Part shown: one piece after another, positions 1 through 64,000 of the stretch | Layout: each line of letters starts with the position of its first letter | Position numbering within the stretch: position 1 is the first letter of the stretch | Assembly (NCBI GenBank): GCA_015229005.1 | Contig: JADGCL010000002.1 | Location: forward strand, 22,668-86,667 | Source: Magnetococcales bacterium | Lineage (GTDB): Bacteria; Pseudomonadota; Magnetococcia; Magnetococcales; JADGCL01 | DNA: 64,000 bases | Direction of reading: 5' to 3' | Position numbers and translations under genes: made by a program | The notes under the pieces: generated by a model | What the model was told of the DNA's origin: nothing | The model's database searches: none | What the model saw: the letters and a program-made list of their open reading frames with translations, nothing else

Positions 1-52
1 ACACGAACGACAACAACCCCGCCACGACCGCCGCCGCATATCCCACTTCCAT
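1..52 (-). CDS. ccdA: N-terminal fragment (runs off left edge), probable cytochrome c biogenesis protein CcdA
   Basis: Reverse complement of 52..1 reads MEVGYAAAVVAGLLSFV, like CcdA N-termini (M-V-AAF-AGLLSF). It lies just downstream of cutA and a TlpA-like gene on the same strand. Only 17 residues are visible. Confidence 0.5.
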   Translation of the reverse strand, partial: MEVGYAAAVVAGLLSFV

Positions 53-62
53 CGTTCACTCC

Positions 63-398
63 TCAACCAGCAATCCGCCCCTTCGCCGTCACCCCGAACA
101 GCCAGTCGCGATAGGCCGGCAACGCCCGCTCGACCGTAATCCCCAAGATCTCCGGGACCTCGTAAGGGTGCCGCTCCGCCAACCGCGCCTGCAGCCGCTC
201 ATAAAGCTCCGCACGCGTCTTGATCACCATCGACCACTCCCCCTCCCGGTGCAGACTCCCTTCCCATTCGTAGAAGGAGAGACCACCCGGCAATACATGA
301 ACGCACGCCGCCAATCCCTCCTCCACCAGGAGCCGCGCCAGCGACTCCGCCGTCGCCGCATCCGGGGCATTGCTCAACACCACCATCAATTCGCCCAT
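63..398 (-). CDS. cutA: Divalent-cation tolerance protein CutA
   Basis: 111 aa; VVLSNAPDAATAESLARLLVEEGLAACVHVLPG...YEWEG...E...HPYEVPEILG is typical of CutA1. Confidence 0.92.
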   Translation of the reverse strand: MGELMVVLSNAPDAATAESLARLLVEEGLAACVHVLPGGLSFYEWEGSLHREGEWSMVIKTRAELYERLQARLAERHPYEVPEILGITVERALPAYRDWLFGVTAKGRIAG

Positions 399-403
399 CC
401 CCC

Positions 404-943
404 CTACCCCTCCTTCGCCTCCTCACCGAGATGCTTCCTGACCAGGTTGCGCATCCGCTCCAGGTCCATCCCTCCCATCACCGTCTCCACCACCCGCCCC
501 TCACGATCCAGCAGGATGCTGGTCGGCAAACCCCGAACCCCCCCCAGGCTCCCGGCAAAACCCATCATCCTCGCCGGTTCCGTGGCAAACACGATCGGAT
601 AATTGATCGCCAGGCGGTTGGCAAAAGCGGTCAGGCGATCCACATCCGCCCTCTCCATGATGTTGGCGCCTATGATGACGAAATCCCGCTTCTCGAACTC
701 CGTCTGCAGCCTGACGAAGTCCGGGATCTCCTTCAAGCAGGGCGGACACCACGTCGCCCAGAAATTGACCAACACCAACTTGCCCCGCAGATCCGTCAAG
801 CGCATAGAGCTGCCATTCAGCCGCTCCAGGGAGGTATCCACCCCCCCCGGCTCTTCCGCCCGAAGGCCCTCCGGGGTCGATGCCAATATGAGGGGCCCGA
901 ACAACACCAGGAAAGTGGCCAACCGAACGAATGACCGCAGCAT
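404..943 (-). CDS. TlpA/ResA-like thioredoxin-family protein (exported or membrane-anchored)
   Basis: Start chosen at MLRSFVRLATFLVLFGPL (signal/anchor) inside ORF 404..1099; NFWATWCPPCLKEIPDF carries the CxxC thioredoxin motif. Confidence 0.85.
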   Translation of the reverse strand: MLRSFVRLATFLVLFGPLILASTPEGLRAEEPGGVDTSLERLNGSSMRLTDLRGKLVLVNFWATWCPPCLKEIPDFVRLQTEFEKRDFVIIGANIMERADVDRLTAFANRLAINYPIVFATEPARMMGFAGSLGGVRGLPTSILLDREGRVVETVMGGMDLERMRNLVRKHLGEEAKEG

Positions 944-1064
944 CCTCAACCTCCTGCCCAATGAACCGGAACGAAACGGACACCCCCTCCGGAGCATAGC
1001 CCCGGATCCGGGAAATTGCCACCGCCACACGAAACCGGCCCCGCATGAAGCCCGGCAGCCAGAC

Positions 1065-1105
1065 AAAAAAAGGATGGGGAGGCCAAAAATCCCCCCCATC
1101 CTTTT
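1065..1105 (-). terminator. Rho-independent terminator for the bc1 operon
   Basis: 12-bp inverted repeat AAAAGGATGGGG (1068-1079) / CCCCATCCTTTT (1094-1105). On the minus strand the stem is followed by a T7 tract. Lies between petC (ends 1170) and the TlpA-like gene. Confidence 0.8.
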
Positions 1106-1169
1106 CCCACACTCGACACCGCGCCCAACCGCCCAACAGCGGCAACCCAGGGACCGGAAAACTCCGGCG

Positions 1170-1997
1170 TCAGTGAACCTTCGCCCAGATCCGCCGCTTC
1201 ACCGCGTACAACATCGCCGTGAACACCAACAGGTAGATCATGACACCGATCCCCATGCCCTTCCTCTGCTCCGCCGTCGGCTCCGCCGCCCACGCCAGGA
1301 ACGTCACCACATCCCGACTCAACTGCTCCAAAGAGGCCTTCGTCCCATCCCCATACTCGACCGCCCCATCCTGCATGGGCTGTGGCATCGCCAGAAAATG
1401 GCCGGGGAAATACTTGTTGAAGTTGCCGCCACCCTCAAGCTTCGTGATCGCTTCCTTAAGCTTATCCTCATGGCGCGGATCCATATGAAGGACGTGCGCG
1501 ACCTCCATCCGCTCGGTTTCGGACAACTTCCCGTCCTCCATCGCCTTCTTGATGTCGGCCGATTCCTGGTCCGTCAAATAGCCCGTAAGGATCCCGTAGG
1601 CATAGTCCTCGTACCCTTTCCGCGCCTTGGTCATCAGGGAGAGGTCGGGAGGCTCGATCCCATACGTCTCCTTGGCCGAGACCGCATCCATCACCGACAG
1701 CATCCGGTCCTTCCGCGACCGCCCGGAGTCCTTCGCCATCGCCTCAATTTCCGCCTCGGGAAGACCAAAGGCCCGCATCTGGTCGAATTTGATATACTTC
1801 AGCGAGTGACAATTCATGCAGACACCCACCGCCACCTTCGCACCCCGCTTCAGGGCAGCCTCATCGAACTTGCCGAAAATGCCCTTGAAACCCCACTCCT
1901 GCACCGGCAACGCCGCACCGCCGGAGGCCTGCCCCCATTGCGGCAACAGCAGGACCAACAGTGCAGCAACCTTGATCGTCCCCTTCATGAGATCCAT
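1170..1997 (-). CDS. petC: Cytochrome c1 (bc1 complex)
   Basis: CMNCHSLKYIKF haem-binding CxxCH, C-terminal TM anchor (MIYLLVFTAMLYAVKRRIWAKVH), next to cytochrome b. Confidence 0.95.
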   Translation of the reverse strand: MDLMKGTIKVAALLVLLLPQWGQASGGAALPVQEWGFKGIFGKFDEAALKRGAKVAVGVCMNCHSLKYIKFDQMRAFGLPEAEIEAMAKDSGRSRKDRMLSVMDAVSAKETYGIEPPDLSLMTKARKGYEDYAYGILTGYLTDQESADIKKAMEDGKLSETERMEVAHVLHMDPRHEDKLKEAITKLEGGGNFNKYFPGHFLAMPQPMQDGAVEYGDGTKASLEQLSRDVVTFLAWAAEPTAEQRKGMGIGVMIYLLVFTAMLYAVKRRIWAKVH

Positions 1998-2010
1998 GGT
2001 GGTCCCCCTG

Positions 2011-3243
2011 TCAAATGCTCTTGGGCAGCGGCTTGGGTTTCTCGATCTTCAGCACCGTGACCAACCACAACCCCACGAAATAGCTGAAGTAGACCGCCGT
2101 CGCCGTCCGACCGATCACGATCAGCGGCAACGCCCCGTCGAACAGCGTGGCATCGGCAGGGTTGTAGCCGACCCAGCCGAGAACGAAGCAATCCAGCACA
2201 AACACCCAGAACAGTTGCCGCGAAAGCGGACGGTAACGGAAAGAACGCACAGGCGAACGGTCAAGCCAAGGCAGGATGAACAGTATCGCAATCGCCCCAC
2301 CCATCGCCACCACCCCGGCCAGCTTGCTGAACGACCCGAGAAAATCAATCGAACGCAGGATCGCGTAGAAGGGCAGGAAATACCACTCAGGAACGATGTG
2401 CGCCGGAGTCTTCATGGGATCCGCAGGGATGTAATTATCCGGCTCCAGGAAGAAGTTCGGCGCAAAAAACACGAATGCCAGATACACCATCAAGAACACC
2501 CCGACACCGTACAGATCCTTGATCGTGTAATACGGATGAAACGGCAGCGTGTCCTTACCCTCGTGGACGTCGATTCCGTCCGGGTTGTTCGAATGGACCG
2601 CGTGCAGCGCCCACATGTGCAGAATCACCAAGCCGAACACCACGAAAGGAAACAGAAAATGCAGCACGAAAAACCGGTTCAGCGTCGGGTCTCCAACCGA
2701 AAACCCGCCCAAGATCCAGACCACCAGCTCCTCACCCACCACCGGGATCGCCGAAACCAGGTTCGTGATCACCGCCGCACCCCAGTAGGACATCTGCCCC
2801 CAGGGCAGCACGTAACCCATGAAAGCCGTCCCCATCAGCGCAAAGAAGATGATCACCCCGAACCACCACAGAATCTCCCGCGGCGACCGGTGCGAACCGT
2901 AATACATTCCGCGCAGTATGTGAATGTACACACAGACGAAAAAGAAGGTCGCACCGTTGGCGTGAAGATACCGCAACAACCATCCGAAGTTCACATCCCG
3001 CATGATATGCTCGACGGAATCGAAAGCCAGATTCGCGTCCGGCTTGTAGTGCATCGCCAGAAACAATCCCGTCGCCAGCATCACGATCAGTACAAACAGG
3101 GCCAGCGAGCCAAAATTCCACCAGTAATTCAGATTCTTCGGGGTCGGGTATTCCGTTGCCTGCGATTTGATCAGGTCACTGACCGGCAGTCGGGCGTCCA
3201 CCCACTCCATGATTGACTTGAACACCGCGAGATCTCCTTGCAT
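2011..3243 (-). CDS. petB: Cytochrome b (bc1 complex)
   Basis: [72 protein letters not shown]. Confidence 0.97.
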
Positions 3244-3304
3244 AAGTGCGTCAGTATCGGCGATTCCATCGGTCCGTCGCCCGGTCGATGCCGGGAGCTC
3301 CCGA

Positions 3305-3844
3305 TCAGCCCACCGCCTTGCCGATCACCAGGGTGTTGCCATCATCCTTGAAATCGTAGTCCGGAACCGTCAGATTCGCCGGCGCCGGTCCCTGGCGGAT
3401 CCGCCCGGAAGTGTCGTAGTGCGACCCGTGACAGGGGCACAGAAACCCCCCGAAATCCCCCGTCCCGATCGGCTGCGGCACACACCCCAGGTGCGAACAG
3501 ACCGCCAGCACCACCAGGTACTCCGGACGCTTGACTCGCTCCGCATCCTTGCTCGGGGGATTCGGGTCGGGCAATTTGACCTTGTCCCCCTCCCTGGCCG
3601 ACGCGATCTGCTCGGCCGTCCGCTTCAGCACGAACACCGGCTTCCCCTGCCAGGGAACGGTGATCATCTGCCCCTCCTGCAAGGCGCTGATATCCACCTC
3701 CGTCGTGGCCTGCGCCAGCACGTCCGCCGAAGGACTCCAGGAACGGATGAACGGCCACGCCGCCCCCGCCACCCCCCCCAACCCGACGACGCTCGTCGCC
3801 AGGATCAGAAAATCCCGGCGATTCTCTTCCGCTTCTATGGCCAT
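3305..3844 (-). CDS. petA: Ubiquinol-cytochrome c reductase Rieske iron-sulfur subunit
   Basis: CSHLGCVP and CPCHGSHYD Rieske motifs; TAT/TM-like N-terminus [17 protein letters not shown]. Confidence 0.97.
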
Positions 3845-3930
3845 GGCAACTCCTACCTCCCCAATCGGTCTGGCTCGCGGGTGGATCGTGACCTCCCCTG
3901 CAGAGTAATCACCCCCCCCTCCGTGACTTG

Positions 3931-3992
3931 CTCAACCCCAACCGGCTCAACTCCTGGCCGGATCAACTCCAACCGGCTCAACCCCAACCGGC
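3931..3992. repeat. Short tandem repeat, about 4 copies of a 15-16 bp unit (CTCAACCCCAACCGG-like)
   Basis: CTCAACCCCAACCGG / CTCAACTCCTGGCCGG / ATCAACTCCAACCGG / CTCAACCCCAACCGG in the divergent petA-trmL intergenic region. Confidence 0.75.
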
Positions 3993-4205
3993 AGTGCGCG
4001 GTCGCACCGACAAGCCGCCATAAACGGGCGATACAACCTCGCGGCAAACTTCCCGCCACCGCAGGTCCAACCCCGCCGCCCCCACCGGAATTTCCTGCCA
4101 CCAAGGGCAGTGGGACGCCGCCAAATTCAAAGGGATGCCGCCAGATTCAGAAACGGTTAATATTGGGAAAGAAGCCCCTGCCGTCAACCGGAAATTCGTT
4201 CAGGA

Positions 4206-4760
4206 TTGACTGTGATCAATTCCCTCTCCCGAGACCCGCCCCACGAGGCCGCCACCACCGGCGCCGACCGACCCCCGCAACCGGGCGAGGCCCCCCCCTT
4301 CCACATCATTCTCCATCAGCCGGAAATCCCCGGCAATACCGGCAACATCATCAGACTCTGCGCTGCCGCCGGCGCCGTCCTCCACCTGGTGGGCCCCCTC
4401 GGCTTCCGCCTCGACGCCGCCGCCCTTCGCCGCGCCGGCATGGACTACCGGCAGCTCGCCGACTGCCGCCGCCATCCCGATTGGAACGCCTACCTCGAAC
4501 AAGAACCCGCCGGCTCCCGGCGCTTCGCCCTGACCACGCGCGGCGAATCCCGCCCGGACGAACACGCCTTCCGCCCCGGGGATCGATTCCTCTTCGGCTC
4601 CGAAAGCTCCGGACTGCCCCAAGCCCTGCTCGAAGACCACCCGGGACGCCGCCTGCGCATCCCCATGCGCACCGACGCCCGCAGCCTCAACCTCGCCAAC
4701 AGCGTCGCCATCCTCCTCTACGAGGCCCTCCGCCAGAACCACTTCCCCGGGCTCCGCTGA
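4206..4760 (+). CDS. trmL: tRNA (cytidine(34)-2'-O)-methyltransferase (SPOUT family)
   Basis: FHIILHQPEIPGNTGNIIRLCAA...HLVGPLGF...FLFGSESSGLP...IPMRTDARSLNLANSVAILLYEALRQ. Confidence 0.95.
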   Translation: MTVINSLSRDPPHEAATTGADRPPQPGEAPPFHIILHQPEIPGNTGNIIRLCAAAGAVLHLVGPLGFRLDAAALRRAGMDYRQLADCRRHPDWNAYLEQEPAGSRRFALTTRGESRPDEHAFRPGDRFLFGSESSGLPQALLEDHPGRRLRIPMRTDARSLNLANSVAILLYEALRQNHFPGLR

Positions 4761-4851
4761 CCCCGGAAGGAGTGCCCCGCCAACAGCAAACCCATGCCTC
4801 CTGCTCTTCCTGCCCGGGATCGCCGTCCTCACCTCCCCAGGGCAGCCTTCC

Positions 4852-5883
4852 TCACTTGCCCGGGGCCGCCGCCTTCGCCGCCGCAAGCTCCGCGTCGATG
4901 GCCGTCTTGAACTCCTCCAACGGCAGGGAGCCGACCATCGAAATGCCGTTCACGAAGAAGGTCGGGGTCCCGGAAACCCCCAGCCGCTCACCCTCTTCCC
5001 GGTCGGCCTTGACCCGGGCCGCCTGCGTGCCGCCGTCAAGACAGGCATCGAACTTCGCTGCGTCCAAACCGGTCGCCTTCGCCAGCGCCTTGAGATCGGG
5101 AACCGTGAGCTTGTTCTGCTGCTTGAACATCGCGTCGTGGAACGGCCAGAACTTCCCCTGCTCCTCGGCGCACTGACCGGCCTCGGAAGCCTTGGCCGCA
5201 TTCGCGTGAAACGGCATGGGGAAATGGCGAAAGACGATCCTGATCCGATCCCCGTAGTGGGCCAGAAGCTGCCCGAGGACATCCTGAACACGGCTGCAAT
5301 AGGGACATTCGAAATCCGAGAACTCGACCACCGTCACCGCCGCCTGCGCCCCGCCCTTGACCGGGGTCATCGCCCCCTTGACCTCCACCCGCGGCGGTTC
5401 GGGCGCCGTCAGGAGAATTTCGGCGTTGTACTTCTGCTCAAGGCGACCGATGACCTTCCCCCAGGCGGCCCGCTCCCCCTGAAGCTTCAGGAATTTCCCG
5501 ACCTTCGCTCGCAACTCGTCGTCCACATTGGGAAATTTCTGGGCATTGGCCTTGAGAAACTGATCGACCTCCGACGATTCCACCGGCTTCGCCGTCCTGG
5601 CGATCTCCTGCTCGAGATAGGCGTCGGCGGTCATCCCCAGGGACTTCGCCTCCAGCTCCAGGAGATGATCGGCGACCAAGTCCCGCGCCTGATCGTGGCG
5701 CAACTGGTAGAGCTGCCGATCCACCTCGTAGCGCTTCATCCCCAGCGCCTTGTCCACCTCCTCCACGGTGATCTGCTTCCCGCCCACCTTGGCCGCCAGG
5801 GTGCCGGCTTGCAGGGGAGCAGCCACGGAGAGCGCCAACCAGGCGCCAACCGCCAACATCAGGTACCGCTTCGATCGCATCAT
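4852..5883 (-). CDS. DsbA-like thioredoxin-fold disulfide oxidoreductase with a SurA-like N-terminal region
   Basis: Start taken at MMRSKRYLMLAVGAWLALSVAAPLQAG (signal peptide). VVEFSDFECPYCSRVQ and GVSGTPTFFVNG. Confidence 0.88.
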   Translation of the reverse strand: MMRSKRYLMLAVGAWLALSVAAPLQAGTLAAKVGGKQITVEEVDKALGMKRYEVDRQLYQLRHDQARDLVADHLLELEAKSLGMTADAYLEQEIARTAKPVESSEVDQFLKANAQKFPNVDDELRAKVGKFLKLQGERAAWGKVIGRLEQKYNAEILLTAPEPPRVEVKGAMTPVKGGAQAAVTVVEFSDFECPYCSRVQDVLGQLLAHYGDRIRIVFRHFPMPFHANAAKASEAGQCAEEQGKFWPFHDAMFKQQNKLTVPDLKALAKATGLDAAKFDACLDGGTQAARVKADREEGERLGVSGTPTFFVNGISMVGSLPLEEFKTAIDAELAAAKAAAPGK

Positions 5884-5912
5884 GGGTTGGGTAGTCCTCG
5901 AACTCTCTCTCG

Positions 5913-6344
5913 TCAGCGGCCGTACACGCTCTGGGCCCGTTGTTGGAACGCCTGAACCATGTCCTTGGTAACCTTGGCGAAAAGTGGCCCAAGGGTGGCA
6001 TTGAGGAGGCGATTCTTGAACTGAAACTTGATCTCGAAATCCACCCGCGTCCCGCTCCCGACGGGGGTAAAGAGCCAGGTACTCTCCAGGCTCTGGAAAG
6101 GCCCCGACTCGAGTTGGATATCCACCCTCTGCCCGGGAATCAGGCGATCGATTGTCCGGAAGGTCTCCCGCATCCCCTTGATGGCGAAGGTCATCTCCGA
6201 GCGGAAACTGGTCCCGGTCTCCTCCGACTTCGTCGCCTTGACGCACCAGGGGAGGAATTCCGGGTAACGATCCATGTCCACCACGAGATCGTACATCTGC
6301 TGCGGCGACCAGGTCACGACCGTCGAGGCCTCGCGATGGATCAT
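5913..6344 (-). CDS. START/COQ10-type ubiquinone-binding protein (RatA-like), copy 2 of tandem pair
   Basis: MIHREASTVVTWSPQQMYDLVVDMDRYPEFLPWCVKA...; overlaps the end of the upstream gene by 4 nt (ATGA). Confidence 0.88.
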   Translation of the reverse strand: MIHREASTVVTWSPQQMYDLVVDMDRYPEFLPWCVKATKSEETGTSFRSEMTFAIKGMRETFRTIDRLIPGQRVDIQLESGPFQSLESTWLFTPVGSGTRVDFEIKFQFKNRLLNATLGPLFAKVTKDMVQAFQQRAQSVYGR

Positions 6345-6796
6345 GATGCCCCGCCCCCTTTCCCCCCGTCGCCGTAGATCGCACGCGCCCGGTCGCGGAA
6401 AGCCACCAGCATCTGTCGGGATATGTGCGTGAAAACCGGCCCCACCATGACCTCCTTGACCCGGTTGCGAAAACGGAAATTGATGAAAAAATCGACCCGG
6501 GTCTGGTTGCCGACCGGGGTGAAGTGCCAGGTGCTGGCCAGGTACTGGAACGGCCCGCTCTTCAGGTTGATCTCGACCCGGCTGCCCGGCACCACCGTGT
6601 CCAGCGTCTGGAAGGTCTCGCGGATGCCCTTGTAGGCCACCGTCAGCTCGGCCATGAACTGCCCCGGCTGGTGGTCGAAGGCCCGGGTCTTCACGCACCA
6701 GGGCAGAAACTGGGGATAGCTCCCCACGTCAACCACCAGATCGTACATCTGGGTCGCACTGAACGGGAGGATCTCACTGAGGCGGATCTGGGGCAT
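6341..6796 (-). CDS. START/COQ10-type ubiquinone-binding protein (RatA-like), copy 1 of tandem pair
   Basis: MPQIRLSEILPFSATQMYDLVVDVGSYPQFLPWCVKT..., clearly paralogous along its length to the downstream copy. Confidence 0.88.
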   Translation of the reverse strand: MPQIRLSEILPFSATQMYDLVVDVGSYPQFLPWCVKTRAFDHQPGQFMAELTVAYKGIRETFQTLDTVVPGSRVEINLKSGPFQYLASTWHFTPVGNQTRVDFFINFRFRNRVKEVMVGPVFTHISRQMLVAFRDRARAIYGDGGKGGGAS

Positions 6797-7016
6797 CGGG
6801 CTTTCGGCGGCGCGGTCTCGATGCGACCTTATCGTCGCGTTTCTCCAAGACTTCTTCAAAGCAAAGGGGGCGCAAACCGCACGCCCCGGACGAAGGCGCC
6901 GGACCCCGGGCGGAGAGTTCTTCGCGGAGGGCTTCATCCAGCACGTTGTCAACGGGCTCCCAATCCAATATCCTGTGAGGATATTCCAAACCGGCGTCCC
7001 GGTCCATGCTCCGCAT
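6774..7016 (-). CDS. Hypothetical small protein
   Basis: 80-aa ORF overlapping the next gene start by 23 nt in the same operon direction; no recognised domain. Confidence 0.35.
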   Translation of the reverse strand: MRSMDRDAGLEYPHRILDWEPVDNVLDEALREELSARGPAPSSGACGLRPLCFEEVLEKRDDKVASRPRRRKPDAPDPPQ

Positions 7017-7144
7017 GAGGCCCTTTCCTCCTCCCCCGGAAATCGGGGGCGGGGTGTGATCGGACCCCCACGCGGAAACCCGGAACCTGCGGGCGCCCGG
7101 TTGGCTACACTCGCAATGAAGGACTCATCAAGGAGGCTTGGAAG

Positions 7145-8149
7145 ATGACGATTCGTATCGGTGTCAACGGGTTCGGCCGCATCGGCAGGATGGTTGTCCG
7201 CGCAAAGCTCGGCAACTCCAAGTACGACAACATCGAGTTGGTGGGCATCAACGACCTCGGCGCCAAGGACACCATGGTCCACCTGCTCAAGTACGACTCG
7301 GTGGCACTGCGCCTCAAGCAGGAGGTCCACGCCACCCCCGAGGGGATCTCCATCGACGGCAAGAACATCCCCATCCTCTCGCAGCGCAACCCCGCCGACC
7401 TGCCCTGGGGCAAGATGGGCGTCGACTACGTCGTCGAGTCCACCGGCTTCTTCACCAAGCGCGACGCCGCCGAAGGCCACATCAAGGGCGGCGCCAAGCG
7501 CGTCGTCATCTCCGCCCCCGCTACCGGCGATGTCAAGACGATCGTCATGGGCGTCAACGAGAACGAGTACGACCCCAAGGCCCACACCGTCCTCTCCAAC
7601 GCCTCCTGCACCACCAACTGCCTCGCCCCCTTCGCCAAGGTGATCCTGGACAAGTTCGGCATCAAGCGCGGCCTGATGACCACCGTCCACGCCTACACCA
7701 ACGACCAGAGCATCCTCGACTTCCCCCACAGCGACCTTCGCCGCGCCCGCGCCGCCGCCGTCAACATGATCCCCACCAAGACCGGCGCCGCCGCAGCCAT
7801 CGGCCTCGTCATCCCCGCCCTCAAGGGTAAGTTCGACGGCGGCGCCGTGCGCGTCCCGACCCCGAACGTCTCCATCGTCGACGCGGTCATGGAAGTCGAG
7901 AAGTCCACCTCCGTCGAGGAGGTCAACGCCGCCCTCAAGGCCGCCACCAATCAGTACCTCGGCTACACCGACGAGCCCCTGGTCTCCATCGATTTCCAGG
8001 GCGACCCCCGCTCCTCCATCGTCGATGGCGGCTGCACCAAGGTCATCGGCGGTCTCTCCGTCAAGGTGATGAGCTGGTACGACAACGAGTGGGGCTATTC
8101 CAATCGCGTCCTCGACCTGATCCAGCACATCGCCTCCCAGGAGAAGTAA
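7145..8149 (+). CDS. gap: Type I glyceraldehyde-3-phosphate dehydrogenase
   Basis: TIRIGVNGFGRIGRMVVRA, SNASCTTNCLAPFAKV active site, SWYDNEWGYSNRVLDL. Confidence 0.98.
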   Translation: MTIRIGVNGFGRIGRMVVRAKLGNSKYDNIELVGINDLGAKDTMVHLLKYDSVALRLKQEVHATPEGISIDGKNIPILSQRNPADLPWGKMGVDYVVESTGFFTKRDAAEGHIKGGAKRVVISAPATGDVKTIVMGVNENEYDPKAHTVLSNASCTTNCLAPFAKVILDKFGIKRGLMTTVHAYTNDQSILDFPHSDLRRARAAAVNMIPTKTGAAAAIGLVIPALKGKFDGGAVRVPTPNVSIVDAVMEVEKSTSVEEVNAALKAATNQYLGYTDEPLVSIDFQGDPRSSIVDGGCTKVIGGLSVKVMSWYDNEWGYSNRVLDLIQHIASQEK

Positions 8150-8159
8150 GCCTCCGACC

Positions 8160-11100
8160 GTGGCCAACGGCCCCGAGTCCGCAACCGAAATCGATCGGAA
8201 TCGGCCCCCCGATTCCGATGCGGTTCGGGCCAATCTGGACCAGACCTACGTGGAGCGGGTCGCAATCGACCCGCTCCACTTGGTCCTCACCCTCCCGGTC
8301 GCGGACTTCTTCGGCCTCTCCCGCGCCCTCGAACACCTCCTCCTCGAACTCAACCACCCGCTGCGCAATTGGCCCCTCCTCCTCCCGGAACTCAAGGGCT
8401 TTCTCCTCCAGAACAGCAACCGCTACCTCCCCCATCCCCGGGGACCCGAGTGTTTTACCCTTTTTTTTGGATTTTTCCTCCAGGCCCTGGCCGAATCCAC
8501 CCGACCCCAGACCCGCGCCGAGGCCCTCGTCGCCCTGACCGCGGCGCTCGATCGCCTGGCCGGACTCATGGACGGCAACCTGGCCACCCCCTACGGCGCC
8601 GTCTGGGAAGATATTTTCTCCAGGCTCGCCGCCCTGCCGACAGAGGAGCAACGTCTCCTCGCCCAGAGCCATTTCCCCCTGGCGCGGATCATCCGTACCC
8701 TCCTGGAACACACCGGCGACAGCGCCCCCATCGCCCTCGCCCCCATGCACTCCCTCCTGGGTGTCTCCTGCCGAACGACCTACGATCACTGGCTCACCCA
8801 GTTTGACCCGGGCGTCTTCGCCGAGCCCGCCGCCACCGCCTTCGAGCGGATCCGCCACGACGCCCTGAGGCACGATGCCCAGAGGCTCGAACGGCTCCTC
8901 GCGGCGCCTCCCTCCCGGGCCAATCTCTTCAAACTGGCGGCCCTGCCCTCCTATCTTGACATCGTCCGCGGTTACCGCCAGGCAGTCGACCAGCTCGGCG
9001 AGCCGGCCGGAGGCGAGGCCTCGCCGGCAGCGGCCCGCTTCAGCGAAAGCCGCAAGCTCCGCTTCATGTTCCATATCCTCGAGATGGAGTCCCTCGACCT
9101 CATCCACGAGGAGACCCTGAAAAAGGTCAACCTCAGCCTGGTCCATCTCGTCGAACTCAAACAATCCTTCGGGCGGATGGAGGAACTCTTCCTCTCGACC
9201 TTCGCCTTCCTCAAGACCAACGTCGTCCGCTATCCCCACACCGCCCTCCAGTGCATCGAGGTCCTGGGTACCGAGGTCTTCCGCCGCGAAAGCAGCATCC
9301 TCATGGAGGCCTTCCTCGACCAGGTGGTCCGCTTCGGCTTTCAACACGCCCGCATCCAGGGAGTGGGCGCCGACTGGCAACCCCGGGTCAACCCGGCGCA
9401 CCTGTATAATATCCGCGTCTGGCTCAACCTCATCATCCAGCGGCCCAAGTGGTGTTCGACCCTGCTGTCGGCCCTGATCCTCAATATCAAGCTCACCGGC
9501 GTCCTCATCCGCGACACCGATCTCTTCCAGAAAGAGATCACCGCCCTCCTCAACAGCGAGTTTGCCCCGGTCACCAACCTGGTCAAGCAGTTTTGCCGTC
9601 TCCTCCCGGTCTATTACAACGAGATCGGCGCCGAGGGCGAGATCCGCGAGGTCTCCACCGAGCTCGACGAAATCCACCGGCGGGCGGATCGCCTGGTCCA
9701 CTTCCTCCGCAAGCAGTGCCATGTGGAGAGTACCAATCTCACCGTCGAGCTTGCCCGCGCCGCCCTCCACTTCTGGCGAACAGGCGACAAGACTCCCCTC
9801 GCCGGTGTCATCGCCCCACCCCTCTGGGCCTCCCTCGAGACCGGCAGCGATCTCTTCGACCGGGTCCACGCGCTCACCGTGCGCCTCTTCGCGGCCCTCG
9901 ACCTGGCCGACGAGACCGCACTCCTCACGGTCACCCCCGAAAGGATCGCCGCCACTCTCGCCCCGTGGGAGGATTCCGATCCCGGCGAACGTCGGCGCCT
10001 CTTTCTCCTCTGCCGGCTCTATCACCTCCTCCACGCGAAATACAACCTGGGCGCCCAGGGGGTGCGGGAGGCCCTCGCCGGGGTCCACGATCTGAACCTG
10101 ACCACTCGGGAGAAGCTCCTCGACCTCCTCGACCAGGGCGTGACCGGGCTGCCCCGCCTCGAGGCCCTGCTCGACACCCTGGAGGAGTTGCGGGCCGTCA
10201 TCCACTCCCCGGAACGGTTCGAGGCCCGCGAGGAGCTCTACCGCAAGCGTCATCTCACCGTCGACATCCCCTCGGTATACGGGCGCTATCTCGAACGGAA
10301 ATTCGACGCCCTCTCCCTGACCTTCCGCCTGGAGAACCTGGCCAGCGTCGAGTTGGAGGCGCTCGTCCGGCGAATCCCCGAGGAGTACATCTCCCAGGCG
10401 ATTTTTTTCCGCGTCGCCAAGTATCTCAAGATCTTCCTCCGCGCCCTCGCCCTCGACGGCATCACCTCGCGCAAACTGACGAACCTGGGGAAGGTCCTCG
10501 ATCGAACCCTGGAACTCAATCTCTTTGCCTTCGACCAATACCGCGACATCTTCCAGGGGTTTTCCCAAGCGGTGACGGACATCGTCACCACCTACTTCAC
10601 CAGTTACCACCGGGACAATCTGGCGATCATCGTTCCCGAGATCCCCGTGGAAGCCCTGACCCGCCGCTTCGCACCCCTGCGGACGGCGGAGCTGCCGGCC
10701 TCGGTCGAACGGATGAGCGAGGCCCTGCTGCGGGATCTCATCGGCGAGGCCTTCGGTCTCCAGGCCCTCGACAATTTCGTCGCCCGGCTGCAGAAGGCGC
10801 TTACCCGCCAGGAGGGGCGTCTCGCCCCGGAGCAGCTCGACCGCCTGATGAGCTATGACCCGGGCAAACTCTTCTGTCCGATCCACCACCCGACCGACCG
10901 CACCCGCAATCTGATCCACCTGGGGGCCAAGGGCTTCAACCTGGTACAGATGGCCGAGGATGGCCTGCCGGTCCCCGCCGGGGTCATCGTCACCACCGAG
11001 TATTTCCGCTGCCACGACCTCGTCGCCCAATTCCCGCCGGCTCGGCGCGAATTCGCGGCGATGTTGCGCCACGAGGTGCATGGCCTCGAGAGAGAGACCG

Positions 11101-12443
11101 GACTCCATTTCGGCTCGACCACCAGGCCGCTCCTCCTCTCGGTCCGGAGCGGCGCCCTGATCTCGATGCCGGGCATGATGCATACCATCCACAACGTCGG
11201 CCTGAACGAGGAGATCGTCGCCGGGCTCGCCCACGCCACCGGTCGCCCCTTCTTCGCCTGGGACAACTATCGCCGCTTCATCCAGTCCTGGTCGATGACC
11301 CACGATGTCGACCGCCAGGTCTTCACCGCCCTGATGCGCGCCGCCAAACACAGTCACGGCGTCCGCAAGAAACACGAGTTGAGCCCATCGGCGATGGCCA
11401 ACCTGGCCAGGCAGTACCGGTGCGCCGCCCAGGGCCTCGGGGTCGAAATCCCCGACAACCCCTGGGAGCAGCTCACGGCGGCGATCCACCGGGTCCTCGC
11501 CTCCTGGGAGAGCGACAAGGCCGGGGAGTATCGACGCCTGATGGGCGTCTCCCACCGTTGGGGAACGGCGGTCGTCCTCCAACGGATGGTCTTCGGCAAC
11601 GTCCATGAGCAGGCGGGCAGCGGCGTCGTCTTCACCGCCCACCCGCATCGCAAGCTCGACCGGGTGGTCCTGTGGGGAGATTACACCATCGGCGACCAGG
11701 GAGAGGACATCGTCGGCGGCCTGGTCTCGACCCGGCCCATCTCCCTGGAACAGTGCCAGTATGACCGCCGCCCCCCGGCCTCCAGTCTGGAACGCTGCTT
11801 CCCGGAGATCTTCCAGGCCCTCCTCAAAGTCGCCGAGCAGCTCATCTACACCCAGGGGTGGAACCCGCAGGAGATGGAGTTCACCTTCGACGGCCCCTCG
11901 ACCGAAAACCTCTACATGCTGCAAACCCGGGACATGTCCTCGGCCTCCCGGCTCAACCCCCTGGCCGGCGTCTTCGTCGAGCGGCCGGAACTCGCCACCG
12001 CCCTCCTCGGCCAGGGGATCGGGGTCAGCGGCGGCGCCCTCTGTGGCCGGGTCGTCTTCTCCGCGGCGCACATCGAACGTTTTCGCCGCGAGGGGGAAAA
12101 GGTCCCCCTGATCCTGGTCCGCTACGATACCGTCCCCGACGACATCCGCGAGGTCGTCCTGGTGGACGGACTCCTCACCGCCCGCGGCGGACAAACCTCC
12201 CATGCCGCCATCGTCACCGCCCGCCTGGGGAAGACCTGCGTCGTGGGCTTCGAGGAGCTGACCCTCTGGGAGGGCGATGAGCGTTGCACCATGGGAGGGG
12301 TCACCATCCGCCCCGGGGAGATGATCGCCATCGATGGGCGGCGGGGACGAGTCTATCGCGGCGAGCAGCCGGTGACGCACGCGATCGTCGGGACCTCGGC
12401 TGCCGACCTGGCGGCGATGGATGAGGCAGATGATGGCGACTGA
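8160..12443 (+). CDS. Large PEP/pyruvate-binding (PPDK_N plus PEP-utilising His domain) protein with a long N-terminal extension
   Basis: 1427 aa (GTG start). [29 protein letters not shown] and [22 protein letters not shown] match PPDK/PEPS nucleotide-binding domains; [21 protein letters not shown] is the phosphohistidine domain. The first ~880 aa have no recognised family. No C-terminal PEP/pyruvate TIM barrel. Confidence 0.88.
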
Positions 12444-12634
12444 ATCGGCCCTGGGCCCGTGCCACCCCCGAAGGCCCCGGATGGACCGTTGTCAAGGCCA
12501 TCCCACGGACTATCATGGCCGTTCCCATGACTTTTCAGGACCGTTTTTCATTCGATATCGGTCAATCTGATCAAAATTTCCGGTTCTGTACTTCGGTGAA
12601 CGCCTACCATTCGATGAAGTGCAAGGGAGCGCCC

Positions 12635-13618
12635 ATGAAGATCCAACTGAACGGCGAGGCCTTCGAGTTGCCGGACGGGAGTACGGTCCACGAGCTCCTG
12701 GTCCGTCTGGAGTTCAACCCACAGCGGGTGGCAGTCGAACGAAATCTGGAAGTCGTCTCCCGACAGGGATACCATGAGGAACGGCTTCAGGAAGGAGACC
12801 GGATCGAGGTGGTTCATTTCATCGGCGGCGGGGAGGCAACCTTGACAGAAGATCCTTTGGTGATTGCCGGCAAGAGCTATCGAAGCCGGCTCCTGGTGGG
12901 AACAGGCAAATACAAGGACTTCGAGGAGACGGCACGGGCGATCGAGGCCTCGGGGGCGGAGATCGTCACGGTCGCGGTGCGGCGGGTCAACGTCAGCGAC
13001 CCGAAGGCGCCGATGTTGACCGATCACGTCGATCCGCGACGCTACACCTATCTGCCCAATACCGCCGGTTGCTTCAACGCCGACGAGGCGGTGCGCACCT
13101 TGCGCCTGGCGCGGGAAGCGGGTGGCTGGGATCTGGTCAAGCTCGAGGTTCTCTCCGATCCCAAATATCTCTGGCCGAACAATCCGGAGACCCTGAAGGC
13201 CGCCGAAATCCTGGTCCGGGAGGGGTTCAAGGTGATGGTCTACACCACCGACGACCCCTACCTGTGCAAGCGCTTCGAGGAGATGGGGTGCGTGGCGGTC
13301 ATGCCCCTGGCGGCGCCGATCGGCTCCGGGCTGGGAGTGCGCAACCCCTTCACCATCCGCATCATCATCGAGCAGGCCAAGGTCCCGGTGTTGGTCGATG
13401 CCGGGGTGGGATCGGCCTCGGACGCGGCCATCGCCATGGAGTTGGGGTGCGACGGCGTCCTCATGAACACGGCGATCGCCGGGGCGAAACATCCCATCCT
13501 GATGGCGAGCGCGATGAAAAAGGCGGTCGAGGCGGGTCGGGAGTCGTTCCTGGCGGGGCGGATCCCGAAAAAACTCTACGCCACCGCCTCAAGCCCCCTG
13601 GATGGGACATTTTTCTGA
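12635..13618 (+). CDS. thiSG: Sulfur carrier ThiS - thiazole synthase ThiG fusion
   Basis: [22 protein letters not shown]...[13 protein letters not shown] (ThiS) continues in frame into [27 protein letters not shown]...VKLEVL...[16 protein letters not shown]...[29 protein letters not shown] (ThiG). Confidence 0.93.
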
Positions 13619-13620
13619 GG

Positions 13621-14169
13621 ATGGGCAACACCGGGCAAAAACCCTCCTGGGATCTGCGCTGGCCCGACCCGGTGGCGATCAAGGTCGCGGGCGAGCGCCT
13701 GTTGCCGGAGGTGGAAAAATCAGGCAGGGAACTGAACTGGCGTCTGCCGGTGGTGGTGCAGATGGAGTTCCCCCCGGATTCGACCGCCCTGCCGCGGGGT
13801 TTGCTGGTCTCCCCATGGGGCGTGGAGCGGATCTACTGGGGGCGTCCCGGAAAGGGGACGCCGCCGGTGCGCTCGGCGCTGCCCCTGGAGCCCGATGAGG
13901 CGGGTCGCGTCGCCCGGGGACAGGGGGTGCTGTTGACCACCGAAACGGGCGAACGCCCGGTCGTGATCGCCTGGGAACCGGAAACAGGACACCACTTCGT
14001 GGAATCCCTGCTGAGTTCGGTGGTTTGCGTCCTCTCGGTCGAAGAGGCGATCCAACGGGCCCTGGGAGAGGCCGGACCACCGGCGCCGGCCAGGTCGATT
14101 TCGAGCCACCTGGAGCGTCCGGTGGGGCGCCGGGCGCTCTTCCAGCTCTTCCGAAGGAAATCCTCCTGA
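13621..14169 (+). CDS. Hypothetical protein
   Basis: 182-aa ORF starting 2 nt after the thiSG stop; collinear, no family recognised with confidence. Confidence 0.6.
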   Translation: MGNTGQKPSWDLRWPDPVAIKVAGERLLPEVEKSGRELNWRLPVVVQMEFPPDSTALPRGLLVSPWGVERIYWGRPGKGTPPVRSALPLEPDEAGRVARGQGVLLTTETGERPVVIAWEPETGHHFVESLLSSVVCVLSVEEAIQRALGEAGPPAPARSISSHLERPVGRRALFQLFRRKSS

Positions 14170-14302
14170 CCCGGAAGCCGTTCACAACCTCTTCTTCGCA
14201 TCAAGCAATGTTTTCGGCATGGTTTGCGCCAACGCAGGACGGCGAAAAGGCAGACGGCAGACCCGATGGGATCTGGTAAGCTTGGTGGGAAAGGAGATTG
14301 CC

Positions 14303-14608
14303 ATGAGTATTGCCGTAACGTTCGACACCCATGCCTACATCAAGCGCCTGAGAAGCGCCGGAGTCCCCGAATCTCAGGCCGAGGCCCAGGCAGAGACCCT
14401 GAACAGGGCCTTGGACGAAGCCATCAATGGCAAAATGGCCGAACTGGCCACCAAGGGAGACTTGTGGCAGCTTGAAACCAAGCTCGACTCCAAAATCGAC
14501 ACCAAGATCGCCGAAGCCAAAGCCGACCTCATCAAATGGATGTTCGGCGTGGCCGCCGGGCAGGCGATGTTCATCATCGCCATTCTCAAAATGTTCCCGT
14601 CCCGTTGA
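14303..14608 (+). CDS. Small coiled-coil protein with C-terminal TM helix (DUF1640/CCDC90-like), copy 1
   Basis: MSIAVTFDTHAYIKRLRSAGVPESQAEAQAETL...WMFGVAAGQAMFIIAILKMFPSR; AAAGGAGAT upstream of ATG; paralogue at 40741..41043. Confidence 0.8.
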   Translation: MSIAVTFDTHAYIKRLRSAGVPESQAEAQAETLNRALDEAINGKMAELATKGDLWQLETKLDSKIDTKIAEAKADLIKWMFGVAAGQAMFIIAILKMFPSR

Positions 14609-14705
14609 ACCCTGGCCGCTCGTGGGATGCAGGCAAGAGGGATTTTCCCACCGAAGCCGGGGCAACCAGAGGTGATACCGGGCCATCCCGCCCAACGGAA
14701 TGGCA

Positions 14706-16415
14706 TCACCGAAGCGCCAGCGGCGAAAGGTCGAGTACCCGGGAGATCTCGTCCAGGCTCGTCGATCCCTCGCGCACGCGACGGACGCCATCTTCGGCCA
14801 TCGTCCCGAGCCCCTTGCCGGCGGCAAGCTTGAGAAAGGCGCTCTTGGGGGCGCCGCCGGCGATCAGATCGTCGAATTCGTCGTCCATCTTCAGGACCTC
14901 CATGACCGTCATCCGCCCACGGAAACCCATGCCGAAGCACCGTTCGCAACCGATGGCCCGGTAGATCGTCGCTTTCTCGTTTGCACCGAAACCGAGGATA
15001 CGCCGCTCCAAATCGTCGGGAGGGTACCCCTTCTTGCAGTAGCGGCAGAGGCGACGCACCAACCGTTGGCCAAGAATGCCGATGATATTCCCCGCCAGAA
15101 CCCCCGGAGTGACGCCGATATCGAGGAGTCGCGGCAGGGCCCCGAGCGCCGAGTTGGTGTGCAGGGTCGACAACACCTGGTGGCCGGTCATGGCCGCCCG
15201 CAGCGCCATGTTGGCAGTATCCTCATCGCGGATCTCACCCACCAGGATGATATCGGGATCCTGACGCAGGATCGAGCGGATGCCATCGGCAAAACCCAGA
15301 TTGGCGGTTGGATTGACGGTCGTCTGCCGGACCATCTGCATCGGATACTCGACCGGATCCTCCAGAGTCATGATGTTGACCTGCTCGGTATTGAGATAAT
15401 TCAGCATCGCGTAGAGCGTGGTCGTCTTGCCGCTGCCGGTGGGGCCAGTGACCAGAATGATCCCCTCGGGCCGGGCCATCATCAGCTTGAGGTTGACAAG
15501 AGTCTCCTCCGCCAGCCCCAACCCTTCGAGAAGAAGCCCCCCCCGGCTGCGGTCGAGAATGCGCAGGACGATGTTTTCACCGTAGGTGGTCGGCTGCGAC
15601 GAGGCACGGAAGTCGATGGTGCTGTTGGCGAGCGAAAGGGAAAAACGACCATCCTGCGGCGCCCGCGTCTCGGCGATGTTCATCCCGGCCATCACCTTGA
15701 GACGAACGAGCAACCCCGAAAGAAAATCGCGGTGGAGGCTGCGCACCTCCAGCAGCACCCCATCGATCCGATAGCGAATGCGAACATAACCCGCTTCGGG
15801 CTCGATGTGGATGTCGGAAGCCTCCCGGCGGACCGCCTCGGCAAGTAGCGAGTCCACCAGCCGGACCATCGGATGGCTGAATTCACCCGTCTGGCTGGCA
15901 AGGCTCTCCAGATCCACCACCCCGGTTTCGATCTCCCGGAGAATGCCATCCAGGGAGAGTTCGACGGCGTAGTACTTGTCGATCGCCCGAGAGATCTCAC
16001 TCTCGCCAGCCAGAACCCCCTTGACCGTGACCCCGTGCTTCATCCGCGCCTGGACCTTGTCCAGGACCCCGACATCCAGGGTATTGGCCATGGCCACGGT
16101 GAAGGTCGAGGTGGCGGCCTCCCACTTGACCGGAAAGACCCGATAGCGGTCAACCAGGACCTTGGGGAAATCAGCAATCACCGCCGGGTCGATGCGGGTG
16201 CTGTCAAGAGAGATGCTCTCCTCCCCCAGTGCCGCCCCGAGGAGGTCACGCATCACCGGTTCGGGGACGAACCCCAGGGTGACAATGATCCGACCCAACT
16301 GGGCGCCGCTTTTTTTCTGCTCGGTCAGGGCAATGTGGAGCTGATCGTCGGAAATGAAACCGCCCTCGGTCAGCAGCTCACCGATCCGACGCCTGGGCTT
16401 GCCGGCAGGGACCAT
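14706..16415 (-). CDS. GspE/PulE-type (MshE-like) secretion/pilus assembly ATPase
   Basis: N-terminal MshEN-like GELLTEGGFISDDQLHIALTEQKKSGAQLGRI; Walker A TGPTGSGKTTTLYAMLN; LEDPVEYPM; GEIRDEDTANMALRAAMTGHQVLSTLHTNSA. Confidence 0.93.
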   Translation of the reverse strand: MVPAGKPRRRIGELLTEGGFISDDQLHIALTEQKKSGAQLGRIIVTLGFVPEPVMRDLLGAALGEESISLDSTRIDPAVIADFPKVLVDRYRVFPVKWEAATSTFTVAMANTLDVGVLDKVQARMKHGVTVKGVLAGESEISRAIDKYYAVELSLDGILREIETGVVDLESLASQTGEFSHPMVRLVDSLLAEAVRREASDIHIEPEAGYVRIRYRIDGVLLEVRSLHRDFLSGLLVRLKVMAGMNIAETRAPQDGRFSLSLANSTIDFRASSQPTTYGENIVLRILDRSRGGLLLEGLGLAEETLVNLKLMMARPEGIILVTGPTGSGKTTTLYAMLNYLNTEQVNIMTLEDPVEYPMQMVRQTTVNPTANLGFADGIRSILRQDPDIILVGEIRDEDTANMALRAAMTGHQVLSTLHTNSALGALPRLLDIGVTPGVLAGNIIGILGQRLVRRLCRYCKKGYPPDDLERRILGFGANEKATIYRAIGCERCFGMGFRGRMTVMEVLKMDDEFDDLIAGGAPKSAFLKLAAGKGLGTMAEDGVRRVREGSTSLDEISRVLDLSPLALR

Positions 16416-16417
16416 GA

Positions 16418-19159
16418 TCAGGGGATCCGACGCGACAGGACGGCGAGGCGGCGTACCACCGCCTTGTGATCGAAGACCGGGCCGGACTCGCCCCGAAGAT
16501 GACGCAGAGCCAGACGATAGTAGCGGATGGCCTCCCGGTTCTCCTCCAGATGGTCGAGACTCACAGCCAGATTATAGAGAATCTCAGGATTTTCCCGATC
16601 CAGGCGCAGGGCATCGGCAAAGCTCGCCCGGGCCTCCTCCCAGCGACCGCTGGCAACATGGATGTTGCCCAGCGCAAAGTGCAGATGGATCGCATCGGGA
16701 TGATCGGCAAGGAGCATCTTCAAACGATTCTCCTCGGTATCCGGATCACCGCCGCCATCGAGACCGAGGAGCGCCGCCTCGGCCACGGTATTATGGGGAT
16801 CGTCGCGGAGAATTCCCTGGTAAAGACGCCGGGCCCGGACAAGATCCCGTTGCCGGGCAGCCAGGGAGGCCATCCCGAGACGGGCCTCGATGTTGTCGGG
16901 TTCAGCCTCCAGGATGGTCCGAAAGTGACCCTCGGCCTCCCCCAATCGCCCTTCTCGAAAGGCCTCCGCTCCCTGATCCAGCCGTTCCCAGAGCGACTCC
17001 TGCCGACGACTCTCCCGCACCACCCGCAGACGATCGGCATCTCCCTCCCCGGCCCTCCGGCTCTCCGCAGCGGCAAGAGAAGCCGTCCCCCCGGACTGCG
17101 GTTCCGGGGCATCCTGGCCTCGGCCCGACACACCACTCCCGGGTGAGAGGCGAAAGGCCGAGGCCCGCTCCTCCCGCGGGGGCAATACACCGTCGGTCGA
17201 CCCCTTCCCAACGCCAGGGATCGGCGCCGGCTCAGGTGATGCCGGCCCTGTCGGCGGCGCAGGTGAAACAACGGCCACCGCAGTCGACTCCGGAGGGACG
17301 GCAACCGACCCCGCAGGGGGAGAAGCAGCCGGCGCCGCAGGGGGAGAAGCAGCAGGCGCCGCAGGGGGAGAAGCAGCCGGCGCCGCAGGGGGAGAAGCAG
17401 CAGGCGCCGCAGGGGGAGAAGCAGCCGGCGCCGCAGGGGGAGTGGCAGCAGGCGCCGCAGGAGAAGTGGCAGCAGGCGCCGCAGGGGGAGTGGCAGCCGG
17501 CGCCGCAGGGGGAGTGGCAGCCGGCGCCGCAGGGGGCGGAACCGGTTCCAATGCCGCCGCCTGCAGTGTCGTCCCGTCACCGCCTTCACCTCCGACCTCA
17601 CCCTGGGAGGGGGGAGCAAGGGCTTCCCGATCACCGGCAACCACCTGGGGCTCGCCACCCGAAGTGGCATCCGCCGCCGGGGAGGGCGAATCCGGGGAGG
17701 GTAGAGATCCCGTGGTCCCGCCGGACACCTCCCTGGCCCGGACCGGGAGGTGCGTCGGTTCGTCGCCACTCCTCCGGAGAGGCCCCGCCATCTCCCCACC
17801 GGATTCCAGGGATTCCAGAGCCCGGGTCAAAAACAGCCAGGCCCCGACCAGAACGACGACGGTCACCCCGGTACCGGCAAGAAGCCAGGTCAGAAGGTTC
17901 CTCTGGCCCCCTTCGCGGCGCTCGGCCTGCAGGAGACGCCGACCGTCGGCCGGAGCCGGACTTCGACCCCTCCCCTGCCCTGCCACCGGCACTCCCCGCA
18001 GCGGCGAAGCGCCCCTCTCCGCCCCGAGAGTGCTACTCCCCGACGTCCCAGCAATGGACTGGGGACCCGCAGGGGTCGTCGTTCGACCCACCTCAGTGCG
18101 CAGAAAGGAGTGGGCTCCCGGCTCAGTCGAGGCGGCGACCTCTGGCACCAGTGAGCGGGAAACAGCATCGCCCGGACTCTCACCGACCGCTCGACGATCA
18201 CCCTCACGGCCACTCTCTCGAAAAGGGGATCCCTCCCCCAGACCGGGAAGGCTCCCGGCGCCCGTCTCCTGAAAAGGGGAGCCCTCTTCCATATCGGATG
18301 GGCTCTCCGTGTCCCTCTTCTGAAAAGGGGATTCCTCCCACCTGCCGATGCCGGGAAGCACCTCGCCGGCGGGAAGTGACGGCAGTGACCGGGAAGGATC
18401 CACTGAGGCCGTCTGCTCCTGCTCCACCGCCTCGAAAGGGATCCTCTCGATCGCAACCACTCGGGAAGTTGCGGATGGAGCCTCGCCGCCATCGTCGGAT
18501 CCCGGAAAAAGCCGGGGGAGTGTGGGAGGAATCTCGATAAGCCCAATCCCGTCGGTCTCCGTGCCCATGGCCGAAAAGAGCGGATCGGTGCGCGCCGCAG
18601 GAGAGTCTGCCTCCGCAGCGCTCCCGGGAACGGACAGCCCGGCGCCAACAAAATCCGGTGGCATCCGCGCCGGCGGGTCGACCAAATCTCCTGCGAAATC
18701 GTTCAGGGTGAGATCGGGAGGGGGCTCCTCGTCATAACGCTCACCGGATGCCTCCCCATCCCCAATGATGGCCTCGGCGTGGGGGGAGGCGTCCGGACGA
18801 TGGGCAACCTCGGCAAGGGAAGATGGAGACCCGGCAAGGGAAGATGGAGACCCGGCAAGGGAAGAAGACTCGGCAAGTGAAGAAGACTCGGCAAGGGAGG
18901 GGAACTCGGGGGCAGAGGCGGGATCGGTAAGTGGAGGGGACCCGGCAAGAGAAAGCGGCTCCGGAACAGAAAGCAACCCGGCAGGGGAAGGGGGCTCGGT
19001 GAATGAAGGAGACTCGGCAAGGGAGGGCAACTCGACGCCCGGAGCAACCAACCCCGCAGGGCTCCCGTCGACAGGAGCCGGCTCACCCTGCCGGCGAGCC
19101 GCCTCCCGTTTGCGCCTGGCGCGATCCGCCACCCGCAAGGTTTCGATCAGGAGGCTCAT
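16418..19159 (-). CDS. TPR protein of the MSHA-type cluster (MshN-like position) with low-complexity linker
   Basis: MSLLIETLRVADRARRKREAARR start, TM (LLTWLLAGTGVTVVVLVGAWLFL), Pro/Ala repeats, C-terminal TPRs (GRLGEAEGHFRTILEAEPDNIEARLG...). Between mshL- and mshE-like genes. Confidence 0.8.
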   Translation of the reverse strand: MSLLIETLRVADRARRKREAARRQGEPAPVDGSPAGLVAPGVELPSLAESPSFTEPPSPAGLLSVPEPLSLAGSPPLTDPASAPEFPSLAESSSLAESSSLAGSPSSLAGSPSSLAEVAHRPDASPHAEAIIGDGEASGERYDEEPPPDLTLNDFAGDLVDPPARMPPDFVGAGLSVPGSAAEADSPAARTDPLFSAMGTETDGIGLIEIPPTLPRLFPGSDDGGEAPSATSRVVAIERIPFEAVEQEQTASVDPSRSLPSLPAGEVLPGIGRWEESPFQKRDTESPSDMEEGSPFQETGAGSLPGLGEGSPFRESGREGDRRAVGESPGDAVSRSLVPEVAASTEPGAHSFLRTEVGRTTTPAGPQSIAGTSGSSTLGAERGASPLRGVPVAGQGRGRSPAPADGRRLLQAERREGGQRNLLTWLLAGTGVTVVVLVGAWLFLTRALESLESGGEMAGPLRRSGDEPTHLPVRAREVSGGTTGSLPSPDSPSPAADATSGGEPQVVAGDREALAPPSQGEVGGEGGDGTTLQAAALEPVPPPAAPAATPPAAPAATPPAAPAATSPAAPAATPPAAPAASPPAAPAASPPAAPAASPPAAPAASPPAAPAASPPAGSVAVPPESTAVAVVSPAPPTGPASPEPAPIPGVGKGSTDGVLPPREERASAFRLSPGSGVSGRGQDAPEPQSGGTASLAAAESRRAGEGDADRLRVVRESRRQESLWERLDQGAEAFREGRLGEAEGHFRTILEAEPDNIEARLGMASLAARQRDLVRARRLYQGILRDDPHNTVAEAALLGLDGGGDPDTEENRLKMLLADHPDAIHLHFALGNIHVASGRWEEARASFADALRLDRENPEILYNLAVSLDHLEENREAIRYYRLALRHLRGESGPVFDHKAVVRRLAVLSRRIP
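17311..17537 (-). repeat. 24-bp minisatellite encoding (PPAAPAA[S/T])n, about 9 copies
   Basis: GCCGGCGCCGCAGGGGGAGAAGCA-type unit; translated PPAAPAAT/SPAAPAAT/PPAAPAAS tandem, in frame. Confidence 0.92.
18800..19035 (-). repeat. Degenerate Ser/Leu/Ala/Glu/Pro tandem repeat (SLAGSPSSLAE / SLAESSSLAES type)
   Basis: CCGGCAAGGGAAGATGGAGA and CGGCAAGGGAAGAAGACT units recur; protein ...SLAESSSLAESSSLAGSPSSLAGSPSSLAE. Confidence 0.8.
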
Positions 19160-20946
19160 GGATTCAGGGTCTCGACCTTGACACCCCCGCCGCGATCAGG
19201 GGCCTCCGTGGGGACGCTGCGGGAGTCGGCCTCCTCCCCGGGCCCGCGGCTTCCCAGCCAATCCCCGCGAATCTCCGCATTCACCCCATCGAAGAGCCGG
19301 CGATCCCCGGTCGAGGCCAGATCGACGGGCTCCCGAACGACCACCGGACGCAGAAAGATCACCAGCTCCGTCTTGCGCGCCTCGCGGGTGCGGTAACGAA
19401 AGAGGTCGCCGACGACAGGGAGCGTCGCCAGGTAGGGGACCGAATCGTTCCCCTGCACGAAACTGTTCTCCATCAGTCCCCCCAGAACGGCCACCAGACC
19501 GTTGGGAACCCGCAGCACCGAATCCATCTCCTGGACCCGGAGCACCGGAACCTGCACCGCACGGGGGTCGGTCACGGCGACCTTGTGCAGTTCCGGGTCC
19601 GGGTTCTCCTTCCACTCGGAGATCCGCTGTATGGTCGGGCGCAGGGTGAGGGTGACGACCTCCCGGTCGCTCACCTGGGGGGTCACATGCATGATGAACC
19701 CCTCGGGGACGGTACGGATCTGGAATTCGGTCATCGGGTCGCTGGTCTTGCGCCCGTCCCGATCGAACTGCGCCGGAGTGACGCTGGTCTGGAAATAGAC
19801 CTGATTGGTCGAGACCCGCAGAATCGCCGTCTGATTGTTGATGATCGTGATCTTGGGCGACGAAAGGACCCGGGTACTGCCGAACTTGGCAAGGAGGCGC
19901 AGCGTCAGCTTGAGGTCCGGCCCCCGGAGAATCCCGGTGACGCTGATGGGCGAATCATCGAACAGATTGGTATTGATCGACGGCAACGGCTCGTCGGAGA
20001 TGTCGGTCGAGCCCCGGATCTGGCTCCAGTCGACCCCGGCCTGGTACTTGTCGTCGAGGAGTACCTCCACCACGGTCGCCTCCAGGACCACCTGCCGCCG
20101 GGCGCTCTCCATGACCCGGTCGAGGAAGGCCTGGACCTCGGCGTGGCCACGGCTGTTGGCCATGACGTTGATGATCCCCGACGCCTTGTTGACGATGACC
20201 CGCTTGTCCTCACCGTCCGGGGGGACTCCGATGATCTCCTCGATGTTCTCGACCAGGCCTCCCCAGAAATTGACGTCGGAGGCGCTCTTCAGGTTGACGC
20301 CGGAGCTGTTGCTGCCGCTCGTGGTCGCGACCTGGGTGGAGACGGCGACGTCGGAGGTCATGCCACGGGCAGTGGCGACATAATCGACCCGATAGTTGCG
20401 ACGGTAGGGAAGGTCGGGGGTGATGATGATGTCATCGCCCTCCAGCCGATAGCGCAGACTCGCCTGGCCGGCGATACGGTCCAGGATCCTGGGCAGCGTC
20501 TGGTTCACCGCGTTCAGGGTGATGTTGCCCTCGATCCCGGGATAGACATCGATATTGAGCTCCGCGTCACGGGCAAGGGCAAAGAGGACCTCCCGGATAG
20601 GGACGTCGGTCACCGTCACGGTGTAGGTGGCCAACTGCGGCGTGGGACGTTTCCCCCGCACCAGGAAGGGAGCCATCGCCAGAGGCTCGGGGATCGGGGC
20701 ATCCTCCTCCACCCCGGGGGTGTCGCCAGAAGTATCGGACGAACCCTTCGCGGCGGATTCCGGGTTGGTGGCAACCTCCGCGCAGGAGGAGACCAAAAGG
20801 GCACAGAGGAGCGTCCATCCCGCCGACGGCCTTGACCTCCCTCTCCGCCCCCGCCGCATCGTCAGGAACTCCCAACCCGCGCCAGGCGACCGATGGAACT
20901 CCGGATCCAGGGCAGCGAGCGGATCATGGGACGCGATTGGCGCCAC
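19156..20946 (-). CDS. MshL/PilQ-type outer-membrane secretin
   Basis: Secretin N-domain (TVTVTDVPIREVLFALARDAELNIDVYPGIEGNITLNAVNQTLPRILDRI); C-terminal secretin (VLSSPKITIINNQTAILRVS, VPVLRVQEMDSVLRVPNGLVAVLGGLMENS, VPYLATLPVVGDLFRYR, ELVIFLRPVVV). Confidence 0.92.
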   Translation of the reverse strand: MAPIASHDPLAALDPEFHRSPGAGWEFLTMRRGRRGRSRPSAGWTLLCALLVSSCAEVATNPESAAKGSSDTSGDTPGVEEDAPIPEPLAMAPFLVRGKRPTPQLATYTVTVTDVPIREVLFALARDAELNIDVYPGIEGNITLNAVNQTLPRILDRIAGQASLRYRLEGDDIIITPDLPYRRNYRVDYVATARGMTSDVAVSTQVATTSGSNSSGVNLKSASDVNFWGGLVENIEEIIGVPPDGEDKRVIVNKASGIINVMANSRGHAEVQAFLDRVMESARRQVVLEATVVEVLLDDKYQAGVDWSQIRGSTDISDEPLPSINTNLFDDSPISVTGILRGPDLKLTLRLLAKFGSTRVLSSPKITIINNQTAILRVSTNQVYFQTSVTPAQFDRDGRKTSDPMTEFQIRTVPEGFIMHVTPQVSDREVVTLTLRPTIQRISEWKENPDPELHKVAVTDPRAVQVPVLRVQEMDSVLRVPNGLVAVLGGLMENSFVQGNDSVPYLATLPVVGDLFRYRTREARKTELVIFLRPVVVREPVDLASTGDRRLFDGVNAEIRGDWLGSRGPGEEADSRSVPTEAPDRGGGVKVETLNP

Positions 20947-23111
20947 TCCTCGGGAAGCTCACGGATGACCTTTTCCGCTTCGTCCGAGTGGGCAAATTCG
21001 TTGAGATAGACCAGGAGCCGGTTGTCCACCAGGCGGAAGAGACGAATCTCCGCCGGCCCGATCCGCTCCACCATCTCGCCAAGGCGATGCTCCAATACCT
21101 CCACCCCCTCGTCCTGGGTCAGAATCATCAACTGGATGCTGAACCCCTGCCCCTCGCCATAGAGCCACTCGTGGGAAGCCAGGATCGCGTCCCGATACCG
21201 GTCCGCCGGCATCAAGTAGGGCGATCCCCTCTCCCGGATGGCCGCACCCCCGGAGTCCGGACCTACTCCACCACTGCCACCGGCCACCGACGCCAGGGTA
21301 ATGCTCCCCACCCGGGTCGTCGTGACGGCGCTCTGGCCACCCCCCGCCGTCGCCACCCCGACCAGGGTCCCCTCCCCACCCTCCGTTTCGACGGCGATGA
21401 ACTCCTGGGCCGGCAACTCCGGCTCCCCCCTGCCGACATCTTCCGCCAACGCTGCCACCGAATGCAGAGCCACACCGGCCTCCGACCTCTCGATTGCGAC
21501 CCGCTGCGGCAATCGCGATACGGGACGAACCGTCGGCGGGCGGAGCGCCATCGCCGGCGCCAGAGTAGCTGCCAGAGCAGGTGCCAGAGCAGGCGCCGGT
21601 AGACGCGCCGGAGCCGGGATCGTCCCGGAAGTCGGCGGGACAACCGTCGCCGATCTGCCGGCCACCGCCGGGGCCGATGCCGGCAGGGCGGACTTCACCA
21701 GGGCCGGAGACGACGCCAGCGATGCGGTCACTACCGGCAAGGCGGTGACGGTTCTCTCTCCGGGAGAAACCCAGGAACTCTCGATGGCTGGTCCCGACGT
21801 TCCATTGGTCCCCTGTTTCCGGGAAGAACCCGTACCCGCCTCCCGAAGGGCATCGGCCAAACGGGCCAACTGCACGGCCTGGGCCGCCCCCGCGCCGGGG
21901 AACTCCCCTCCCCCCTCGGCACCCACCCGTCCGGCGGCGGGGAGTGCCGCCGCCGGAGGTGAAAGCTCCGGAAGTGATGGCCTTGCCGCCTCCAAGCGCC
22001 GACGAACCCCCTCCTCGGCGGCATCGATGGCACTCATCTCCGGGAGAGCCGGCGCACCAACCGGGGCAACCTCGGGCCTGGGGGGCAGCTTTCCCCGAAA
22101 GACCGGAGGCTGGGAACGAGACTTGCCGCCAGCTCCGGTCAAGCCCCCTTCCCGGACGACATTTGCCTCTGCGACGCTCTCCGCCACAGGATCGGCAGCA
22201 AGCCGTATCGGCGCCGAAAGAAGGGCGGTCGTCACGGGGACCATTACCAGAAGGCCGGCAGCAATCAGGACGGGACGGCGCCAGGCCTGGAACCAACGGG
22301 GGGAGAAATCACAGGAACGGAGCGCCATGACGACCTCTCCGTAGCCCACCTGCCGCCGGCTGGCGGCAAAGGCGGCCATCATCGCCTTGTGGGCAAGAAT
22401 GTTGATGCGCCGCAGGCTGCCTCCGGAGTGCCAGCGAATGGCCCGGATCGCTGCCTGGGAGAAGAGGTGGGGTCCACGATAACCGCAACCACGCAGACGG
22501 GTCTGGAGATAGTGATCCAGTTCATGGCCCGAAAGCGCATGGATGTAGAAACGGCTGGTGATCCGCTCACGAATCTGTCTGCTCTCGGGGCCGGCCAGAA
22601 GCTGGTCGAGCTCCGGCTGCCCGAACAGGACAACCTGGAGGAGTTTCCGGCGCTCAGTTTCGAGATTGCACAGGAGCCGCACCTCCTCCAGGGTGGCGAG
22701 AGGCATCCCCTGCGCCTCCTCGACGAAAAGAACGACCTGGCGTCCCTCGGCATGGCGTTCGATGAGACAACTCTGGAGCCTGTGCAACAACTGATAGCGA
22801 TCGTGGCCCCCCCCGGGCGGAATCGCACCAAGCTCGGAGAGAACGGCAGGCAGGATGTGTTCCGGTCCGAGATTGGGGTAGAAGAGGTAGAGGGTCTCCA
22901 CCTTCTCCGGCAAGCGCTCCATGAGGGTCCGGCAGATGAGGGTCTTGCCGCTCCCCACCTCGCCCACGACCTTGATCAGCCCCTCGCCGTTCTCAATGGC
23001 GCTTTGCAAACGCTCGAGGATGACCCCACGATTCCCCCCCTCGTAAAAAAAATCGACCTCGGGGGTAATGGCAAACGGGACTCTTTGCAGGCCAAAGTGT
23101 TCCAGGTACAT
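20862..23111 (-). CDS. ExeA/MshM-type AAA ATPase with TM segment and extended C-terminus
   Basis: MYLEHFGLQRVPFAITPEVDFFYEGGNRGVILERLQSAIENGEGLIKVVGEVGSGKTLICRTLM (Walker A GEVGSGKT), VVLFVEEAQGM; TM at LIAAGLLVMVPVTTALL. Confidence 0.9.
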   Translation of the reverse strand: MYLEHFGLQRVPFAITPEVDFFYEGGNRGVILERLQSAIENGEGLIKVVGEVGSGKTLICRTLMERLPEKVETLYLFYPNLGPEHILPAVLSELGAIPPGGGHDRYQLLHRLQSCLIERHAEGRQVVLFVEEAQGMPLATLEEVRLLCNLETERRKLLQVVLFGQPELDQLLAGPESRQIRERITSRFYIHALSGHELDHYLQTRLRGCGYRGPHLFSQAAIRAIRWHSGGSLRRINILAHKAMMAAFAASRRQVGYGEVVMALRSCDFSPRWFQAWRRPVLIAAGLLVMVPVTTALLSAPIRLAADPVAESVAEANVVREGGLTGAGGKSRSQPPVFRGKLPPRPEVAPVGAPALPEMSAIDAAEEGVRRRLEAARPSLPELSPPAAALPAAGRVGAEGGGEFPGAGAAQAVQLARLADALREAGTGSSRKQGTNGTSGPAIESSWVSPGERTVTALPVVTASLASSPALVKSALPASAPAVAGRSATVVPPTSGTIPAPARLPAPALAPALAATLAPAMALRPPTVRPVSRLPQRVAIERSEAGVALHSVAALAEDVGRGEPELPAQEFIAVETEGGEGTLVGVATAGGGQSAVTTTRVGSITLASVAGGSGGVGPDSGGAAIRERGSPYLMPADRYRDAILASHEWLYGEGQGFSIQLMILTQDEGVEVLEHRLGEMVERIGPAEIRLFRLVDNRLLVYLNEFAHSDEAEKVIRELPEEWRQSRPMIRSLPWIRSSIGRLARVGSS

Positions 23112-23467
23112 GGCGACCTTCCTTCCCAGCGACGACGACCGGTCGAACCCGGGATGAGACCCGGACGGGAAGCAACCCGAATGGGGCTCCCGGACCAGGG
23201 CCAGCGACACCAAGCAAGCCCTATGCCGCAATCACTCCTGTCTCAAGGGTCATACGGGGAAAGTGGAAAGGCAGAAAAGACGCGGCAACCCGTCGAAAAA
23301 CGGACCACATTTTCCGAAGATAAAGGCCAATGGAAACCCAGAGGGAAAAAAAGCCGGCGACCCGCAGACAAACGCGCCACCCCCCGCCGGAAACGGCGGA
23401 CGGCGTCAACTGAAGGACTTGAAACATCGACATCGGAAGGATCGGAACAGCCGGGGGGAAAAGAATT

Positions 23468-23836
23468 CTACCCTTGTTTCCTCAGAAGAAACGACTCGCG
23501 CCGCTGCATCCCGCCATACTCGAAACGCATCGCCTGCAACCGCCGGTTCTCCGCCAGCAACTGCCGGGCGATCTCCGAACGGTGGGTCGCAAGCGCCGCC
23601 GTGATCGCCGGCAGGCGCTCCAACAACCCCGTCAACCGACGTTTCACCCCCAACGGCGCCTTCCGCCCGGAGGCAACCCGCGCCTCGTGGTCCTGAACCA
23701 GCCCAAGAACCGCCGACTCCCACTCCTGCGCCATCGCCCCGACGCTCTCGCCGTCAAGAAGCTCCGGCCTCTCCAGAAGCCTCGCCAACTCCTCCAGACG
23801 CCCCAGGGTCGTCTCCATCGTCACGGCTCCGTCCAT
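23468..23836 (-). CDS. Hypothetical, FliT-like flagellar chaperone by position
   Basis: Helical ~120-aa product directly downstream of the fliS genes; start chosen at MDGAVTMETTLGRL. Confidence 0.5.
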   Translation of the reverse strand: MDGAVTMETTLGRLEELARLLERPELLDGESVGAMAQEWESAVLGLVQDHEARVASGRKAPLGVKRRLTGLLERLPAITAALATHRSEIARQLLAENRRLQAMRFEYGGMQRRESFLLRKQG

Positions 23837-23856
23837 CGGCGACGCCCCCCTCCGGG

Positions 23857-24300
23857 TCACATACTGCTCACTCGCAGCTGACCTGCCTGACCGGCCGAGG
23901 GGGCAGCCCCCCCCGTCCCCAAACCCTGGCTCTTCACCTGCCGGACCGCCTCCCGCCACCCTTCCAACAAGGTGTTGAGATGCTTGATGACGATGCGGAT
24001 CGGCTCCATATCCTGGGCGATGTTGGCATGGGTCAACTGGTCCAGCATATAGCCGTAAAGCTCGAAAAGCTGAAGCGCCAGATCGCCGCCCTTCTCGAAG
24101 TCCAGGGTACTCTGCAGCTCGGCGATGATCGCCAGCCCACGCCTGAGGGCCATCTTGTGATCCGCGAGCTTCTTCTCCTCCTTCAAGACCAGGGAACGCT
24201 CCAGAAACCGGATCGCCCCCTCGTAGAGAAGCAGCAACAGATCCTCCCGCGAGGCCGTATTGGCGCGCGACGTCTTATAGCGTTTCAACCCATAGGACAT
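23857..24300 (-). CDS. fliS: Flagellar export chaperone FliS (copy B)
   Basis: MSYGLKRYKTSRANTASREDLLLLLYEGAIRFLERSL...LDFEKGGDLALQLFELYGYMLDQLTHANI. Confidence 0.93.
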   Translation of the reverse strand: MSYGLKRYKTSRANTASREDLLLLLYEGAIRFLERSLVLKEEKKLADHKMALRRGLAIIAELQSTLDFEKGGDLALQLFELYGYMLDQLTHANIAQDMEPIRIVIKHLNTLLEGWREAVRQVKSQGLGTGGAAPSAGQAGQLRVSSM

Positions 24301-24310
24301 GCGTTTGTCC

Positions 24311-24694
24311 TTACGGAATTCCGGCAGTTTTGGCCCCGCGCCACCCCTCCAGGAGGGTCCGCAACTGCTCGACCACACGCTGGATGTACGGGACCTCGTG
24401 AGTCAACTCGGCCTGTGCCAGACTGTCCAGCATGAAGGCGTACAGATCATCCAGCTGCGACGGGACCGCCCCCCCCCTCTCGAAATCCAGGGTCTTGCGA
24501 AACTCCTCGATGATCCGCCGACCGCGCCCCAACCGCTCCTTGAAGGAGGCCACCTGCCCCGCCTCACAGGCCGCTATCGCCTCGTCGAGGAACCGGATCG
24601 CCCCCTCGTAGAGCCGAATCAAGATATCCAGTTGTGTCAGCACTTCCCCTTCCGCCGCCGCAGGCGAACCCCCTTCTGCCGCATTCCTCTCCAT
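24311..24694 (-). CDS. FliS-family chaperone (copy A)
   Basis: VLTQLDILIRLYEGAIRFLDEAIAACEAG...RKTLDFERGGAVPSQLDDLYAFMLDSLAQAEL: FliS-like, paralogue of the adjacent gene. Confidence 0.85.
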   Translation of the reverse strand: MERNAAEGGSPAAAEGEVLTQLDILIRLYEGAIRFLDEAIAACEAGQVASFKERLGRGRRIIEEFRKTLDFERGGAVPSQLDDLYAFMLDSLAQAELTHEVPYIQRVVEQLRTLLEGWRGAKTAGIP

Positions 24695-24846
24695 AACAGG
24701 CTCCAGTTCCTCGAAAAAGACACCGGCCCACCCGCCCGCCCCCTCCGGGAAGGACCCTCCGGACCGCTGGCGAGGATCGAGACCACCCCGCCAACCCCGT
24801 AAAAGGCCCCCAACTCCTCCCCTCCTGGCAGCCGGGATCCCGACAA

Positions 24847-26424
24847 CTATAGCTTGGCCAACGTCGATTGCAAGGATCCTGCCGAACCATTCATATTGTT
24901 GATCATTTGTTCCAGATTGGAAAACTTCAGCGTCAATTGCTCCCGAACCCGCTCCAGACGCTTCTGTTCCTTCTCGATACTGTCGTTCAGACGGGTGATG
25001 CGCGAATCCAGACCATCGGTCTTCCCAGTCAAGGAACCGTCGGTGCTGTTCGTGATCGACTCGACCAGGGTCTCCATCCGATAGGCAAGACCCGGCTTGT
25101 TCCCCGTCCCAACTTCAGTCTGAGTGTTGGTGAAGAGGGTCTTCACCGCATCGAAATAATTGTCGAGCGCCGTATCCAGCGTCGTCGAGTCGAAACTGAG
25201 CTTCCCGGTCTTGGAGTCGGTCCGCAACCCGATCTCCGCGAGAAGCGAGTAGGGCGTCAACGCATCCCCGCTCAAGTCGGCCTCGGCGGTGGGCGTGTTC
25301 AACTCGTTGCGCAGCGAGGCGACGATCCCCCGCGCCAGAGAGGCCCCCTGGAAGGCCCCCTCCTTCTTGCTGTTGATATAATCGATGATGTCGTTGAACG
25401 CCGTCGTGAAGCTCTCCAGCGTCTCCTTCATCGTGGTCTTGTCGTTCTCGATCGAGATGGTCACCGGCGCCGCAGTCACATCCTTGAGACTGAGCGTCAC
25501 CCCGGTCAATACCCCGGTAACCGTATTGGTCTTGCTGGAAACGGAGACCCCGTTCACCATCAAGGCCGCGTTCTGCCCGATCCCCTCGTGACGCCGCTCG
25601 AAATCGGCAGTAACGATGGATTTGGCCGCCGTGTTGAAGGAGAGATTGGCGGAGTTGACCAGAACCCGCTGGTCCTTCTCGTTCAGGGAGCCATCGGCAC
25701 CCAGTGCCGGCGTCTCGGTGACGGCAGTGCCAGCACCGTTGTCGGTGAACACCCCCCCGTTGTAATCCGTGTCGGCAAGACCGGTGTCCTTGGAGACCAG
25801 CATCAGGCGATAGCTCGTCCCGTCGTTCAGGACAGACGCCGAAACCCCCTTGCCGCTCTCGTCATCGCCAGCGCCGCTGTCGTTCACCCCGTCGGGACCA
25901 TACGACCAATTGATCGCGTTGATCATGTTGGCCAGGTCCTGCAACGTCTCCCCGCCGACCAGCGGCCCGAATTGACCTCCGGCGGTGGAATCGTAGAGCT
26001 TGCCATTGTAGTAGAACGAGAAGGTCGATCCCAGGTCCAGGGTATCCGTACTCGTGATCGTCTTGGTCGGATCACCTCCCGCCGCCTTCATGATCTGCGC
26101 CGAGTGGGTCGCAAGCTGGCTCACTTCGACCACGTGATACCCGGCGGAGGCCGTGCTGTCAGCGGTGATGGCAACCTTGTCGCTGTCCGAACTCGTCGCC
26201 GTATGCGGCGCCCAGGCGCTCACGTCCTGAAGCTCGGTGGCCTTGGTCTCCAGGGCCAGGAGCTTGGTCTTGAGATCGCCGAAGGCGCTCTTCTGGCTGT
26301 TGTAGTAGGCCTTGTCCTGCTGCAGATCCTTCAGCCGGGTCTGCTGCGCGGCCACGAGCTGGTCAACGATATCGGACGGCAGCCCGCTCGCCAATCCACC
26401 GAAGGTTACGTTGCCCAGTGCCAT
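24847..26424 (-). CDS. fliD: Flagellar filament capping protein FliD
   Basis: NVTFGGLASGLPSDIVDQLVAAQQ N-terminus, GTSYRLMLVSKDTG, C-terminal LNDSIEKEQKRLERVREQLTLKFSNLEQMINNMNGSAGSLQSTL. Confidence 0.93.
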   Translation of the reverse strand: MALGNVTFGGLASGLPSDIVDQLVAAQQTRLKDLQQDKAYYNSQKSAFGDLKTKLLALETKATELQDVSAWAPHTATSSDSDKVAITADSTASAGYHVVEVSQLATHSAQIMKAAGGDPTKTITSTDTLDLGSTFSFYYNGKLYDSTAGGQFGPLVGGETLQDLANMINAINWSYGPDGVNDSGAGDDESGKGVSASVLNDGTSYRLMLVSKDTGLADTDYNGGVFTDNGAGTAVTETPALGADGSLNEKDQRVLVNSANLSFNTAAKSIVTADFERRHEGIGQNAALMVNGVSVSSKTNTVTGVLTGVTLSLKDVTAAPVTISIENDKTTMKETLESFTTAFNDIIDYINSKKEGAFQGASLARGIVASLRNELNTPTAEADLSGDALTPYSLLAEIGLRTDSKTGKLSFDSTTLDTALDNYFDAVKTLFTNTQTEVGTGNKPGLAYRMETLVESITNSTDGSLTGKTDGLDSRITRLNDSIEKEQKRLERVREQLTLKFSNLEQMINNMNGSAGSLQSTLAKL

Positions 26425-26693
26425 CGCCGTCTCCCATCCCCGACCCGATCATCCGATACCCCGACAGGAGGCCCCCCCGAGGCCCGACTCCCCTTCCGCG
26501 AACACGGACCCCGTGTCGCGAAGGGCGGTCCCGAACCCCCTCCTCCCCAGCCAACGACCCCACCCCCTCTCTCTTCCATCGGCCATCGGCCACACCGACT
26601 TGAGAAGTATCCTCCCCCCACCCGAACCCGCCCCCGGCGGGGCCGCACCGGGACCGAGGCCGCAAACGGGCATCGATCCCCTCCCGAAAGAGA

Positions 26694-27542
26694 TCATCCC
26701 AGAAGTTGCAGCGCCAACTGCGGCTGCTGATTCGCCTGCGCCAGGACCGCCGTGCCGGCCTGCTGCAAGATCGCATTCCGGGTCAGGGTCGCCGTCTCCG
26801 CCGCGATGTCGGCATCCATGATCCGCGACCGCGCCGCCGACATGTTCTCGACCACGTTCGACAGGTTCTGGATCACCGACTCGAACCGGTTCTGCACCGC
26901 GCCCAGGGTCGCCCGCAGATCGGAGATCGAGTTCAGGGCGTTGGTCAGCTTGCTCAGGGCGGACTCCGCCTTGGCGGTGGTGCTGATGGTGATGTTGGAG
27001 ATCATCGTCCCGTCGGTCGACAAGGCCCCAACCCCCAAAGCGGAGGCGTGCGCAGCGCCGATGGAGAGCTTGATCGTCTGGTTCTCTTCCGTCCCCACAT
27101 GGAAGGCCTGACCGGTGAATCCCCCGGAGAGCAGCGGCGTCTTGTTGAACTCCACATCCGTGGCGATCCGTTGAATCTCCTGGACCAGCTGATCGACCTC
27201 TTTCTGAAGATCGGCCCGGTCGGACGAATTGTAGGTGGAGTTCGCCGACTGCACCGCCAGTTCCCGGATCCGCTGCAGGGCGTTGGTCGTCTGATCCAGC
27301 GCCCCTTCGGCCACCTGCGCCAACGAGATACCGTCGTTGGCATTGCGGATCGCCTGGTTCAGACCCCGGACCTGCGAGGTCATCCGCGCGGAAATGGCCA
27401 GACCTGCGGCGTCATCCTTGGCCGAGTTGATCCGGAGACCGGAGGAGAGTCGCGCAAAGGTCTGACCCAACTGCCCGGTCGACACGTTGAGGTTTCTCTG
27501 GGCGTTCAGCGAAGCGACGTTTGTATTGATGAACAAAGGCAT
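26694..27542 (-). CDS. fliC: Flagellin (282 aa, compact form)
   Basis: MPLFINTNVASLNAQRNLNVSTGQLGQTFARLSSGLRINSAKDDAAGLAIS...; C-terminal ENMSAARSRIMDADIAAETATLTRNAILQQAGTAVLAQANQQPQLALQLLG. Confidence 0.97.
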   Translation of the reverse strand: MPLFINTNVASLNAQRNLNVSTGQLGQTFARLSSGLRINSAKDDAAGLAISARMTSQVRGLNQAIRNANDGISLAQVAEGALDQTTNALQRIRELAVQSANSTYNSSDRADLQKEVDQLVQEIQRIATDVEFNKTPLLSGGFTGQAFHVGTEENQTIKLSIGAAHASALGVGALSTDGTMISNITISTTAKAESALSKLTNALNSISDLRATLGAVQNRFESVIQNLSNVVENMSAARSRIMDADIAAETATLTRNAILQQAGTAVLAQANQQPQLALQLLG

Positions 27543-27648
27543 GATCGGCTTCCTCTCGTAAGATTTCCTTCCGCGCTACTTGCCGGCGGCGTCCAGCCTG
27601 CGCATTCGGCGATTCGCGGACCTGTTCGATTCCCTTTGGAAATCTCGG

Positions 27649-28143
27649 TTAACGTCCTCCACTTACCGCCCGGCCCCTCCTGGTCCGGACCTGCTTCTCT
27701 TCCCGGTAGGTCGACCGCATCTCATCCGGGATCAAGGGCTGCCTCGGCGAATACTCCTTGAACAGGATCTGCCGCCCCTGGCGATTGCCGGCATTGACGA
27801 CCACCGGTCCAGCAAGGTTGGTCCGCATGTCCTCGGGCCGTCCCTCCGGGATCGTCACCAGGGTGAAGACCTCCACATCCTCCCGCCGCTCCAGGCCGAT
27901 CGCCTCCGCATCCTGATCGGAGACGACAAACTCCAGATCCTTGAAGAAGTCGAAAGGATCGATGACGATGAACGCAATCTCGGGCTCGTCCACCGACTGC
28001 AACCAAAAGAACGAGGAGTCATCCCCATACGGAAAGAGGAGGTACCGGCGGCTCATGGGGAACCCCAACAGTCCCTCGTTCAGTTGGATGATGTCCTCCT
28101 CACTGAATTCCAGCGTCCCAAATCGGGTTCCCTGAATCTCCAT
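27649..28143 (-). CDS. fliW: Flagellar assembly factor FliW (copy 1)
   Basis: MEIQGTRFGTLEFSEEDIIQLNEGLLGFPMSRRYLLFPYGDDSSFFWLQSVDEPEIAFIVIDP. Confidence 0.95.
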   Translation of the reverse strand: MEIQGTRFGTLEFSEEDIIQLNEGLLGFPMSRRYLLFPYGDDSSFFWLQSVDEPEIAFIVIDPFDFFKDLEFVVSDQDAEAIGLERREDVEVFTLVTIPEGRPEDMRTNLAGPVVVNAGNRQGRQILFKEYSPRQPLIPDEMRSTYREEKQVRTRRGRAVSGGR

Positions 28144-28578
28144 GGTCTTCCGACTCTCCGATAGAAGTTTCGGACCTTGGGGCCTTGCCCCCTCCACTTC
28201 GGTCCACCGGCCTGCAGGTCTCTCTCTGTGATTCCGATTCCAGTCGATCTCTCCAATGATTCAATGCAATCGCTTCCCACTCTTTCCGGCTCCGCTCTTC
28301 CGGGACCCTCCCCTGGCCGATCCCCCCCTGCAATCCTCTCGTTGTAATCTACAGAAAGTCTTTCTATTCACATACCGTGCCGATAATTTTTACCTGAACA
28401 ATCCACCCGTTTCCCACTTCCCCGGGCCAAAATTGCCCCCTCCGCGCCTTCCGTCCAACCTTCCCTTCCCCCTTCTCTTCGGGAGCGGAAAAATTTTCCG
28501 CCCCCGTCGTCGCTTCTTTACCGGCGGGGTCGGGAAAAGGGCACAACCGGCCCCCTCCCCGACCCGACCACCGGCAAA

Positions 28579-31461
28579 CTAGCCGCTCAGGAGTTGCAGG
28601 GCCAACTGCGGCTGTTGGTTCGCCTGGGCCAGCACCGCCGTCGAGGCCTGCTGCATGATCGCATACTTGGTCAGATTGGCCGTCTCCTCGGCGACATCCG
28701 TGTCCAGGATCCGCGAGCGGGCCGCCGAGACATTCTCCACGACGTTGGAGAGATTCTTGATGTTGGCCTCGAACCGGTTCTGGATCGCCCCCAGCTCGGC
28801 GCGGGTGCCGGAGACCCGGTCGATGGCATTCTTGATGATGCCGATCATCCGCCCCGCCGCCGCCTGCCCGTTCAGGGGCGGGTTGGTGCTGTTGGTCGCC
28901 GGCGGATTGAAGGGCAGGGTCGGATCCGTCGGAATCGAGTTGCCGGTGATGTCCACCAACGGTGTCGGCGGAAACCGGGTGGTGCCGCTCTGATCGATCA
29001 ACCAGTCCGGAACCGTGATGTGGCTGCCGGCGATCGGCTTGGCACCGACATTGGCCGCATAGCTCACCGCGTAGTCGCGCGCATCGAGGACCTTGGCCAT
29101 GTTGTGGGCCGCCGAAAGAGTCGTCGCAATCGTCGCCCCGCCCTGGGCCGCCGCGATCCCCGCCGCCGCAATCACCTTGGCAGTATCGTTGGCCAGGTTA
29201 CCGCCCTGGTCAGCCTTCACCGCGTTGGCGGCGATCGTCTCGATATCCTTGCCGGTATTGACCGCCTGGGCAAAGGCCTGAAGGACGATGAGAATATTGC
29301 CCACCGGGACATCCTTCACCCCGGCCTTGACCACCGCCTCCTCCACGACCTTCGAGGTACTCGTGGCATTGGCCACGGCGGTGACCACCGCCTCCTTCGT
29401 CGGCGTCGCCTTGGCGGCCAGGACCACACTCCCGGAGGTCCCCGTGGTCGCACTCGCCTTGCCCGCCTCCAACGCCGCCGCGGAGATCGTCATCGCCTCG
29501 TGATAGGTCAGGTTATGACCGGCATCCGCCGCCATCGCCGCCCGGGCGATGGTCACCTGATCATCCCCGGAGGTGACCCCGGCATCGATGGCCGAAATCA
29601 CCGCCGCCTGTTCGTTGGCCCCAACGCTGGTCGCCTTCACCGCGTCATCGACCACCGCCCCGGTCGTGCTCGCCGCACCGATGGCGGTCGTCAGCGGATC
29701 CCGGGCCGCTTCGGCAATGCTCCCCTGGCTCCCCGTGGTCGCGCCGCTCCGGGCGGCGGCGATCCCCGCCGCCGCGATCACCTTGGCGTCAGCCAGGGTA
29801 AGGGTACCGTTACTGTCCGCCGCCACCCCCGCTGCCGCCACCACATCGACGTTGCTGCCAGCGGCAATCGCCGCATCGAAGGCCGCGATCACATCGTTCA
29901 GGTTGGTCGCATCGGCGGTCGTGTTCTTGACCCCGGTCGCCGCCACGGCATTATCCACCACCGCTGCCGCCGTCGCCGACCCTTCGATCGCCGTGAACAC
30001 CCCCGTCCGGTTGTTCGACTCCGAGGCCTTGAACGCCGCCGCCGCAATCACCTCCGCCTGGTCGGCACGGATCGAGGAGTCGGCATTGGCGATCGCCACC
30101 CCCGCCGCCGCGTTCCGGGCGTTGGTCACGCTCCCGGTCAGAGACCCGGCAGCCAGACCCGCCGCCGCAATCGCCTTGGCATCCTTCAGGGTGATCGTCG
30201 CGTCCGCCGCATTGATCGCCACCGCGATCGTCGCCGCATCCTGGCCCGCCGTCACCCCCGCATCCGCCGCCGCGATCGCCGCCGCCTTGGCGCCGGCCGT
30301 GCCGCCGCTCACCGCGTTCACCGCATCATCGACCACACTCGCCGTGTTCGCCGCGTTCGCCACCGCCGACACCAGGATCGTCGCCGACTCCGCCGATTGC
30401 GCCGCCGCCGTCGCCGCAGCCACCGTGCCGCCGCCGGCCAGGCTCTTCGCCGCCGTCGCCATGATCCGCGCCTCGGCCACGCTCAGCGTGCCGGAGGAGG
30501 CCGACGCCGCCAGCGTCGCCAGCGCCCCAACATCCGAGGTCGCCGTCGCCCCATCCAGCACCGCGATCACCGCCGCCTTCTTCGACTCCGGGACATTCGA
30601 TGCCTGCACCGCGTTGTCATTGACATCCGCCGCCGCTGCCGTCGACTGAATCGCACCGATGATCCCCTTGGCCTTGTCCTTGCCGGCGGTCGCATAATCA
30701 ATCGTCTTGAGCGACGTGGCGTTGCCGTTGACCGCATTGATCCCCGAATCCGCCACCCCGCTCATCAACGTCGTGAAGGGCGATTTCGACTGGGTGTTGG
30801 CATTGGCGATCCCGGCAATGATCGTCGCCACATTGTTGTTGAAGAGCTTCGAGCCCGCCAGCGGCGTCGACGGCGCCGTGATCGTGAGCCCCTTGATCTT
30901 GGGGTTGTCGACGCTCTCCTTGGCGTTGGGATCGGCCAACACGTTCTGCGCCAGGAGCGTCTCGGCCCGGGCATCGGCGAGCGTCACGACGATCGTCTGT
31001 CCCTCCCTCGCCCCCACATGGAACACCAGCGGCTCGGTCTCGCCGTTCAGCATCGGCCAGTTGTTGAACTCGGTCTCCTGCGCCACCCGCTCGATCTCGG
31101 CGAGGAGTTGGTTGATCTCCTGTTGCAGGCTCTCCCGATCCGCCGGGCTGTTGGAGGCGTTGGCCGCCTGCACCGACAGCTCGTTCATCCGCTGGAGCAT
31201 GTTGGCGTGTTCGGCCAATGCCCCTTCCGCCACCTGCGACACCGAGATGCCGTCGTTGGCATTGCGCACCGCCGAGTTCAGTCCACGAATCTGCGCCGTC
31301 ATCCGGTTCGAGATCGCAAGCCCCGCGGCGTCATCGCCGGCGGTGTTGATCCGCAACCCCGAGGAGAGGCGGGCGAAGACCTTGCCCAGCCGATCGGTGG
31401 AACCCAGCAGGCTGCGCTGAGCGTTCAAGGAGGCGACGTTGGTATTGATAAAGAGAGCCAT
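28579..31461 (-). CDS. Giant flagellin (960 aa) with Ala-rich repeat-containing central region
   Basis: Intact flagellin N-terminus (MALFINTNVASLNAQRSLLGSTDRLGKVFARLSSGLRI) and C-terminus (ENVSAARSRILDTDVAEETANLTKYAIMQQASTAVLAQANQQPQLALQLLSG) flanking ~500 aa of degenerate repeats. Confidence 0.95.
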   Translation of the reverse strand: MALFINTNVASLNAQRSLLGSTDRLGKVFARLSSGLRINTAGDDAAGLAISNRMTAQIRGLNSAVRNANDGISVSQVAEGALAEHANMLQRMNELSVQAANASNSPADRESLQQEINQLLAEIERVAQETEFNNWPMLNGETEPLVFHVGAREGQTIVVTLADARAETLLAQNVLADPNAKESVDNPKIKGLTITAPSTPLAGSKLFNNNVATIIAGIANANTQSKSPFTTLMSGVADSGINAVNGNATSLKTIDYATAGKDKAKGIIGAIQSTAAAADVNDNAVQASNVPESKKAAVIAVLDGATATSDVGALATLAASASSGTLSVAEARIMATAAKSLAGGGTVAAATAAAQSAESATILVSAVANAANTASVVDDAVNAVSGGTAGAKAAAIAAADAGVTAGQDAATIAVAINAADATITLKDAKAIAAAGLAAGSLTGSVTNARNAAAGVAIANADSSIRADQAEVIAAAAFKASESNNRTGVFTAIEGSATAAAVVDNAVAATGVKNTTADATNLNDVIAAFDAAIAAGSNVDVVAAAGVAADSNGTLTLADAKVIAAAGIAAARSGATTGSQGSIAEAARDPLTTAIGAASTTGAVVDDAVKATSVGANEQAAVISAIDAGVTSGDDQVTIARAAMAADAGHNLTYHEAMTISAAALEAGKASATTGTSGSVVLAAKATPTKEAVVTAVANATSTSKVVEEAVVKAGVKDVPVGNILIVLQAFAQAVNTGKDIETIAANAVKADQGGNLANDTAKVIAAAGIAAAQGGATIATTLSAAHNMAKVLDARDYAVSYAANVGAKPIAGSHITVPDWLIDQSGTTRFPPTPLVDITGNSIPTDPTLPFNPPATNSTNPPLNGQAAAGRMIGIIKNAIDRVSGTRAELGAIQNRFEANIKNLSNVVENVSAARSRILDTDVAEETANLTKYAIMQQASTAVLAQANQQPQLALQLLSG
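29100..30624 (-). repeat. About five degenerate ~100-aa repeats inside the giant flagellin
   Basis: Repeat starts VNDNAVQASNV, VVDDAVNAVSG, VVDNAVAATGV, VVDDAVKATSV, VVEEAVVKAGV; shared internal motif DAKVIAAAGIAAA and related forms. Confidence 0.85.
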
Positions 31462-31499
31462 GAGCGTGTTCCTTCTCGAATCCTTATTGTCCCGATGAA

Positions 31500-32066
31500 T
31501 CAGCCAGCCTGCGCCAAACGGATAGGCCTGGAGGTTGTTTTTCTCTGACCCGCTGCCACCTGGGTCCCCTCGTCAAGCCCCCGCTGCCGGGCCCGCTGCC
31601 GGGTCCGCTCCCTGCCGGCTTCCTCAACAAACTGACCCCTCAGCTCCTCGGGAATCAGGAACTGCCTCGGGGAATATTCCTTCAACAGAATCTGCCGCCC
31701 GTGCCGGTTGGCGATGTTCACCACCACCGGCCCCGCCAGATTGGTCCGCATCTCCTCCGGGTGACCCTCCGGGATCGTCACCAGACTGAAGATCTCCACA
31801 TCCTCGCTCCGGGCCAGCCCGATCGCCTGGACATCCTCGTCCTGGATGGAAAACTCCAGGTCGGCGAAGAAGTCGAACGGATTGACGACGATGAAGGAGA
31901 TCTCCGGCTCATCCACCGACTGCAACCAGAAGAACGAGGAGCCCTCCCCGTAGGGAAAGAGGAGAAATCTCCGGCTCATCGGAAAACCGAGCAAGCCCTC
32001 GTCCAGGCAGATGATCTCTTCCTGATCGTATTCCAGTGTCCCGAACCGGGTGCCGTGAATTTCCAT
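31500..32066 (-). CDS. fliW: Flagellar assembly factor FliW (copy 2)
   Basis: MEIHGTRFGTLEYDQEEIICLDEGLLGFPMSRRFLLFPYGEGSSFFWLQSVDEPEISFIVVNP; close paralogue of 27649..28143. Confidence 0.95.
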   Translation of the reverse strand: MEIHGTRFGTLEYDQEEIICLDEGLLGFPMSRRFLLFPYGEGSSFFWLQSVDEPEISFIVVNPFDFFADLEFSIQDEDVQAIGLARSEDVEIFSLVTIPEGHPEEMRTNLAGPVVVNIANRHGRQILLKEYSPRQFLIPEELRGQFVEEAGRERTRQRARQRGLDEGTQVAAGQRKTTSRPIRLAQAG

Positions 32067-32099
32067 GACCGTCTCTCCATTCCCGCGTTTCATGCCCGC

Positions 32100-33296
32100 C
32101 TACCGCAGAAAATCCAACAGCGACGTGTTGAGAATCTGCCGCTGACTCGTCGACATCACCTGCATTGCCTGCGTCGTCTTCTCCAGATCCGTCAACACCG
32201 CGAACAGATCCGCCTCCACGTTGGTCGCCTTCACCCCCGACAGCGTCGTCTCGTCCAATTGCAGGGTATGATTGACCGCATCCACCTGGGTGTTGCGAAT
32301 CCCCGTCAGCGACTGCATGTCCGCAAGCTGCGCCCGACACTCCTGGACCTGGGTCAGACGCGCCGCCAACTCCCGGTTGTCGTGCCGCAACAGCGCCCCG
32401 CGCATCCCGGCCAACACACCGAAGATGTTGATGTCCCGACCAAAACCTTCGCCCTCGATCACCTCGGCGCCGGTGACGTTGCCGAGCATCACCCGACCGT
32501 TCAAAGATTTGACGGCCCGGTCCTCTCCACTACCCTGGTACTTCGGGACAACCTCGAAGAAGTAGGCATCACTTCTGTCGGTCGGGGTCGCCAAAACCGT
32601 GACGGTCAATCCCCCTCCCAGGTCGAGCTTCGGCGGCGTCCCGGTCGCCTTCAGATCCTCACGCTTCTGGCCGTTGACATCGACCGTCCAGGTCCCTTGC
32701 AGATCCTCGTAGGTCAACTTCACCGAGAGCGGGATATCCGTCAGCCCGTGCTCCTCGGTGACCTCGGCCACCAGAACGTTCGCAGCCTCGTGCATCGTGT
32801 CCAGGTTCCCGGTCCGCCGCAGCACCGGCGTCGTCGTCAGGCGGCTCTCGGTGAAGGGCGACCGCGTCCGTGCCCCGCCAAACACCGGCACCCCGTCCAG
32901 CTCCTGGTTCATCGCCTTGAAGAGATCCTGGTAGATCCCCACCGCCTCCTCCGAGGCCGCCGTCAGGATCGACGGGTCTCCCCCTGCAAAATCGTTGCCC
33001 AAACGCAGCACCAGATCCTGGGCACTCAACATCCGCGTATGCATCTCCTCGAGATTGGCATCCGCCAGACGCATCCGCTGCGAGGCAAAATCGGTCGTCT
33101 TCTTCAGGCTCGCCACCCCGTCCAGGTCCGACGAGTAGAGCAGGTGCCGGAAGGTCCCCGTCGGGTCATCGGAGGGACGATTGGTCCGATTGCCGGTCAG
33201 GGTCTTCTCCTGCACCCGTTGCAGATCACGCTGCTGGCTCTGCATCGCCTGCGCCGTACCCTGAAACAACTGGTTCTGGGTCACTCGAATCGCCAT
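32100..33296 (-). CDS. flgL: Flagellar hook-associated protein FlgL
   Basis: MAIRVTQNQLFQGTAQAMQSQQRDLQRVQEKTLTGNRTNRPSDDPTGTFRHL...; next to flgK. Confidence 0.92.
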   Translation of the reverse strand: MAIRVTQNQLFQGTAQAMQSQQRDLQRVQEKTLTGNRTNRPSDDPTGTFRHLLYSSDLDGVASLKKTTDFASQRMRLADANLEEMHTRMLSAQDLVLRLGNDFAGGDPSILTAASEEAVGIYQDLFKAMNQELDGVPVFGGARTRSPFTESRLTTTPVLRRTGNLDTMHEAANVLVAEVTEEHGLTDIPLSVKLTYEDLQGTWTVDVNGQKREDLKATGTPPKLDLGGGLTVTVLATPTDRSDAYFFEVVPKYQGSGEDRAVKSLNGRVMLGNVTGAEVIEGEGFGRDINIFGVLAGMRGALLRHDNRELAARLTQVQECRAQLADMQSLTGIRNTQVDAVNHTLQLDETTLSGVKATNVEADLFAVLTDLEKTTQAMQVMSTSQRQILNTSLLDFLR

Positions 33297-33311
33297 CGCC
33301 GTCTCCCGGGC

Positions 33312-35048
33312 CTAGACCATGCTCACGATGCTTTTCAGAAGCTCGTCGGCAGCCGTCACCATCTTGCTCGACGCCTGAAAGGCCCGCTGATAGCGGATCA
33401 GATCCGTCAACTCCTCCTCCAGCGACACCCCGGAGTACGAATCCCGCAGATTCTTGAGAAAATCCTGTGTCGATCCCTGCGCCTTCAGCGCCTCATCGTT
33501 GCGTTGGATCGTCGACCCCAAAATCCCCACCATCGAGGCGTAGTGGGCCGTCAGCGTCAGGTTGTCGTCGAAAAGCTCGTACTTGCTGGTCCGCAGCTCC
33601 CCCAGGGCAATGGCGCCCCGGTTGTCGGCGTCATTGAAGGTCACCGTACCGTCGGCGTCCACCTCGAGACGACCGACCCCAAGCTTGTCCGGGTCCTCCA
33701 CCAGCTCGTCGCTCACCTCGAAACTCCTCGCCCCCACACTCGAGAAGAGCGCCCCCACACCCAACGCCGCCAGCACCCCGGAGGTGTCCGAAACCACCCC
33801 GTACACCCCAGACTGGGCCGAGAGCTTCAGCCGATTGCCGACAATCTCCGCCTTGATCGCCGGCGAGGCATCCAGCGCCGCCCGAATCGCCTCGATCGAG
33901 GCGCCGGGATCGATCGCCACCGTATCGGTGGTCAGATGGTCGCCGTCGGCCCCATAGGCGAAGGTGACGCTCCCCGCAGTCACCCGGCCCAGGTCCGGCG
34001 GCGAACCGACGTAGTCGTCCGAGGTGGCATCCGTCACCAATGCGTTCATCGCCGTCGTCAGGTCGCCGCCCAGGGAGAACGCCCCGGTCTGCCCGGAAAA
34101 AAGTGCCTGGCTCACCGATTGGCTGCTCACCCGATTGAGCTGCCAGCGCAGCTCGTCGGTGATCGTCTTGAACCGGGTCAGGAGCCCGTCCGGTCCGTGG
34201 ATCACCTCGTCGCGCACCTCCATCAGACCCCGGATCTGACCGCCGATCATGCTGGTAAAATCACGCCCGTTCAGGGAGATCCCCGGGTACCCCGAGGCCG
34301 TCTGCTGCGCACTCCGGGTGAAGGTGGCGGCGTAGACCGTGTCGGCCAAAAGCTCCTGCCCCTTCGCCGTCATCACCTGCACCGACCCGTCCTGCATATC
34401 CAGGGTCTGGATGTCCACCATTTCCCCCAGGGCGGTGATCTCGTTGCGCAGGTGGTCCTTCAGGTCCAGGGCCGGGCGCGTCGCCTCGGTCCGACCGATC
34501 TGGCCATTCAGCTTGCGGATGTTCTGCAGCCGACCATTGATGTCGGCCATCACCACGTCGATCTCCTTGTCCACCGGCATGGCCCGGTCCCGGAGCGACT
34601 CCTGCATCTTGTTCACGAAACCGGCAAGTCCTTCCGCCCGGCTCACCAGATCCGCCCGACCCACCGGATTGGTCGGGTTGTCGGTCAGGAGATCGGCGGC
34701 GCTGTAGAGCGAATCCAGCCTCTCGGAGAACCCATCCCCGTCCATCTCGTTGAAGACATTCTCGACAATCGTCAAAAACCGCTCCCGCGCCTGCAACCGA
34801 CCCATCTCGCCGTTGCCCATCGCCAGCCGCCGATCCAGAAGATTGTCCAGCTGCCGCTTCGCCTCCTGGACCTGTACCCCGGAGCCGATCCGCCACTCGC
34901 CCCAGCCCGGCTCCGATTGCAGACTCACCGTCTGCCGCGAATAGCCAGGGGTGTTGACGTTGGCGATGTTGTGGGAGACCGCCTGCATCGCGCCCTGGTT
35001 GGCGAAGATGCCGAGCTTGGAGACATTCAGGAGATCGGAGATGCTCAT
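33312..35048 (-). CDS. flgK: Flagellar hook-associated protein FlgK
   Basis: SDLLNVSKLGIFANQGAMQAVSHNIANVNTPGYSRQTVSLQSEPG...; C-terminal SLEEELTDLIRYQRAFQASSKMVTAADELLKSIVSM. Confidence 0.95.
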   Translation of the reverse strand: MSISDLLNVSKLGIFANQGAMQAVSHNIANVNTPGYSRQTVSLQSEPGWGEWRIGSGVQVQEAKRQLDNLLDRRLAMGNGEMGRLQARERFLTIVENVFNEMDGDGFSERLDSLYSAADLLTDNPTNPVGRADLVSRAEGLAGFVNKMQESLRDRAMPVDKEIDVVMADINGRLQNIRKLNGQIGRTEATRPALDLKDHLRNEITALGEMVDIQTLDMQDGSVQVMTAKGQELLADTVYAATFTRSAQQTASGYPGISLNGRDFTSMIGGQIRGLMEVRDEVIHGPDGLLTRFKTITDELRWQLNRVSSQSVSQALFSGQTGAFSLGGDLTTAMNALVTDATSDDYVGSPPDLGRVTAGSVTFAYGADGDHLTTDTVAIDPGASIEAIRAALDASPAIKAEIVGNRLKLSAQSGVYGVVSDTSGVLAALGVGALFSSVGARSFEVSDELVEDPDKLGVGRLEVDADGTVTFNDADNRGAIALGELRTSKYELFDDNLTLTAHYASMVGILGSTIQRNDEALKAQGSTQDFLKNLRDSYSGVSLEEELTDLIRYQRAFQASSKMVTAADELLKSIVSMV

Positions 35049-35467
35049 ATCGCTGGTTTCCCACTCGTTGGTCCGGGGCCTTTTCCTGCCCGCCGGTTCC
35101 GGCTTTACGAACCCGATCGTTGCACCACTCGTGCCAAGTGTCGATTTCCCCCGAAATCACCCCAGGTTCAGCCCCCACAAATACAGAATAAGGCCTTGAA
35201 TTTTGCATAATTGCCAAGTTCTGCCGACACCACGCCGACGCTCCGCCAGCAGCCAGCGCAGATCTTGTGCCAAAGCTTCCGTTTCCCCTCCAGGGCCGGC
35301 AAACTTTACCTCTCCCACACCCATTGCCGACCTCCCGGACCGGAAACGAACACCCGATCGACCGCCCCAAAGCGACCGGAACGACCATCGACAGGCCATG
35401 ACGACGGGGGAACCCTCGTGATACCCTATGATTTTTCGGAGCCTTCGGTAACCTTCCAGGACCTCGG

Positions 35468-36295
35468 ATGAACTATTCGCCCCTCCTGACCGTCATGGTC
35501 CGCGCCGCCCGCAAGGCCGGCGCCCTCGCCGTCCAGTTCTTCGATCGCCGTCACCAACTGGAGGTGGCCTTCAAGGGCAAGGATGACCCGGTCACTTCTG
35601 CCGACACCGCCGTGGAGAAGGAAATTCTCTTCCACCTCCGCAAGGCCTATCCGCGTTACGGAATCCTGGCCGAGGAGAGTCCCCCGTCGACCGGCAAGGA
35701 AGAATGGCAGTGGGTGGTCGACCCCATCGACGGCACCCTCAACTTCCTCCACGGCAATCCCCACTTCGCCCTCTCGATCGGCCTGGCACGGGGCGACGAG
35801 CTCCAGGCGGGCGTGGTCTACGACCCGGTCCGCGACGAACTTTTCACCGCCGAAAGGGGAAGGGGGGCCTTTCTCAACGACCAGCGTATTCGCGTCAGTG
35901 ATCGCGGCACCTTGAACGGGGCCCTGATCGCCACCGGTTTTCCGTTGCGCCGGAAACACCTGGCCGCCCCCTATCTCTCCTCGTTCGCCGCCGTCTTCGC
36001 CGCCAGCGCCGATATCCGCCGCGCCGGCAGCGCCTCGCTGGACCTGGCCTATACTGCCGCCGGTCGCTTCGATGGTTTCTGGGAGTCGGGGCTGAGCCCC
36101 TGGGACATCGCCGCCGGCTGCATCATCGTCCAGGAGGCGGGGGGGTTCTGCAGTGATTTCCAGGGAGGCAATCAATTCCTGGGTTCGGGGAACATCGTCG
36201 CCGGCAATCCCAACCTGCACCGGCACCTCCTGACGACCCTGGAGGGATCGGAGCTCCCTCAGGCCCTGGGTCAATCCGGGACCGGTCCGGGATAA
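35468..36295 (+). CDS. suhB: Inositol monophosphatase family protein
   Basis: DDPVTSADTAVEKEI...GILAEES...WVVDPIDGTLNFLHGNPHFALSIGL...SPWDIAAGCIIVQEAGG. Confidence 0.94.
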   Translation: MNYSPLLTVMVRAARKAGALAVQFFDRRHQLEVAFKGKDDPVTSADTAVEKEILFHLRKAYPRYGILAEESPPSTGKEEWQWVVDPIDGTLNFLHGNPHFALSIGLARGDELQAGVVYDPVRDELFTAERGRGAFLNDQRIRVSDRGTLNGALIATGFPLRRKHLAAPYLSSFAAVFAASADIRRAGSASLDLAYTAAGRFDGFWESGLSPWDIAAGCIIVQEAGGFCSDFQGGNQFLGSGNIVAGNPNLHRHLLTTLEGSELPQALGQSGTGPG

Positions 36296-36301
36296 TCGGG
36301 A

Positions 36302-37171
36302 TCACAACTCCAGAGCCACCATCTCGCTGTAGAGAAAATCCACCTCCCCGGCCCCGGCGGGGACTCCCACCGCCGGCGGGCGATAGAGGCGCGGCTGGGT
36401 ATCCTCGGCAGCCCAGGCCAGAACCGGTCGGGTCGCCACGAGACGGGTCGGAATCGACAGCAGGGCCACCCCCAGCCGCCTCCGAACGCCGGCGGCCAGA
36501 GGACCCAGACCCCCGGCGAGGATCCCGGGGTCGCTCGCATGCAGAACCCGCAACATCGGCAACCGTTTGTAGCGGCAAAACGTTCCCACCAGGTACGACC
36601 ATCCCGCCCCGCCATCGCCCAGGGCCAGATGCACCAGCCAGGGATAGCGCCGGTGCCAGCGGAAATCCTCGGCGGCCTGACCGCGCAGCCGCTCGCCGAT
36701 AGCGGCGTGATCCCCGACCACCTCCCAGCGCCGCGAGAAGAACCCGGTCGGGGAGAGGGCCGGGACGACCCAGAATCGACCCGGCAGACGCCGAAAACCC
36801 AGCCGCTCGCAAATGGCCGCCACCTCGGCCGTCGGCGTCAGACTGGTGAAATGACACCCCTTCCGCCCCAGCGCCGCCAGCAACAGCCGCAGGCTCTCCC
36901 GACGCCACGCCGGCAGGACGCACCAACTGCCCAGGTTGCAGAACAGCGCCTTTTGCCCCGCAACCGACCGCTCGGAATAAAGACCCAGAATGACCCCCAC
37001 TACCCGCCCCTCATGGCGCAAATGAAAGCCGTAATCGGGCTTGTCCGACAGCCAGGGATAGCGACAAAGTCCCAGCCAGTCGGCGACCGGAATATGGGAC
37101 GGCAGCTCTTCGTGCAGAAACCGGCAAACCGGGTCGAGATCCGCTTCCTGGATGGGACAAAGTGTGGCCAT
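36302..37171 (-). CDS. Hypothetical protein, GNAT-like
   Basis: MATLCPIQEADLDPVCRFLHEELP...GFHLRHEGRVVGVILGLYSER...LPAWRRESLRLLLAALGRKGCHFTSLTPTAEVAAICERLGFRRL: acetyltransferase-like strand/helix order, no strict motif match. Confidence 0.6.
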   Translation of the reverse strand: MATLCPIQEADLDPVCRFLHEELPSHIPVADWLGLCRYPWLSDKPDYGFHLRHEGRVVGVILGLYSERSVAGQKALFCNLGSWCVLPAWRRESLRLLLAALGRKGCHFTSLTPTAEVAAICERLGFRRLPGRFWVVPALSPTGFFSRRWEVVGDHAAIGERLRGQAAEDFRWHRRYPWLVHLALGDGGAGWSYLVGTFCRYKRLPMLRVLHASDPGILAGGLGPLAAGVRRRLGVALLSIPTRLVATRPVLAWAAEDTQPRLYRPPAVGVPAGAGEVDFLYSEMVALEL

Positions 37172-37423
37172 ATCGCGCCCGGAAAGAGGATAGATCTCCT
37201 GCAAAAGGAAGGAGCTCCATGACGGAACCGTCAGATCAAGTCCCTCCCTGGAAGACTCTTCCCGTCCATCAACAGGCCAACGAGGGAGAGACCCCCATCC
37301 TGGAGAATGACCCGGCAAAGGTCAACACCGACCGCCGCCGGACAAACCCGCCCCGAAAGGAGATGAATCGGGCCAGGGGATTGCGGTATGATGGCAACCG
37401 CTTGCCACCGGAACGGATCATGT

Positions 37424-37486
37424 CGGGGGCTTCGCCCCCGAACCCCCACTGGGGGGCGGCAAAGCCTCCCCCCAGACCCCCCAGCC
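37424..37486. repeat. REP-like GC-rich double palindrome
   Basis: CGGGGGCTTCGCCCCCG hairpin (37424-37440), then CTGGGGGGCGGCAAAGCCTCCCCCCAG hairpin (37449-37475), then a C-rich tail; directly upstream of the methyltransferase start. Confidence 0.7.
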
Positions 37487-37510
37487 CCTTTTGGGAAGTG
37501 GGAAGTGCTT

Positions 37511-38332
37511 ATGACGCCCCCCGGAGATCCGGTCGACTCCTACTCGCGACTCGGCGCCGGAGTCTACGAAGACGCGGTCAACAAGAGTCTCCTGCACTAC
37601 GGGGAGGCGAGTCGGGAGTTCCTGGAGGGGCTCTGCTGGCGGCCCGGGGAGCGCCGCCTCCTGGACATCGGCTGCGGCACGGGGATGCTCTTCGATCTCC
37701 TCGGAGAGAAACTGGCCGCGTTGGGCATCACCGCCCTGGGGATCGACCCCGCCGCCGGAATGTTGGCCATCGCCCGGGAAAAACACCAGGGAAAACCCCA
37801 TCTCACCTTTGCGGAGGGTTCCTTCGAGCGGATCCCGCTCCCCGACGACGAGGTCGACCGCATCGTCTCGGTCTTCGCGCTCCACTGGGTCCCCGATATC
37901 GCCGCCGCGGCCCGGGAGATGGCCAGGGTCCTCAAAAAGGATGGGGAGGCGGACCTGATCCTGATCGCCAAGGGGGACGGCGCCAGGTTTCACAAGGCGG
38001 TGAGTCAGGCCCTCCGCAAACATCTCTCCTTCGCCGAGATCATGAAGACGACCACCATGGTCCGCAGCGTCGACGAGGCAAAACTGCGCCTGGCGCTGGA
38101 ACCCCTGATCGCGGGAAGAGAAAGCCTGATCCGGACCCGCGAGCGCGTGGTCCATGCCAGCTTCGAGGAGCACATGCGCTGGTGGCAGGCGCGGGCGGCC
38201 ACGGTCTTCGCCACCGTCCGGGACAAGGAGAAGTTCCTCGGGGATCTCCGCGAGGAGTTGGAAAAAACGGCCACGGATCAGGGGATTCCCTTCGATTCGG
38301 TCACCATCACCGTGCATGTGGGAGCAGCCTGA
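37511..38332 (+). CDS. Class I SAM-dependent methyltransferase
   Basis: RRLLDIGCGTGMLFDLLGEKLAALGITALGIDPAAGMLAIAREK...LPDDEVDRIVSVFALHWVPDIAAAAREMARVLKKDG. Confidence 0.9.
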   Translation: MTPPGDPVDSYSRLGAGVYEDAVNKSLLHYGEASREFLEGLCWRPGERRLLDIGCGTGMLFDLLGEKLAALGITALGIDPAAGMLAIAREKHQGKPHLTFAEGSFERIPLPDDEVDRIVSVFALHWVPDIAAAAREMARVLKKDGEADLILIAKGDGARFHKAVSQALRKHLSFAEIMKTTTMVRSVDEAKLRLALEPLIAGRESLIRTRERVVHASFEEHMRWWQARAATVFATVRDKEKFLGDLREELEKTATDQGIPFDSVTITVHVGAA

Positions 38333-38335
38333 ACC

Positions 38336-38560
38336 ATGAAACGGGAAGAGATCGTCGAACGGTTGAAGGCACGATTGGCAAAGGAGAAGATCGTCATCCG
38401 CGAGGAGACGGATCCCCTCGATCTCGACTCCTTCCTGATCGTCGAACTCATCGCCTGGGCCCAGGACGAGCTGGGGATCGCCCTGGATGTGGCGGCAATG
38501 GATTTTTCGGTCTTTGCCAGTTTCGACGCCCTCGCGGAACACATCTTCGACACCCAGTGA
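38336..38560 (+). CDS. Acyl carrier protein-like protein
   Basis: 74 aa; DPLDLDSFLIVELIAWAQDELGIALDVAAMDFSVFASFDALAEHI: DS-[F]-L carrier motif, ACP helical pattern. Confidence 0.78.
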   Translation: MKREEIVERLKARLAKEKIVIREETDPLDLDSFLIVELIAWAQDELGIALDVAAMDFSVFASFDALAEHIFDTQ

Positions 38561-38587
38561 GCCGGGCGCGGCGCAAAACCGGGCCAT

Positions 38588-39616
38588 TCAGGGAACGGCG
38601 ACCCTCGCCAGGAGTTCGGCGACGAAGCGATCCGCCGTCACCCCTTCCGCCTCCGCCTCGTAGGTCAGGATCAGGCGGTGGCGCAGGACCTCGAACGCCA
38701 CCGCGTGGAAATCCCCGGGGGTGACGTAGTCGCGCCCCGAGAGCCAGGCGTGGGCCCGGGCGCACCGGTCCAGGGCGATCGTCGCCCGGGGGCTCGCCCC
38801 GTAGCGGACCCAGCCCGCCAGCTCGCTCCCGAAGGGTGACGGATCCCGGGTCGCCAGGACCAGACGCACCGGATAGGACTCGAGGGCGGGGGCAAGATGC
38901 ACCTCCAGGACCTGCCGCCGGGCGGCGAAGAGGGTCTCCTGGGTCACGACCGGCGGCGGCAGGAGCGCCGTCGCGTCTCCGGGGGCGGCCAACGCCGCCA
39001 GCGCCTCGCCCCGGGCGAGCCGCAGGATCTCCGCCTCCGCCCCGGCCCCGGGGTAGTCGATCCGGACCTTCATGAGAAACCGGTCGAGCTGGGCCTCGGG
39101 CAGGGGGTAGGTCCCCTCCTGCTCGATCGGGTTCTGGGTCGCCATCACCAGAAAGAGCCGCGGCAGGGGATGCGTCTCCTGCCCCACCGTCACCTGCCGC
39201 TCCGCCATCGCCTCCAGCAGGGCCGACTGCACCTTCGCCGGCGCCCGGTTGACCTCGTCGGCAAGGACTAGATTGTGGAAGACCGGTCCCGGACGGAACC
39301 GGAACGACCCCTCCTCCGGGCGATAGACCTCCGTCCCCACCAGGTCCGACGGCAGGAGATCCGGGGTGAACTGGATACGGTGGAAATCCCCCTCCAGGGA
39401 GGCGGCGAGCGCCCGCACCGCCCGCGTCTTCGCAAGCCCCGGCGCCCCCTCCACCAGAAGATGCCCATCGGCCAGGAGGGCCACCAGCAGGGAGCGGATC
39501 AGCCCCTCCTGACCGATCACCTGCCGTTCCAGATGTTCCCGCAACGCCCGCAAGGCTTCCTGTCCCGACACCGTCTTCACCCCTCCGCCAGCGTCCACCC
39601 GCCCCCACCCTCCCAA
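38588..39616 (-). CDS. MoxR-type AAA+ ATPase (start codon uncertain; a GTG near 39580 is plausible)
   Basis: VIGQEGLIRSLLVALLADGHLLVEGAPGLAKTRAVRALA, LVLADEVNRAPAKVQSALLEAMAERQVTVG, LVMATQNPIEQEGTYPLPEAQLDRFLMKV. Confidence 0.92.
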   Translation of the reverse strand: MGGWGRVDAGGGVKTVSGQEALRALREHLERQVIGQEGLIRSLLVALLADGHLLVEGAPGLAKTRAVRALAASLEGDFHRIQFTPDLLPSDLVGTEVYRPEEGSFRFRPGPVFHNLVLADEVNRAPAKVQSALLEAMAERQVTVGQETHPLPRLFLVMATQNPIEQEGTYPLPEAQLDRFLMKVRIDYPGAGAEAEILRLARGEALAALAAPGDATALLPPPVVTQETLFAARRQVLEVHLAPALESYPVRLVLATRDPSPFGSELAGWVRYGASPRATIALDRCARAHAWLSGRDYVTPGDFHAVAFEVLRHRLILTYEAEAEGVTADRFVAELLARVAVP

Positions 39617-39854
39617 TCAGGGATTATTTCATGCGGCCGGCGGCGGCTGTCAACCCATCCCCCCAGGAAAAAAACGGCACCGATTTTTCCCCATCCGGGG
39701 TGTCGCCGCGACCTTCACCCCCTGTAGACTGGCGCCGACGCCCGACCCCGCTCCTTCGAGGGAGCCCGACCGGCCCTCTCCCCGAGCCTCACGCCCCCGG
39801 ACCGTCCCGCTAGGACCGTCCGGGAACAGGGGAAGCGGCCCAACCTCTGGACCG

Positions 39855-40472
39855 ATGCCGACCATGACGACCGAAACCCTCGCCGCCACGCTCCCGATGG
39901 CCCAGATATCGGCCATTCTCACCGCCTACTTCCCGGTGGCCCTGGCGGAGATGGGTGACAAGAGTCAACTGGTCTGCATGACCCTCGCCTCGCGCTATCG
40001 CCCCTGGCCGATATTCCTCGGCGCCGGGAGCGCCTTCATCCTCTTGAACATCCTGGCGGTCCTCTTCGGGGCGACGGTGGCCGCGTGGGTCCCGGAGCGG
40101 CTCCTGACGATCGGCGTCGCCCTGCTCTTCGCCGGTTTCGGGCTCCACACCCTCTTCGCCGCTGAACCGGACGCAAAAGAAGCTGCGGTGGAAGGCCCGC
40201 ACCACCACGGGGCGATCACCGCTTTTCTGATGGTTTTTCTGTCGGAGTTTGGGGACAAGACCCAGATCGTGGTCGCCGGCCTGGCCGGAACCGCCGCGAG
40301 CCCTGCCGCCATCTGGCTCGGGGCGACGGCGGCCCTCCTCACCACCACCGCCCTCGGCATCTGGGCGGGACGCGCCCTCCATGGCAGGCTGCCGCTCGCC
40401 CACCTCAAACGCGGCGCCGGCATCCTCTTCCTGCTGCTCGCGGCCATGGCAGCGCTGAAGGCGGCGGCCTGA
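39855..40472 (+). CDS. TMEM165/GDT1 (UPF0016) family cation transporter
   Basis: Two E-x-G-D-K-[S/T]-Q motifs (AEMGDKSQLV, SEFGDKTQIV) in a six-TM pattern with a central cytosolic loop. Confidence 0.92.
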   Translation: MPTMTTETLAATLPMAQISAILTAYFPVALAEMGDKSQLVCMTLASRYRPWPIFLGAGSAFILLNILAVLFGATVAAWVPERLLTIGVALLFAGFGLHTLFAAEPDAKEAAVEGPHHHGAITAFLMVFLSEFGDKTQIVVAGLAGTAASPAAIWLGATAALLTTTALGIWAGRALHGRLPLAHLKRGAGILFLLLAAMAALKAAA

Positions 40473-40740
40473 AGAAGCGCCCCTTCCCAGGAAGTTCACC
40501 TCCGCAATGCGAAGGCCCGCCCTTTCCCAAGAACTCCACCTCCACAAAAGGTTCGATGGAGCGTCTCAAAAGGTGATGATCCGTCCAAAGAGGTCTGGTA
40601 GGATGGGCGGGGGAGGTTCTGTGAGCGGTGCGTGGAACGTCTCCTCTCCCGCGCAGGAAGTCCGCCGACGCGGCGCTGTGCCTCGGTCGGTGAAATGACA
40701 AGGGAAGGAGCCGGCAGGACCGACGCAAAAGGAGATCACC

Positions 40741-41043
40741 GTGAGTGCTGCCGTAACGTTCGACACCCATGCCTACATCAAGGAACTGAAGGCCGCCGGG
40801 TTTACCGAGGAACAAGCCGAAGTCCAGTCAAAAGCCCTCTCCAGCATCTTCAGGGCGAACCTGGATGAGTTGGCCACAAGACGGGACCTCAAGGAACTGG
40901 AGCTGTCCACCAAGGGAGATTTGCGGCAGCTGGAAACCAAGATCGCCGAGGTCAAGGCCGAACTCATCAATTGGATGTTCGGCGTGGCCGCCGGGCAGGC
41001 GATGTTCATCATCGCCATCCTCAAAATGTTCCCATCCCGCTGA
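40741..41043 (+). CDS. Small coiled-coil protein with C-terminal TM helix (DUF1640/CCDC90-like), copy 2 (GTG start)
   Basis: MSAAVTFDTHAYIKELKAAGFTEEQAEVQSKAL...WMFGVAAGQAMFIIAILKMFPSR; AAAAGGAGATCACC upstream; C-terminal 22+ aa identical to copy 1. Confidence 0.8.
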   Translation: MSAAVTFDTHAYIKELKAAGFTEEQAEVQSKALSSIFRANLDELATRRDLKELELSTKGDLRQLETKIAEVKAELINWMFGVAAGQAMFIIAILKMFPSR

Positions 41044-41056
41044 ACCCCGGTGATTC

Positions 41057-41617
41057 CTAGCGAATCACCGCATGCAGGCGGATCGCGAGTACCCGGGGGG
41101 ACATTTCCCCGAGCTGCTCCAGGAGCCCTTCCAGGACGGAAACCTTCTCGTCATCGCGAAAGAACTCCCGGACCTCCTCGCTGAAACGGTCGCTCCCGAC
41201 CTCCCGATTGGCGAGATCATCGGCCAGGAGATACCCCTCCGCCGTCAGGCTCGGCAGTCCCACGTCCCCGGTCACGACCCCTTCGCGCCGCTTCTCCTCG
41301 AAGAGGGGACCCCATTCGCGATAGTCGAAGCGGCCCCCCGGCTCCCCCCGCCCCCGCGGCCTGGCCCGCGTCATCGGCATCCGCGCCGCCACCTCCCGCA
41401 GCAGGGGCTCGCGACGCATCCAGCGGACCAGGAGACTCAGGCAGTCACGGGCAAAGAAATGCCCACTCCCCCGATTTCCCTGCCAGGAACGCAAGGCATA
41501 GAGCAGGATCGCCTGCGGCAGGCTTACCGGTCTCTCCCGAAAATCAAACGTAAACGTGTGCCGCCGCCCCCCTTCGCGGTATGTTGCCAGATCCTCCGGC
41601 GCAACCAGACTCCCCAT
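41057..41617 (-). CDS. Hypothetical protein downstream of the RADAR-like operon
   Basis: 186 aa, MGSLVAPEDLATYREGGRRHTFTFDFRERPVSLPQAILLYALRSW...; same strand, no family recognised. Confidence 0.6.
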   Translation of the reverse strand: MGSLVAPEDLATYREGGRRHTFTFDFRERPVSLPQAILLYALRSWQGNRGSGHFFARDCLSLLVRWMRREPLLREVAARMPMTRARPRGRGEPGGRFDYREWGPLFEEKRREGVVTGDVGLPSLTAEGYLLADDLANREVGSDRFSEEVREFFRDDEKVSVLEGLLEQLGEMSPRVLAIRLHAVIR

Positions 41618-41763
41618 CGTCACCTCTCCTCCCACTCTCCCATCGACACCCAGACCGGAGCTCTCCCGGAATCACCACGAAGGTGGTCTCGCGAAAATCA
41701 TGCCGGCCCGACCCCTTTTGTCAAACTCCCGATCGCATCGTGCAGCAGACAAACAACCAGGGA

Positions 41764-42270
41764 TCAGGGCCTGCGATGATGCTCCTCGTAGGCATCCAGA
41801 AAGCCGTCCAGGATCTCTCTGATCCGCTTCTCCAGGTCGGTGGAGGACGAACCCTTATTGAGATAAAAATGACAGCCTCGCTTTCCGATCTCGAAACCTT
41901 TATTGTTCACTTCAGAATTGGCCGTCAATATGCCAGCCTGGGTTATAGGCGACCTGTCGAGAACGTGATCGACCAGGAAAACCCCTTCCTCACCAACAGG
42001 GACCTCCGGGTAATGGGGGTCATTCTGGGCACGCGCCAAGCTGAGATCCTGGTCGATGATCGCGAGTGCCAAACACAAGTCCGGGGTTGCGATCGGTCCC
42101 TTCACGACCTCCTTGAACTTTTCGAGAACGGCAAGAGTGTCAACGATCCCCCGGGTACGAATGGGATCCACCCCGGTGATACTCTTCAGGGTCACCCGAA
42201 GGCTTTTGAAAGATTCATCGTCATCCTCGACGACCAGGACCTTCAGCCCCGCATAGGTACTCTTGGCCAT
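41764..42270 (-). CDS. Stand-alone response-regulator receiver protein, copy 2
   Basis: 168 aa; VLVVEDDDES (acidic pair), ALAIIDQDLSLA (phosphoacceptor Asp), AGILTAN (switch Thr), HFYLNK (Lys). No output domain. Confidence 0.82.
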   Translation of the reverse strand: MAKSTYAGLKVLVVEDDDESFKSLRVTLKSITGVDPIRTRGIVDTLAVLEKFKEVVKGPIATPDLCLALAIIDQDLSLARAQNDPHYPEVPVGEEGVFLVDHVLDRSPITQAGILTANSEVNNKGFEIGKRGCHFYLNKGSSSTDLEKRIREILDGFLDAYEEHHRRP

Positions 42271-42406
42271 GCCCCATCCTCCTCCGCTGTCGACAAGATC
42301 AATGCCTCCGGTGAAACTCACCCGACCTGGAGCCGGATCTGAATGGTACCCCCTCTCCTCCCCATCACACTCCCGATCGCATCGAGAACAGGCGAACAAC
42401 CAGGAA

Positions 42407-42913
42407 TCAGACCGTATGATTATAATCTTTGAAGGCATCCAGAAAGCCGTCCAGGATCTCTTTGATCCGCTTCTCCAGGTCGGGGGATGACCAATTCTTG
42501 TCGAAATAAAAGTGGCCCCCGCCCCGTCCGGTTTCAAAGCCTTTATTGTCCGACCCATAATATGCCGTCAGAATCCCGACCTGGGTTACCGGCAATCTGG
42601 CGTTAACATGCGGAACCAGGAAAACCCCCTCTTCACCCACAGGGACATCCTGGTAATAGGGTTCATTCTGGGCACGCGCCAGGCTGAGATTCTGGTCGAT
42701 GATCGCGAGCGCCAAACACAAGTCCGGGGTTGGGATCGGCCCCCTCGCGACCGCCTTGAACTCATCGAGAATAGCGAGGGTATCAGCAATCCCCCGGGTA
42801 CGAATGGGCTCCACCCCGGTGATACCCTTCAGGGTCACCCGAAGGCCGTCGAAGGAATTGTCGTCATCCTCGACGACCAGGACCTTCAACCCCGCGTAGA
42901 TACTCTTGGCCAT
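42407..42913 (-). CDS. Stand-alone response-regulator receiver protein, copy 1
   Basis: 168 aa; MAKSIYAGLKVLVVEDDDNSFDGLRVTLKGITGVEPIRTRG...ALAIIDQNLSLARAQN...GILTAYY...HFYFDK; close paralogue of 41764..42270. Confidence 0.82.
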   Translation of the reverse strand: MAKSIYAGLKVLVVEDDDNSFDGLRVTLKGITGVEPIRTRGIADTLAILDEFKAVARGPIPTPDLCLALAIIDQNLSLARAQNEPYYQDVPVGEEGVFLVPHVNARLPVTQVGILTAYYGSDNKGFETGRGGGHFYFDKNWSSPDLEKRIKEILDGFLDAFKDYNHTV

Positions 42914-42961
42914 TCCCTCATCCTCCTTTGCCGCCGACAGGATCGACGATCCCCGTGAAAC

Positions 42962-45157
42962 TCACCCGACCGGGAGTCGGATCTGGATGGTGCTCCCCTC
43001 TCCCGGTTCGCTTCGAACCACCGCCAACTCCCCCCCCATCGCCGTCACGAAGGCCTGTGCAGTCACCGCCCCGATGCCCCTCCCCTCCGGCTTGGAGGTG
43101 AAACCCACCCAACCAAAATCGGCCCGGGCCTGAGCGTCCATGCCGATCCCCCTGTCCACCACCTCCACAATGGCCCAGCGCTCCCCCAAGCGGCGTACCG
43201 AGACCCGGATCTCGTTCATTCGCCCGGACTGTGAAGCCTCAACGGCATTGTCAAGAAGAATCCTTAAAGACTGGAACAGGCTTAACCCGTCGAACTTGAA
43301 GTGGCAATCTTCTCCGGGATGAAACGAAACCGACCAGGAACGAGGGTCCGGTTCACGCCGGAACCTGGCCACCGCCTCTCCGACAAAAGCGGAGAGACTG
43401 GCCCGCTCGCCCACGCTGCGTGAGAGAAAGGTCTGGTAATCGCGGAAATTGGCGACCATCTCTTTTACGTGCCGGAGGCCTGTCCGCGCCGACTGGCAAA
43501 GCCTGACCACGTCCTCCCTTTGGTCAGAGTAGTCGATCCAGAGGGGCTCTCCGGCAAAGGCCCGATCCAGGAACCGGTGATTGACCAGGGTATCAACCGG
43601 CCTCAGGCCGTTGATGACCTCATGGGTCAGGCTGCGATGGGCATCGCCGAGGAGTTGGCTGTAACGCAACTTGTCGAAGGCGGTGGTGGCATCCCAGAGA
43701 TCGAGGACCGTATTGCCGGCACACCCCAGGGCAAGAAACAGGTAGGAGAGAAAGATCCACGGAAAATCCTTCGCCACCGGATAACTCTGCATCGCGAAAG
43801 GACCCAGGCACGCCAGGATCAGGGCACTGACGAAACACCCCCACACCACCTGGTTGAACCGGTGTTCCCTCTCCTCCCTGCCGAACTCCCGGGCATGGAA
43901 CCCTCGTCCCAGAAGCCGGTCTATCAGGAACGCGAGAAGCCGCGATCGACCAACTCCCCGACCAAACAAGCCCCATAACAGACCAAAAAGGAACACGGAC
44001 AGGAGGAGGACAATCAACGCCTGGACCCACGGCTCGAGCCTCAGGGCACCCAATCCCAGGAAGATTCCCTGAAAACCAAAAGGGGAGATAAACAGGAAGA
44101 CAAACCCCAGGAGTTGGTCTTGCCCGGTCAGGATGAATTCCCGGTCACAGTGGATGCGGACCCTCACCGCCAGGGCGGCGGCCAGGAGAAAAAAGAAGAG
44201 CGAGACGACCACGCCCCAGGCATGCAGCAACCCCGCATCACTCTCCAGATAATAGCCGGAAAACTCTCCCGCCAATGCCTTGGGATCCCAGCCCAGATCG
44301 AACCAGCCCAGATTGAACACGCCCAGATCGACAAGGGCCTGGCCCATCACCAGAAACGAGAAAATACACAAAATGACCCACGCGCCGGCGAGGAGAACGG
44401 ACGGCATCAGGGATTCCTCATTCGACCCCGGTCTGCCCGGAATCCTGGCGGTGAAAACAAACCACGGCACAAAGAGCCACTCCCGGAAGAAGTTCAGGTT
44501 GCCGAACCGACCATCGGTATCCCGAAACTCCCGCCACCACCCCTTCCCCCGGCCTGAGGTGAACCAGCCCGGATAGAAGAAGGAGAGGAGAAGCGCCGTG
44601 AAAGGGAAGGGAAACATCCCCAGAAAAAAGAGCCCGGCCCGATTGGAAAAATAGGCCGCCGCCACCTTCACCGCTGCCTTATCTGCCGCTGCCTCCGCCG
44701 AAGCCTTGGCCAGCACCACCTCCGCCGACGCCGCCACCTCCGCCGTCACCTCCGCCATCGCCGACGCCCCCGCAGCCGCCGCAGCCGCCGATTTCACCGC
44801 AACAACCTTGGCAGCCGCCGACTCCGCCACTTCCAATGCCAATTCTCCCTCACCCTGCAACAGACGACCGCCGGAGAGGCAGAGAATGCCGATCCCCAAC
44901 GAGAGGAGGGTGCCCGCAGCCGCCAGGTGGTACTCCTTGCGATGGCGACTGCCGACGCGGTTGACCAACTCGTAGAGAAACAACTGCTGCACCGAGAACG
45001 AGAGGCCGACCAGGGCCGTGCCGATCCCCAGGAAGGGCAAAGTCCGCCGGTCCCCGAAGAACCAGAGGGAGAAACCGAAGATCAGGAAAAAGCCCGCCAT
45101 GAAGAGAAGCTGCGCAGGGGCCAGCGCCACGCCCACTCTGTGATCAGACCCCATCAT
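42962..45157 (-). CDS. Polytopic membrane histidine kinase (HisKA-like plus HATPase_c), coupled to the rdrB-like gene
   Basis: About 9-10 hydrophobic segments; H-box-like SLTHEVINGLRPVDTL; N-box ILLDNAVEAS; G1 VDRGIGMD; G2 GRGIGAVTAQAFVTAMGG. Start codon overlaps the upstream stop (TGATG). Confidence 0.88.
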   Translation of the reverse strand: MMGSDHRVGVALAPAQLLFMAGFFLIFGFSLWFFGDRRTLPFLGIGTALVGLSFSVQQLFLYELVNRVGSRHRKEYHLAAAGTLLSLGIGILCLSGGRLLQGEGELALEVAESAAAKVVAVKSAAAAAAGASAMAEVTAEVAASAEVVLAKASAEAAADKAAVKVAAAYFSNRAGLFFLGMFPFPFTALLLSFFYPGWFTSGRGKGWWREFRDTDGRFGNLNFFREWLFVPWFVFTARIPGRPGSNEESLMPSVLLAGAWVILCIFSFLVMGQALVDLGVFNLGWFDLGWDPKALAGEFSGYYLESDAGLLHAWGVVVSLFFFLLAAALAVRVRIHCDREFILTGQDQLLGFVFLFISPFGFQGIFLGLGALRLEPWVQALIVLLLSVFLFGLLWGLFGRGVGRSRLLAFLIDRLLGRGFHAREFGREEREHRFNQVVWGCFVSALILACLGPFAMQSYPVAKDFPWIFLSYLFLALGCAGNTVLDLWDATTAFDKLRYSQLLGDAHRSLTHEVINGLRPVDTLVNHRFLDRAFAGEPLWIDYSDQREDVVRLCQSARTGLRHVKEMVANFRDYQTFLSRSVGERASLSAFVGEAVARFRREPDPRSWSVSFHPGEDCHFKFDGLSLFQSLRILLDNAVEASQSGRMNEIRVSVRRLGERWAIVEVVDRGIGMDAQARADFGWVGFTSKPEGRGIGAVTAQAFVTAMGGELAVVRSEPGEGSTIQIRLPVG

Positions 45158-48100
45158 CACCCCCAGCGCTGGTCGGCCCGGTAGGACTCCTCGGTCCAAT
45201 CGAAGAAGAGATTTCCCCGGCGGCGGATGCCGTCGAGCCACTCGCGGACGCGGGCCGGGGCGACCCCGTGATCGACGGTGGCCGCCTTTTCCAGGTGCCG
45301 ATACTCGGCCGCCAGGGTGGTATTGAAAATCCCGGGATCGTCGGTATTGACGCAGAGGTCCAGCGGACCGCCGCGGATCCCGAAACGATTGTACCGGGCC
45401 CCCGGGGCAAGGAGCGCCGCCTCGGGCGGCGACCAGCGAAAGATCGGGTGTTCGGCGTAGGAGCGGATCGGCGCGATCGCCAGGTTGGAGGAGGGGCAGA
45501 CCTCGACGGCCACCCCGGCCTTGGCCAGACGCGCCATCAGGTCATCCTGGATCACCTCCCAGGCCTCGGCCTCCAGGGGAGTGATTCTTTCGTAGGAGAA
45601 GTCGTTCTCTCCCCCATGTTCATCGTAGTGAAGCGAGAGGAGCCGATTGGCATAACCCTGATACCGCTCCCAACCTGCGGTCGGCGCCTCCTCGGCGGCG
45701 CACCCCCGCCCCGCAGTCGGGAGTGCGCCCTCCCACTGCCTCCCTGAGACCGGGCGACACTGCTCGTTCCGCAGCCGGTAGCGCTCCCGCCGGCGGGCAT
45801 TGACCAAAGAGAAAAAGTGCCGGTCCTCCCGTTTCATGATCCACTCGGTCTGCCCGGCCAACTCCGCAAACCGCCTGAGCGAGGCCTGACCGATGGGGTC
45901 CCAGTGCAAGGCCTCGTGCCCCCGGCGCAGACAACTCTGCATCGGCAGATCGCAGCGGTCCCAGCAGGGACGAAAGGCCTGGTGCAGGGCCTCCCGGGAG
46001 AAGGCCCGAAACCGCCAGAAGCGGTACCACAGCTCCGGGTGCCGGGCCTCGGCCTCCGGCCCGTGCAGCACCTTGGCCAGATCGCGAACCCGATATTCAT
46101 AGACCGGCAACAAGGCGGCCGCCCTGGGCCAGCGCGGCAGGATACGAACCAGCATCGCCCAGGCCCAGACCATGTTGTCGAAATACTCTTCGCGGGTCAC
46201 CAGGATGTTCGGATGGCGTTCGAGCCACAGCGTCGGGGCGAGCCCCAGGGCCAGGGCGTGACCGATCCGATCGCCCGGCCCCAACTCACAAAAGGTCAAC
46301 GCCTCATCGACCGCACGGATGCCGGTCAGGAGGCAGGAGAAATCCTCACCGGCATGGACATGCACCGGAAGGCGCCGCCGCCAGGCCGTCCGCCATTGGC
46401 GGCTGTGAAGCGGCGAGCGCTCCTCCGCCTGCCGGTGGGGACGCCGCAGATAGAGGATGCAGGGGGAGAAAAACTCGATCGGCAGATCCGGCTCCACCCC
46501 GGCGACATCGATCCCCGCAATCAACCGGGTCATATCCAACGGCCCGGCCTCGCATCGGCGCCGCCAGGACCGCCAGGCCCCCCCCGGCATCTCCCTCCCC
46601 CCGCCGAACATCGGCAGGAAGCGGGGCGGCAGACGCCGCGACTGCGGACTCGACAGAAAGGCATCCAGCTCCAGGGTCTGCCGTTGAATCTTCTCCCAGC
46701 GGCGCCCCCGTTCCAACCGCCGCTCCTCGAGGGCCTGGCGACACGGGTCCCCCGACGGCGGCAGCCAGTTCTCCAGGGTGCGAATGTAGTGCAGGGTGAA
46801 CTGGAACCCCCGGGAACAACCGCTCCCCTTGCCCAACCCCGTCGTCGCGTAGGCGACCGGCGGCTCTCCCGGAGGGATCGCCTCGCCACTCCCGTCCGCC
46901 TCCCGTGCCGCCCGATGCAGGATCTCCATCAATGACCCCAATCGTTCAACGTCGAGGAAGGTATCGAAACCGATCCGGGCATTGATCTTGTCCACCCCGG
47001 CGCGATACATCCCCCGCGCCCGGTCGAGGCCGTTGTTGCCGCGCAGAACCTCCTGGAGTTCCGCCTGATCCTCGGCGTTGCGCAGGGCACTGTCGTAAAA
47101 ATCGGAAAACCAGCGCAGCCCGGTGCCATGCCCCATCACCATGTAGGAACGCAGGATGCCGATCCCGTGAATAAAGAGGCGCACGAAGGGATGCGCCTCG
47201 GCCAACCGGCGCTCCATCATGGAGAGATGACACACCACCAGGGTGGTCAGGAGAAAGGCGGAAAACTCCCCCTCGCGGAACTGGGCCTCCGCCTCCCGCG
47301 AGAGCATCCGGAGGCGCTCCAGGATCTCCTCCGGGATCCGCCCCGAGCCCTCACCCCGCAGGCCACCCAGCTCCCGGACCCAGGGACAGGGCTGGCGGCT
47401 CCCCCCCCGCAGGACCAGCGCCACCTTGTACCGCCCCTCCCGGCACAACCCCGCACGATCCTGCCGCCAGGGCAGGAGCCGGAGAAAGCGGTAGGCGATC
47501 CGCACCAGGTCGATGACCTGGATGATCCGGAGCGTCCCGGCGTTGAGGCATTGAAATTCGGGGATGTTCGGCAATAGCCGCTGAAACCCGGGCGCACGCC
47601 ACTTCCCGGGCACCGAGGGGGCCCGGAGAATCGCCGCAAGCTGCGTCGCCGGCTGGATGGCGCCACCGAAATGGACGTGGTTGTCGGCCAGGGGGAGGTC
47701 GCTGTCGGCCTCGGCCAGGAAGGTCAACTCGTGGACCTTGCGGCAATACCCCACCACCTGCGGGAAGCTCAACCGATGCTGGTGAAGACGGTCGGCCAGC
47801 TCATGCCCCACCACCACGAAAGGGTGGAGATGGTCCAGGGAATCCCGGTTCGCCCGCGAGTGGGCCATCTGCCGCTCCACGGTGTTGCCCTGGAGGCGAT
47901 AGTGGCGGCCAAAGACCGCAGCAAGAAATTCATAGCCATAGTGAAAGGGAAAACCATCCAGCGGAGCCCAACCCACACGCTCGTCCCTCTCCAGCGCCCG
48001 TTGAAGGTCGTCCAGGCGATAGCTGTCCGAGGCGTAGTCACGCATCACCGCGAGCGCCAGCTCCCCGCCCGGATCGGCGCCATCCCGCCCCCGCCGCCTC

Positions 48101-48231
48101 CACTCCCGCTCGAACCGCTCCAGGTGGTACGGCTCCCGCGATGCCGCCACCTGCTCAGCCAGCGCCAGCAGCAACCGGTCCGAACGCACCAGCATGATCC
48201 CGGGAATGGCGCTCAGAAACTCCCCGCCCAT
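45157..48231 (-). CDS. rdrB: RdrB-like adenosine deaminase family protein (RADAR defence)
   Basis: 1024 aa with the adenosine deaminase superfamily motif series in order: DNHVHFGGAI (HxH), HVHAGEDF, DRIGHALALG, VEVCPSSNLAIAP, CVNTDDPGIFNTTLAAEY. Adjacent to a large P-loop ATPase. Confidence 0.85.
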   Translation of the reverse strand: MGGEFLSAIPGIMLVRSDRLLLALAEQVAASREPYHLERFEREWRRRGRDGADPGGELALAVMRDYASDSYRLDDLQRALERDERVGWAPLDGFPFHYGYEFLAAVFGRHYRLQGNTVERQMAHSRANRDSLDHLHPFVVVGHELADRLHQHRLSFPQVVGYCRKVHELTFLAEADSDLPLADNHVHFGGAIQPATQLAAILRAPSVPGKWRAPGFQRLLPNIPEFQCLNAGTLRIIQVIDLVRIAYRFLRLLPWRQDRAGLCREGRYKVALVLRGGSRQPCPWVRELGGLRGEGSGRIPEEILERLRMLSREAEAQFREGEFSAFLLTTLVVCHLSMMERRLAEAHPFVRLFIHGIGILRSYMVMGHGTGLRWFSDFYDSALRNAEDQAELQEVLRGNNGLDRARGMYRAGVDKINARIGFDTFLDVERLGSLMEILHRAAREADGSGEAIPPGEPPVAYATTGLGKGSGCSRGFQFTLHYIRTLENWLPPSGDPCRQALEERRLERGRRWEKIQRQTLELDAFLSSPQSRRLPPRFLPMFGGGREMPGGAWRSWRRRCEAGPLDMTRLIAGIDVAGVEPDLPIEFFSPCILYLRRPHRQAEERSPLHSRQWRTAWRRRLPVHVHAGEDFSCLLTGIRAVDEALTFCELGPGDRIGHALALGLAPTLWLERHPNILVTREEYFDNMVWAWAMLVRILPRWPRAAALLPVYEYRVRDLAKVLHGPEAEARHPELWYRFWRFRAFSREALHQAFRPCWDRCDLPMQSCLRRGHEALHWDPIGQASLRRFAELAGQTEWIMKREDRHFFSLVNARRRERYRLRNEQCRPVSGRQWEGALPTAGRGCAAEEAPTAGWERYQGYANRLLSLHYDEHGGENDFSYERITPLEAEAWEVIQDDLMARLAKAGVAVEVCPSSNLAIAPIRSYAEHPIFRWSPPEAALLAPGARYNRFGIRGGPLDLCVNTDDPGIFNTTLAAEYRHLEKAATVDHGVAPARVREWLDGIRRRGNLFFDWTEESYRADQRWG

Positions 48232-48240
48232 GACGAACCC

Positions 48241-51200
48241 CTACCCGACCGGCGGTGTGTAGGGCACTCTGAAAAGGCGGTGCAACTCATCGACCTGATC
48301 CCCATAACCGAGGCGCTTGAGTTCGGCGAACACCCTGGCGTAGGGAAGCTCGGGATCCTTGAGAATCCGCGTCAGAAGCCACAGCTCCGACGGCCCGAGG
48401 GTGCGGGACACCCGGGAAAATCTCTCGGAAACCTCCCCGACCCAACGCCGGAATGCCTCCACCCGGGCGTGAAGATCGGAGCCATACCGCTTCGAGGGTT
48501 CCCCCAACCACCCGAGGATGGTCTCCCGGGTGATCCGATTTTTCTCGACATGGATGAAAAAGAGGGGCTCCCCCGCCCCCTTCCCGGCGAGCAGGACCCG
48601 GACCAGGGGGTGACACCTCAGGGCATCGTACAAAGAGACGAGGCGATCCGTCCGCCGGCAGCCCCGACAATCCCCCGACGGCACCTCCCTGTCAAGCTCT
48701 GGACAATTGACCCGGACCGCCGCCGGTATCACCCTCGCCGGATCAGCACCCTCGTCTCTGCAGGACTTGTCGATATCCAGGGATGCCGCGTTCACCCAGC
48801 CCCGCTTTTCCACGATCGCCGCCGCATTGAGAAGACCCAGGACGTAGAACCGCAGATAGGTCACAATATCCACCGAGTGACCGCCTTCGGTCACCAGGAG
48901 ACGAACCTGGGCATCCAGATCCTTGATCTGAGAGGAAAAGACGCTCAGGAGATGGTAAACACGGACTGCCGTCCAGCGAAGCGCCAACCGCGCCAGCCGC
49001 TCCCGCCACTCCCGCAGGCCAACACTCCCGGAGAGCCGCCGGGCCAAATACTCTTCAAGACCTTCCGATCTGGAGCCCTGCTTCTCATCCTCCAGACCCC
49101 CGCAAGGGCCCTCTTTCACCCCGGCTTCGGATTCCCGCGAAACCGGCTCCCCGGCCTCCACCTTCGCTCCCCCGGAACCCCCTCCCCCCTGGGAAGACCC
49201 GGTCCAGGGCGATTCCCGGTCGAACAGGCGGAGGGCATCGACCATTCCCGAGTCGTTCCGGGGCTGAAAAAGGGAGAAGAGCAGGGCGAAGAGGCGATCC
49301 AGGGAAATCACCGCCGGTTCCGGAGGCCTGGTGGAAGAGCCGCAGCTTCCCACCAGTTCCGCCCAAAACCACTCCGATGGCAAAAGCGATCCCTTCCCTT
49401 CCATCTCTTTCCACCGTTCCGAGTCCAACACCAGAGAGATGGGATCCCGGTTGCGGCGGCGCTCGCCGCCGGCATCCGGAATCAGAAACGGCAGGCGATC
49501 ACCGAGATCAGGATCCTCCTCCAGCACCCACCGGATCATGGCCCAGGGATCGAAGGCCTCCCCCATGGCCTCGACCTGCCTCTCCAGGGAAAGAACCCCC
49601 CAAAGATCGAGTCCCTCCTGTTCTTTCTGACGATAAGCTGCCGACGAGGCCTCCCCGGCCTTCAACACGACGGCCCGCATCCGCGACCACAGGCCCTCTC
49701 CATGGACCACCACAGCGGAACCGTTCTGCCGGACCGACAGAGAAGAGGCGATCCCCGCCGCGAGGAGATCCTGCCACCACCAGGAGGCCTCCGACCGGCA
49801 GGCAAGCGGCTGCCAGGCAACAGGCGATGTGAACATTCTCCGGACCCATTGCTCCTCCTTCTCTTCCCCCCGCATTTGCCTATCGCCGGAAAGCCCCTTA
49901 TACCACCCCGCCAGTGCCGGTTCCGCCGGGAGTTTCTCCTTCCGAGTTATCACATCCCGTCCCACTCGCTTCAGCAAGCTGTCTATGCCGGCCAACAGGT
50001 CAAAGACCTCCCCCTCAATCGCGTGGAGCGCCTGGATCAGATTGCGCAGCGAACCGTCAAACAGCGACTGGGATGGAGAGCCGGCGTCGGCCAATCCCAC
50101 ACCGAAGTGGATCACCGCCCGCTCCAGGGCGAAATAGTTCTCCATATGGATGGCATACGTCTGCCGTTTATCCCCCGTACCCCGCGCGAATTTCAGGATC
50201 CACTCCTTCCAGCCCCCCGCCGGGTGACGATGGCGACCGATATAGATACGGTTATGGAGCGGAAACACCTTGGAAAAATAGCCCTCCACAAACTGACTTA
50301 CATGCCGTTTGAGAGAACCCTCCGGATCCTTCACCGGCGAGAGGGACTCCACCCCGGTCAGGTGCGGAGGAAAGAGGTGGCTTCCCGGGGAAATACCCAG
50401 ATTCTTCGTCTGGAAATCGTGCCACTTGTTGTCCTTGAAATTGTCGATCTGACCGGAGACCACCGGCAGGAGGCGGGGAGAGTTCAGGTAGCGGCGAATG
50501 ATATCAAGGAGATGGTGGGCATGGTCGGGGGCCATATCGAGGTCATCGATGGGCAACACCAGGAGATCATTCCCGGTCGCCCGGGCAACGGCGTCAAAGA
50601 GATTATGCAACGCCTGCTCCAGGCGGTGACTGTCCTGGCTGTAGCCGATGGTGTCGATCCCCTTGGTCTCACCGGACTTCTGGATGCTGTACCAGATCTG
50701 ACCGACATCCTCCATGGCCTTGTCGATCCGGCCCTCCGCCTCCTCTTCCCGATCCGCCCACTGCTTCCCACCCGAATGCGCCCCGCACCGGCCCCCGCCA
50801 CCGGCATGAGGCCCGCCACGACCGGCCCCCCTCCTCAGGGCGAGTTGGCCACCTTCATAAACATGGGCAACCATCGAGGGAATCAGATAGGAACTCCTCT
50901 CGATCTCGATCAGGGTGGGATCGAACGGTCGCAGAAACAACACCTTCCGGAACGACTCCGATTCGCTCTCGCGGGAGCAGCCCCCCTCGCTCCGGTTCTG
51001 TTTTTTCAGATACGACTCGAGATTCATCAGGAGATGCGTCTTCCCCATCCCCCGCCCGCCATCCAGAAAGATGGTGTTCGACGAACGGCAATCGTGGATA
51101 TCGTCCAACTCTTCCGGACGCCTTTCGTGCAGAAAACACAACGCCTGGCGGATGATCCTTCCGATCTGCTCGTAGAGATCGGGATAGAGGATATGGCCCT

Positions 51201-51390
51201 CTTCCCTGACCACATTGACCAGGCTCTCCGAGACCCACAACTCCCGTATCCCAGCCGATTCCGCCGCTCCTGCCCCGTCGCCTGCCCCCACGCCGTCCTC
51301 CTCTCTCCACCCTGCCAAACCACCTTCCACGTCCGGAAGAGCGCCACACCCGGCCTCGCTCCCGAACCGCCGCCGGCGAGTGTATACCAC
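48241..51390 (-). CDS. rdrA: RdrA-like P-loop ATPase (RADAR defence); start codon uncertain
   Basis: ~1049 aa. Walker A FLDGGRGMGKTHLLMNLESYL, Walker B LLVLPIDDLDMAPDHAHHLLDIIRRYL; RdrA-RdrB gene order, 9-nt spacing to the deaminase gene. Confidence 0.82.
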   Translation of the reverse strand: MVYTRRRRFGSEAGCGALPDVEGGLAGWREEDGVGAGDGAGAAESAGIRELWVSESLVNVVREEGHILYPDLYEQIGRIIRQALCFLHERRPEELDDIHDCRSSNTIFLDGGRGMGKTHLLMNLESYLKKQNRSEGGCSRESESESFRKVLFLRPFDPTLIEIERSSYLIPSMVAHVYEGGQLALRRGAGRGGPHAGGGGRCGAHSGGKQWADREEEAEGRIDKAMEDVGQIWYSIQKSGETKGIDTIGYSQDSHRLEQALHNLFDAVARATGNDLLVLPIDDLDMAPDHAHHLLDIIRRYLNSPRLLPVVSGQIDNFKDNKWHDFQTKNLGISPGSHLFPPHLTGVESLSPVKDPEGSLKRHVSQFVEGYFSKVFPLHNRIYIGRHRHPAGGWKEWILKFARGTGDKRQTYAIHMENYFALERAVIHFGVGLADAGSPSQSLFDGSLRNLIQALHAIEGEVFDLLAGIDSLLKRVGRDVITRKEKLPAEPALAGWYKGLSGDRQMRGEEKEEQWVRRMFTSPVAWQPLACRSEASWWWQDLLAAGIASSLSVRQNGSAVVVHGEGLWSRMRAVVLKAGEASSAAYRQKEQEGLDLWGVLSLERQVEAMGEAFDPWAMIRWVLEEDPDLGDRLPFLIPDAGGERRRNRDPISLVLDSERWKEMEGKGSLLPSEWFWAELVGSCGSSTRPPEPAVISLDRLFALLFSLFQPRNDSGMVDALRLFDRESPWTGSSQGGGGSGGAKVEAGEPVSRESEAGVKEGPCGGLEDEKQGSRSEGLEEYLARRLSGSVGLREWRERLARLALRWTAVRVYHLLSVFSSQIKDLDAQVRLLVTEGGHSVDIVTYLRFYVLGLLNAAAIVEKRGWVNAASLDIDKSCRDEGADPARVIPAAVRVNCPELDREVPSGDCRGCRRTDRLVSLYDALRCHPLVRVLLAGKGAGEPLFFIHVEKNRITRETILGWLGEPSKRYGSDLHARVEAFRRWVGEVSERFSRVSRTLGPSELWLLTRILKDPELPYARVFAELKRLGYGDQVDELHRLFRVPYTPPVG

Positions 51391-51691
51391 ACACGGGAGA
51401 TTTCAAACACCCGAACATGTCTTTCATCGATCGATAATCTGACTTAAAGATTCGCTGTAAGGGTGATCCGTAAATCCGTGGGACAAAGAAGACCAACGGC
51501 AGCACAAGACGTTATCCTGACAATTCAAACGGATAATAACAAATCCCACCCGCGCCCGAAAACCCCGGCGCAGGATGACGGGCACCTCCGAGGAAAAAAC
51601 AACGGGGTGGAATCGTAGTTACGGAGGCAGGAGAGAGAGCGGGTCCCGCCGCCCGGGAACGGACGGGACCCGATACATGCGGGAGACGGGA

Positions 51692-54600
51692 TCACGGCGT
51701 CAGGGTGATGCTCCCCGAACCGATCGTCACACTCGAAACCAACCCCGGGAAATAATAGTCCACGAACTGCGTGGTCGGGATGCTCTGGCTGGCCGTGCTG
51801 TCGAAGGCCAAATCCCCGTCCCCGGCGCGGTTCAGGGTGTTCTGCTGAGCCTCCCGCGCCCGTGCCAGGGAAGGATCACCCAGGGAACTCTCCAGGACGT
51901 GCAGCGGCGGGTTGGCCCCGCCCCCGGTGAAGAAGGTCAGTGACCCCCCGCTGCTCAGACCCGAGAGGACACTGTTATAGTTGGAGATCAACGAGTTCAA
52001 GCTCATCGTCACATCGGGCAGAATGTTGAGGTAGAGGATATCGACGGTCGAATTGGCCGTATCCACACTCACCTGATTGCCGGAAAGAACCGGGACCAGA
52101 TTGACACAGACGTCGGTGGTGAAGTTTGCCGCATAGGGCGCCAGGGTATCGAAGAGGGTCTGCCAACCGCTCTGCACCGTCGCCGGCAAACGGTCGTAGA
52201 TGGAGCCGATCACCCCGACCCGGCCCGTCACCGTGATCTGTGACGGCGCCACGCTCACCCGAAGCTTCTTGACCACCCCCGTCACGTCGTAGGCGAAGGT
52301 CCCCCCCGACGTGAGCTGCCGGTCCAACTTGGCCAACAACAGGTAATAGAGATTCGCCTCGGTCAAGGTCACCGGCGTGCCACTGCTGAGCGACGCCATG
52401 GCCGCAGTGTAGATCCCCTTCGCCGTCGAGGCGATGGTCCCGGACGATTCGGTCACCGTGGTCACGCTGTCGGCGCTGCAACTCTTGCCGGTGACCGCCA
52501 GGGTGAAGTTGGTGGCGGTCGTGATCCCGCAAGTCGAATCGGTGGCAGTGATCGTGATCGAATAGTTGCCCGTGGTGGTGAAACGGCTGGCATCGGCCAC
52601 CACCAACTGCTGGTTGCCGGTGCCGCCAATGGCCAAACCACCGGTGCCATCCGTTGTCAGAACGTAGGTAAAGGTGGCGTTGGCCGCCGAAGGATTGACC
52701 GAGGTGATGCCCGCAACCACCGTCCCGGTCGGGCTGCCGGTGTAGAACGAGGTGGCATTCAGGGTGGTCGTCAGGGTCGGATTGACGATCGTCAAGGTGA
52801 TGGTCTTGCTCAAAGGCAGAGAGTCCTGGATCCCGGTCGAAACCACCGTAACGCTCTTGGTGGTGCCAGCCGTCAAGGCCCCGATAACCGTCAGATTGGA
52901 ACCCGACAGGGCAAACAGACCACCCGCCGAATCGGTCAGGGTATAGGTGTGGGTGTTGCCGACATCGGGGTCAACCGTCGTCAAGGCCCCGACTACCGTC
53001 CCGTTGACGCTGCAGGCGTAAGCCTCAGTCGCATTCAGGGTGATGTCGGAAGGGGCATCGGCCACCGCCGTGACGGCAATGGTGGCATTGACCGTACTCC
53101 CCCCGAGACCACTGCCGGCATTGCTCGTGGAGGCCTGCACCGTGAAACGGAAGGTCGTGCCGTCCGCCGTGTTCAAATTCGCCGAAGGCGTAAACTTAAG
53201 CCCCGCATTCCCCTCGGCAAAGGTGACGAAAGTCCCGTCGGTGATCTGCGTCGTGCCGTTGTTCTTGTAAAGTCGACCACCCAGAATCCCGGTGATCTTG
53301 AAGTGCGTCACCTCCGCAGAGTCGTCGACGTTGCGGCTGATCACCAGACCGCTCGTCGATTGGGTGTCCTCGTTGGTCGACGCACTCGTCACCGACGGCG
53401 TGTCGGCAACCGCCGTGACCGTGATCGAAGCCCTCGCAACCCCCCCCCCCAGACCCGCAGCACCGGCACTGAGCGAGGCCTGAATCCCGAAACCAAAAGA
53501 ATCCCCCTTGCCCGAGTTCAGGTTGGCCGATGGCAGGAACTTCAACCCCGAGGTCCCCTCGGTATAGGTGATGAACTCATTGTCGCCGATGGCCGTGGTC
53601 CCGTCGTTCTTGTAGAGCGTCCCCCCGGTGATGCCCGAAATCTTGAAATGGGTGACCTCCGCACCGTCAACAAGATTGCGGCTGATGACCAGACCCGAGG
53701 TCGATTTGGTGTCTTCGTTCGTCGTCGTCGCCGTCACCGTCGGGGTATCGGCGACGCTGTTCACGGTGATCGCCGCCGTCACCGTACTGCTCCCCACCGC
53801 CGCCGCCGAGGTCACCCCAGCCACAGTGAAACCGAAATTGTTGCCCCCATCACTGTTCAGGTCGGCGGCCGGAGTGAACTTCAGCCCGGCATTACCCTCG
53901 GCAAAAGAGATCAGATCATTACTGCTGATCTGGGTGACGCCATCATTCTTGTAAAGTGTCCCATTGGTGATACCCGAGATCTTGAACTGGGTCACCTCAT
54001 TGCCGTCAGCGCTGTTGCGGGTCAGGACAAGCCCCGTCGTGGTCTGGGTATCCTCGCTGGTCGTCGCCGCCGAGACCGACGGCTGATCCGCAACCGGGTT
54101 CACCGTCAGAACGAAACTGCTCGTCGCCGTGGAGGCAGGATCGGCACTCTCGGCGACAATCACCGAAAGGGTCGTACTCCCGAACTGATTGGTCGCCGGC
54201 GTAGCGCTCAGGGAGCGCGTCGCCGCAGTCCCCGAGAGAACGAGATTGGCATCGGGAACCAGGGTCGTATTCGATGAGACCGCCGTCACCGTCAGCTCGG
54301 CGACCGGCGACTCCACGTCCGCCACCGTGAACGTGACCCCACTCTTCGCCGTGTCCTCCTCCGTCGTCTGGGCAGCGATGGCCGTCACCGTCGGCGGGTC
54401 GTTGACCGCGACCACCGTCACCGCCGCCGTCCGCGTCGATCCACCCAGGCCGCTGCTGTTGCTCGAGGTCGAGGCCTGAATCGTGAACCCGAACGCAGAG
54501 GTGGTGGTCGAGTTCAGGTTGATCGACGGCAGAAAACGCAGTCCGCTCGCCCCTTCCGCATAGGTGATGAAAGTACTGTCAGTCAACTGCGTCACCCCAT

Positions 54601-57600
54601 CGTTCTTGAACAGGGTACCATTGGTGATGCCGGTGATCTGGAAGTGCGTCACTTCGCTGCCATCCACGGCATTGCGGCTGATGACCAAGCCCGAACCCGA
54701 CAGGGTATCCTCGTTCGTCGACGCTGCGGTGACAGAGGGAGTATCGGCCTTGCCGGAGACGGTCAGGGTAAAATTCCTGCTCGCGGAGGTATCGGCACCA
54801 CCACTGGCGGTGCCGCCATTGTCGGTCAGCACCACCTTCATGACCGCAGTGCCGAAAGCATCCGCCGCCGGGGTATAGGTCAGGGTACCGTTGCCATCGA
54901 TGGCCGGCGCCACCGTGAAGGTCAGGGTCGAATCGGCGCTGTCGGTGGTCACCGTGAAAAAGGTGGTCTGGGCCGACTCGTTGCCATGACCAGGGGATTT
55001 GCCGGTGGCGAAATTGGCGACCGACCGGGCGCCGCTGTCCTCGGCCACGGTGTCGCCCGAGGACAGGGTGAAGGTCGGCGCGTCGTTCACCGCCGCAACC
55101 GTGATCGTCGCCGAAGTACTCGTCGGACTCACCGCAGCATCGACCGCCGCCGTCGCGCCGGCGAGTGTCACCGAAAAACTGTCCCCGGCCTCGGAGTTCA
55201 GGTTGGCGTCAGGGGTGAATCTCAGCCCCGCATTGCCCTCGGCATAGGTAATGAAGCTGTTGACGGCAATGGCGGTGGTCCCGTCACTCTTGTAGAGCGT
55301 CCCGTTGGTCACGCCGGTGACCTTGAAGTGGGTCACCTCCGAACCATCCCTGCCGTTGCGACCGACAACCAACCCCGATGTGGACTGGGTATCCTCCCGG
55401 GTCGAGGCCCCAGTGACCACCGGCGCATCCGCCTTGGCAGTCACGGTGATCGTGAAACTCTTCGTCTCCGAAATATCGACACCGCCATTGGACGTCCCGC
55501 CATTGTCCGCCAAAACCACGCTCACCGTCGCCGAACCGTAGGCGTCCGCCGCCGGGGTGTAGGTCAACGTCCCGGAAGAGTCGATGGCAGGGGGATTCGT
55601 GAAGGAGAGGGTCGAGGTCGCCGTGGGCGTCAGGGTGAAACTCAGAGACTGCCCCGATTCATCGGCTGGACCCCGGGAGATCCCGGTGGCAAAGGCCGAA
55701 ACCGTCCGCGTCCCCGAGTCCTCGCCAACACTGTCCGTCGTGAGGAGAGTGAAGCCAGGGGCATCGTTGACCGCCGTGACCGTAATACTCGCGGTGGTCA
55801 CCTCGGCGCTGACATTGCTCGTCGAGGCCGAAGCCGCCCCGGCGGCAGTAAAGGAAAAGCTGTCGCCGGCGGCGGTGTTCTTGTCCGCCGTGGGCGTGAA
55901 GCGCAACCCCGCAGCACCCTCGGTCAGGGTGATGAAATCACCGTTGACGAGGCGTGTCACTCCGTCGCTCTTGTATAGCGTCCCGGTGGTGATCCCGTTG
56001 ATCCGGAAATGCGTCACCTCCGCCCCGTCCACGGCGCTGGGCGTCACCACCAGACCGCTGCTCGACTGCGTATCCTCCCGCGTCGTGGTCGAGGTGATCC
56101 TCGGGGCATCCGGGACCGGAGAGACCGTCAATACGAAGGTATCCTTGGCCGTCGAGGTGGCATCCGCCGGATCGGCGACGGTGAGGGTGATGGTCGCCGT
56201 CCCACTCATGTTGGCAGCAGGAACCACGGTCAGGGTACGGTTGGGTCCGCTGCCCCCGAGGAGCAGATTGGCCTGCGGCACCAGGGCGGCGTCCGAGGAC
56301 GACGCCGTGACCAGCAGCAGATCCGCCGAGGTCTCCTGGTCACCGACCGAGAAATTCAGAACCCCGGTGGTCCCATCCTCGGCAATGGTCAGATCGGAGA
56401 CCTCGCTCACGAGCGGCGGATCGTTGAGATTCCTCACCGTGATCGCCACATTCCGACTCACCCCAAGGGCGCTCCCCTTGCCGGAACTCCCCTCATCCGA
56501 AACCGCAACGCCAAGAAGATCGGGACCACTGTAGTTGGCGGCGGCCTGGTAGGTCAGGCTCGCCAGCGCCGTGTTGAGATCGGCAGGCTGACCGGTGACC
56601 GTGAAACTCCCGGTGCCGTTGCTCCCCGAGGAAAAAACGACCCCCGAAGTACTCTGCAACGTCAGGGTCCCTCGGGTCACCCCCAGGGTCACCTTGAAGG
56701 CGCCCGTCACCGCATCCACATCCGCAACGCTGATCTGGCTCGAACCGCTGAAGCTCAGCAAGGTATCCTCGTCGACGCTCACGGAAGCCGGACTGGTGAC
56801 GGTCGGGGCCTCATTGACGTTGTTCAACAATACCGTCACGACCGCCGTAACCGACTTGGTCTCTTTCTTGGCATCGGCCTTCCCATCGGTGACAGCGACA
56901 TTCAAGGTAAAAGAGGTCCTGGCCTCGAAGTCGAGGGCGGCGCTGTCCAATACCGTCAACACCCCCTTGCCGTCGACGGCAAACACCGTCGACGACTCCA
57001 CCAGGGAGAAGGCCAGGGTGTCCTTGTCCTTGTCGGTCGCCACCACCTTGCCGACGACCGTCCCCACCGCGCTGTTCTCATCCAGAACGATGGTCTGGTC
57101 GCTCATCTCCGGCACACGGTTGGACGGTGTCGGAACGAAGGGGGTATTGTTGTCGTCGGTGGAAGAGGAAGAGGTGCCGGGGGTGGTGCCGGAGGTCGAC
57201 TCCGCCGCCCCGGTGGTCGACCCGTAGAGCGAATCCTCCGTCCCGGTTCCGGTCGTGGCGGCAGGCTCCGTCGCCGGGGTGGTCCCGGTCCCCGTCTGGC
57301 CGGCCTCGGGCTCGGTGGCGACCGCGCCCGCATCACCGACCGCCGCGGCATCGGGCTCGCTCTTCACCTCCCCGGTCCCACCGGCGGCCCCGGGTTCACC
57401 CTGCGCCTCTCCCGTCCCCCCACCGGGGGGGGTACCCCCGGCATTGCCCTCACCCACACCGGCGCCCTGGTTCCCGGTCACCCCGGTAATACCGCTGGCA
57501 CTGTCGGCGCTGGCGCCGGGGGCCACCGGGGCATTCCCCTCCGGACCCCGACCCCCTTCAGGAACGCCCACAGCCCCCGCTTCACTCCCAACCCCCGCCG

Positions 57601-59020
57601 CCGGCGCCCGGGCTTCCTGCACCGCCTCCTTGGCCGCCTGCCTGGCGGCTGCCAGATCAACCCCCATGGCCACCGCTTCGCTCTCTTTGGCCTTGACCAC
57701 CGCCTCCGCCTTCTCCTGGAGGGCCTGCTCGAGGGGCTTGCCCGTCTTCACCGCCTGCGCCAACTCCTCGGTGAACCGACCGACCTCCTCCTGGACACTC
57801 TCCAGACTGCGACTGACCAGGGTCTCATCGACCGCCGACTCCGCAATGGCGGTGAGACTCTGCGCAGGTTGCTCGTCGAGGATGGCCTTCTCCTGTTCGA
57901 GGGCCTTCTTCCGGCTCTTCTCCTCATCCGTCAGCTCCGCACCGGAACTCTCCTTCTCGGCCAGGGCCTGGATCTTCTCCTCGACGGCCTCCCGCTGCTG
58001 CTCGACCTCGGCCTGCTTCTCGATCGCCTCGGCAGTACTCTCGACGAGCTGCTGCTCCGCCTTCTCGACGATGCTCTCCAACGCCTCGGGACTCTTCTGC
58101 AATTTCTCCGCAGCTTCCTGCACCGGGATGCCCAGCTTCGTCGCCATCGCCTGCGCCGCCTGACGGACCAGCGCCTCCTTCGCCTTCTCGGGGAGCTTCT
58201 TCACCAGGGTCGATTTATGGGCCTTGGCCAGGTCGGAGGGAGTCGCCTTGACGACCGAGGTCACCCCCACCTTGGCATTACCGGTCAGTTTCTGGTTCTT
58301 CGTCACGCTCTGCGGCGGTTTCGAGGTATCGGCGGCCGCTGCGGCGGGCGACACAAGGGGAATCCGATCCAGGAAACCGACGGTCCCGGGGACCCCCGAC
58401 TCCCGCCGGGACTCGTCCATCCACACCAGGATTTCCTTCTCCAGGGTGATGACCTCGATGTTGTCGTTGCCCGAGGCTTGATCGGCACCGGTCCCCGAAA
58501 GGCGCAGGAAACCTTCGGTTCCGCGCACCCCGAGAGTGGCCACAGGCGTGGAGATCTTGAACGGATGCTGCTTCAGCTTGCCAAGCTTGCCGGTGGTAAA
58601 ACGGATCAGACCGCGGGTCAGCTCGAGGATACCGTTGCCGCTCTCCGCCTCGGCCTGGAACTGGTATTGGGCAACGACAAACTCGCTGTCTTCGCCGAGG
58701 GCGATGACGGCATCATCCTTCATCTTGAGAATGAGGCGGGCATTGCGACCGGTGACGATCCGATCCTCCTGGAAGACAGGATCGCCCTCGGAGAGGGTGC
58801 GTTTGGTCTGCCCGAACTGGGAGTAGGCCAATCCCTTGGACTGGGTGATCTCCCCCACCACCTGCCGCCGTGGTTTGTCGGCACGGGGAAGGGTCGTCTC
58901 CACACCGACCCCGCGCTTCCCCCCCTGGTCGGGACCCATCAGGAGATAGCCGCCGCCGGCAACAACCACCATCAGCAGCAGAACCGCCCAAACCCATCTA
59001 TTAAGGAAGAGCTTGCCCAT
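51692..59020 (-). CDS. 2442-aa FecR-domain, coiled-coil, cadherin-like and CSPG-like repeat protein
   Basis: N-terminal TM; FecR-like RFTTGKLGKLKQHPFKISTPVATLGVRGTEGFL; long Glu/Lys/Gln coiled coil; cadherin-like DQTIVLDENSAVGTVVGKVVATDKDKDTLAFSL; six CSPG-like repeats VTHF[K/R]I.GIT.GTLYK.DG....F[I/V]T..EG.AGL[R/K]F.P. Confidence 0.9.
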   Translation of the reverse strand: MGKLFLNRWVWAVLLLMVVVAGGGYLLMGPDQGGKRGVGVETTLPRADKPRRQVVGEITQSKGLAYSQFGQTKRTLSEGDPVFQEDRIVTGRNARLILKMKDDAVIALGEDSEFVVAQYQFQAEAESGNGILELTRGLIRFTTGKLGKLKQHPFKISTPVATLGVRGTEGFLRLSGTGADQASGNDNIEVITLEKEILVWMDESRRESGVPGTVGFLDRIPLVSPAAAAADTSKPPQSVTKNQKLTGNAKVGVTSVVKATPSDLAKAHKSTLVKKLPEKAKEALVRQAAQAMATKLGIPVQEAAEKLQKSPEALESIVEKAEQQLVESTAEAIEKQAEVEQQREAVEEKIQALAEKESSGAELTDEEKSRKKALEQEKAILDEQPAQSLTAIAESAVDETLVSRSLESVQEEVGRFTEELAQAVKTGKPLEQALQEKAEAVVKAKESEAVAMGVDLAAARQAAKEAVQEARAPAAGVGSEAGAVGVPEGGRGPEGNAPVAPGASADSASGITGVTGNQGAGVGEGNAGGTPPGGGTGEAQGEPGAAGGTGEVKSEPDAAAVGDAGAVATEPEAGQTGTGTTPATEPAATTGTGTEDSLYGSTTGAAESTSGTTPGTSSSSTDDNNTPFVPTPSNRVPEMSDQTIVLDENSAVGTVVGKVVATDKDKDTLAFSLVESSTVFAVDGKGVLTVLDSAALDFEARTSFTLNVAVTDGKADAKKETKSVTAVVTVLLNNVNEAPTVTSPASVSVDEDTLLSFSGSSQISVADVDAVTGAFKVTLGVTRGTLTLQSTSGVVFSSGSNGTGSFTVTGQPADLNTALASLTYQAAANYSGPDLLGVAVSDEGSSGKGSALGVSRNVAITVRNLNDPPLVSEVSDLTIAEDGTTGVLNFSVGDQETSADLLLVTASSSDAALVPQANLLLGGSGPNRTLTVVPAANMSGTATITLTVADPADATSTAKDTFVLTVSPVPDAPRITSTTTREDTQSSSGLVVTPSAVDGAEVTHFRINGITTGTLYKSDGVTRLVNGDFITLTEGAAGLRFTPTADKNTAAGDSFSFTAAGAASASTSNVSAEVTTASITVTAVNDAPGFTLLTTDSVGEDSGTRTVSAFATGISRGPADESGQSLSFTLTPTATSTLSFTNPPAIDSSGTLTYTPAADAYGSATVSVVLADNGGTSNGGVDISETKSFTITVTAKADAPVVTGASTREDTQSTSGLVVGRNGRDGSEVTHFKVTGVTNGTLYKSDGTTAIAVNSFITYAEGNAGLRFTPDANLNSEAGDSFSVTLAGATAAVDAAVSPTSTSATITVAAVNDAPTFTLSSGDTVAEDSGARSVANFATGKSPGHGNESAQTTFFTVTTDSADSTLTFTVAPAIDGNGTLTYTPAADAFGTAVMKVVLTDNGGTASGGADTSASRNFTLTVSGKADTPSVTAASTNEDTLSGSGLVISRNAVDGSEVTHFQITGITNGTLFKNDGVTQLTDSTFITYAEGASGLRFLPSINLNSTTTSAFGFTIQASTSSNSSGLGGSTRTAAVTVVAVNDPPTVTAIAAQTTEEDTAKSGVTFTVADVESPVAELTVTAVSSNTTLVPDANLVLSGTAATRSLSATPATNQFGSTTLSVIVAESADPASTATSSFVLTVNPVADQPSVSAATTSEDTQTTTGLVLTRNSADGNEVTQFKISGITNGTLYKNDGVTQISSNDLISFAEGNAGLKFTPAADLNSDGGNNFGFTVAGVTSAAAVGSSTVTAAITVNSVADTPTVTATTTNEDTKSTSGLVISRNLVDGAEVTHFKISGITGGTLYKNDGTTAIGDNEFITYTEGTSGLKFLPSANLNSGKGDSFGFGIQASLSAGAAGLGGGVARASITVTAVADTPSVTSASTNEDTQSTSGLVISRNVDDSAEVTHFKITGILGGRLYKNNGTTQITDGTFVTFAEGNAGLKFTPSANLNTADGTTFRFTVQASTSNAGSGLGGSTVNATIAVTAVADAPSDITLNATEAYACSVNGTVVGALTTVDPDVGNTHTYTLTDSAGGLFALSGSNLTVIGALTAGTTKSVTVVSTGIQDSLPLSKTITLTIVNPTLTTTLNATSFYTGSPTGTVVAGITSVNPSAANATFTYVLTTDGTGGLAIGGTGNQQLVVADASRFTTTGNYSITITATDSTCGITTATNFTLAVTGKSCSADSVTTVTESSGTIASTAKGIYTAAMASLSSGTPVTLTEANLYYLLLAKLDRQLTSGGTFAYDVTGVVKKLRVSVAPSQITVTGRVGVIGSIYDRLPATVQSGWQTLFDTLAPYAANFTTDVCVNLVPVLSGNQVSVDTANSTVDILYLNILPDVTMSLNSLISNYNSVLSGLSSGGSLTFFTGGGANPPLHVLESSLGDPSLARAREAQQNTLNRAGDGDLAFDSTASQSIPTTQFVDYYFPGLVSSVTIGSGSITLTP
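53130..56030 (-). repeat. Six CSPG-like repeats in the giant repeat protein
   Basis: VTHFRINGITTGTLYKSDG, VTHFKVTGVTNGTLYKSDG, VTHFQITGITNGTLFKNDG, VTQFKISGITNGTLYKNDG, VTHFKISGITGGTLYKNDG, VTHFKITGILGGRLYKNNG. Confidence 0.85.
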
Positions 59021-59370
59021 GCCAGGCCGCCTCCGGAAGGTGATGACAGCTCCCTATTCACACCGCTGGAAAAAAGTCCACCGGAATGGTCCATCCATCG
59101 AAGGCCAGTACCCCCCCTCGACCTGCCGAGACAAAGCGCCGATGCAGCGGAACGCCACCCGCACGAGCGACCGACGCCACCCGCGCAGGCGACCGGCGCC
59201 CCCGCCAAACGCTGCCACCCCGCTCACCGCCACTCGCCCGACCCTACTATACCGGATTGCCCCCGCGGCTTCCGCAAAATTGTGTAACCAATTATCCCCT
59301 GACCCGCCCACACGGGATGTTCGTTGCAAATTTCCCAGCCACAACGTCGACCGCCCCACCCCGGACCGGA

Positions 59371-59769
59371 TCAGCCGGCGCCACCGCCACCCGCCTCTCC
59401 CGGGACAAAACAGCGGTCGATGGCGGCAAGGATTTCCTTCCGGGAGAAGGGCTTGGCCAACACCTGGACCGCCCCGCACAATTGTGCCACATCCAGGGCG
59501 AACTGGGCCTTCTCCCCAGGACCCCCTCCCGAGACCGCGAGAATCGGCAATTCCGGCGCCAGTCGCCGCAACTCCTCGATCGTCTCCAGGCCGTCCTTGA
59601 CCGGCATGAGGATATCGCAGATCACCAGGTCCGACGGCTCCGCGCAGAAGGCCAAAACCCCCTCATCGCCGTTTTCGGCCAACCGCACCGTGTGCCCTTC
59701 CCGCTCCAGAACCTGCTTCAGAGCCTCGCGAATCTGGCGTTCGTCCTCGACTATCAATATCCGAGCCAT
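59371..59769 (-). CDS. Response regulator (receiver only)
   Basis: MARILIVEDERQIREALKQVLEREGHTVRLAENGDEG...LVICDILMPVKDGLETIEELRR...VLAKPFSRKEIL. Confidence 0.93.
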   Translation of the reverse strand: MARILIVEDERQIREALKQVLEREGHTVRLAENGDEGVLAFCAEPSDLVICDILMPVKDGLETIEELRRLAPELPILAVSGGGPGEKAQFALDVAQLCGAVQVLAKPFSRKEILAAIDRCFVPGEAGGGGAG

Positions 59770-59793
59770 ATCAACCTCTCCCTGCCGCAGACC

Positions 59794-61572
59794 TCACTCC
59801 CCCGGTCTCTCGAAGGCCGGGAAGTAGACTCGAAACGTCGATCCCCGTCCCAGGACGCTTTCCACCGCGATCGCCCCCTGGTGATCGCGGATGATGCCGT
59901 GGATCACGCTCAATCCGAGCCCGAAGCCACTGCCCACCTCCTTGGTGGTGAAGAACGGCTCGAAGATCCGCTCCATCTGGTGGGGTGCGATCCCCGTGCC
60001 GGAATCCCTGACCGTCAGGAGACGGTAGGCCCCGGCCCGAAGATCGGGGTTGCAAGCCGCCGCCTTCTCGTCCAAAACCTCGGCGGTGACGCTCACTTCC
60101 AGGATCCCGCCACCGCCCCGCATCGCCTGCGCGGCATTGGTGCAGAGATTCATCACCACCTGATGCACCCCCGTCGGATCCGCCAGCACCTCCCAGCCGG
60201 GGTCGCCGTAATCGGTCCGGATCATGATGGTCGCGGGCAGGATCGCCCGGAGCAATTGGATCGCCTCCTTGACCACCGGCCCGAGCGACATCACCACACG
60301 CCCCCCCTCGCCGCGACGGCTGAAGGTCAAGAGATGCCGGATCAGATCCTTGGCACGGTTGACCGCCACCAGGACCTCCTGCAAATTCTCGTGGGACCGA
60401 CTCCCTTCCGGAAGCTCATCCATCACCAACTCCGTGTAGGAGAGGATGATGGTCAGGATATTGTTGAAATCATGCGCAATGCCGCCGGCGAGGGTACCGA
60501 TGGCCTCCAGCTTCTGCGACTGACGCAACTGCTGCCCCAGTTCGATCTCGCGACTCACATCGCGCACCACCCCCACATGGTTGGTGATCTCCCCGACGGC
60601 GTTGCGCACCGGCGAGACGACCGCATCCAGGTGGCAACGATTGCCGACCTCCCACTCGACGACGAACCGTTCCTTCCAGGTTTCGCCGGCGATCAGGGAG
60701 CGCCGCAGGCGCTTCAGGATCCCCGGGTCGCGGAAGAGGCGTTTCAGGAGGAGCGGCGAGGCGCCGACGACCTGACCGCGTTCCTGCCCGGTCGCGGCCA
60801 GAAAGGCCGGATTGGCGTACTGGATCCGACCCCGGTGGTCGGTGATCAGGACCATGTCCGTCGACTGCTCGATGGCCGTGACCAGACGCCTGACCTCCTC
60901 CTGGGCGCGGCGCCGTTCCGTGATGTCACGGAAGGTGAAGACCGCCCCCACCACCTTGCGGCCCACCTTCATGGGGGTGATCGTGTACTCCACCGGAAAG
61001 GTTTCGCCCGTGGCCCGGCGGAGAAACCGCTCCCGCGCATGAAGGGCCCGCCCCTCGGCGATGGCCCCGGTCAAAAGGGGATCGACCGGCGGAGAATCGG
61101 GCAAGACCGGGCCCCCGGTCTCGCTCCCCAGGAGATCGGCAAGCGGACGGCCCTTCATGTCCGCCAGACTGCGACCGGCCATGCGTGCGGCGGAAACATT
61201 GGAAAAGGTGATCCGCCCCCCGGCATCCAGGCCGATGATGCCGTCACCGGCACTGTTCAGAATCAGCTCGTTCTGCCGGCTCAGGTGCCGGATCAAGGCC
61301 TGGTTCCGACGCAGGGCCTGGTTCATCTCCGACAGACGCCAGATCATGAATCCCAGGAAGGGCAGAAAGCAGAGCAGCACCACCGAGACGACCTCGTCGA
61401 GATACCAGACCGCCCGGACCCAGTGGATGAAAAGGTCAAAAATCTGGTACTGGGCGGTCGCAAGACCGGCCAGGGTGAAGATCAACGAGGAGACGACCCA
61501 ACTGGTGACGTGGCGGCGGATGGGGCCGGGCGGAGGCGCTTCTTCAGGCGATTGAGGGGAAGTGGTGGACAT
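59794..61572 (-). CDS. PAS-domain membrane sensor histidine kinase
   Basis: Start at MSTTSPQSPEEAPPPG. Two PAS domains; KLEAIGTLAGGIAHDFNNILTIILSYTELV; HATPase DSGTGIAPHQMERIFEPFFTTKEVGSGFGLGLSVIHGIIRDHQGAI. Confidence 0.94.
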   Translation of the reverse strand: MSTTSPQSPEEAPPPGPIRRHVTSWVVSSLIFTLAGLATAQYQIFDLFIHWVRAVWYLDEVVSVVLLCFLPFLGFMIWRLSEMNQALRRNQALIRHLSRQNELILNSAGDGIIGLDAGGRITFSNVSAARMAGRSLADMKGRPLADLLGSETGGPVLPDSPPVDPLLTGAIAEGRALHARERFLRRATGETFPVEYTITPMKVGRKVVGAVFTFRDITERRRAQEEVRRLVTAIEQSTDMVLITDHRGRIQYANPAFLAATGQERGQVVGASPLLLKRLFRDPGILKRLRRSLIAGETWKERFVVEWEVGNRCHLDAVVSPVRNAVGEITNHVGVVRDVSREIELGQQLRQSQKLEAIGTLAGGIAHDFNNILTIILSYTELVMDELPEGSRSHENLQEVLVAVNRAKDLIRHLLTFSRRGEGGRVVMSLGPVVKEAIQLLRAILPATIMIRTDYGDPGWEVLADPTGVHQVVMNLCTNAAQAMRGGGGILEVSVTAEVLDEKAAACNPDLRAGAYRLLTVRDSGTGIAPHQMERIFEPFFTTKEVGSGFGLGLSVIHGIIRDHQGAIAVESVLGRGSTFRVYFPAFERPGE

Positions 61573-61628
61573 AAGAGTGCCTCGGTACCGTCTCGACCCG
61601 GAGCCTGTCGCACTCCGCGACCGGCCCT

Positions 61629-63167
61629 TCAATGAACGAATTTCGCCTTGTCCCTGGGGAAGAACATCCGCCACACGAAAAGCCCCGTCACCCGCAATTC
61701 CGCCCAGAATCCGCCGCCGACCAGCTCCTTTTTCGGTCGGTGGGTATGCGTCATCCAGAACTGGTCGTCCAGTCGATGAAAGAGCCAGTCACAGCGGCAG
61801 GAGAGCAGGCGGTAAACCAGAGGCTTCATGAAAGGGTACCGGATGCAGAAAGAAAAGGCATGCAATAAATTGTCCATCCGTACCGCCAGCTCCTCGGGAA
61901 ACTTCAGCAGACTCTCAAAGTGGTAATCCTCCGGGATCCGTTCCAGATCCGCCTCCGAGATCAGGCCAAGCTCCAGGGCAGTCCGCGCCATCGCCGTCCC
62001 CGGGTAGGGCTGAAATTTGCCGACCACGCCGCTGTCGACGCCACAGGCGATGTTGAGCTCCAACGTCTCCTTCGCCTCCTCCAGGGTCTCGGTCGGCGAC
62101 ATGATGATGTTCTGGGTGTTGATGTAGACCCGATGCTTCTTCAAAATCCGACTGATCCGGATCAGGTGGTCGTTGCTCATCCGGGGCCGGTTCATCAATC
62201 TCCGGATCCGCGGATTGCCGCTCTCGATGGCCATGTTCATCGAGAACAATCCGGCCCCGCAGAGCTTCTCGATCACCTCCTCGCGCACCAGAACCGGATT
62301 GAAACTCACATGGAAGGGAACCCCGACCTCCACAGGATAACGCCGGGTGAATTCGTCGATCCAATCCCCCCGGGTCGGAAAGACATCGTCCATGAAATAA
62401 AAATAATCGAACGTATAATTCTCCTTGAGGTGCTTCAATTCCCGCAGAAACCGCTCCACCGACTTCATCCGATAGACGTTCCCTTCCCCCGCCTCCCGGT
62501 ACAGCTCACGGTACTGGGCATTGAAACAATAGTGACAACTGTAAACACAATTGCGGGAGGCGAACACCACGAATTTATCGGGGGTGGAGCGCGGGATGAA
62601 ATCGAAATCCGGGATCGGCAGGCTCTCCAGATCCACCATCGGTCGCAACGGGTTCAAGACCACCCGTCCCCCGTCGCAGTAGCCGATATTGGCCACCTCC
62701 CGCCAATCCCCCCCCGGGTAGCGGTCGAGAAACGCCACCAGCGCCTCGTCGCCCTCCCCCCGGCAGATGGCATCGATCAGGGGATGCGCCACGATCCCGG
62801 GCACGAAGGTGGCGTGCGGCCCCCCCAGGATGGTGAAGAGACCCGGCCAGACCTCCCGGACCCTCCCCAGGATCCCCAGGAGAAAGTTCATCTCCCCCGT
62901 CATCGCCGTCACCCCCAGGACATCGGGGCGAAACGACGCGATCCGCGCCAGGACCCGCTCCACTCCGTCGCTCCCATCCACCTGCACGTACTCGGGCCAA
63001 TGGCCGGCCTGCTTCAGGCTCGCCGCCAGCGACAACAGCCCATACCGCTGGTTGCGGATATTCTTGACCAGGAAAAGCAGCCGCTTCCCCCGCAGACCAC
63101 CCCCATCCCCGCCGGCCTCTCCGACCCCGCCGCCACCCGTTGCCGCCCCCTCCCCGCCGGCCTTCAT
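61629..63167 (-). CDS. B12-binding-domain radical SAM protein
   Basis: KRLLFLVKNIRNQRYGLLSLAASLKQAGH (B12-binding fold), TILGGPHATFVP, SRNCVYSCHYCFN (CxxxCxxC), start at MKAGGEG overlapping the dapF stop by 4 nt (ATGA). Confidence 0.9.
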   Translation of the reverse strand: MKAGGEGAATGGGGVGEAGGDGGGLRGKRLLFLVKNIRNQRYGLLSLAASLKQAGHWPEYVQVDGSDGVERVLARIASFRPDVLGVTAMTGEMNFLLGILGRVREVWPGLFTILGGPHATFVPGIVAHPLIDAICRGEGDEALVAFLDRYPGGDWREVANIGYCDGGRVVLNPLRPMVDLESLPIPDFDFIPRSTPDKFVVFASRNCVYSCHYCFNAQYRELYREAGEGNVYRMKSVERFLRELKHLKENYTFDYFYFMDDVFPTRGDWIDEFTRRYPVEVGVPFHVSFNPVLVREEVIEKLCGAGLFSMNMAIESGNPRIRRLMNRPRMSNDHLIRISRILKKHRVYINTQNIIMSPTETLEEAKETLELNIACGVDSGVVGKFQPYPGTAMARTALELGLISEADLERIPEDYHFESLLKFPEELAVRMDNLLHAFSFCIRYPFMKPLVYRLLSCRCDWLFHRLDDQFWMTHTHRPKKELVGGGFWAELRVTGLFVWRMFFPRDKAKFVH

Positions 63168-64000
63168 GAATGGCGATCCGACATCGCCCCGGCAGCGAGC
63201 GCCGTCCCCCGCAACACCGACCGGTCGAAGAGACTCCGCGCCGCCAGGCGCTCGTAGCACCTCGCCTCCTCCTGGAACACCTCCCCCCGGCGGATCGGCT
63301 CACCAGGCGCCAGACGCACCTCGCCGCCGGCGACCACCACCCCGACCGTGCCCCGGTAGACAAGAGTGGCGTTGCCCATCAACCGGGCAGAAATCTCCGC
63401 CGGCGTCACCGCCGGCGTCACCCAGGCGATCCCCCCCGCCGTGTGGACCGTGATCTCGACGCCGTTTTGCACCCCCCCGCTCAACACCTGGGCCACCGTC
63501 GAGGCCGTCATCCCCGTGCCGCAGGAGAGGGTCGGCCCCACCCCCCGCTCATGGGTCTGCACCAGGATCGTCCGCGGATCGACCACCTGCACGAAGCTCA
63601 CATTGGCGCGATTGCGAAACATCGGGTGGTGTTCCAGGGCATTCCCCAGGAACGGCAGGTCGATCTTTGCCAGATCCGGCACCGTCACCACGAGGTGGGG
63701 ATTGCCGATGGAGAGGATCGTCCCCGTCAACCCCCAGCCGTCGAGCCCCTCCCCCTCCAGGCGGCGATCGATGAAGGGCTCGCGGCTGCCGTCGGCCAGC
63801 ACCCGCTCGGGGTTGGTCTCGATCCGACCGGTAAAAACCCGGACGCAGGCGACCCCCGACTCGGGATCGACAAAGTTCTCCGTGCGGAAACGCCCACCGG
63901 GGGTCACGAAATCCAGGGGAGTGCGCCCCCGAAAACTCCCCTCGAAACAGACCCGCGAGGCGCAGCGGATGCCGTTGCCGCTCATCTCCGCCTCGCTGCC
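63164..64000 (-). CDS. dapF: Diaminopimelate epimerase (5' end beyond window)
   Basis: SGNGIRCASRVC and LSCGTGMTASTVAQ active-site Cys motifs, SIGNPHLVV; reading frame open to the right edge. Confidence 0.93.
   Translation of the reverse strand, partial: GSEAEMSGNGIRCASRVCFEGSFRGRTPLDFVTPGGRFRTENFVDPESGVACVRVFTGRIETNPERVLADGSREPFIDRRLEGEGLDGWGLTGTILSIGNPHLVVTVPDLAKIDLPFLGNALEHHPMFRNRANVSFVQVVDPRTILVQTHERGVGPTLSCGTGMTASTVAQVLSGGVQNGVEITVHTAGGIAWVTPAVTPAEISARLMGNATLVYRGTVGVVVAGGEVRLAPGEPIRRGEVFQEEARCYERLAARSLFDRSVLRGTALAAGAMSDRHS

What the first reader, a model, noticed from the sequence alone, without database searches (positions are those of the whole stretch)
42962..45159. Histidine kinase translationally coupled to the RdrB-like deaminase
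The deaminase stop and kinase start share one base (TGATG, 45159-45155), implying coupled translation and roughly fixed stoichiometry. The kinase keeps an H-box-like THEVINGLRP, N-box, G1 and G2. It has many predicted TM segments but no recognised extracellular sensor domain, so the stimulus may be intramembrane (for example envelope or membrane perturbation during infection; inference).
Basis: partly seen in the sequence, partly recalled or inferred. Interest (0 to 1): 0.7.

Follow-up and report, generated by a model that had tools for sequence, protein, structure and literature searches.

The report
Two-component signalling module inside RADAR operon
In two distantly related magnetotactic bacteria the genes of the RADAR anti-phage system, which turns ATP into ITP, sit in one operon with their own membrane sensor kinase and receiver protein, suggesting that a dedicated signalling pathway tells this otherwise sensor-less immune machine when to fire.

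Summary
Confirmed: a 731-aa polytopic histidine kinase (42962-45157, minus strand) directly follows the RdrB-like deaminase; stop and start overlap as TGATG (45159-45155), and H, N, G1 and G2 motifs are present. Two output-less receivers follow (REC1 42407-42913, REC2 41764-42270), with all phosphorylation residues intact. The order RdrA-RdrB-HK-REC recurs in a second Magnetococcales genome of another family, at 25-31% protein identity. The two kinases are mutual best hits across 61 genomes; the REC subfamily occurs in 2 of 399 sampled phylum genomes, both times in this operon. So the kinase is very probably dedicated to RADAR. Published RADAR subtypes are rdrAB, rdrABC (Csx27) and rdrABCD (SLATT); a kinase/receiver type was not found in the literature held, and only one of 80 RdrB loci surveyed (that second locus) has it. 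Best explanation: the kinase reads a membrane event, phosphorylates the RECs, and phospho-REC gates RdrA/RdrB post-translationally, in the manner of Detocs but with a different ATP-destroying effector. Stimulus, sign and REC target are inferred. New variant of a known kind.

The parts
48241..51390 (-). RdrA-like AAA+ ATPase, 1049 aa (Walker A GRGMGKTH at about residues 111-118; Walker B-type LPIDDLD)
   Evidence: NF041743 RdrA E=9e-41, PADLOC RdrA E=1e-31; motif scan; start codon (GTG) uncertain
45157..48231 (-). RdrB-like adenosine deaminase, 1024 aa, active-site residues intact
   Evidence: NF041744 E=2e-112, PADLOC RdrB E=1e-69; profile matches solved RdrB 8fnv/8fnw E=2e-90; alignment
45155..45159 (-). 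TGATG stop/start overlap between RdrB and the kinase
   Evidence: not conserved in the second locus
42962..45157 (-). Polytopic sensor histidine kinase, 731 aa
   Evidence: HATPase_c E=3e-16; reciprocal best hit with the kinase of the second RADAR operon
43688..45115 (-). Membrane part of the kinase, about 9-10 TM helices (residues 15-490)
   Evidence: hydropathy; no family match; AlphaFold2 model uninformative (pLDDT 37)
44648..44857 (-). Ala-rich low-complexity helix between TM3 and TM4 (residues 101-170), absent from the second kinase
43622..43624 (-). Phospho-acceptor His512 codon (H-E-V-I-N motif: kinase Glu and phosphatase Asn present)
42968..43300 (-). ATP-binding (CA) domain with N, G1, G2 boxes
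   Evidence: Pfam HATPase_c
42407..42913 (-). REC1, stand-alone receiver, 168 aa (D16-18, D73, T116, K139), strong SD, no output domain
   Evidence: profile matches response regulators in the PDB, E=4e-7; REC order of helices and strands in the model
41764..42270 (-). REC2, second receiver, 168 aa, 73% identical to REC1, all phosphorylation residues kept (dN/dS about 0.39)
41057..41617 (-). Last gene of the run, about 186 aa, unknown (start at ATG 41617 preferred; GTG at 41635 possible); membership uncertain
   Evidence: weak sub-threshold EACC1 match E=0.05; not homologous to the gene in the same place of the second locus

Best explanation
This is a RADAR anti-phage operon with its own two-component input. 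SHOWN by sequence: an RdrA-like ATPase, an RdrB-like deaminase with a complete active site, a polytopic histidine kinase and two catalytically complete stand-alone receivers lie in one operon; the set RdrA-RdrB-HK-REC is kept in a second, strongly diverged locus. INFERRED: the kinase's membrane part senses a change that accompanies infection or membrane damage. It autophosphorylates at His512 and passes the phosphoryl group to REC1/REC2 (Asp73). Because neither REC has a DNA-binding or enzymatic output, phospho-REC acts by binding, most likely to RdrA or the RdrA/RdrB assembly, and switches ATP-to-ITP conversion on, or releases an inhibition. The second REC may share the output role or act as a phosphate sink that sets a threshold, as DtcB does in Detocs. 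RdrB would consume the ATP that the kinase needs, so firing would alter its own input signal (prediction).
For: Second locus L026 (G034; Magnetococcales bacterium YD0425bin7, L042) has RdrA-RdrB-HK-REC in the same order. Kinase cores are reciprocal best hits among 61 genomes, each with dozens of kinase candidates (E=7e-14 and 5e-13). The REC subfamily is found in 2/48 order genomes and 2/399 phylum genomes, always in this operon. Similar divergence of RdrA (25%), RdrB (26-43% by segment), HK core (30%) and REC (30%) suggests long co-inheritance. H-E-x-x-N, N, G1, G2 and the REC D/D/T/K residues are kept in both loci. RECs have no output domain. REC1/REC2 are under purifying selection. RdrA stimulates RdrB in vitro, RdrB overexpression is toxic, and the phage trigger is unknown (PMC9994260), so an upstream switch is plausible. 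Precedent: Detocs, a defensive two-component system that destroys ATP (PMC11249213; PMC11728103). In G034 the operon is a low-G+C island (0.40-0.56 against 0.59-0.65 in most of the flanks), consistent with transfer as a unit.
Against: Only two loci are known, both from draft, multi-contig assemblies (G034 a metagenome-assembled genome). TM halves are not detectably homologous. No REC domain is fused to RdrA or RdrB, so the physical link is unproven. The RdrB tree does not show the two as sisters (one clade not rejected, p-AU 0.096). Other RADAR systems work without a kinase. The AlphaFold2 model of the kinase is uninformative.
Confidence: 0.57

Rival explanations
1. The kinase and receivers control expression or housekeeping: the RECs hand the phosphoryl group on (a relay through an unlinked phosphotransferase and DNA-binding regulator), so RADAR is induced transcriptionally rather than gated directly.
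For: Stand-alone RECs of the Spo0F/DivK kind often serve in relays (general knowledge). The RECs have no output domain.
Against: No phosphotransfer or DNA-binding gene was seen in the operon. The REC subfamily is confined to this operon, which suits a local target better than a genome-wide relay.
Confidence: 0.2
2. The kinase is mainly a membrane anchor or pore-like accessory in the slot that small multi-TM proteins (Csx27, SLATT) occupy in other RADAR operons; its catalysis matters little.
For: 12 of 80 RdrB loci have a small multi-TM protein next to RdrA/RdrB, one of them Csx27-like. The related Sulfurimonas locus L037 has a 205-aa, 4-TM protein overlapping the RdrB end. Literature subtypes carry Csx27 or SLATT proteins (PMC7699616).
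Against: All catalytic boxes and receiver residues are conserved at about 30% identity, and a receiver accompanies the kinase in both loci; an anchor would not need these. TM parts show no similarity to those accessory proteins.
Confidence: 0.15
3. Bystander: an ordinary two-component pair that happens to lie beside RADAR in a defence or mobile region.
For: Kinases are abundant in these genomes. In L036 a dCache kinase and a receiver protein lie upstream of RdrA with a gap, and look unrelated.
Against: Same order in two diverged loci, reciprocal best kinases, operon-specific REC subfamily, and overlapping or near-overlapping reading frames.
Confidence: 0.08

Closest known systems
RADAR (RdrA/RdrB; subtypes rdrAB, rdrABC with Csx27, rdrABCD with SLATT)
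   Same: RdrA-like AAA+ ATPase followed by RdrB-like deaminase with the intact zinc/catalytic residues; membrane-protein partner in the operon, as in some subtypes
   Different: The partner is a histidine kinase with one or two receivers; RdrA and RdrB are divergent (far below the NCBIfam cut-offs of 600 and 800 bits); such a subtype is not described in the papers held
Detocs (defensive two-component system: DtcA kinase, DtcB phosphate buffer, DtcC response regulator with effector)
   Same: Kinase plus receivers control an effector that destroys ATP; an extra receiver without an effector could be a buffer like DtcB
   Different: Receivers are not fused to the effector; the effector is the RdrA/RdrB complex (deamination), not a nucleosidase; no homology to Detocs proteins was tested
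Polytopic sensor kinases without periplasmic domain (DesK, AgrC, RegB kinds; comparison from general knowledge)
   Same: Many TM helices, mostly short loops, cytoplasmic kinase core
   Different: No family match for the TM part; the two TM parts are not detectably related to each other
Stand-alone CheY/Spo0F/DivK-like receivers
   Same: Single REC domain with complete phosphorylation site, no output domain
   Different: Longer (168 aa) with extra residues before beta3 and in the beta3-alpha3 loop; no Pfam match; subfamily seen only beside RADAR in the genomes sampled

Membership tests
RADAR | RdrA-type ATPase with Walker A/B | tested here: met
   NF041743 E=9e-41, PADLOC RdrA E=1e-31, Walker A GRGMGKT; match covers the N-terminal part and is below the curated cut-off
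RADAR | RdrB-type deaminase with His tetrad and catalytic Glu | tested here: met
   NF041744 E=2e-112 (below the 800-bit cut-off); H185, H187, H626, E629, H658 conserved; in a starred RdrB clade with other RADAR loci
RADAR | rdrA and rdrB adjacent in one operon | tested here: met
   9-nt gap in the window, 8-nt overlap in L026
RADAR | ATP-to-ITP activity and phage protection | not testable with these tools
   needs biochemistry and plaque assays
Two-component system (HK + REC) | HK with H-box, N, G1, G2 boxes | tested here: met
   (HisKA itself does not reach the Pfam threshold; H-box seen by motif and by alignment to the second kinase)
Two-component system (HK + REC) | REC with acidic pair, phospho-Asp, Thr/Ser, Lys | tested here: met
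   no Pfam hit, model of low confidence but with the REC order of elements
Two-component system (HK + REC) | Phosphotransfer HK to REC | not testable with these tools
   needs an in vitro assay
Detocs | Response regulator fused to a toxic effector domain (DtcC) | tested here: not met
   neither REC has an extra domain
Detocs | Homology to DtcA/DtcB | not tested
   no Detocs sequence or model at hand; PADLOC gave no hit to HK or REC, which is not decisive
Csx27/SLATT-associated RADAR | Csx27 or SLATT membrane protein in the operon | tested here: not met
   no PADLOC or Pfam Csx27/SLATT match to any downstream gene

The most novel reading that the evidence does not exclude
A RADAR subtype in which infection is sensed at the membrane by a dedicated kinase, and phosphorylated stand-alone receivers directly gate the RdrA/RdrB supramolecular deaminase. 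Because the deaminase consumes the kinase's own substrate ATP, the circuit would be self-limiting or self-latching, depending on the sign. It would be the second, structurally unrelated, case of two-component control of an ATP-destroying defence effector after Detocs.
Probability: 0.42. Interest if true: 0.8.

Novelty: new variant of a known kind. Interest (0 to 1): 0.62.

Why it matters
What triggers RADAR is an open question: RdrA is suspected to sense an unknown phage signal (PMC9994260). A RADAR operon with a hard-wired kinase and receivers has a genetically separable input: point mutants at His512 and Asp73 would show whether the complex can be switched post-translationally and where the switch binds. 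It would also show the two-component module being joined twice, independently, to effectors that destroy the ATP pool (Detocs and this).

Tried and rejected
Kinase as a chance neighbour: rejected because the order recurs in L026. L036 (Rhodocyclaceae) as a third case: rejected; its kinase has a dCache sensor and HisKA, a receiver protein and a gap separate it from RdrA, and it looks like an ordinary pair. L068 kinase 1.2 kb downstream: followed by a separate regulator, not adjacent. Last gene (41057-41617) as a conserved fifth member: not supported; the gene in the same place of L026 is not homologous (hhalign E=0.13, near the shuffled range), and no relative was found in 60 genomes. Homology of the kinase TM part to the small TM accessory proteins of related RADAR loci: none found. 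REC relatives in plasmids and viral contigs: none. RdrB relatives in viral contigs: five, none with a kinase in the stretch held. AlphaFold2 of the kinase from a two-sequence alignment: pLDDT 37, not used for fold search. REC model pLDDT 51: best Foldseek hit is a receiver domain (E=3e-4), used only as support.
Full report
OBSERVATION. On the minus strand the genes run RdrA-like (51390-48241), RdrB-like (48231-45157), kinase (45157-42962), REC1 (42913-42407), REC2 (42270-41764) and an unknown small gene (about 41617-41057). The sequence at the RdrB-kinase junction is GTGATGATG: the TGA stop (45159-45157) shares its A with the first ATG. The kinase has THEVINGLRP with His512, ILLDNAVEA, VVDRGIGMD and EGRGIG, and Pfam HATPase_c at E=3e-16. 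Hydropathy shows about 9-10 TM helices and an Ala-rich low-complexity stretch at residues 101-170.

THE NEIGHBOURS. RdrB is a diverged but complete RADAR deaminase: NF041744 E=2e-112, profile match to the solved RdrB 8fnv/8fnw at E=2e-90, and H185/H187/H626/E629/H658 in the places of E. coli H152/H154/H498/E501/H530 (the one-to-one assignment is inferred from motif order). RdrA matches NF041743 at E=9e-41 and has Walker A. The two RECs give no Pfam or NCBIfam hit, yet the profile of the three known members matches response regulators in the PDB (best E=4e-7). The predicted elements follow the (beta-alpha)5 receiver order with D16-18, D73, T116 and K139 at the expected strand ends, and the best fold match is a receiver domain (low-confidence model). 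They have no output domain. REC1 and REC2 are 73% identical at the protein level, dN/dS about 0.39, so the duplicate is kept by selection.

A SECOND LOCUS. A search of 61 genomes found seven with an RdrB relative; five of these are other Magnetococcales without a kinase of this kind next to it in the loci examined, several of which are cut by contig ends. One, G034 (PDZU01000041.1, Magnetococcales bacterium YD0425bin7), has RdrA (12083-9450), RdrB (9457-6761), kinase (6653-4920), REC (4923-4414) and another small gene. Its kinase is the best match to the window kinase in all relatives (E=7e-14), and the window kinase is its best match in return (E=5e-13), although each genome holds dozens of kinase candidates. 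The REC subfamily was found in 2 of 48 Magnetococcales genomes and 2 of 399 sampled phylum genomes, always in this operon, and not in eight genomes with the nearest other RADAR loci. RdrA, RdrB, kinase core and REC are all diverged to a similar degree (about 25-31%). In G034 the operon has 40-56% G+C in a surrounding of mostly 59-65%, which points to horizontal acquisition as a unit.

WHAT IS NOT CONSERVED. In G034 the RdrB-kinase junction has a 107-nt gap, while RdrA-RdrB overlap by 8 nt and kinase-REC by 4 nt; in the window these are a 9-nt and a 48-nt gap. The TGATG is therefore ordinary operon packing and not a conserved device, and fixed stoichiometry does not follow. The TM halves of the two kinases show no detectable similarity (hhalign), nor do the small genes at the 3' end (same call), so the latter may not belong to the system.

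HOW COMMON. Of the 80 best RdrB loci from a scan of about 85,000 species genomes, only the G034 locus has a kinase directly beside RdrA/RdrB (80 of 277 relatives were returned). Twelve have a small multi-TM neighbour, one of them Csx27-like. In the RdrB tree the window and G034 lie in one well-supported clade of ten (100/100), but are not shown to be sisters; one clade is not rejected (p-AU 0.096). The Sulfurimonas member of that clade (L037) has a 4-TM protein in the place of the kinase.

MECHANISM. Known from the literature: RADAR converts ATP and dATP to ITP and dITP during infection, RdrA enhances RdrB, RdrB overexpression is toxic, and the phage signal is unknown (PMC9994260). Known subtypes are rdrAB, rdrABC with Csx27 and rdrABCD with SLATT (PMC7699616; PMC11676413). 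Detocs shows that a kinase, a buffer receiver and a regulator-effector can form an ATP-destroying defence. Put together, the most likely reading is that the kinase supplies the missing input to RADAR and that phospho-REC acts on the RdrA/RdrB complex. Steps shown: gene content, intact motifs, conserved order, REC specificity. Steps inferred: stimulus, phosphotransfer, REC target, sign. A consequence worth testing is that RdrB removes the ATP the kinase needs, so the circuit feeds back on itself. Membership: it is a RADAR by gene content and active sites (activity untested); it is not a Detocs, because the receiver-effector fusion is absent.

LITERATURE LIMITS. No held paper joins RADAR with a histidine kinase, but most subscription papers and all preprints are outside the library, so novelty is stated with that reserve.

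Noticed in passing
L138:5900-7254 (G373), L082:3465-4868, L101:6762-8246, L085:2372-4081: A Ham1-like (ITP/XTP pyrophosphatase family) plus SIR2-like module lies next to RADAR genes in four loci, as two overlapping genes in L138 and as single proteins matching both domains in the other three. An ITPase beside an ITP-making deaminase suggests a reset or antidote, or a second effector; it deserves its own study.
   Followed up: partly
window 44648-44857: Ala-rich, GCG/GCT-rich low-complexity stretch coding for a predicted long helix between TM3 and TM4 of the kinase; absent from the second kinase.
   Followed up: no
window 51692-59020 (minus strand): 2442-aa protein with a FecR domain and cadherin/bacterial Ig repeats, directly upstream of the RADAR operon on the same strand.
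   Followed up: no
window 41057-41635 (minus strand): Orphan gene of about 190 aa after REC2 with a sub-threshold EACC1 match (E=0.05); no relatives in 60 genomes.
   Followed up: partly
L028-L033 and L026: Magnetococcales carry several unrelated RADAR lineages scattered over the RdrB tree, pointing to repeated horizontal acquisition.
   Followed up: partly
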